Positions 1-36,610 of a stretch of DNA of 36,610 nucleotides are shown here, in pieces (position 1 is the first letter of the stretch; every line of letters begins with the position of its first letter). The position numbers and the translations under genes were made by a program. Under the pieces are notes generated by a model. That model made no database searches. It was not told the DNA's origin and saw nothing but the letters and a program-made list of their open reading frames with translations. This DNA is from Saprospiraceae bacterium (GTDB lineage Bacteria > Bacteroidota > Bacteroidia > Chitinophagales > Saprospiraceae): assembly GCA_018224445.1 (NCBI GenBank), contig JAGTVA010000113.1, positions 1 through 36,610 of the forward strand, written 5' to 3'.

Positions 1-2
1 CA

Positions 3-860
3 TTAAACCTATATTCAGACGGGGATTTAATTGTGCCCGGAAAGGATATAACAGGAGCTGAAAACCTGAGGTTTGAGGTAAAGGATCACTACCAGGTTGC
101 AACCTCCCGGAAAACCTTCGAAGCCCTGTACCGTTTTTTTCGGGAAAGAGATCCAAAGAAAGAAAGGACTATGTATGAGGCCGGTGAGCCCATACTTATC
201 GGTGGAAAAACAGTCAGTTTGGGAACAAATAACCCTCAAAAAAATGCAGAAATACAGGTGTATGAATTGGACAGCAATACAGGGTTTAGGATGGACGATA
301 GGCCTCTAAAAAAAATAGTGTCTGACGAAAACGGCAATTGGGGTCCTTTCAAAGGAAAGGCAGGTGTGCATTACGAGTTTTTATTAATTCCCGAAGGGAA
401 TCACCAGCGAAAAATACATTACTACCGCACTCCCTTTTACTCTGACAATCCGTTTGTTTACCTCAGAGCACTTCCGCCATCTGGCTCGATGGCAGGTATG
501 TTACTGGCGGGCCTGCCCAAGGACGACAATCAATCTATCGCAGCTATTTTCACGGCAAATCAAGCTGTGATTCACGGCAGAGATCAACTTATTATTGACG
601 ACATAGAGTTGAGTACCTCTGCATTTGCACCGGCCTCCGCCAATCACATCGCCTGGTTCTTGTACGACGCCAATTTCAATAAAGCCACAGACGCAGAAGC
701 CATACCGGCCTTCCAAATGGCTCCTTTTTTAACCGGCGTAGACGTGTTCTTTCCCACTCAAAACCCCCAAACTATTACCGCAACCTTCAATGGTGAAAAG
801 CTGAATTTCAGAAATTGGAAATCCGGCTCCGATGGAATTGTCGTGCTTGTTTTTGATTAA
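3..860 (+). CDS. C-terminal part of a secreted/AF_1763-like lipase (alpha/beta hydrolase), truncated by the window start
   Basis: Frame is open from base 3 (LNLYSDGDLIVPGKDITGAENLRFEVKDHYQVATSRKTFEALYRFF...). The DHxQVATS...YRFF stretch followed by beta-rich domains resembles lipases with AFL-type C-terminal domains. Confidence 0.55.
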   Translation, partial: LNLYSDGDLIVPGKDITGAENLRFEVKDHYQVATSRKTFEALYRFFRERDPKKERTMYEAGEPILIGGKTVSLGTNNPQKNAEIQVYELDSNTGFRMDDRPLKKIVSDENGNWGPFKGKAGVHYEFLLIPEGNHQRKIHYYRTPFYSDNPFVYLRALPPSGSMAGMLLAGLPKDDNQSIAAIFTANQAVIHGRDQLIIDDIELSTSAFAPASANHIAWFLYDANFNKATDAEAIPAFQMAPFLTGVDVFFPTQNPQTITATFNGEKLNFRNWKSGSDGIVVLVFD

Positions 861-1089
861 ATTTTTTTAAAATCCGATTGAGGTAAGCTGAATTAATTCT
901 GCAATTTTGACTCTGCTGGTCAAAAAGAAAGATGCCACTTCCTGTATTTTACCATTTAATCCCGCCGATTGCCTCCCGCTGAATATCCTAATTTTGGCTT
1001 AATTTTTTAGGTTTAATGGGGTGGGTTCGCGATAAAAGCCTAAATTAGTGCTTTGAAATTTTTATTTTTAAAACAAAGAGAAATTGATT

Positions 1090-1851
1090 ATGAAAAAATT
1101 TATACCTTTCTTAGTATTATTTATCACGCTCAGTTCGGCCAACATGGCGTTTGGACAAAGAGCTTCAGGGATAGGATTTGAGCTCGGTGTAAGAGCTGCC
1201 TTTGGACCCTCTGTTTTGTACGAATCCAATATTGAGGACAGTGACAACCACTCTTTCAACAGCATTAAGATGGGGTACTCATTTGGACTGGCATTTAGTA
1301 CCGGTTTTGATCAAAACAACTATCTGATCTTTGAGACCATGTACGCTACAGGAACTCAGGATTACAGTTTTAATGGATACACCAATTTAATTGAGGGAAC
1401 CAATACCATTGACTGGAATACACTCGACCTCTATTTGTTGTACCGAAGAAGTTATTCAGGAGCGTATTTTGAAGTAGGTCCGAAAATGAGTTTCGTAAAC
1501 AATGTAGAGCAAAGTCTGAGTGGCAACGACGCTGTCAACTTAGAGTTTTTCCCCAATGTGGAAGATCACTATGTCGATAACTTCATGTCGGCCGTTTTTG
1601 GTTTTGGTGGATACATCGCCGGTTCCAGAGCCTATTCATTGGGTCTGGGTATCCGGCTGGAGTACGCTTTGCAAAACTTTACCACCGATTCTGGGAAAGA
1701 CCAGGGCTATCCACTGCCTTACGACCCGAGCTACGACCCGGGCAATCTGAGGAACATCAATGTTTACGGCACTTTAGAGCTGAAAATTCCCATAGGGAGA
1801 ATCGCTCAAATTCGATGTGGTGAGCGTGGATTTATTTTTGGAGGTGGATAA
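1090..1851 (+). CDS. Secreted outer-membrane beta-barrel-like protein of unknown function
   Basis: Signal peptide MKKFIPFLVLFITLSSANMAFGQ, then alternating aromatic/glycine beta-strand pattern. The ATG at 1090 is preferred over the upstream TTG at 1084. Confidence 0.65.
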   Translation: MKKFIPFLVLFITLSSANMAFGQRASGIGFELGVRAAFGPSVLYESNIEDSDNHSFNSIKMGYSFGLAFSTGFDQNNYLIFETMYATGTQDYSFNGYTNLIEGTNTIDWNTLDLYLLYRRSYSGAYFEVGPKMSFVNNVEQSLSGNDAVNLEFFPNVEDHYVDNFMSAVFGFGGYIAGSRAYSLGLGIRLEYALQNFTTDSGKDQGYPLPYDPSYDPGNLRNINVYGTLELKIPIGRIAQIRCGERGFIFGGG

Positions 1852-1887
1852 TTAAAAAATAAAACCGATTTTCTTTTTATAAATCCT

Positions 1888-1931
1888 AAAAGGCATTTGG
1901 AAACTCAATGTATTCCAGATGCCTTTTTTTT
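1888..1931 (+). terminator. Rho-independent terminator
   Basis: Stem AAAAGGCATTTGGAA / TTCCAGATGCCTTTT with 10-nt loop followed by a T-run, 37 nt after the 1851 stop. Confidence 0.8.
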
Positions 1932-2084
1932 AGCCTTTTTTAAACAATATAATTGATTTTGGTATTGACCCGTAATAAATTGAATCGAATGAAACGATAC
2001 TTGTCAGCGAAGTAATACGTGGGACAAAAAAGTTTACTTTGAATTATTGCGCAGGTAGTTTTTAGATATAAAAAATGCAACCAG

Positions 2085-4766
2085 ATGGCACCCTTACCGG
2101 AAAAGGAAAAAATAAACTGGCACACCGCGGATATAGATCAGTCCAAAGAAATGCTGGTGGTAGATCCTTCTATCGGCCTGGCTAGTAAAGAAGTAAATTC
2201 CCGTCTGCAGGAGTATGGAAGAAACGAATTGTCCATTGAAAAAGGGCCCTCGACATTTATTCGATTTCTCAAGCAGTTCCACAATATACTTATCTATTTA
2301 TTAATCGCTGCCGGCGTAGTCACCGCTCTTCTGGGACACTGGATAGATACTTTTGTGATCCTGGGGGTAGTATTGGTGAATGCAATCATTGGGTTCATTC
2401 AGGAGGGCAAAGCAGAGCAAGCACTGGCGCAGTTGCAAAAAATGCTCTCTCCCAAGGCTCAGGTACTCAGAGATGGAAAAAAGGTGGAAATAGCTGCAGA
2501 GAACCTGGTGCCTGGAGACGTTGTCTTTTTAAAATCGGGCGATCGCGTTCCTGCTGATCTCAGGTTTATTCAAGTGCGCAATTTGAGAATAGACGAAGCC
2601 ATCCTCACAGGAGAATCACAACCTGTGGAAAAAAGTCTGGAGACTGTAGAGGAGTCTTCCGCATTGGGAGATCGGACCAATTTAGCTTATTCGGGCACTC
2701 TGGTTACTTTCGGCAGAGGTAAGGGGTTGGTGGTTGAAACCGGACAGCGAACGGAACTCGGGAAAATCAGGGAAATGATATCCGGGGTAAAAAAACTCAC
2801 TACTCCCCTGCTCCGAAAAATGGATGAATTCGCCAAATGGTTGTCTGTATTTATTCTGGGAATGGCAGGATTCTTACTACTGTTGGGATGGCTGTTTGGA
2901 AAGGGGGATATCACGGAGTTATTTTTGTCTGTAATCGCCTTGGCAGTGGCCGCCATACCCGAAGGATTACCGGCTATTATGACCATTACACTCGCATTAG
3001 GTGTGCGAAAAATGGCCGGGAGAAACGCCATCATAAGGAAGCTGCCCGCAGTGGAAACCCTGGGTTCGGTTTCCGTAATTTGCACAGACAAAACCGGCAC
3101 CCTTACTCGCAATGAAATGATGGTCACAACAATCCAAACAAAGGAAGCTGCACTTAAAGTAGATGGGCAGGGATATCAACCGGAAGGGACCTTCAAAACC
3201 CTTGAAAATGATGAGTTAATAGACCCGCTCAAGATACCCACTGTAAAGTCGTTGCTCGAATGTGCTTTCTACTGCAACGATGCCCTCGTTGAAGAAAATG
3301 AGAATGGCGAATGGGAGTTGAATGGAGATCCAACGGAGGGGGCCTTGTACACCGTGGGAGTCAAAGCGAAAATGGATAGAGATCTCGGCAATAGGCTGGA
3401 CTCCATTCCCTTTGAAAGTGAAAATAAATACATGGCCACTTTACACCAATTTGATGAAGGAAACCCAGTCATACTGGTCAAAGGGGCAGCGGAAAAAATT
3501 CTCTCCTTCAGCAAGGTGGAAAAAGAAGAATTGGACTCGTGGAAGGAAAGGATTAACCAAATGGCCTCCAATGGCCTTAGAGTCTTGGGTTTTGCGCAGA
3601 AGAAAACAGATAAAAATCAGCTCTCCACCAAAGAAGTGGAAAACGACCTTGAATTCCTGGGTTTGGTGGGAATTATAGACCCCCCGAGAGAGGAGGCTAT
3701 CAAATCTATTGAAGACTGCAAACAAGCCGGTATTGAAATCAAGATGATAACGGGAGATCACGGCATTACGGCATCGGCCATCGGAAAAAAAATAGGCATA
3801 ACCAACAGCGATCGCGTAATTACAGGGGAAGAACTCAGTGTATTCACCGCGGATGAAGAATGGGAAAATGCAGCTGAGAATTACTTTATTTTTGCCCGCA
3901 CCAATCCCGAGCACAAATTGAAACTGGTGGAGGCCCTCCAGCGAATGGGTAAGATTGTAGCCATGACGGGCGACGGCGTGAATGACGCCCCAGCCTTAAA
4001 GCGAGCAGATGTAGGAGTAGCTATGGGAATTAAAGGCACCGAAGTTACAAAAAACGCGGCGGAAATGGTATTGGCAGACGACAACTTTCAATCGATAGCC
4101 AGCGCGGTAGAAGAGGGCAGGACGATATACAACAACCTCAGAAAAGCCATCCTCTTTATTTTGCCGACCAACGGAGCCGAAGCGCTGTTGGTAATGAGCT
4201 CCATCCTCATAGGTTTTACTCTGCCCATTACTCCGGTGCAGGTTCTCTGGGTAAATATGGTCACTGCGGTAACCCTCGCCCTGGCCCTGGCTTTTGAACC
4301 ACCGGAGAAAAATATTATGAAAGTACCCCCGCGCAACCCCGGGGATTCCGTACTCGGCGGGTATTTTATTTGGCGAATTGTTTTTGTTTCTGTGCTAGTG
4401 GCGGGTTTTTCGAGTTTGCTCTTTTTTTATTTTTTAAATTCCCACAGCGTGGAGTTTGCCAGAACCATTGCGCTGAATACCCTGGTGGCCGGGCAGGTGT
4501 TTTATTTGTTTAACAGCCGGTATCTAGTGAGGTCATGCCTGTCCTTCGAGGGTATCTTTGGCAACAATAAAGTAATCCTGGCCGGAGGGGTTTTGCTCCT
4601 TCTTCAGTTGTGCCATACCTACCTTCCTTTTATGCAAACCTGGTTTGAAACCCAGCCCCTGAAGATATCGGATTGGGGATTATTGAGTCTCGCCGGGTTG
4701 ATGGTTTTTCTTTTGGTTGAAGCGGAGAAGTTGATTTATAGAAAATTTTTTAACTTTGGGAGGTAA
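2085..4766 (+). CDS. Cation-translocating P-type ATPase (P2-type, SERCA/PMA-like)
   Basis: Motifs ILTGES, PEGLPA, ICTDKTGTLT, MITGDHG, MTGDGVNDAPALKRADVGVAMG; 893 aa. Confidence 0.93.
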   Translation: MAPLPEKEKINWHTADIDQSKEMLVVDPSIGLASKEVNSRLQEYGRNELSIEKGPSTFIRFLKQFHNILIYLLIAAGVVTALLGHWIDTFVILGVVLVNAIIGFIQEGKAEQALAQLQKMLSPKAQVLRDGKKVEIAAENLVPGDVVFLKSGDRVPADLRFIQVRNLRIDEAILTGESQPVEKSLETVEESSALGDRTNLAYSGTLVTFGRGKGLVVETGQRTELGKIREMISGVKKLTTPLLRKMDEFAKWLSVFILGMAGFLLLLGWLFGKGDITELFLSVIALAVAAIPEGLPAIMTITLALGVRKMAGRNAIIRKLPAVETLGSVSVICTDKTGTLTRNEMMVTTIQTKEAALKVDGQGYQPEGTFKTLENDELIDPLKIPTVKSLLECAFYCNDALVEENENGEWELNGDPTEGALYTVGVKAKMDRDLGNRLDSIPFESENKYMATLHQFDEGNPVILVKGAAEKILSFSKVEKEELDSWKERINQMASNGLRVLGFAQKKTDKNQLSTKEVENDLEFLGLVGIIDPPREEAIKSIEDCKQAGIEIKMITGDHGITASAIGKKIGITNSDRVITGEELSVFTADEEWENAAENYFIFARTNPEHKLKLVEALQRMGKIVAMTGDGVNDAPALKRADVGVAMGIKGTEVTKNAAEMVLADDNFQSIASAVEEGRTIYNNLRKAILFILPTNGAEALLVMSSILIGFTLPITPVQVLWVNMVTAVTLALALAFEPPEKNIMKVPPRNPGDSVLGGYFIWRIVFVSVLVAGFSSLLFFYFLNSHSVEFARTIALNTLVAGQVFYLFNSRYLVRSCLSFEGIFGNNKVILAGGVLLLLQLCHTYLPFMQTWFETQPLKISDWGLLSLAGLMVFLLVEAEKLIYRKFFNFGR

Positions 4767-4908
4767 ATACTTTTCAGATGTTTTTTTACAGAACCATTGG
4801 GATCAAACTAATTGGTGTTATTTTTTAAAGAGATTAATCCTTTCTAAATGAAAAACTCCACCAACAAAATGGTCTATATTTAGTTTTACTATTAAAGAAT
4901 CAACATTT

Positions 4909-5367
4909 ATGCAAAAAAGAGACTTACTTTTTGGATTTTTATTATTTGTACTTCTGGTCGGTTATTTCTTCCTTATGAAAGCTGCCAATTTATACGAGAA
5001 TTTCAACCTGAGATTTGTCAATGTGATTTTTTACCTCGGTGTCACCTGGCTGGCCATCCGAAAGTTTTACAAAGACCGGCCGAAAAGTGAGTTTAACTAC
5101 ATTTCGGGATTACTTGCCGGATTCAGGCCGGCACTGATCGGAGTAGTTCTCTTTGCCGGATTTCAAATGATATATCTCAATATTGATACCCATTTGATGG
5201 ACTCCATCGCGGAACGTGCTCCCATGGGCGATGTACTCAACCCTTTTACCTCCACCCTGTACCTTTTATTCGAGGGAATTGCAGTGGGGTTAATAGGCTC
5301 ATACCTCACCATGAGGGTAGTTGATCACAACCAAATTAAAGACGAGGAGTACGAAGAGAGGCTCTAA
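4909..5367 (+). CDS. DUF4199-like small integral membrane protein
   Basis: Four hydrophobic segments, size and layout as in DUF4199 proteins of Bacteroidota. Confidence 0.55.
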   Translation: MQKRDLLFGFLLFVLLVGYFFLMKAANLYENFNLRFVNVIFYLGVTWLAIRKFYKDRPKSEFNYISGLLAGFRPALIGVVLFAGFQMIYLNIDTHLMDSIAERAPMGDVLNPFTSTLYLLFEGIAVGLIGSYLTMRVVDHNQIKDEEYEERL

Positions 5368-5373
5368 CCCGGA

Positions 5374-6075
5374 TTAAAGGTTTTTTTTGTAAAAATCGGC
5401 CAACTTGTTGGGAGAAATACCCATGTAATACCCGGTAAATACCGCAAGATTAATGAGTTGAACTCTCCAGTATCCGTTATTCTCATATTTCCGGGAAGAG
5501 ACGATGGCATCGTGGGGTAAAATACGGAATGAAAACCTCTTTTTGAGCCTGCTGTGCAAATCAAAGTCTTCCATAATGGGCAGTTTTTCATTAAAGGCTC
5601 CCGCCTCAAAAAATATCTTTCTGTGAATAAACAAACTCTGGTCACCTCCTCCCGTGAAGATATTTTTCCTTCTCGTAGACCTTTCGTTAAATTTTTGGAG
5701 TTTGTATTTGTTTTGGTCAAATCGGTAGGAAAAATAGCCGAAGTCAATGTCATGGGAAAGCGCCCCGGAAATCAATTGAAGAAACCCAGCCGGAGGTGTA
5801 CAGTCGGCGTGTAAAAAGTACAATATCTCAGATGATGCTAGCTCCGCTCCCCTGTTCATTTGCACAGATCTTCCCGCCACCTCGCTGATTACCAATTTAA
5901 CTCCCTTTGTATTTTCAACTTCTTCCAAGGTGCCATCGGTAGATCCGCCGTCCACTACTATAATTTCAAACGGAACTGTGTTTTTATCGGTTTTTAAATA
6001 GTCTAAAAGCAACGGAAGCCGTTCCACCTCATTGAGCACAGGAATCACGATACTTATTGATTTACAATTTTTCAT
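5374..6075 (-). CDS. Family 2 glycosyltransferase (TIGR04283-like)
   Basis: SIVIPVLNEVERLPLLL...IIVVDGGSTDGT...AGRSVQMNRGAELASSEILYFLHADC. Confidence 0.85.
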   Translation of the reverse strand: MKNCKSISIVIPVLNEVERLPLLLDYLKTDKNTVPFEIIVVDGGSTDGTLEEVENTKGVKLVISEVAGRSVQMNRGAELASSEILYFLHADCTPPAGFLQLISGALSHDIDFGYFSYRFDQNKYKLQKFNERSTRRKNIFTGGGDQSLFIHRKIFFEAGAFNEKLPIMEDFDLHSRLKKRFSFRILPHDAIVSSRKYENNGYWRVQLINLAVFTGYYMGISPNKLADFYKKNL

Positions 6076-6360
6076 TTTCTCAGGTTTTAAAGACCTCTGA
6101 AGCGGTCAGGTAAAATCCAGAGAGTGAATTTCCGGAGGACCTTCAAGATATTGAATTTCGATAGTGGGCAGTCGTTTTTGTTTGTAACAAAAAGTTAAAT
6201 AAATATTTAAACTATTGAAACAAGTAGTAAATAAATGAGGAGTGCATTTGTTGATTGCACATTGAATTTACCTTCTGCGACTCCTCAATGCTGAGGAGTA
6301 GTTCTGCTTTTTAAATGCCTTTGCACTCGAACATTCCCCGCACAACCCTAAAACTGTGGA

Positions 6361-8811
6361 TTAAAAAGAAATGACCACACCTAATGTGGGCAGTGGTGTA
6401 CCGTCGCCGGTGTCAATTTGTTTCAACGAGTACCGCTGCTCCTCAATGGGATCCATGGGATTGACAATTTGTCCCTCTCCTATCGGTCTGCCATCTCCGT
6501 CGAGAGGCCTATCGAGGATTAATTCTGCATTGTCGGGAGCAGAACCCAGTACATTCTGCACATCCAAATATACATTCAACGACCATTTATTAAAAAACCA
6601 CTGTTTATCCAGGCGAATATCAATTCGATTAAAAGCGTCATTTCTCGTGGAATTTATGCGGGAGTAATCAGGCAATGCCCTGCCATTTCGATCCCAATTC
6701 AGCACCAAATCCGAATCCTCCGAAAAGGGCGTATGGGGAAGGCCGGATTGAAAACGCCATTTCACGCCCACCTCCCAGTTTTTTCCAAACTGCTTTCCTC
6801 CTGTGAGACTGAGGATGTGACGGGCATCCCAGGCTGAGGGATAGAAGGATTCGCCGCGGGCCGGAGAAGTGAATTCACTGACTCCAAAGGTATAGGCCCC
6901 AATTCCGTAAAATCCTTTAGTCAGCCTCTGTTGAAAGAGCAATTCCACTCCGTAGGTGCGGCCTTCTGATCCGGTATTTACCGGCTCGTTGCCCACTACC
7001 CCGAAGTCCCCGCCAAAGTTGGCCAGAGATACCTGTTCCCGCAATAAAAGAGGATAATTGGGATAATTTTTATAGTAGCCCTCCAGGGATATTCTTGAGC
7101 GTTCGCCGAGCAGATATTCCACTCCGGCAGTAAGATGAGAAGCCCGGACAAATTCAATTCCATTTTCCTTATTGACAAGCGTACCCTCATCCCTATAACC
7201 CAGGACGGTAAAAGGAGGGAGTTGGTAGTAAATTCCCGCTGTAAAATTTACTGCCAATTCCGGAAGTATATAATAAGAAGCAGAAAGCCTGGGTGAAATA
7301 TTTTGAAGGGGGTTGGCAAATTCCGCGGAATAGGAATTCCCATCCATTCTCAATCCAAGAGACAGACTGAATTTTCCATTCCGGAAGTTGCGACTGACTT
7401 GGCTAAAGACAAAATACTTAAAGAAGTCTAGCTCCGAAAAAAAATCAACAGTCTCGGGCCCCTGGGCAGTATAAATCCTGTTGAAAGTAGAATTGGAGTA
7501 TTTGATATACTCGGTACCCATACCGTAAAGAAATTTAAATCCAGCGGATCGAAAGGAATGTTCGTATCGAAATTTATTTTCTATTTCTCTGGACTGATAG
7601 CTCAACAGGAGTTCGTCCTCATCTCCGGTTTGATTGTTTCTGTATTTCGTCGCCTCATTATTGAGCATATTCCTACTCAACACAAAAGTCATAAAACCAT
7701 TGTCCCGATAGTGTTTATAAACCAATCCATTGGTGTAGGTCCACTGTTCGTTGATGGGAAGATTGTCCAATAAAAATTGCTTTTCCTCTGTATCTCCGGC
7801 ATTTAAATTCAATTTAAATTGATCTATGGCTCCAATTCCGGAAAAATACAACTCATCTCCCGATTCGAATTGGTGGTTGACTTTGAGTTGGAAATCGTTG
7901 TAAGTGGGTAAAAAGGGTAGCTCCAGGACCTCAAATAAAAATTGAAGATAGGACCTTCGCGCAGAAGCAATAAAAGTCGTTTTATTCCCGAGGGGGCCTT
8001 CAAGAGAAGCCCCTAAATCAGAAGCCCCCACAGTAATTTTTCCTCCCAGCCGGTCGCTTCTTCCCTTCTGTAGTCGAAACCCGAAAACTGAACTAAGAGC
8101 ATTGCCCCTGTTGGCAGGAAAAGCACCGGAATAAAAATCTACTTCCCTGATAAAATCAATATTGATTATACTGGCCGGGCCTCCCGTTGCACCTTGGGTG
8201 GCAAAATGATTGATATTGGGTACTTCGATATCGTCAAGGTAAAACCGGTTTTCGTTGGGAGCCCCTCCGCGTATGATCAAATCATTTCTAAATGTAGAGG
8301 GGGCAGCTACTCCCGGAAGGGATTGAATAACCTTGGAAATATCGCGATTGCCACCCGGGTTTCGCTTAATTTCTGAAACACCTATATTTCTAAGTGAAAG
8401 TGGACTTTCTTCGGTTTTCCTGAAAGGAGATGCTCTGACTACCACCTCCTCGATTTCCTCCCTTTCGGCTTCCATTTCAATTTCCAAATCAACAGGGCGA
8501 TTGGAGGGTACCTCAATTTCCGATAGAATAACGGTCCTGTAGCCCACAAAAGACACCCTTATATCATAGGTACCGGGAGGGATTTCATCCAGTAAAAACT
8601 TCCCTTGATCATCTGTGGTAGTTCCCCTTTCCAGAGGGGTCAAAAATATATTGGCGAAGGAAATTTCAGTTCTATTTTCAGCATCCAGGACAACTCCTTG
8701 AACAATTCCACTTTGACTGAATCCGGGGTGAAATGAGGCAGTAAAAAATGCCAGTAGAACTAAATTTTTAAAAAATGTCTTTAAAAAATCGATTGATTTA
8801 CAACCCCTCAT
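6361..8811 (-). CDS. TonB-dependent receptor with N-terminal carboxypeptidase-regulatory-like domain
   Basis: VQGVVLDAENRTEISFANIFLTPLERGTTTDDQGKFLLDEIPPGTYDIRVSFVGY, plug (GVAAPSTFRNDLIIRGGAPNENRFYLDDIEVPNINHF), C-terminal F. Start moved from 8952 to the internal ATG at 8811 (MRGCKSIDFLKTFFKN, signal peptide), which removes overlap with the upstream gene. Confidence 0.9.
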   Translation of the reverse strand: MRGCKSIDFLKTFFKNLVLLAFFTASFHPGFSQSGIVQGVVLDAENRTEISFANIFLTPLERGTTTDDQGKFLLDEIPPGTYDIRVSFVGYRTVILSEIEVPSNRPVDLEIEMEAEREEIEEVVVRASPFRKTEESPLSLRNIGVSEIKRNPGGNRDISKVIQSLPGVAAPSTFRNDLIIRGGAPNENRFYLDDIEVPNINHFATQGATGGPASIINIDFIREVDFYSGAFPANRGNALSSVFGFRLQKGRSDRLGGKITVGASDLGASLEGPLGNKTTFIASARRSYLQFLFEVLELPFLPTYNDFQLKVNHQFESGDELYFSGIGAIDQFKLNLNAGDTEEKQFLLDNLPINEQWTYTNGLVYKHYRDNGFMTFVLSRNMLNNEATKYRNNQTGDEDELLLSYQSREIENKFRYEHSFRSAGFKFLYGMGTEYIKYSNSTFNRIYTAQGPETVDFFSELDFFKYFVFSQVSRNFRNGKFSLSLGLRMDGNSYSAEFANPLQNISPRLSASYYILPELAVNFTAGIYYQLPPFTVLGYRDEGTLVNKENGIEFVRASHLTAGVEYLLGERSRISLEGYYKNYPNYPLLLREQVSLANFGGDFGVVGNEPVNTGSEGRTYGVELLFQQRLTKGFYGIGAYTFGVSEFTSPARGESFYPSAWDARHILSLTGGKQFGKNWEVGVKWRFQSGLPHTPFSEDSDLVLNWDRNGRALPDYSRINSTRNDAFNRIDIRLDKQWFFNKWSLNVYLDVQNVLGSAPDNAELILDRPLDGDGRPIGEGQIVNPMDPIEEQRYSLKQIDTGDGTPLPTLGVVISF

Positions 8812-8828
8812 TTGATAGTGAATTTTTT

Positions 8829-9923
8829 TTAAAAAGCCTCTCCAACAGTCAGGTAAAATCCGGAGGTGTTTTTCCCCAGTGCATAATCCAATCGTACATT
8901 TAACTGGTTTTTCCTGTCTATCTGCACCCGCAATCCGGCACCGGCAGTCCATTTGAGTCCATCGAAATAGCTAGTCGAATACTCTCCAAATACATTGCCC
9001 AATCCTCCAAAAGCCACCATCCCGAATCGCTTATAAACTTTAAACCTGACTTCCGATTGGTATCCCAGGGAATATAAATCCCTGAATCTTCCCTCGTAAT
9101 ACCCTCTCATCCATTTCGGCCCACCCAATAATGCCATTTCATAAAAGGGAGTTTGCGAAGTACTGCCCTCGAAAAAAACTCCGTTCACCCAAATAATATG
9201 GCTGTTCAACTGGTTGTATTTTACTCCCTCCAACTTGAATTTACTAAAGGTATAATCACTCCATAAATTCGTGTTGGAGTGATCTATGGATGCATTCAGG
9301 TATATGCCTTCCGAGGGATAAAAAATATAATCCCTACTGTCGTATACTACATTAATACCCCACCTAAAAACCTGTCCACCAGTGTACCCCGTGATATTTT
9401 CATCGATTAGAACTCCCTCGGAATCCAGGTCACTTATTTTCATTTGATCAAAACCCAAACCCACTCCCAGATAGAAGTTGCCCCCCAACAATCTATACAC
9501 ACTTAGTCGAAATTCGGGGAAATCAGCCCTGTAATTTTCTCTTTGCTCGTTTAGAGTTTGATTCCCAAGATCGTAAAACCGATAAAAGTATCTGTAGTAG
9601 CCCATCTCCCCTTTAACCCACCAATTCTCCCGGTTGGAGTACAGAGAAAATGGCAAATACGCAATTATTTGCTTCTCCAATGTGTATCCGAACAGCATTT
9701 GAATCTGCGAGGGTTTCATGCTTTCCTCCTGATTTTTCCATCTGAAATTTATAGCCCCTACCAATCCAAAAGCCCAGTTGGTTTCCGGTTGATAAAAGAC
9801 TATGGGAAAGGCTGCCCAGGTGTATTTTTTCAATGTATCCTCTTCGTATTGCACTGTGGCCGTTGCCGACAATGGCGACACCAGAATCATCAGCGCAAAA
9901 ACAACAGGGCAAAAATATTTCAC
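8829..9923 (-). CDS. BamA/TamA-type outer-membrane protein (surface antigen D15-like barrel)
   Basis: Signal peptide plus barrel with FYPSEGIYLNASIDHS, LGGPKWMRGYYEGRFRD, YSLGYQSEVRF...GGLGNVF, terminal F. Confidence 0.8.
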   Translation of the reverse strand: MKYFCPVVFALMILVSPLSATATVQYEEDTLKKYTWAAFPIVFYQPETNWAFGLVGAINFRWKNQEESMKPSQIQMLFGYTLEKQIIAYLPFSLYSNRENWWVKGEMGYYRYFYRFYDLGNQTLNEQRENYRADFPEFRLSVYRLLGGNFYLGVGLGFDQMKISDLDSEGVLIDENITGYTGGQVFRWGINVVYDSRDYIFYPSEGIYLNASIDHSNTNLWSDYTFSKFKLEGVKYNQLNSHIIWVNGVFFEGSTSQTPFYEMALLGGPKWMRGYYEGRFRDLYSLGYQSEVRFKVYKRFGMVAFGGLGNVFGEYSTSYFDGLKWTAGAGLRVQIDRKNQLNVRLDYALGKNTSGFYLTVGEAF

Positions 9924-10026
9924 TTTTTAAAGTTTTTTCACAAGGGTGGACTGGGGATGGTAAATCTAATCGTCTCGGGGCTGTGTTTATCTTAATATTC
10001 TGTTCAATAGGGTAATATCTTCAGCA

Positions 10027-10560
10027 TTACCAAACTTTTTGGAGCGCCTCGTTATCCATCCATTTACTCCATCTCTTATTGTACGTATGAATTTCTTTGG
10101 TGGATTTATTTTCCGGATTAACGAGGGGAAAATCCCGGTTGGCCCATTCAAATATACTTCCGTATAGGTTATAAACCTTGCGGTATCCCGCCTCCTGAAG
10201 AAGCTCTCCAATTTTTTCGCTGCGATAGCCAATCGAACAGTACACCACAATAGGTTGGTCTAAGTCAAACCGCTCTTTGATACCGGCCAGGTCAAAATCC
10301 CTGTACCCCACAAAAGTAGAACCGGGAATACTGCTGACTCTGAACTCCTCCTCTTCTCGCGCGTCCAATATAACATAGTCTTCCTTATGCTCCCTGAGTT
10401 TTTCAACCGATAAAACGGGTACAGAAAAAGACAAGTACCGTTTTACCCGCTGCTCAAATTCCGGGTTCTCACAATATTGCTGCCCGAGGGAGGCCTGCTT
10501 ACATCCCAATAATACGGCAAAAAAGGCGATGAAAATTTTAAATAGGGTTCTGCTCCTCAT
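10027..10560 (-). CDS. Rhodanese-like domain protein, secreted or lipoprotein-like
   Basis: YVILDAREEEEFRVSSIPGSTFVGY...PIVVYCSIGYRSEKIGELLQEAGYRKVYNLYGSIFEW. Confidence 0.88.
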   Translation of the reverse strand: MRSRTLFKIFIAFFAVLLGCKQASLGQQYCENPEFEQRVKRYLSFSVPVLSVEKLREHKEDYVILDAREEEEFRVSSIPGSTFVGYRDFDLAGIKERFDLDQPIVVYCSIGYRSEKIGELLQEAGYRKVYNLYGSIFEWANRDFPLVNPENKSTKEIHTYNKRWSKWMDNEALQKVW

Positions 10561-11663
10561 TTCGATTTTATTTTTTCAGGGCCCTTTCCACATTGGTCAA
10601 AAATAGACTTCCCCTCTATGCAATAGGGCAGTAATTGATCTTCAATAAAACTCTCCACTTTTAATGAAACATCCTCAGGGTACAACAAGTGTACATTGGG
10701 CCCCGCATCCAGAGTAAAAAACAAGGGTATTCCGGTATCTTGTCTGAAGGACCTAACCCGGTTGATAACCGCAATGGTATTGGGATCAAATAAAATGTAA
10801 GATGGATTAGAAGTCAACATCAATGCGTGCAGCATCAGGGCTTCGTTCTCAATAATCTCACCTACCTCATCTACATGCCCCAATTTCAGCGATCTCAGGA
10901 TATTCTGGAGGTTTTTTCCGGCCACTTCAAACCGCTGTCTGGAAAATTGATGCATATCCATGAGTGCATGTCCCTCACTGCTGGATACGGATTTGGGTTG
11001 ATCGCTCACCACCAATATGGCGTCTTTGAAGGACTTAAAAACAGGATGAATCATATTGTCCACGGGTATGGCGTGCTCGTCGGAAGAGTCGTCCACCCCT
11101 TTGGTAAATCCCCATAGCGCAGCGGGCCCAAAAACCGACCTGCACGCACTTCCCGAAGCCAACCGGGCTACGTAGGATGCTTTTTTATAAAATTCTGAGC
11201 CGGAGTCCTCCACAAACAGTTGCTCTTCCAGGTCGCACAAACAGAGTGCCAACGCACTCATTGAGGAGGCTGAGGAAGCGATACCTGAGCTGTGTGGAAA
11301 AGAATTGTGCGTGTGGACGGTCAGTTTCAATTGTGCTATAAAAGGGAAAATATCCTTTACTCCTTCTAAAAACAAAGAGATTCTCTTTTCAAATGCCGGG
11401 TTTCTCTCCTTTTCAAAATACAATTCCAATTGAATGGAGTCGCTGTGGGTATCTTCTCTGAGTTTTCCCCTGAGTTCCATTACTGTATGTGCTTCACTCA
11501 GGGTAAAACTGACAGATGGATTGGAGGGAATTTGGCGACCGTATTTTCCCCAGTATTTGACCAGTGCAATATTTGAAGGGCTTTTCCACAGGGCCCGAAC
11601 GGGCTTAAATTCTGCTGAGTTAATTATGTGTTTAGGACTGGAGTATTTATCAGGCATAGGCAA
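10557..11663 (-). CDS. mvaD: Diphosphomevalonate decarboxylase
   Basis: SPSNIALVKYWGKYGRQIPSNPSVSFTL, HNSFPHSSGIASSASSMSALA, ASGSACRSVFGPAALWG, FFTLDAGPNVHLLY. Overlaps the rhodanese gene by 4 nt (ATGA). Confidence 0.88.
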   Translation of the reverse strand: MPMPDKYSSPKHIINSAEFKPVRALWKSPSNIALVKYWGKYGRQIPSNPSVSFTLSEAHTVMELRGKLREDTHSDSIQLELYFEKERNPAFEKRISLFLEGVKDIFPFIAQLKLTVHTHNSFPHSSGIASSASSMSALALCLCDLEEQLFVEDSGSEFYKKASYVARLASGSACRSVFGPAALWGFTKGVDDSSDEHAIPVDNMIHPVFKSFKDAILVVSDQPKSVSSSEGHALMDMHQFSRQRFEVAGKNLQNILRSLKLGHVDEVGEIIENEALMLHALMLTSNPSYILFDPNTIAVINRVRSFRQDTGIPLFFTLDAGPNVHLLYPEDVSLKVESFIEDQLLPYCIEGKSIFDQCGKGPEKIKSK

Positions 11664-11680
11664 AAACTAGATAATAAGTA

Positions 11681-12319
11681 TTATTCGGATTGAGGGAGTT
11701 CAACAAAATTTCCCGCAGTGGGTTTAATTATTAAATCGCCGAGAACGAGATCGAGTAATTTATCCTCTCCCGGTAAATATCCCTCCCTGAGATTGTAACC
11801 AAAAAGTGAACTCAGGGTGCTCCAATAGGTAGCGGTAAGTCCATTTCTGAGGTCTTTGATTAAAAAGTACATGGGGATATCCAACTCCTTTTCTATCATT
11901 TTGGTCAATATATAGCCCTGGGTGCGTGTCATTCCCTTCAGGGGTTCTTCAAACTCATTTCGCAAATCTCTTTGCAACTTTCTGATATACTTCCTTCTCT
12001 CCCTGTTGCTCATCTCTTCGGTTTGGGATTCCAACTGCCTGAACATATGAATGGCTGTCAGGGCATATGGATAAACATAAGCTGCGTGACGCTTATACCT
12101 TAAATACATCAGGTAGTCTTCCCTGTTTTCAAAACTCCTGGGACTACTGATGGTCACCTGGTCCAGATTGGCCAAATAAAGAGTGTCTCCATTCTCTTGT
12201 ACTATAGCTGAATAAACGTCCCCCTTGTATTCAAAATACTCCTCCTCCTGTGCCTGCACGGTACTGATATTCCAGACAGCAAACCAAAAAATACCCAATA
12301 TATATAGTAACCTCATCAT
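11681..12319 (-). CDS. DUF4294 family protein
   Basis: Signal peptide; KGDVYSAIVQENGDTLYLANL, RHAAYVYPYA, MTRTQGYILTKMIEKEL pattern as in DUF4294. Confidence 0.75.
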   Translation of the reverse strand: MMRLLYILGIFWFAVWNISTVQAQEEEYFEYKGDVYSAIVQENGDTLYLANLDQVTISSPRSFENREDYLMYLRYKRHAAYVYPYALTAIHMFRQLESQTEEMSNRERRKYIRKLQRDLRNEFEEPLKGMTRTQGYILTKMIEKELDIPMYFLIKDLRNGLTATYWSTLSSLFGYNLREGYLPGEDKLLDLVLGDLIIKPTAGNFVELPQSE

Positions 12320-12573
12320 TGTTATTCAATTTCTAATTTTACTGCGGCCGTGGACTTTCTCTCCGCTCTTCAATGGATTTTTTCCAAAAACAAATACGGC
12401 CGTTATTAATTCGAATGGTCAAAACCAATAAAACACAACTTCAAAGTAAATAAACCAAACAGAATCAATATACTTATAAAACTGGATTTAAAATCCACTA
12501 TAAATATCAAACGAACTTAAGTAATGAATCGTTTGATCTCGTGCAATAAAAAAATATTACTCATCTTTGAGGT

Positions 12574-13248
12574 ATGGAAAATGCCAACAGAATATTGCAT
12601 CAACTGGTTTCTATTGTTTTTAATCCCTTGTTGATCGTGTTTTACCTGTTGTTTTTAATGACGGTAATCAATCCCTTTGATTTTGTCGGTTTTGAGGGGA
12701 CCCAAAAACACATGTTGTTTTTTCAGGTGCTTATCAGTACTTTGATTTTGCCCGGCATTGCCATAATTATGTTGTATAGCTTGGGGTTGATAAGTTCTGT
12801 GGAATTGGGAGACTCCAAAGAGAGAATGTTCCCCTTTATTGCCACTGCCATTTTTTACCTTTGGTTGTTCGCCAATCTGGTCTACAATCCCACCATTCCT
12901 AAAATGTTAATAGTAGTGGTTTTTGGCGCTATACTCGGTTTATTTATAGCCATGGTGGTCAATTTATTTATTAAACTGAGCATACATTGTTTGGGAGTAG
13001 GGTCTTTATTTAGTTCCGTGGTAATTATAGCTTATGAGTGGTCGTTGTTATTTGACAGAAATGTAGCTTTTAATGAAAACACTATGGCACTTTTAATTGT
13101 ATTGTGTATTCTTGTTGCCGGGTTGGTTGGAAGCGCCAGATTACAACTAAAAGTACACACTCTAAAAGAAGTGTACACGGGCTATTTTGTGGGAATAATC
13201 AGTCCGGTTTTATCTTACACGACTATTGATTTAATTTTTTATGGATAA
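12574..13248 (+). CDS. PAP2-like integral membrane protein
   Basis: Multi-TM protein with KERMFP and GSARLQLKVHTLKEVYTGYFVG, resembling degenerate PAP2 motifs. Confidence 0.55.
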   Translation: MENANRILHQLVSIVFNPLLIVFYLLFLMTVINPFDFVGFEGTQKHMLFFQVLISTLILPGIAIIMLYSLGLISSVELGDSKERMFPFIATAIFYLWLFANLVYNPTIPKMLIVVVFGAILGLFIAMVVNLFIKLSIHCLGVGSLFSSVVIIAYEWSLLFDRNVAFNENTMALLIVLCILVAGLVGSARLQLKVHTLKEVYTGYFVGIISPVLSYTTIDLIFYG

Positions 13249-13825
13249 AAAAACGGGTTTATTTTTCGGTTCCTTTAATCCCATTCACACCGGTCATTTG
13301 ATTATTGCCAACTTCATGGCAACAAAAACCGACCTGGATGAGGTTTGGCTGGTGATATCTCCCCACAATCCCCTAAAGAAGAAAAGCAGCCTGGCTCCGG
13401 AGCGCGACCGCCAACATCTGGTAGAAATAGCCATAGAGGACAACAACAATTTACGCAGCAGCGATATTGAATTTTACCTCCCTCAACCCTCCTACACCAT
13501 TGATACTCTGATACACCTCAAAGAAAAGTTTTCCGACAGGAAGTTTTGTCTAATAATGGGAGCCGATAATCTCAAAACCATTCACAAGTGGAAAAATTTT
13601 GAAATTCTATTGAGAGATTACGAAATATACCTTTACGACAGACCGGGTTTTAATATCGATCAAAACCTGCTGAAAGAAGCTAAAATAAGCTACTTCCAAA
13701 GCCCTTCAATCAACATATCTTCCACTTATATCAGAAATTGCCTGAAAGAGGGAAATTCCGTACGGTATCTGGTACCCGAACCGGTATACGACTATTTAAC
13801 CCAGCATAATTTTTATAAAAAATAA
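13241..13825 (+). CDS. nadD: Nicotinate-nucleotide adenylyltransferase
   Basis: FGSFNPIHTGHLIIANFM, MGADNLKTIHKWKNF, ISSTYIRNCLKEGNSVRYLVPEPVYDYL. Confidence 0.92.
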   Translation: MDKKTGLFFGSFNPIHTGHLIIANFMATKTDLDEVWLVISPHNPLKKKSSLAPERDRQHLVEIAIEDNNNLRSSDIEFYLPQPSYTIDTLIHLKEKFSDRKFCLIMGADNLKTIHKWKNFEILLRDYEIYLYDRPGFNIDQNLLKEAKISYFQSPSINISSTYIRNCLKEGNSVRYLVPEPVYDYLTQHNFYKK

Positions 13826-13831
13826 GGGCTT

Positions 13832-14596
13832 TTAACTATTTACCTTCTGCAAAAAGCCATCTAAAATAAGGTTGAATTTTTCGGGGTGTTCCATCATAGG
13901 GGCGTGACCGCATTTGTCGATAAAGTGAAGTTCTGAATTGGTCAATAATTCGTGGAATTTTTCCCCCACAAAAGGAGGGGTAATATTGTCTTGTTTTCCC
14001 CAAATCAGGCAAGTGGGGGCTTTTATCATGTGCAATTTATCTCCGAGGTTGTTTCTGACTGCTGATTTAGCTATTGCAATTACCCTGATGGCTTTGTTTC
14101 TGTTGTTGACAATCTCAAATACCTCATCTACCAATTCGTCCGTAGCGACGTTGGGGTCGTAAAAAGTAGATTGCGTTTTTTCCTTTATAAATTCGTAATT
14201 GCCCCTCTTGGGAAAAGTGGATCCCATAGCACTTTCAAACAAACCCGAACTACCGGTGAGAACAATGGATTGCGTTTTATCCGGCCTGTGCAATGCGTAC
14301 AAAAGTGTAATGTGTCCACCCAGAGAATTTCCGAGTACATTGACCTTTTCATAACCCATGGTATCCACAAATGAATCCACGTGCTTTACTAAGCCCCTTA
14401 ACCCCAGTTTTCGAAAAGGCATGTCGTATATAGGCAATATAGGCACGACTACATTGTAACTGTCGCTGTACCTGTTTAATATTCCCTCAAAATTACTTAA
14501 GGCTCCAAATAACCCGTGCAGCAACATCAACACATTATCACCACCTCCCGTCTCTATATAATTAAAATCTCCAGACTTCTTTAATTCGTATTCCAT
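13832..14596 (-). CDS. Alpha/beta hydrolase
   Basis: LLHGLFGALSNF, nucleophile elbow GNSLGGH, IWGKQDNITPP, HFIDKCGHAPMMEHPEKFN. Confidence 0.88.
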   Translation of the reverse strand: MEYELKKSGDFNYIETGGGDNVLMLLHGLFGALSNFEGILNRYSDSYNVVVPILPIYDMPFRKLGLRGLVKHVDSFVDTMGYEKVNVLGNSLGGHITLLYALHRPDKTQSIVLTGSSGLFESAMGSTFPKRGNYEFIKEKTQSTFYDPNVATDELVDEVFEIVNNRNKAIRVIAIAKSAVRNNLGDKLHMIKAPTCLIWGKQDNITPPFVGEKFHELLTNSELHFIDKCGHAPMMEHPEKFNLILDGFLQKVNS

Positions 14597-15055
14597 CCTA
14601 TGATTTAATGAATATAAGTAGCAAAATTAGGTTATTATTTAGTTTTCTTAAATTACTTGCCTATAAATTTACAACAATAGTTGATATTTTCAACCATATG
14701 TCTATACCAATGCGTAAAATTTTAATCCGGATTAGTCATGAGGGTTAATTTCGCGTCAATTCAATATACTAGCTTTGGGGAGGGCGTTATTTGAATTTAT
14801 TACTGATGGTTTCGGGCCTTGGCGGTTTTTATTGATTGTATTTATCTTTTCCCCATTGGGCCGTATTATTCAAAATCATTTTTCACCCGATCACCTCACC
14901 AAACAAACAGGCCCGATCCTTGCAATATATTATAATATAATACAATCGCGCCTGACTGTAATCGTATCCTTTTAGGCGAATGCTGTGTCTGTTGTGGATG
15001 TGTATGTTGTATTTCATAAGGTTGATTTCGGTTGATCTCCTAATATTTTTCGCAT

Positions 15056-16138
15056 TTATACACTATTGTCAATAGAATTTCCCCCCTTCCCTGAATCACT
15101 CCGATGACACCCCAAATAAATAATAAAAAACAAACTCAATAGCAAAATAGAGGCAATAGTCTGGTGTAGGACACCCCAAAATACGGGAATTTCCCCCCAT
15201 GAATTAACCACCGTTACAATTCCGACCACCACTTGACTCAACAAAATTCCCGAAAAAATTAAAATGGCTTTCCGCAACAGCGGATCGGTGTACTTCTTGT
15301 AATAGCGAAAGGATAAAAACAAACCCGCAACCAGCAATACATAGGCGAGCATTCTATGAAAAAACTGCACAAAGGCAGACATAAACAGACTGTCGTCGTA
15401 ATAGGTAAAATTATTGGCCGTCCAATTTTTGCTGTCCATAATTTCACCGGGTATCAACTCCCCGTGCATATCCGGCCAGGTTGGATAAAAAAGAGCCGCT
15501 TTGGTTCCGGACATCATCCCTCCCAAAAATATCTGCAGCACCAATAAAACTAAAAATACATACCACGGCTTCAGACTGAATGAAAAATTGAGCTTTCTCA
15601 ATCCGATAACACCGTAACCTACCCAGGCCAGATAGGTAAATAAGGTCAACCCCAGTAACAGATGTATGGAGAGTTTATACGCATTTACCCACGGCCGATC
15701 CTGCAACCCACTGGCCACCATTATCCACCCGATGGAAGCCACTACCGCCGCAAGGCCTATAACCGACAGGAGTTTTTTAATCAGTAACTTATCTAATTTC
15801 TTTTTGATTAAAAAATAAATAAACGGCAAGAGAAAAACAAAAAACATCAATCTGGCCCACACGCGATGGACGTACTCCCAGAAATAAATGTACTTAAAAT
15901 CCGCCAGGGACATACCTCTGTTAATTTGTTGATACTGCGGTGTTTCTCTGTATAATTCGAAGGCCTCCTCCCATTGTTTTTCATTCAAGGGAGGTAAGGT
16001 ACCCGTGACAATTTCCCATTTGGTGATAGACAATCCACTTCCGGTAAGTCGCGTAATACCCCCGATAACTATTTGGAAAAAAACCATGACGATTCCTATC
16101 CAAATCCATATTTGAACCGATTTTGAATATCTATTCAT
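15056..16138 (-). CDS. ctaA: COX15/CtaA family heme A synthase
   Basis: IGGITRLTGSGLSITKWEIVTGTLPPLNEKQW, EYVHRVWAR, MPDMHGE-like segment, VQFFHRMLAYVLL, VLHQTIASILL. Confidence 0.9.
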   Translation of the reverse strand: MNRYSKSVQIWIWIGIVMVFFQIVIGGITRLTGSGLSITKWEIVTGTLPPLNEKQWEEAFELYRETPQYQQINRGMSLADFKYIYFWEYVHRVWARLMFFVFLLPFIYFLIKKKLDKLLIKKLLSVIGLAAVVASIGWIMVASGLQDRPWVNAYKLSIHLLLGLTLFTYLAWVGYGVIGLRKLNFSFSLKPWYVFLVLLVLQIFLGGMMSGTKAALFYPTWPDMHGELIPGEIMDSKNWTANNFTYYDDSLFMSAFVQFFHRMLAYVLLVAGLFLSFRYYKKYTDPLLRKAILIFSGILLSQVVVGIVTVVNSWGEIPVFWGVLHQTIASILLLSLFFIIYLGCHRSDSGKGGNSIDNSV

Positions 16139-16633
16139 ATATTATGTTTAAATTCTAAATTCATAAAAACTTATTTATTCACATTTCCCCCTCTCCTATT
16201 ATTAATAATTTATTCTCTAGATAAAAAATAATGATTATTATTAAGTGTGTGGATGTGTTATTAAGTTTTTGTCTAAATACTTTGATATTTGTTTTTCATC
16301 ATTTAACAGATGTATTTAAACATCCTTAATAATTAGGAATCAATTGAAAAGGATGTTATCCACATGGACATTTAATTACACATATTTAAAAAATTATTAT
16401 AAATATGTTGTTAATATGTTTGTTTTAATCGTGAATGAAAATAAATTAATGGGTATAAAAATAATGTATATATTAATTTTAAATATAACTTCAGATTAAT
16501 TAGACTTTATCCACTTTTAATCAATACTTATCCACTTTGAAAGTTATGTATTTAATATAGAAAGTAAACTTAAAAAGGACCCTTAAAACGATATTGAAAG
16601 AGGAGTAAATTTTTTCAAAAATAGCAAAAGAAA
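16139..16633. other. Candidate chromosomal replication origin (oriC)
   Basis: Very AT-rich 495-bp gap containing DnaA box TTATCCACA (16356-16364) and TTATCCACT at 16507-16515 and 16528-16536 (21-bp period), between divergent ctaA (-) and dtd (+). Confidence 0.65.
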
Positions 16634-17101
16634 ATGAGAGCTGTATTACAGAGATGTCAAAGGGCGGAAGTATTTGCTGAAGAAGCCGGTAAAGAGGTGA
16701 GCAGAGGTAAAATAAATAAAGGTTTGGTAGTTTTACTAAGTGTGGAGAATGAGGACGATCAAACGGATTTGGATTACCTGCTGAAAAAGGTGGTGAATAT
16801 GCGCATTTTTAATGACGAGGAGGGTAAAATGAATTTGTCCGTAAAGGACGTGGGAGGGGACATAGCTGCTGTCAGTCAATTTACTCTTCACGCCAATACC
16901 AAAAAGGGAAACAGGCCTTCCTATAATCGCTGTGGGGATCCCGATCACGCCTTGTACTGGTACGACAAATTTATCAAAACCCTGGAAGGTACTTTTAAGG
17001 GAAAAGTAATTTCAGGGGTATTCGGAGCTCATATGAAGATTGACTTTGTCAATGACGGTCCGGTTACTATAATTTTAGACAGTAAGGATAAAAATTTTTG
17101 A
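16634..17101 (+). CDS. dtd: D-aminoacyl-tRNA deacylase
   Basis: MRAVLQRCQRAEVF, SQFTLHANTKKGNRPSY, FGAHMKIDFVNDGPVTIILDS. Confidence 0.93.
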   Translation: MRAVLQRCQRAEVFAEEAGKEVSRGKINKGLVVLLSVENEDDQTDLDYLLKKVVNMRIFNDEEGKMNLSVKDVGGDIAAVSQFTLHANTKKGNRPSYNRCGDPDHALYWYDKFIKTLEGTFKGKVISGVFGAHMKIDFVNDGPVTIILDSKDKNF

Positions 17102-17103
17102 GG

Positions 17104-17442
17104 ATGGATATTGAAAAAGCCCAGCGCGCCGTAGATGATTGGATTGAGAAATACGGGATCCGTTACTTCGACGAAAAGACCAATATGCTCATATTGATGG
17201 AGGAAGTCGGAGAGCTGTCGAGATGGATGGCCAGATCTTATGGAGAACAATCTTTTAAAGCACCGGTTAAAGAGAACCTTGTTAAGGAAAGTATTACCGA
17301 CGAAATGGCGGACATCTTCTTTGTACTTTTGTGTTTGTGCAACCAGATGGATATAGATTTATCCACTGCTTTTGTTAAGAATTTAGACAAAAAATCCAGA
17401 AGAGACAGTGGCCGGCACAAAGAAAACCCCAGGTTAAAATAG
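17104..17442 (+). CDS. MazG-like nucleotide pyrophosphohydrolase
   Basis: LMEEVGELSRWMARSYGEQ...ESITDEMADIFFVLLCLCNQMDIDL (EExxE...EXXD pattern). Start set to ATG 17104. Confidence 0.85.
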   Translation: MDIEKAQRAVDDWIEKYGIRYFDEKTNMLILMEEVGELSRWMARSYGEQSFKAPVKENLVKESITDEMADIFFVLLCLCNQMDIDLSTAFVKNLDKKSRRDSGRHKENPRLK

Positions 17443-17730
17443 CACTACAGGATCCTATCCCAAGGCCCTGCTCCCATTTTATTTTTTTCGATAGTACTTC
17501 ACCAGAGTGGGATACCTCCCCACCAGACCTATAACCCCCTCTCACCTCAGAATAAAATTCATCAGCCGACTGTTTTATTTATTCGAATTATTTGACTTTG
17601 AGGCCAAATAAAAAAATTCAACGTAAATTTATTTTTTTAAAAGGTTGCTCATAATTGCAAATATTTTTAACCATTAAAATGTGTATTCCCTTTAATCTGG
17701 TTAATTTGTTTATTACTTTTGATTTACAAG

Positions 17731-18969
17731 ATGTATACACCGGTATCTAAATACGACAAACTCGAAAACGAATTGAAGTTAAAGCAACTTCAAATAAAGA
17801 GTTTATTGTCCATTACTCAGGCGATAAATGAAAATATTCCCGCCGATGGTTTATACAGCATGTACAAGACCTTCTTGAACTGGGATATGGGAGTGGGAAA
17901 AATGGCTCTTTTTACCGAATCGACAGAGGGTTGGGAAAGTGTGGCCCAAATAGGAATCAATTACAATATTGATACAGAAGAAATAAAAGAGCGGTTGTTT
18001 AAATACGAGCGGACCTCGCCGGTAAAAGAGGAAGACCGGGATTTTCTACCCCAATTTGATGTCGTTATTCCCGTGTACCACAAAAAGCACCCGATTGCTT
18101 TTTCGTTAATAGGGGAGATAAGAGACGACAACGGCGATGTATACGACCACATTCAATTCATAAATACCATCACCAATATTGTCGCTGTAGCCATTGAAAA
18201 CAAACGGTTGTTTAAAAGACAAATAGAACAAGAGCGCTTTAAGCGGTCACTGGAGTTGGCTGCCGAAATGCAACGAATGTTGATTCCCGATACCTTACCC
18301 TCTTCCAGAGAAATAGAGTTTGATTTTTACTACAAACCCCATTTCAATGTGGGTGGGGATTATTTGGATATTTTTGAATTTGGCAAAGACAAATTTATTT
18401 TTTGCATAGCAGATGTATCGGGAAAAGGAGTTGCCGCCGCTCTTTTAATGGCCAATTTTCAGGCCCTGCTCAGGAGCATGGTCGACAAGTTTCAACACCT
18501 GGAGACGCTTGTGCAATCCTTAAATGAGGGAGTTTTCCGCATAACTAAAGGGGAAAAGTTTATTTCATTTTTTATCGGCTGCCTGGATTTAAAGAGAAAC
18601 TTATTCGAGTACGTAAATGCCGGGCACAATGCCCCCTTGTTTCTATCTGCCTCCGGCCCGGTTTGGCTAGAATCTGGTTGTCCCATACTCGGTGTGGTAA
18701 ATAAATTTGAAAAAATTGAAAGGGGAATGGAATTGTTGGATAAAGACAGTTTAATTTTTTGTTATACGGATGGGATTTCTGAGTACAAGGAGCCGAATGG
18801 AAATTTTTTGGGCATGGATTTTATTCAGAAGTTTACTGTGGAAAACAGGCATTTAAAGGCTAAAAAATTTAATGAGCGATTTTTGAGTACATTGAAAAAA
18901 CTGGGAGGTGAAAAGAGCTTTGTGGACGATATCGCGCTGATTACCTGTGTGTATAAAAAACCGAAATAA
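17731..18969 (+). CDS. PP2C/SpoIIE-type serine phosphatase with N-terminal GAF-like region
   Basis: LELAAEMQRMLIPDTLP...NVGGDYLDIF...ADVSGKGVAAALLMA...NAGHNAPLF...LIFCYTDGISEYKEPNG. Confidence 0.88.
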   Translation: MYTPVSKYDKLENELKLKQLQIKSLLSITQAINENIPADGLYSMYKTFLNWDMGVGKMALFTESTEGWESVAQIGINYNIDTEEIKERLFKYERTSPVKEEDRDFLPQFDVVIPVYHKKHPIAFSLIGEIRDDNGDVYDHIQFINTITNIVAVAIENKRLFKRQIEQERFKRSLELAAEMQRMLIPDTLPSSREIEFDFYYKPHFNVGGDYLDIFEFGKDKFIFCIADVSGKGVAAALLMANFQALLRSMVDKFQHLETLVQSLNEGVFRITKGEKFISFFIGCLDLKRNLFEYVNAGHNAPLFLSASGPVWLESGCPILGVVNKFEKIERGMELLDKDSLIFCYTDGISEYKEPNGNFLGMDFIQKFTVENRHLKAKKFNERFLSTLKKLGGEKSFVDDIALITCVYKKPK

Positions 18970-19022
18970 GCAAGAGCTTACAAAAGTGTATCGCCTGATG
19001 TGAACAGAGAAAAATTTAAAGC

Positions 19023-19853
19023 ATGAAAAGTAAATACGTAACCGCTTTACTGGCCTTTTTTTTAGGATGGTTGGGTGTTCACAGGTTTTATCTGGGCCAG
19101 CGATTGCTGGGGGTGCTGTATATTATTTTACTCTTCGCCTTTGGTATTTCTTTTATTGTGGCTTTAATTGATTTTCTCGGGTTTCTGTTTATGAGTAAGG
19201 AGCGCTTTGACTTTCTCTACAACCGAAGGTATTTCGAGGACGACTACCAGGAGTTTCTAGAAAAAAGGCAAAAAAAGTACAAGTCCGGAGCTCCGGTAAA
19301 AAAAAGAAGCATGAAGAAAAGTCTGGTTACCGCAAAAAGCAAAAGGGAGGGAGTGGTTCAAATGAAACAAAAGGGAAAAGAACTCTTCAATAATTACGAA
19401 TACCACGAAGCTGTTGAGTATTTTAAAAAGATATTGGCCATTGATTCCAGAGATGCCGCAACTCATTTTAATTTGGCTTGTTCTTATGCTATACTCGAAA
19501 ACAAAGAATTGGCTTTTAGACATTTGGGCCTTGCTGTAGAGAATGGATTTGACGATTTTGAAAGAATAAAAAATCACCCCAAACTGGCTTATTTAAGGGT
19601 GCAGGTCGAATGGGATGATTTTTACCGGAATAGATTCAGAGCCTCGCCCCCCCCACTGGATAGCCCGCGAACGGATATCCTAAGCAGGAAAAAAGGCAGG
19701 GATGAGGAGGGCTTGGAATTGAAGGACCTGGAGAGCGGTACGGAAATGGTAAAGGAAAAAATTTTGGTCAAACTCAAAAAACTGAAAGATCTCAGAGATC
19801 GTGGGGAAATCAGTGATACCGAGTTTTCTGAAGAAAAAGGCAAGTTGTTGTGA
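19023..19853 (+). CDS. TM2-domain protein with TPR segment and SHOCT-like C-terminus
   Basis: KSKYVTALLAFFLGWLGVHRFYLGQRLLGVLY (TM2), NYEYHEAVEYFKKILAIDSRDAATHFNLACSYAIL (TPR), LKKLKDLRDRGEISDTEFSEEKGKLL (SHOCT-like). Confidence 0.82.
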   Translation: MKSKYVTALLAFFLGWLGVHRFYLGQRLLGVLYIILLFAFGISFIVALIDFLGFLFMSKERFDFLYNRRYFEDDYQEFLEKRQKKYKSGAPVKKRSMKKSLVTAKSKREGVVQMKQKGKELFNNYEYHEAVEYFKKILAIDSRDAATHFNLACSYAILENKELAFRHLGLAVENGFDDFERIKNHPKLAYLRVQVEWDDFYRNRFRASPPPLDSPRTDILSRKKGRDEEGLELKDLESGTEMVKEKILVKLKKLKDLRDRGEISDTEFSEEKGKLL

Positions 19854-19927
19854 TTTAATGCTTAAATTTGAAAGCATAAGCACCAGAATGAAGTGGTGCT
19901 GAATGTGAGGTAAAATAACCGGTAAAG

Positions 19928-20587
19928 ATGTTTGTTAAGGATATTCTATTATTGAAAAACGTATACATCTCTCCTTACCAGAGCAGAGAGGAAGCCATCA
20001 AACTGATGAGTTCCTACCACTCGTGGGATATTCCCGTAGTTAACGGCAAGCAGTTTATCGGCAACTTATCGGAGGGCGATTTATTGGCAGCAGATAAAGA
20101 CTCCCTTATTGAGAGCTTGTGCGAGGACCTTCCCTGCTATCATTTAAAAACCTCAGACCACTTGCTTTTTGCCTATCAATTTATGTTGAAATCTGGAGTG
20201 TTTTTAATGCCTGTAATCAATGAAAATATGGAATTTGTAGGTACGATGTCCAGGCTTGTACTATTCGATAACTTCGGAAAGGTATTTGGATTTTTTGATC
20301 CGGGAAGTTTGATCGTGTTGAGAGTGAAAAGAACTGACTTTGTACTCAGTGAAATAAGTCGCATTATTGAGGGGGAAAACTCCACAGTCATTTCCTCTCT
20401 AGTGTCAGCGGACGAAGATCCTACCTTTTTGAATATAACCGTGAAGCTCCAGACTTTTGAAATCAGAGACATTGTAACCTCTCTTAAGCGCCACGATTAC
20501 AACGTCTTGAGTTTTTACAACGAGGACAATCTGCAGGGCTTTCTCGAGGACAGATACGATCAGTTGATCAATTACCTCAATATTTAA
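19928..20587 (+). CDS. CBS-domain protein
   Basis: Paired CBS-like repeats (REEAIKLMSSYHSWDIPVVNGKQFIGNLSEGDLL; FAYQFMLKSGVFLMPVINENMEFVGTMSRLVLF), ACT-like C-terminus, directly upstream of nadK. Confidence 0.8.
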   Translation: MFVKDILLLKNVYISPYQSREEAIKLMSSYHSWDIPVVNGKQFIGNLSEGDLLAADKDSLIESLCEDLPCYHLKTSDHLLFAYQFMLKSGVFLMPVINENMEFVGTMSRLVLFDNFGKVFGFFDPGSLIVLRVKRTDFVLSEISRIIEGENSTVISSLVSADEDPTFLNITVKLQTFEIRDIVTSLKRHDYNVLSFYNEDNLQGFLEDRYDQLINYLNI

Positions 20588-20684
20588 AAGCAGTTGTTGA
20601 GGCATCGTTCAGGGAAACTGAATTCCCGATTGAGGTATATATAAAAGCACACAATACACCCGTTGAATTAAAACTTTTTTTGAG

Positions 20685-21572
20685 ATGAGGATTGGGGTTT
20701 ACGGACAAACAATAAACGACCGGGATTTGAGCTGGGTGGTTTCTTTTTTGGAAAAATTGATTTCTGACGGGCACCACCTTTCCGTGTATCATGCTTTTGC
20801 AGAACTCTTGCCCGAATCCCTCAGGAAGAAAACCCTCTCCGGAATCATTGAATCGGTGGATGATACCATCGACCGGGAGTTGGATTTCTTCCTGTCTTTG
20901 GGCGGAGACGGCACCATGTTGCGGGCGGTAAATTTTACCTATCAATCCAACGTACCCGTTTTAGGAATAAACCTGGGGCGACTGGGCTTTTTGGCTTCGG
21001 TAGAAAAGAGAAATGCCATTGATGCCGTTAATAAAATAGCTTTGGGGGAGTACAATATTCAAAAGAGAACCCTGCTTGAATTGGGTGGAAATAACAATTT
21101 GTTCGCGCCCGACCCGGTGGCACTCAACGACTTTACGGTATCCAAAAGGGATGCCTCTTCCATGATTAATATTCACACCTATATCGATGGAGAGTTTTTC
21201 AATACGTATTGGTCCGATGGATTGATAATATCCACACCTACGGGCTCTACAGGGTATTCACTCAGTTGCGGAGGCCCCATCGTCTTCCCTTGTTCCGGCA
21301 ATCTTGTCGTAACTCCTATAGCGCCACACAATTTAAATGTGCGGCCCATTGTGATTTCGGACACTTCTCAAATCACTGTTGAACTGGAGGGCAGAACCGA
21401 TTCTTTTCTCTGCAGTCTGGATTCCAGGTATGAAGCCATTACCAGTGCAGACCACCTGGTGATCAAAAAAAGTAAGTTTGTCGGGCGAATAATAATGATG
21501 AAAAATTATTCCTATGCCGAGTCCCTCAGGGAAAAACTCACTTGGGGTGTGGACAAAAGAAGGTTAAATTAG
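20685..21572 (+). CDS. nadK: NAD kinase
   Basis: FFLSLGGDGTMLRAV, VLGINLGRLGFLA, STPTGSTGYSLSCGGPIV, ITPIAPHNLNVRPIVI-type segment. Confidence 0.94.
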   Translation: MRIGVYGQTINDRDLSWVVSFLEKLISDGHHLSVYHAFAELLPESLRKKTLSGIIESVDDTIDRELDFFLSLGGDGTMLRAVNFTYQSNVPVLGINLGRLGFLASVEKRNAIDAVNKIALGEYNIQKRTLLELGGNNNLFAPDPVALNDFTVSKRDASSMINIHTYIDGEFFNTYWSDGLIISTPTGSTGYSLSCGGPIVFPCSGNLVVTPIAPHNLNVRPIVISDTSQITVELEGRTDSFLCSLDSRYEAITSADHLVIKKSKFVGRIIMMKNYSYAESLREKLTWGVDKRRLN

Positions 21573-22328
21573 ATGGAGACGTATTTCAATATAGGAGAGA
21601 AAAAGTACAAGACGCTTTTAAATGAGCCCCTGCCCATAGGGATTCGAATGGAAAATGGGCCCGACAACAACCCCAATTGCTTTTATGCCCTTCCCCCTGA
21701 AATAAAACCCTATGTTTCGGGAGAATTTATTGGAAGCATTGCCCAAGGCAGCCCGGTCAATTTTAAAAACGTCTTTTTTAACCCCCACGGAAACGGGACC
21801 CATACGGAATGCAGCGGCCATATTTTTGACAATGGCCTTTTTATTGGTGGTTTGCTCAAAAAATTCCATTTTTCGGCCCTATTAATTTCTATGGAACCCA
21901 TTGATAATGAGGGTGATGCGGTAATTCAAAAACCGGATTTTTTGGACAGCAACACGCTCAGTGGAGTAGAGGCTTTACTGCTCCGCACCCTTCCCAATTC
22001 CAACAGTAAAAAATACAAAAAATACAGCGGCAGCAATCCCCCTTATTTCCATCCCGATTTTATGGCCTTGCTCAATGAGAATAATATTCAACACTTTTTA
22101 ACCGACTTGCCTTCAGTAGACAAGGAAAAGGACGACGGTGCACTGAACGCCCACAAGGCTTTTTGGAATTCGGATAAAAACGATCGAACAAGATGCACCA
22201 TAACGGAGTTAGTATTTATACCGGATGATATTTTGGACGGGATGTATTTACTTGAATTGCAGGTGATGAACCTGGCACTGGATGCAGCTCCCTCCAACCC
22301 CATATTGTATCGGTTAGAACCGATTTAA
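21573..22328 (+). CDS. Cyclase-family (kynurenine formamidase-like) metal-dependent hydrolase
   Basis: NPHGNGTHTECSGHIF metal-binding motif; ALLLRT; FLTDLPSVDKEKDDGALNAHKAFW. ATG immediately follows the nadK stop. Confidence 0.82.
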   Translation: METYFNIGEKKYKTLLNEPLPIGIRMENGPDNNPNCFYALPPEIKPYVSGEFIGSIAQGSPVNFKNVFFNPHGNGTHTECSGHIFDNGLFIGGLLKKFHFSALLISMEPIDNEGDAVIQKPDFLDSNTLSGVEALLLRTLPNSNSKKYKKYSGSNPPYFHPDFMALLNENNIQHFLTDLPSVDKEKDDGALNAHKAFWNSDKNDRTRCTITELVFIPDDILDGMYLLELQVMNLALDAAPSNPILYRLEPI

Positions 22329-22331
22329 ATC

Positions 22332-23003
22332 ATGACTAGTGAGTTTTTAAATAAAGAGTACTTAATTCAGCGATTCAGAAATGAAGGTCTTGATTCGTAC
22401 CGCTCAATTGTTGAATTTTACGAAATACACGCTGTAGAAATTAGACAATTGGAATTCGAGGATTTTTTTGACATCTACGTTGAATACGCCAATGCCTTGT
22501 ACGAACTGGGTGCACATCACAAATTTATCAAAGAGGCTGATAAGATTGCCGAAATGAGTATTGCCAACAATATTGTCTTTTTTAGGGACAAAGACATCTT
22601 TCAATATTTTCTCAAAAAAAAGGCGGCAGCCCTTTACAATATTGGCTTGTTAGACAGAAGTGAAAAGGTGCTTCGGGAACTGTTGAAAATGGCTCCGGAT
22701 AACAGGGAATACAGAGAATTGTATTATCGTGCCCTCATGAAGCGAAAGAGCGTTTCCAAAATAAATACTAGAATGTACGCCTGCGTATTCTTATTTTTGA
22801 GTGCTGTCGTAATCGGATTTGAATTGTTTTTCATCAGATTATTTATGGAGGACCTCACTTCCACCTTTGAATTGTTGCGCACTAGCTTATTTGTATTTGG
22901 AATTATGTTGTTAGTGATTGCCGAGTTTTCCTCCTGGGTTCACGCAAAAATGAAGGTCGCTGAGGTGGTTGATGAAATCAAAAAAGAAAAAGAGATTAAG
23001 TGA
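22332..23003 (+). CDS. Hypothetical protein, TPR-like helices plus two TM segments
   Basis: Tightly spaced after the cyclase gene; helical repeat followed by TM stretches MYACVFLFLSAVVIGFELFF and LFVFGIMLLVIAEF. Confidence 0.65.
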   Translation: MTSEFLNKEYLIQRFRNEGLDSYRSIVEFYEIHAVEIRQLEFEDFFDIYVEYANALYELGAHHKFIKEADKIAEMSIANNIVFFRDKDIFQYFLKKKAAALYNIGLLDRSEKVLRELLKMAPDNREYRELYYRALMKRKSVSKINTRMYACVFLFLSAVVIGFELFFIRLFMEDLTSTFELLRTSLFVFGIMLLVIAEFSSWVHAKMKVAEVVDEIKKEKEIK

Positions 23004-23169
23004 GAAAACATAACCAGGCAATAGCTTCAGTAAATTCAACACCTAACCGGGTTAACCATATCCGGGTTAATTTACCAAACTACTTAATCGGGCTCTCAAG
23101 GTGTGGTAAGTTAGAAACATTCACTGTATTTTCATGACCCTGTCTTGCGGGTATGGCCGGAGACGGATT

Positions 23170-24549
23170 TCAATGGAGGATAACTTCAAAAACCGAATTG
23201 GTGATCCTGGTTCCGGTATCGGGTATTTTAGGCAAGGGGTTTTTGGCTTCAATCCCGCCGTAAATGTAGCCCATGGTGGCTTTACTCCCTTTTTCAAATG
23301 ACGAACGCGATATTACCCCATTATTTAATGCATGGCCATTGACTATTAATTCTGGATTGAGAATAAAATGAGACCCGGTGCCGAGCAATCTATTTTCAGG
23401 GATTGGATTGGGATGAATGTACTCCTTGTATTCAGATACGTCGTTAATTTGAAGTGAAGTAATGTCTGCAATAAAGGGCAATCCATCGTTTCGCCCCTGT
23501 TTGGTTTCCAGGTCGTAAATCACCTTTTGAGGATCTGTTTGAGAAATATAGTAGTGACTGATTCCGCCAAAAAAGGTGTGGTAAACAGCAGCCTCTTCAG
23601 ATTCGTCGTCGTAAATAGAAATTACCGGACATTCGTATTGAGAAAATTTTTGGTTGATACTTCGGTCCAGGACATGGGTCTGTGGACCGTGTATAAAGAT
23701 GGGATAGGTATAAGCTCCGATTTTATCCGGTGGAAAAACTCCACCATAGACCCCAATTCGTTCACTTCCTGTTACGGAATCGATGTCGTTCACTATATTC
23801 AGGTTTCTTCTGTGAAAGGGATGGTCGTATTCCGTATGAGTAGTGGATCCGTAACTTAGAATCTCCAGCTAGTTGGGATTGAGGCTGAAAACTCTGATTT
23901 CCTCGGTGTATTCCTGAGTGAAATCTGTCCTGCCCAAAGCTCCGTTTTGTCCGTCAACCCACTGTCCCATTACCAGGTAAAAGTTATTGTTCAAAACCAA
24001 TAAATCTTCTATGGTCACTGCCAATCGGTCATCTTGCAAATACTCGAAGAGGGATTCAATTTCAGAAATAGCCATACCAGATTTAACCGCTTGAATAAAC
24101 TTTTCTGCGTTCGCGGTAATCAGTGTTCCGAAAGTCTTCATATCGCTCTGATCGGCTTTCCACATGTATCCCCCTATAATATGCAGTATGCCGGACTCCC
24201 TGTGGTAATGGAATTGTTGGTTATTGACTTGTAGAGGAGCGGACAATTCCGATTTGAGCTGATTGACATCAAATGACCATTGGTTCCCTTCATCAATGTC
24301 TAATACAAAAATATAATTATTGGAATTGTCCCGGATAAAGTTATATTCAGGAGCGGGCTTAAAAGTATGCAATCCTTGTCTGAGTCCACCTAAGACCAAT
24401 AGTGCTCCGTCGTTTGGCATAGCGTAAACATACGATTGTCAACGGGGCAACGACATGGAGTTGGAATAGGTCTTTTCTTTGAACTCAAGGGAAAAAGGAA
24501 GCCCCTTATTTATTATCTTTTCTCCTTTTTCCCCCAAAATATATGCTAG
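23170..24549 (-). pseudogene. Inactivated kelch-like/secreted protein gene with at least two in-frame stops
   Basis: ORFs 23869-24420 and 23170-23793 are in the same frame; intervening codons read NPN*LEILSYGSTTHTEYDHPFHRRNLNIVNDIDSVTG with TAG at 23869-23871. Upstream the frame reads GLPFSLEFKEKTYSNSMSLPR*QSYVYAMPNDGALLVLGG with TGA at 24439-24441. Confidence 0.8.
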
Positions 24550-25048
24550 TTAAAATTTTTCATAAATTTCGGATTTATTTGTCACGATGATTTTTGATAT
24601 AATGGTTTATGTTTACATTTCTGGATGGGGACAAGTATCTTTAAATAGCCATAAACCTTGGATTCAGAATATTTCTTGACCTGTAAATGGAGACTGTTCT
24701 GATATTTTTTTCAATTAGGTCCGGTTTTATCACATGTTATACATTTTTCCAGGACGGATTGTTTGCAAATGCCGATAAAGAGTGCTGATGTGAAAGGTCA
24801 ACCCTTTGTTTGATTTTGGGGTAGAACTTGACCTCCTGAATCATCATATTTTCAACTTCGCCTTATGATGGGTTTTTATTGACCTGAGGTTCAGCAAAAA
24901 CTAAATATAAAGATTCTTTGCCAGGAACTTCAGGTTGGTCAAAATTGAAGGGTTATTCGGAATTCAGGTAAAAGAAATTTCTTATATACTTAGATTATCA
25001 TTAATTTTCATTTACAATGAGTTTACTATATTTGGAAAAATATTGAAT

Positions 25049-25936
25049 ATGGACAACAGTGGATATAAATCCTTTTCTCCTAAAGTTATAAGTTTCTCGG
25101 GACCCTTGTCAGAACTGGTATTTGTGAATGTGTCTAATCTTGGCGTTCAGGTCTTCTTAAAACCATCCAATGTGGGTGAAGACACCTTTTCCTACAAGAA
25201 AAGAAAGTATTTACCAGTTGGCTACAGCCAGGAATTGATTTCTGGCTTGCTCGATTTTTACTTTAAGGAATGTTCAAGAAAGAGACTATTCTATGACATT
25301 GAGATTTGGCCCAATGTTGCCATTGGATTAGAACCTATTATTGGTGCGCTGATAGAAGTTGTTAATCACAGTGAAGAGGATAGTCTGGAGTCTGATGCAC
25401 TTTTAAAACTCACCTTAAAGTGGTCAGAATCTATTCTTCAAGAATTAAATCCGAAAGTATTGGTGACCTCCTTTTTAGGTGGGATTCGAATTTTTGTTGG
25501 AGAAGCTATTGGCGATCACTTTAGGGAACGTTTTCCCAAAGGTTTTGAATTGGTTCTGCTCTATTCAGTTGATGGATTTAATAAGGATGTATTTAATTCA
25601 AATACGGCTTTGGTCTACAACACCAGGAAAGTTGCCTCCTTTTTGAAGGGACTTTTTTACGGAAAGATTGATCTTTTACATCTTGGGATGAGTGTTGATT
25701 TAGATAATGGATTTATTGACTCTGATCATATTGATTCATTCTTTTGTCGTACTGCTATTCAATTTGAATGTATTGGTTTGGGGTTGACTGACGATTCCCA
25801 TTTTCTGTACAGTGTTTTTCCCAACAGTTTAAAGTCTGATGATTTTTATAAAGAGCTTAAAAACTTTTTCGAAAAAAACCGCAGGTATAAAGTTTACCAA
25901 AACACTGTAGATGAAAGAGGAGTTCTGGTTACCTGA
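25049..25936 (+). CDS. Divergent GHMP-fold protein resembling homoserine kinase, catalytic motifs apparently lost
   Basis: Collinear resemblance to ThrB: VTSFLGGIRIF (cf. APxLLGGFxLI), FLKGLFYGKIDLLHLGMSVD (cf. LISGLYTGDYDLIGRSMQDV), FECIGLGLTDDSHFLYSV (cf. ALGFGISGSGPSVFSL), terminal DERGVLV. Start set to ATG 25049. Confidence 0.6.
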   Translation: MDNSGYKSFSPKVISFSGPLSELVFVNVSNLGVQVFLKPSNVGEDTFSYKKRKYLPVGYSQELISGLLDFYFKECSRKRLFYDIEIWPNVAIGLEPIIGALIEVVNHSEEDSLESDALLKLTLKWSESILQELNPKVLVTSFLGGIRIFVGEAIGDHFRERFPKGFELVLLYSVDGFNKDVFNSNTALVYNTRKVASFLKGLFYGKIDLLHLGMSVDLDNGFIDSDHIDSFFCRTAIQFECIGLGLTDDSHFLYSVFPNSLKSDDFYKELKNFFEKNRRYKVYQNTVDERGVLVT

Positions 25937-25955
25937 GTCTTTGATATGCTTTTTT

Positions 25956-25971
25956 TGTTTCACGTGAAACA
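25956..25971. promoter_or_regulatory. parS site (ParB/Spo0J binding)
   Basis: Perfect 16-bp palindrome TGTTTCACGTGAAACA, matching the established parS consensus. Confidence 0.92.
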
Positions 25972-26018
25972 TTATTGGTTTTTATATAGTTTTGTGGTGA
26001 TGGTGTAGGTCACGCAAT

Positions 26019-26047
26019 TGGGTTATTTCGACTTCGCTCAATACCCA
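26019..26047. repeat. Hairpin element, arm A of a mirrored pair
   Basis: TGGGTTATT-tcgacttcgctc-AATACCCA. Confidence 0.65.
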
Positions 26048-26130
26048 TTGGGTGAATTGTAAATTGTAGAGGTTTTAATATTTCTTAAATTCTTAATAAT
26101 TTCCATAATAACTATAAATTTACAAGGTAA

Positions 26131-26158
26131 GGTGTATTGAGCGGAGCCGAAATACACC
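26131..26158. repeat. Hairpin element, arm B of a mirrored pair (inverse orientation)
   Basis: GGTGTATT-gagcggagccga-AATACACC; its reverse complement ATTTCGGCTCCGCTCAATAC matches arm A ATTTCGACTTCGCTCAATAC at 18/20. Confidence 0.75.
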
Positions 26159-26164
26159 ATGATT

Positions 26165-26180
26165 TGTTTCACGTGAAACA
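26165..26180. promoter_or_regulatory. parS site (ParB/Spo0J binding)
   Basis: Second perfect TGTTTCACGTGAAACA; palindrome extends to 20 bp (26163-26182). Confidence 0.92.
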
Positions 26181-26286
26181 AAGTCGCAAATAAAACTGGG
26201 CGCTCGCCTCGCTGTTAGAGTGTTTTGAAAAAGATATAAACCTACAATTCCAATTGGCTTGAAACTAATAGGTTTCAAATCTAGCA

Positions 26287-26294
26287 TAATTTTG
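26287..26294 (+). promoter_or_regulatory. Bacteroidota-type -7 element TAnnTTTG
   Basis: TAATTTTG upstream of a non-coding structured segment. Confidence 0.4.
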
Positions 26295-26299
26295 TGGCA

Positions 26300-26540
26300 C
26301 TCTGGATTTTTTATTACTGAGTTTAGATGGCAAACCTATGTGGGACTTTAGCGGAAGTAATAAAGGTCTTGGGTGGGACGCAGCATTCGTAATCCGTTAT
26401 GTCTGGTAGTGTGGTCCTGAGGACACAAGCCTCAACCCATCCCGTAACTTTTTAAACTGCTGTGTGAACCTGCTTTACCTATATGGTGGTATAGAACCCT
26501 ACGGTTACCCACGAAAGAGCCTGGCTGATAAAAAAATCAT
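26300..26540 (+). ncRNA. Candidate structured non-coding RNA, family unknown
   Basis: No credible ORF; end pairing GATTTTTTAT (26305-26314) / ATAAAAAAATC (26528-26538), TGGGT/ACCCA (26370-26374/26435-26439), GTCC-TGA-GGAC hairpin (26414-26424). Confidence 0.3.
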
Positions 26541-26895
26541 TAAATATACCTGCTGTAAATATAAGCTTACAGCTTTTATACTTGCCTTGCTTTTGCATGC
26601 ATAAAAGTTTTGAAGGGCACAGCCAGTTAAATTCTCTGGAGAGAAATAGTGGTAATTTTAATCTGCTAAACAGTAAGTTTTGCACAGTCTACACAATCAG
26701 TAACTTCATTTACTTTTTTAAAGGTAAACAGATTTCTATTTTTAATCTAAAAATAGTAAGAGAAAAAAGAGGGAATTGAGTGCTCTGGTAACTGGAATAC
26801 CCTCAATAGATAGAGTGTCCGGCTATATTTTAGTCAAGCCAAGTTTATTACAGTCCGCAGGACTGTTAAAGTAAGTCAGTCTTTCCGGCAGGAGA

Positions 26896-27120
26896 TTATG
26901 AAGTACTCACCTGCTCTGCCTGATTCAGGGTTTTAATGGTAATTGCACCTCCAATGATTAATAATACCACACTGACAATTACCGGTGTCAGATTGGATGT
27001 ACTCATCCCGAGGTAGAACCCAAGGAAATTGTAAATTTCAGAAGACTGAAGGGCCTGTGGCCCAAAAATAAAGGTACCTATTAAGCCTAAAATCAAAAAG
27101 ATAAGTCCAATCGCTTTCAT
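26896..27120 (-). CDS. Small two-TM membrane protein (DUF3185-like)
   Basis: MKAIGLIFLILGLIGTFIFGPQALQ...TPVIVSVVLLIIGGAITI; start at internal ATG 27118-27120. Confidence 0.6.
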   Translation of the reverse strand: MKAIGLIFLILGLIGTFIFGPQALQSSEIYNFLGFYLGMSTSNLTPVIVSVVLLIIGGAITIKTLNQAEQVSTS

Positions 27121-27584
27121 GGTTCTATGGTTTTGTTTGAAACCACAATATACATAAACCTTTAATAAAATCATAATAAAAACATAAAAAAATTAAAAAA
27201 AAGTTAAATAACCCAAAAATTTTGTACATTTAAGATCGATGGATATTTGATTTAAAAAGGAGGTAAAGATTTATTTTTAGGCTGTAATGTTCGTCTAATA
27301 CCCCCAATCACCCAGGTTGAAACACCTACCTGAATTACCAATATTGCGCTCCGTTCATTCTTATTTCTTCCAAGTTAGGTTACAGTGGAATTGCATTGCA
27401 GTTCAGAAACACCGCCTAAGCTTAAATCATTTGTCCCGGATTACATACTTATCCGGATAATTGAACTATCTTTGCGGCATATTTGAACAATTGCAGAGAA
27501 CTACCCACTCCAATTATTTTTTCAGGATCATTTATTTGTTGATTAACCCCACCTTGAAATGGTCATTTTCATTAAACATTATAC

Positions 27585-28799
27585 ATGACATTTAAAGAAT
27601 TAAAAGTACAAGACAATGTCCTCAGGGCATTGGACGAACAGGGATACGAAAAACCTACACCTATCCAGCAACAGGCCATTCCCTATTTGCTCGATGGAAG
27701 AGACATTATCGCCTGTGCACAAACAGGTACGGGAAAAACTGCGGCTTTTGCCATTCCCATTATACAATTACTGACTGGAAATTCCTCTCAAAACCGAGGG
27801 ATTAAGTCATTAATACTCACTCCCACCAGAGAGCTGGCTATTCAGATAGAGGAGAGCTTTAAAGCCTATGGAAGGCACACGCGCATCTCTCACACCGTTG
27901 TTTTTGGGGGAGTGCCCCAGGGAAAACAAGTGAGTGCCCTCAAGAGGGGAGTGGATGTATTGATTGCCACCCCGGGCAGACTGCTCGACCTTATCGGTCA
28001 GGGACACATCAAACTGGGTGGACTGGAAATATTTGTATTGGACGAGGCGGATCGCATGCTGGACATGGGTTTTATAAACGATGTGAAGAAAGTGCTCAAA
28101 CTCATTCCAAAAAAGAGACAAACTCTTTTGTTTTCCGCTACCATGCCCGACGAGATCAAAAAATTATCTCAACAGATGTTGATCAATCCGGCAAAAGTGG
28201 AAGTTACCCCCCCGGCTTCTACGGTGGATAAAATTGAGCAAACGCTCTACTATACCAATAAGTCCGACAAACGGAAACTGCTGGTCCATTTAATACAGGA
28301 AAAAAATATTGAGATGGCACTGGTATTCAACAGAACCAAACACGGAGCCGATAAAATTGTGAAGTTCTTGAAAAAATCCGGCATTTCCGCTTCTGCCATT
28401 CACGGAAACAAAAGTCAGAACGCCAGACAAAAAGCCCTCAAGGACTTCAAAGACGGAAAAGTCAATATACTGGTGGCTACAGACATAGCAGCCAGGGGAA
28501 TTGATATCGATGAACTCACGCATGTTTTCAATTACGACCTTCCCAATGTGGCCGAGACCTATGTTCACCGCATCGGCCGTACAGGAAGAGCCGGAAACGA
28601 AGGAACTGCTATAGCTTTTTGCGATGCGGGAGAAAAAGGAGATTTAAAGGACATTCAAAAACTGATTGATCTCAAGATTAAGGTAGTTGAAGATCACCCG
28701 TTTCCCCTCACGGATTCAGCCCCGGAAAAGAAAAGCCAACCACAGGGTAGAAGATCAGGTGGGGGCCGCGGCGGCAATCATAGGGGGAGAAGAAGGTAG
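27585..28799 (+). CDS. DEAD-box ATP-dependent RNA helicase (RhlE-like) with RGG-rich tail
   Basis: AQTGTGKT, PTRELAIQ, TPGRLLDL, DEAD, SAT, HRIGRTGRAG; C-terminus GRRSGGGRGGNHRGRRR. Confidence 0.93.
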   Translation: MTFKELKVQDNVLRALDEQGYEKPTPIQQQAIPYLLDGRDIIACAQTGTGKTAAFAIPIIQLLTGNSSQNRGIKSLILTPTRELAIQIEESFKAYGRHTRISHTVVFGGVPQGKQVSALKRGVDVLIATPGRLLDLIGQGHIKLGGLEIFVLDEADRMLDMGFINDVKKVLKLIPKKRQTLLFSATMPDEIKKLSQQMLINPAKVEVTPPASTVDKIEQTLYYTNKSDKRKLLVHLIQEKNIEMALVFNRTKHGADKIVKFLKKSGISASAIHGNKSQNARQKALKDFKDGKVNILVATDIAARGIDIDELTHVFNYDLPNVAETYVHRIGRTGRAGNEGTAIAFCDAGEKGDLKDIQKLIDLKIKVVEDHPFPLTDSAPEKKSQPQGRRSGGGRGGNHRGRRR

Positions 28800-29046
28800 G
28801 TCCCATTTTATGGTGTTTACCTATTATTTTCGATCGAGGGTGGTCCCTCTTATCCTTCGATAGCCAAATGACGAGATAAAGATCAATCCCAAAACCTGAA
28901 GGGTAAGAATCTTCCGGTGGCTTCAAGAGCCCTTCGGCAGGCTTAGTTACCACCTCAGCCACCGGGATAACAGCCTCAACCACCGGAGACATAACTAAAA
29001 AAGTGGATAACCCACCTCCCAATAAAAGTCACCCGCCAAAAACTCT

Positions 29047-29054
29047 TATATTTG
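29047..29054 (+). promoter_or_regulatory. TAnnTTTG -7 promoter element upstream of polA
   Basis: TATATTTG 25 nt before the polA ATG. Confidence 0.5.
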
Positions 29055-29079
29055 CTTTTGTACGACAAAAACCATCAAA

Positions 29080-31875
29080 ATGGCAGAGAAAAGACTTTTT
29101 TTACTGGATGGCAACGCATTGGTTTACAGAGCACATTTTGCTTTTATCAGCCGGCCTCTGATTAATTCCAAGGGACTTAATACTTCGGCTATTACCGGAT
29201 TTGTGCGCACCTTGTGGGATATCCTGCAAAATGCAGATCCCACCCACATCGCGGTTTCTTTTGACCTCAAGGGGCCCACTTTCAGAAATGAAATGTACCC
29301 GGAGTACAAAGCCAACCGGGAGGCTCAACCGGAGGATATTTCACTCGCCTTGCCATATGTATACGACATTGTAAAGGGTTTTAATATCCCCGTAATCACA
29401 GTCGAAAATTACGAAGCAGATGATGTAATTGGAACTCTTGCCAAAAAGGCTGAAAAAGAAGGGTTTAAGGTCTACATGGTTACCCCCGATAAGGATTTTG
29501 CCCAATTGGTCTCCGATAAAGTATTTATGTATAAGCCATCCCGCAAAGGCAATGGAGTGGAAATTTGGGGAGAAAAGGAAATACTTGAAAAATGGCAGAT
29601 CAAGAGGATTGATCAGGTAATTGACGTACTCGGTCTACAGGGGGACAGTGTGGACAACATCCCCGGCATTCCGGGTATCGGCCCCAAAACAGCGGTGAAG
29701 TTACTGGAGCAATACGACAGCCTGGAGGGGATACTGGAAAATGCCGATCAGCTTAAAGGTAGACAAAAAGAAAATGTCATCGAGTTCGCCGAGCAAGCCC
29801 GGTTGTCCAAACAACTCGCTACCATTGAAACCGATGTTCCCCTTGATTTTAATGCCGAAGATGTAGAAATCGAACCCATCAACAAAAAGGAACTGGCCTC
29901 CATATTTAAAGAACTGGAATTTCGAAAGATGGCTCAAGCCATTTTGGGCGAGGAGGACAAAGAAAAGGAGGAGTTCACCCAGGGAAATTTATTCAACTCT
30001 CCTTCTCCCGGAGTGAAATCCGATTTGAGCCCCGATATTAAAGCGCATTCAGTGGCGGAAATAACCATAACCGAAGTAGATCATCAATACCAACTCGCCG
30101 AAAACGTAAAGCAAATAAAAGCATTGGTCGATCACCTCAGTCAATCAGACAATTTTGCTTTTGACACCGAGACCACCAGCTTGAATGCTCACGAAGCGGA
30201 GCTGGTCGGCCTCTCTTTTTCCACTGAAAAAAACGTGGCCTTTTACGTGCCCGTCCCCCGGGAGCGGGAAGAGGCGGATAAGATTGTAGTTCAGTTTAAA
30301 GAGGTACTTGAAAATCCAAAAATTTCCAAAACAGCCCAAAACATCAAGTACGACGCCCAGGTCTTGCGAAAATACGGAATCAAGGTGGATGGATTCTTTT
30401 TCGACACCATGATCATGCACTATTTACTGGAACCCGAATTGCGGCACAATATGGACTATCTCGCAGAGACTTACCTCAAATACAAGCCGATTTCCATTGA
30501 ATCCCTCATTGGCAAGAAGGGAAAAAACCAGCGGACCATGCGGTCGGTTGAGGTAGATAAGGCCCTCATATACGCCTGTGAGGATGCCGACATTACACTT
30601 CAGCTCAAAGACTACCTGGAACCCGAATTGGAAAAAGAGGGTCTGATGGAGTTGTATAAGAAAATAGAAGAGCCTCTCATCGACGCTATTGTAGAGATGG
30701 AAGCTACAGGAGTCAAAATAGACCGCGAATACCTCAAAAAATACTCGGAGGAACTGGGGGAGAAAATCGATGCCATGGGCAAAAATATTCAGCGTGAAGC
30801 CGGCGTGGAATTTAATATTTCCTCTCCCAAGCAGGTGGGTGAGGTCCTTTTCGGTAAATTAAATATTCCCTACAAATGGAGAAAAACCAAATCGGGACAA
30901 TATTCCACTAACGAAGAGAAACTGAGTGAATTGAGTAAGGACTACGGCATCGCCAGAAAAATTCTGGATTACCGGGGCCTGACGAAACTCAAATCTACTT
31001 ATGTGGACGCGCTTCCCAATTTGATCAATTCGAAGACAGGGAGGATCCACTCTTCGTTTAATCAGGCGTTGACCGCCACCGGTCGACTCAGCTCCAACAA
31101 CCCCAATTTGCAAAACATTCCCATTCGAACCCCGGAGGGAAGGCGGGTCAGAGAAGCTTTTATTCCCGGGGATAAAGACCGGGTGATTTTAGCGGCCGAT
31201 TACTCTCAAATCGAACTTCGGTTAATTGCTGAAATCAGCAAAGACGAAGCCATGCTAGACGCTTTTCTCAACGACCAGGATATCCACCGCGCCACGGCTG
31301 CCAGGGTGTACGATGTATCTTATAAAAAAGTCACTGACGACCAGAGGCGCAATGCCAAAACCGTGAATTTTTCCATTATTTACGGTGCGGGTTCCACCAA
31401 TTTATCCAGACAGCTCAATATTTCCCGCAAAGCGGCAGGGGAATTGATCGATCAATACTTCAAACAGTACAGCGGACTAAAAAAATACATGGATGAAATC
31501 GTCGAGTTTGCCAGAGAAAACGGTTATGTTTCCACGCTGATGAAGAGGCGGCGCTTCCTCAGAGACATCAATTCGCGCAACGGCATGATGCGGAGCCAGG
31601 CTGAGCGAATGGCCATCAATACTCCTGTGCAGGGAACTGCGGCAGATATGATCAAAAAGGCCATGATCGATGTGCACCAATTTATCCGCAAAGAAAATCT
31701 ACAATCCTCCATCATCATGCAGGTGCACGATGAGTTGGTTTTTGACGCAGTGGAATCTGAGTTAGAGCAATTGAAAAGTGCCATAAGGGAAAAGATGAAA
31801 AACGCGCTTCCCAATTTAACGGTCCCCATTAAAGTCGATATTGGAAAGGGGAAAAATTGGTTGGAAGCGCATTAG
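29080..31875 (+). CDS. polA: DNA polymerase I
   Basis: 5'-nuclease domain (LLDGNALVYRAHFAF, YEADDVIGTLA, GIPGIGPKTAVKLL), 3'-5' exo (FAFDTETTSLN), Pol A motifs (AADYSQIELRLIAE, RRNAKTVNFSIIYG, QVHDELVFD). Confidence 0.96.
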   Translation: MAEKRLFLLDGNALVYRAHFAFISRPLINSKGLNTSAITGFVRTLWDILQNADPTHIAVSFDLKGPTFRNEMYPEYKANREAQPEDISLALPYVYDIVKGFNIPVITVENYEADDVIGTLAKKAEKEGFKVYMVTPDKDFAQLVSDKVFMYKPSRKGNGVEIWGEKEILEKWQIKRIDQVIDVLGLQGDSVDNIPGIPGIGPKTAVKLLEQYDSLEGILENADQLKGRQKENVIEFAEQARLSKQLATIETDVPLDFNAEDVEIEPINKKELASIFKELEFRKMAQAILGEEDKEKEEFTQGNLFNSPSPGVKSDLSPDIKAHSVAEITITEVDHQYQLAENVKQIKALVDHLSQSDNFAFDTETTSLNAHEAELVGLSFSTEKNVAFYVPVPREREEADKIVVQFKEVLENPKISKTAQNIKYDAQVLRKYGIKVDGFFFDTMIMHYLLEPELRHNMDYLAETYLKYKPISIESLIGKKGKNQRTMRSVEVDKALIYACEDADITLQLKDYLEPELEKEGLMELYKKIEEPLIDAIVEMEATGVKIDREYLKKYSEELGEKIDAMGKNIQREAGVEFNISSPKQVGEVLFGKLNIPYKWRKTKSGQYSTNEEKLSELSKDYGIARKILDYRGLTKLKSTYVDALPNLINSKTGRIHSSFNQALTATGRLSSNNPNLQNIPIRTPEGRRVREAFIPGDKDRVILAADYSQIELRLIAEISKDEAMLDAFLNDQDIHRATAARVYDVSYKKVTDDQRRNAKTVNFSIIYGAGSTNLSRQLNISRKAAGELIDQYFKQYSGLKKYMDEIVEFARENGYVSTLMKRRRFLRDINSRNGMMRSQAERMAINTPVQGTAADMIKKAMIDVHQFIRKENLQSSIIMQVHDELVFDAVESELEQLKSAIREKMKNALPNLTVPIKVDIGKGKNWLEAH

Positions 31876-32261
31876 TATGTGCATAATAGAGTAGTTGATG
31901 GGCTTGTGTGTTGCGGTTAGAAGTGCAGAAGGATATATACTCACCACACGTGTCTGCGCCCTTGCCAATCCTGTGGGGTGGTAAACCCATAGGAATTCTC
32001 TTTTATGGAAGCAGCCAAGTTGCTATTCCATTGGGTGCACCCGGTGGAATCCACTTTGTGAAATGCTTTGCCATTGTCATTTTTAACTTTCAATTCCCTC
32101 ATTGGCATTACCCCGAATGCTTATTAACTTCCTCCCAAACTTCTTCTTTTCCAAATCCGGATTAACCCCTACTGTTAGCATTCACCTGCCCAAACTTACA
32201 CATTTCCAATCAAGTCTAAAGGGCTTTTTAGTATTTTATCAGTCCAGTAAGGGTTTTTAAA

Positions 32262-32288
32262 ATTCAATCCGGAGTGTCCGGATTGAAT
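32262..32288. repeat. Perfect 12-bp inverted repeat with 3-nt loop
   Basis: ATTCAATCCGGA-gtg-TCCGGATTGAAT. Confidence 0.85.
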
Positions 32289-32474
32289 GGGTATATTTGA
32301 ATTATCTGCAGTATTTTTTCAAAGGAGATGCTGATGCCCCTAGTAGTTTTAACTACTCACGGTCATATGTCACATCACACCTGTCCAAAATAAATATAGA
32401 GCATAAAAATAACGCCTCAAAATCAATTATTTGAGTCAAAAAAGTGTGTATTTTAAGAATGAATCCCCTATAAG

Positions 32475-33639
32475 CTAAAATAGTGTGTTTTGAGGGGGTG
32501 GTTTTTGGACCTCAATTAAGGGTTTATCCAACCAATAATACAGATCTGTTTTAACAAGTAAATTAATATTGATAAAGGTGATCAAATTTGATAAATGCCA
32601 ATTGAATTTTGCTATATTTTTGAAGTATTTGAGTAACAGCATTGCAATCAATGAACTCCAGATTTGAATTCTCACTGCATTAGCTGAGGTGCCCACAAAA
32701 GATTTTACCCTAAACAACTGCTTTAAATGCTTAAAAAATATTTCTATATCCCATCTGGCCTTATATAGCTTAGAAATGGTGTTTGCTGTCCAAGACCTGT
32801 TAATTTGTCAGCAAGGTCAGGTATTGATCATTCAGCTTATCGTAAACCTTTACCATACGGAGTTTGCCAGGATACTTCTTTTGTGTCTTGTATCCGGTGA
32901 GTGTTATGGTTTTGTCGCTTTGTATGTGGGGATATTTCTCATTTACTCCCCAGTTGTCAATAATCTCATACCCGGCATTTGATTTTAATCTACTTACAAA
33001 AATTACTCCGCTGCTGTCCAAATTAAAAGCCACTCAAAATCAACATAGGCCCTGTCAATGACCAGAACGGAATCTGCCGGAAAAACAACTTTCCTGACTG
33101 CATTAATATCATGAGTCCTCCCTTCTGAGACATATGCATAATTCGGTAATCCGGAGTCATAATCCAATACTGCATGTAACTTGATACTTCCTTTCACAGG
33201 GCGAAATTTAGCTCAATTGAAAAGTGATAAACACAAGGGGATAATACTTGAGTCCATTATGTAAACTTTCCTTTTAATTTTAGATGCATACTGCCTTTGC
33301 CTCTTCAAGGAAGGTTCAAGAATAGATAATAATTCAAAGTAAATATCTCTGAAATAGCGAAATCACGATGTTTGTTGAAATAGCTTATTGTAGACTTACT
33401 GGGCGCTCTTTCTAACCCAAAATGATTTAGATTCCAGTAGCACTTTTTAATCCGTTGATGATGTCCCGAACTGAATCAACTCCTGCTAAATGCATGAATA
33501 ACATACTCACTAAATGTACCCAGCTATTTATCCCCTTGGAATGCTTGTCTTAGTTATACTTTTTTGAGATCCTTTTACAAATGCTGCGGTCAACTTTTGC
33601 TAAAATTTGTGAAAATAAACTTATGTTTGTTCCAGACAT
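32475..33639 (-). pseudogene. Decayed IS4-family transposase (insertion sequence relic)
   Basis: Pieces in different frames reassemble: VDRSICKRISKKYN*DKHSKGINSWVHLVSML; RKVYIMDSSIIPLCLSLFN*AKFRPVKGSIKLHAVLDYDSGLPNYAYVSEGRTHDINAV; VLVIDRAYVDFEWL/FNLDSSGVIFVSRLKSN; LLTN/NRSWTANTISKLYKARWDIEIFFKHLK (IS4 Y-2-R-3-E-6-K signature); FRVKSFVGTSANAVRIQIWSSLIAMLLL. Stops at 33550-33552 and 33213-33215. Confidence 0.85.
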
Positions 33640-33764
33640 GGTTGGTTTTTGTTTTTTTCGACCCCTAAATTTAGGGAAAAACATTCAACCATATCTTTTT
33701 TCTTATTTTGGACGCTTGTGGTATTTGTTCTTTATTTTTACCAAGAAATATCTATCTTGCACAC

Positions 33765-35276
33765 ATGGGCTTGTTGGGAACAATCGTAAAATCGGCAATA
33801 TCAATTAATCAGACATTAAACTCCAAATCACAAAATGCTGAAGAGGAACAGGGGGCAGTATTGCGCGACCTTTTAAACAACGCTAAAGATACTGCCTTCG
33901 GAAAATATTACGGATTTCGCGACATTTTAAAATCCGGCGATCCAATTCGCCAATTTCAGTCCGAAGTACCCATTCACAATTATCAGAAAATAAACTTTTG
34001 GTGGAAACAACAGCAAAAATTTCCGGATATTACATGGCCGGGAAAGCCTGATTATTTTGCCGTAACAAGTGGGACAACAGGAAATAAAAGTAAGAAAATT
34101 CCAATTACCAATGAATTTTCCGAGAGCATGAAAAAAGTGGGAATCTCCCTTGCGAGCGACCTCCAAAATTTTCCGGTGCCTAAAGTGGTATACGAAAGGA
34201 GTGTATTAATGTTGAGTAGCTCAAGTCATTTGAAAACGCACGAAAACGGTCATTTGGAAGGTGAAATCAGTGGAATAAACATCCACAATTTTCCGGACTG
34301 GTACGATTATTTTTATTGCCCAGGGAAAGAGATTGCATCCATAGACGACTGGGACGAAAGAATTAAAAAGATCGTGGAAAAAGCTCCTGAATGGGACATC
34401 GGTTCAGTTGCCGGAATACCTTCTTGGGTATTGAGAATGTTACAGGCTATCATGAAACACCACAATCTTGAATACATTCAGGATATTTGGCCCAATTTCA
34501 GTGTTTTCGCGAGCGGTGGAGTTGCTTTTGAGACTTACCGCAAAGATTTTGAAAAAATTTCAAATAAAGAACTCATCATAATTGATACCTATTTGGCCTC
34601 CGAAGGTTTTTTTGCTTATACAGCCAAACCAAATACATTGGCCATGAAACTGGCCACCGACCACAGTTACTTTTATGAATTTATACCTTTTGATGAAAGA
34701 GGCGTTAATGAAATGGGGGAAGTTTTGGAAAATCCCGAAATATTTGACATCTCTGAAGTCAACAAGAAGGATGAATATGTACTCGTGATTTCTACCAATG
34801 CAGGTGCCTGGAGATATGTAATTGGAGATACGATTCAGTTCACCAATCTCGCTCCACACGAAATTAAAATTACAGGACGTACTAAATTTTTTCTCAACGT
34901 ATTTGGATCCCAGTTGTCAGAAGAAAAGCTTAACAACGCCATCGCAAGTACCGCCGACAAACTGGATATTACGGTTAACGAATTTATGGTCGCGGCAGTT
35001 AAGGACAACGACCACACACATGAATGGGTAATCGTTACTGATGACAATATCGATCGTGAAAAATTTGCAACACTATTGGATGACCATTTACAATCACACA
35101 ACAACAACTACAAAGTTGCCCGAAAAAAAACAATAGATAAAATTGTAGTCCGAACTATTTCAAAAAACGAATACTCTAATTATCTCAAAACGACCAACAA
35201 GAAAGGTGGGCAAGTAAAAATTCAAAAAGTAATGAAATCAGAAAAGATGCGCGAATTCCTTTCTTTTTTTGACTAA
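33765..35276 (+). CDS. GH3 family acyl-adenylate/amido-synthetase-like protein
   Basis: AKDTAFGKYYGF, FAVTSGTTGNKSKKIPITNEF, DTYLASEGFFAYTAKP, VISTNAGAWRYVIGDTIQFT, ITGRTKFFLNVFGSQLSEEKLNNAI. Start set to ATG 33765. Confidence 0.9.
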   Translation: MGLLGTIVKSAISINQTLNSKSQNAEEEQGAVLRDLLNNAKDTAFGKYYGFRDILKSGDPIRQFQSEVPIHNYQKINFWWKQQQKFPDITWPGKPDYFAVTSGTTGNKSKKIPITNEFSESMKKVGISLASDLQNFPVPKVVYERSVLMLSSSSHLKTHENGHLEGEISGINIHNFPDWYDYFYCPGKEIASIDDWDERIKKIVEKAPEWDIGSVAGIPSWVLRMLQAIMKHHNLEYIQDIWPNFSVFASGGVAFETYRKDFEKISNKELIIIDTYLASEGFFAYTAKPNTLAMKLATDHSYFYEFIPFDERGVNEMGEVLENPEIFDISEVNKKDEYVLVISTNAGAWRYVIGDTIQFTNLAPHEIKITGRTKFFLNVFGSQLSEEKLNNAIASTADKLDITVNEFMVAAVKDNDHTHEWVIVTDDNIDREKFATLLDDHLQSHNNNYKVARKKTIDKIVVRTISKNEYSNYLKTTNKKGGQVKIQKVMKSEKMREFLSFFD

Positions 35277-35842
35277 AGATCGAGATAAGGCTTCAAAATG
35301 GTTTTGTCTTCTGAACAAAGAAGTACGTCTTCCTCCGGCAGGTAATATTTCAGGATTTTACTCTTGTATTTATGTCCGATCAGGTCGTGTTCGATAATGT
35401 ATCGCTTCGTGGCCAATATTTCATCTTGAAAGCCATAGGTTATTGCAATGTAATCTGCATCGTGTTCAACTTTTTTCTTAAATTCCTTAAAAAGCAAATA
35501 CTTCATGCCAAAAATGATCATTTTAAAATTAGAATGCTGTTTATAATCCACCACGTGTCCCAGTTCGTGAGCAAACCACCCTTTCAGAACATCTTCCGGA
35601 ACATCCCTTATCTTGAGCTCTTCGTGATCCCTGATGTACTCATTGAGCTTAATTCTATAACGTTTTACACCGGTAAAAATAGACTTCAACGAGATCACTG
35701 GTTGCGCTTGCATGGTGGAAGACTTTAATTTTTGCTGGCTCACCACAATTTCAAACTCATGCAGTACCTCAAAGCTCTCGATCACGTCACAAAAACAGTC
35801 TCTGATTCTATTGTTTTCAACATCTTTAAAAATTATATTCAT
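35273..35842 (-). CDS. Putative zinc metallopeptidase-like protein (HEXXH)
   Basis: WFAHELGHVVDYKQHS and downstream KKVEHDADYIAITYG. Confidence 0.65.
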   Translation of the reverse strand: MNIIFKDVENNRIRDCFCDVIESFEVLHEFEIVVSQQKLKSSTMQAQPVISLKSIFTGVKRYRIKLNEYIRDHEELKIRDVPEDVLKGWFAHELGHVVDYKQHSNFKMIIFGMKYLLFKEFKKKVEHDADYIAITYGFQDEILATKRYIIEHDLIGHKYKSKILKYYLPEEDVLLCSEDKTILKPYLDL

Positions 35843-36467
35843 TGGAGTGAGTTTTTTGGAAGATAAGGAAAAAATTGGAACTCATGGATCTTTAATTACT
35901 CTTCCAATCGTTTTGTATTTTATTGTACACTTTCGACAATATTCCCCTGGCCTTTGATTAAACTATAATCCAGATGGATTATTTGCCAGTGAAATTCGAT
36001 CACCTTATGGGATCTATTTTTCATAATATTATTACCCGGTCAAAAATCAAAGACCAGACCTTCCCTTAGGTTTGGTATCCCTTTTAGAGATTATTTTGTT
36101 AATTTCTATTAAAAACAATGTAACATCCGATTTTCAAAAATCCCTTACAAAGGTCTCTGTATAGGCCTTATAAAATGCCCGCACCAGTGACTTACCAATT
36201 ATTAGTATCACTTATACCCCGTTCATTCACGAAAGGCTTCTATTACAGCACCACATGTGTTTTCCTTGTCGAAGTAAGGTATGCTGAGCAATGTCAAAGC
36301 AGCCTCATATATATATGCACATATATATATAAACTAGTCGAATTAGGGCTAGGCTGTATCCTTTGCTTTGGCTTATATAAGCCACAATCTTGATAATTTT
36401 GCTATTTTTCAAAAAAAAAGAATCCTTAATTAACTGATTATTAATATGTAATAGTTTTATTCGTATT

Positions 36468-36495
36468 TTACGGTAATTTACGCAAATTACCGTAA
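36468..36495. promoter_or_regulatory. Perfect inverted repeat, candidate operator or hairpin
   Basis: TTACGGTAATTT-acgc-AAATTACCGTAA, followed by TACCTTTG (36520-36527), a TAnnTTTG promoter match. Confidence 0.6.
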
Positions 36496-36610
36496 TTAGC
36501 AATTTACCACTTTTTTCATTACCTTTGTAAAAGCCCCCTATAAAGGCTCCACAACGGTTCACCTTACACTGGAATTAAAACTTGATGATCGTGTCAGCCA
36601 GGAAATGTAA

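Follow-up and report, generated by a model that had tools for sequence, protein, structure and literature searches.

The 36,610-nt window analysed here (positions 1 to 36,610 of contig JAGTVA010000113.1, assembly GCA_018224445.1, from a Saprospiraceae bacterium) carries two exact parS palindromes and, between them, an inverted hairpin dimer; with a probability of about 0.9, we read the palindromes as a standard ParABS centromere and the dimer as the arrival of a dispersed repeat with no part in that centromere. The gene beside the pair, gene X, probably descends from the homoserine kinase gene thrB, a usual parS neighbour in this family. The relatives of a TPR-like gene in the window, as found by a search of genome contigs, are Saprospiraceae/Saprospirales MAGs; the host lineage is suggested to be a Saprospiraceae genus of soda-lake MAGs, with isolate names that point to a sediment or mat origin. 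The features of the locus are collected in Table 1.

Table 1. Features of the parS locus and its upstream neighbours (window coordinates; a full stop marks features without a strand).
Feature	Position	Strand	Remarks
TPR-like gene	22332..23003	+	directly beside parS in six congeners; here about 1.9 kb from gene X
Gene X	25049..25936	+	probably ThrB-derived, catalytic motifs lost; parS-associated in the genus
parS site 1 (putative)	25956..25971	.	perfect 16-bp palindrome; starts 20 bp past the gene X stop
REP/BIME-like hairpin, copy 1	26019..26049	+	core TTCGACTTCGCTCAA at 26027-26041; imperfect outer stem GGGT-T-ATT/AAT-ACCC
9-bp inverted repeat TTGTAAATT/AATTTACAA in the spacer	26057..26125	.	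chance level
REP/BIME-like hairpin, copy 2	26129..26159	-	core at 26137-26151; perfect 8-bp outer stem GGTGTATT/AATACACC
parS site 2 (putative)	26165..26180	.	perfect 16-bp palindrome
Two-way terminator candidate, stem-loop GCTGTAAATATAAGCTTACAGC	26552-26573	bidirectional	from the terminator scan; inside a 700-bp gene-free stretch

Results

A parS pair and its ParABS context

Both palindromes are TGTTTCACGTGAAACA with 0 mismatches, and their starts lie 209 bp apart with an intervening gap of 193 bp, exactly as a first-pass annotation of this DNA had described them. The parS consensus used for comparison is reportedly that of Livny et al. 2007. Copies in the host genome were counted by pattern searches, and the genome-wide scan that the annotation had proposed returned no further TGTTTCACGTGAAACA at ≤2 mismatches beyond the window pair; since the 2.49-Mb draft is fragmented (208 contigs) and 85.6% complete, additional sites could be missing from this count. 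The chance expectation for an exact TGTTTCACGTGAAACA in the draft is about 0.001 copies. The host genome also has parA and parB next to each other on another contig (C1), with a ParB that scores 186 bits to TIGR00180, and the GERRWRA and ENIQR motifs are present in this operon.

The pattern TGTTYCACGTGRAACA was present in 292 of 398 Saprospiraceae genomes (73%); as a negative control, the reversed pattern was present in one genome. Among the pairs listed for the family, the spacing is mostly 30-200 bp, and the usual neighbours are thrB, thrC, an M1 peptidase gene and an alpha/beta hydrolase gene, while mnmG often adjoins parS in other families of the order. One further Saprospiraceae genome carries an array of seven parS sites spaced by about 90-110 bp (G198:C18:31471-32086). 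In twelve gut bacteria, including two Bacteroidetes, clusters of parS were found at origins using the same consensus with two mismatches allowed (PMC10197239).

The position relative to the replication origin was read in relatives of the host. In the single 7.58-Mb contig of G275, a parS pair lies beside thrB at 6,125,700, where the GC skew changes sign nearby. The cumulative GC-skew minimum of the stretch read is at 6,094,494, with 11 DnaA boxes at 6,093,624-6,094,343, so that about 31 kb separate parS from the DnaA-box cluster at the skew minimum. A 161-kb contig of the congener G005 has its skew minimum about 17 kb from the parS pair, and it also carries parB, about 89 kb from the pair. Both relatives are consistent with an origin-proximal parS. 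Taken together, because the sites are exact and unique in the draft, the parA-parB operon is canonical, the pattern is conserved in the family and a relative has it near the origin, the pair is read as an ordinary ParABS centromere; the earlier identification of the palindromes as parS is well supported, and they are putative ParB-binding sites whose binding and function are predicted from sequence.

The hairpin dimer in the parS spacer

The cores of the two hairpins match at 18/20 in opposite orientation, as the first-pass annotation had noticed, and they are part of a longer inverted pair of two 31-nt arms that are complementary at 25/31 positions. An inverted repeat this good arose in 6 of 300 dinucleotide shuffles of the 193-nt spacer, which is moderately above chance and not extraordinary. 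The predicted RNA fold of the spacer has a z-score of -4.2, and when folded as single-stranded DNA the entire parS-to-parS stretch is unusually stable (z -6.3), with a contribution from the palindromic parS sites. Elsewhere in the window, 193-nt tiles near 32232 and 36285 hold inverted repeats as strong as that of the parS spacer. At the gathering threshold, Rfam gave no match in the window; a permissive search around the locus returned sub-threshold hits only, most of them from models of miRNA type aligned on the inverted repeat. The stretch 26290-26540 was rejected as a structured RNA (fold z -0.24, with the region unconserved in relatives).

We found that the core TTCGRCTNCGCTCAA occurs in relatives of the host, with 104 copies in G010, a genome of the same family, 10 in G029, 5 in G008 and 2-4 in each of three congeners, and that these copies are frequently clustered or paired, inverted pairs included. 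The earlier suggestion that the core is a common intergenic element of Bacteroidota therefore holds at least for some Saprospiraceae. In the host genome the exact copies are the window pair only, with weak one-mismatch matches elsewhere, so the dispersed nature of the element rests on the relatives. Comparison of 43 copies showed an invariant core and variable outer stems (31 distinct arms), in which 6.44 of 8 positions form Watson-Crick pairs compared to 4.66 ± 0.17 when the right arms are re-dealt, indicating covariation. REP/BIME-type repeats behave in this way, with a constant core and varying complementary stems (PMC3733652). No Y1 transposase (Y1_Tnp) was found in the host genome, and the relatives' Y1_Tnp genes have no core copy at a distance of 1.5 kb or less; since this link is missing, we use the term REP/BIME-like and do not class the element as a RAYT-dependent REP. 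A literature search found no published name or occurrence of the hairpin core.

The dimer sits between gene X (+) and the converging gene at 26896-27174 (-), and it might act as a bidirectional terminator or a stabiliser of mRNA 3' ends that excludes RNA polymerase from the zone where ParB loads; the first-pass annotation had likewise considered a block to transcription into the locus. The strong RNA fold of the spacer fits such an activity, and effects of REP/BIME elements on termination and mRNA stability have been hypothesised (PMC3733652). However, neither hairpin is followed by a T-tract, a scan for terminators was negative at 26019-26159 yet returned its only two-way candidate at the position listed in Table 1, and the element is absent from the parS loci of relatives, so that we consider this explanation unlikely.

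Layout of the hairpins and the parS sites

The first-pass annotation had proposed that the nested arrangement is an organised unit that could shape ParB loading. A single higher-order cis element of this kind, acting on ParB loading or spreading, would be in line with the nested inverted symmetry around 26089-26091 and with the very stable single-strand DNA fold to which the parS palindromes contribute. The two symmetries are not concentric, however: the centre of the parS pair is at 26068 and the dyad of the hairpins at 26089, an offset of 21 bp, with gaps between hairpin and parS of 47 bp on one side and 5 bp on the other. The inner 9-bp inverted repeat exists as it was first described, but when the spacer 26050-26128 was shuffled 500 times, 185 of the shuffles did at least as well, which places it at chance level. 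In addition, among 59 parS loci of relatives, fetched by an exact or one-mismatch parS, none has the core within 1.5 kb, and the core is plentiful elsewhere without parS. A joint cis element is therefore highly improbable, and neither the organised unit nor its effect on ParB loading was borne out.

The nested layout appears to be incidental, given that the hairpins are a dispersed repeat, that the 59 other parS loci lack them, that the dyads are offset by 21 bp and that the inner repeat does not exceed chance. The hairpins most likely landed between the parS sites by chance, and we infer that they have no role in ParB-parS function. The annotation had itself allowed that the symmetry might be chance and had named many hairpin copies unlinked to parS, or a layout unconserved in relatives, as what would make it incidental; in the relatives, the core is abundant without parS and the layout is not conserved.

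Gene X, a ThrB-related neighbour of parS

Pfam gave no significant hit for gene X, and a direct PDB sequence search gave nothing meaningful. Profile comparison with ThrB of the family gave a full-length alignment (hhalign probability 97.8, E 1.2e-12). A structure model from an alignment of six gene X rows only is of low confidence (pLDDT 56), and its top PDB match is still the homoserine kinase 4p52; with ThrB rows in the alignment the model is confident, with a pLDDT of 87 and a TM-score of 0.81 to 4p52, and because of these rows it is not independent of the ThrB homology. Gene X lacks the GSGxGSSAAS and SGAGPS kinase motifs and is undetected by TIGR00191; since both motifs are absent, it is by sequence ThrB-derived and not an active ThrB. 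Seven genomes of the genus were searched, of which four are 92-99% complete, and none yielded a TIGR00191 ThrB above cut-off or the Thr_synth_N domain of ThrC.

The dN/dS of gene X in two congener pairs is about 0.21, a rough value since synonymous sites are near saturation, which is above that of neighbouring genes and clearly constrained, and the homologues of this fast-evolving gene are under purifying selection. In five congeners (G001, G003, G004, G005 and G007) gene X is bracketed by two parS sites, which sometimes abut stop codons; in a sixth, G006, the contig ends inside gene X. A 244-aa gene beside the parS of G019 resembles gene X at the N-terminus, but it was rejected as a further gene X, as profile comparison gave no support. 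In congeners gene X directly adjoins the TPR-like gene, and in the window there is no parS on the TPR-proximal side of gene X. Two minus-strand ORFs (23170-23793 and 23869-24420), which look repeat-protein-like by eye and are perhaps one broken gene, separate the TPR-like gene from gene X here and are absent from this place in congeners.

Gene X thus probably descends from thrB, as judged from profile and model comparison, and the simplest reading is that this thrB stayed where it was ancestrally, next to parS, and has since taken on another function or is in slow decay. Any involvement with ParB would be speculation. One rather doubtful reading takes gene X for a pseudoenzyme of ThrB descent that, once threonine synthesis had been lost from the genus, was recruited at the origin-proximal centromere and retained through a tie of its expression or product to ParB-parS; in that case it might be a ParB-regulated gene or a factor in segregation or replication control. 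That the palindromes are instead sites for another dimeric regulator of gene X can be practically dismissed: they lie near a gene end and, in congeners, flank gene X, but they match the parS consensus exactly in a genome that has parAB, and what is conserved is their place beside a variety of genes (across the order mnmG; within the family thrB, thrC and the M1 peptidase gene), not an association with gene X.

Discussion

With the pair read as a ParABS centromere, ParB would load at both parS sites and spread like a clamp over the neighbouring DNA, and ParA would separate the origin regions. Two close parS sites are a frequent arrangement in Saprospiraceae, and the pattern may have shifted within the genus, as the congeners have sites flanking gene X and the host has both sites downstream of it and none upstream. 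The inverted hairpin dimer would be a lineage-specific insertion into gene-free DNA between converging genes, presumably a location where such repeats do little harm.

These results would place the centromere of the poorly studied and largely uncultured Saprospiraceae at the thrB-thrC/M1 peptidase locus, and the distance of about 31 kb between parS and oriC in one relative could aid in finding origins in draft genomes. They also suggest that a seemingly designed symmetry can arise through repeat insertion. The retention beside parS of a homoserine kinase relative without its motifs raises the testable question of why it persists.

Compared to homoserine kinase ThrB (TIGR00191, GHMP superfamily), gene X differs in its lost motifs, with ThrC undetected in the genus, and shares the full-length profile match and the location beside parS; its predicted fold is closest to ThrB of Cytophaga hutchinsonii (4p52). 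Compared to REP/BIME elements, the hairpin dimer is not matched by a flanking Y1 (RAYT) transposase, whereas it shares the short imperfect palindromes, often paired in opposite orientation at a distance of tens of bp, the invariant core with variable stems and, in relatives, the dispersion. Compared to the parS sites of chromosomal ParABS systems, the host differs in that only two sites were found, away from the parAB contig and with a REP-like dimer between them; it shares with these systems the exact 16-bp consensus, the few clustered sites, the parAB genes in the genome and, as seen in a relative, the origin-proximal position.
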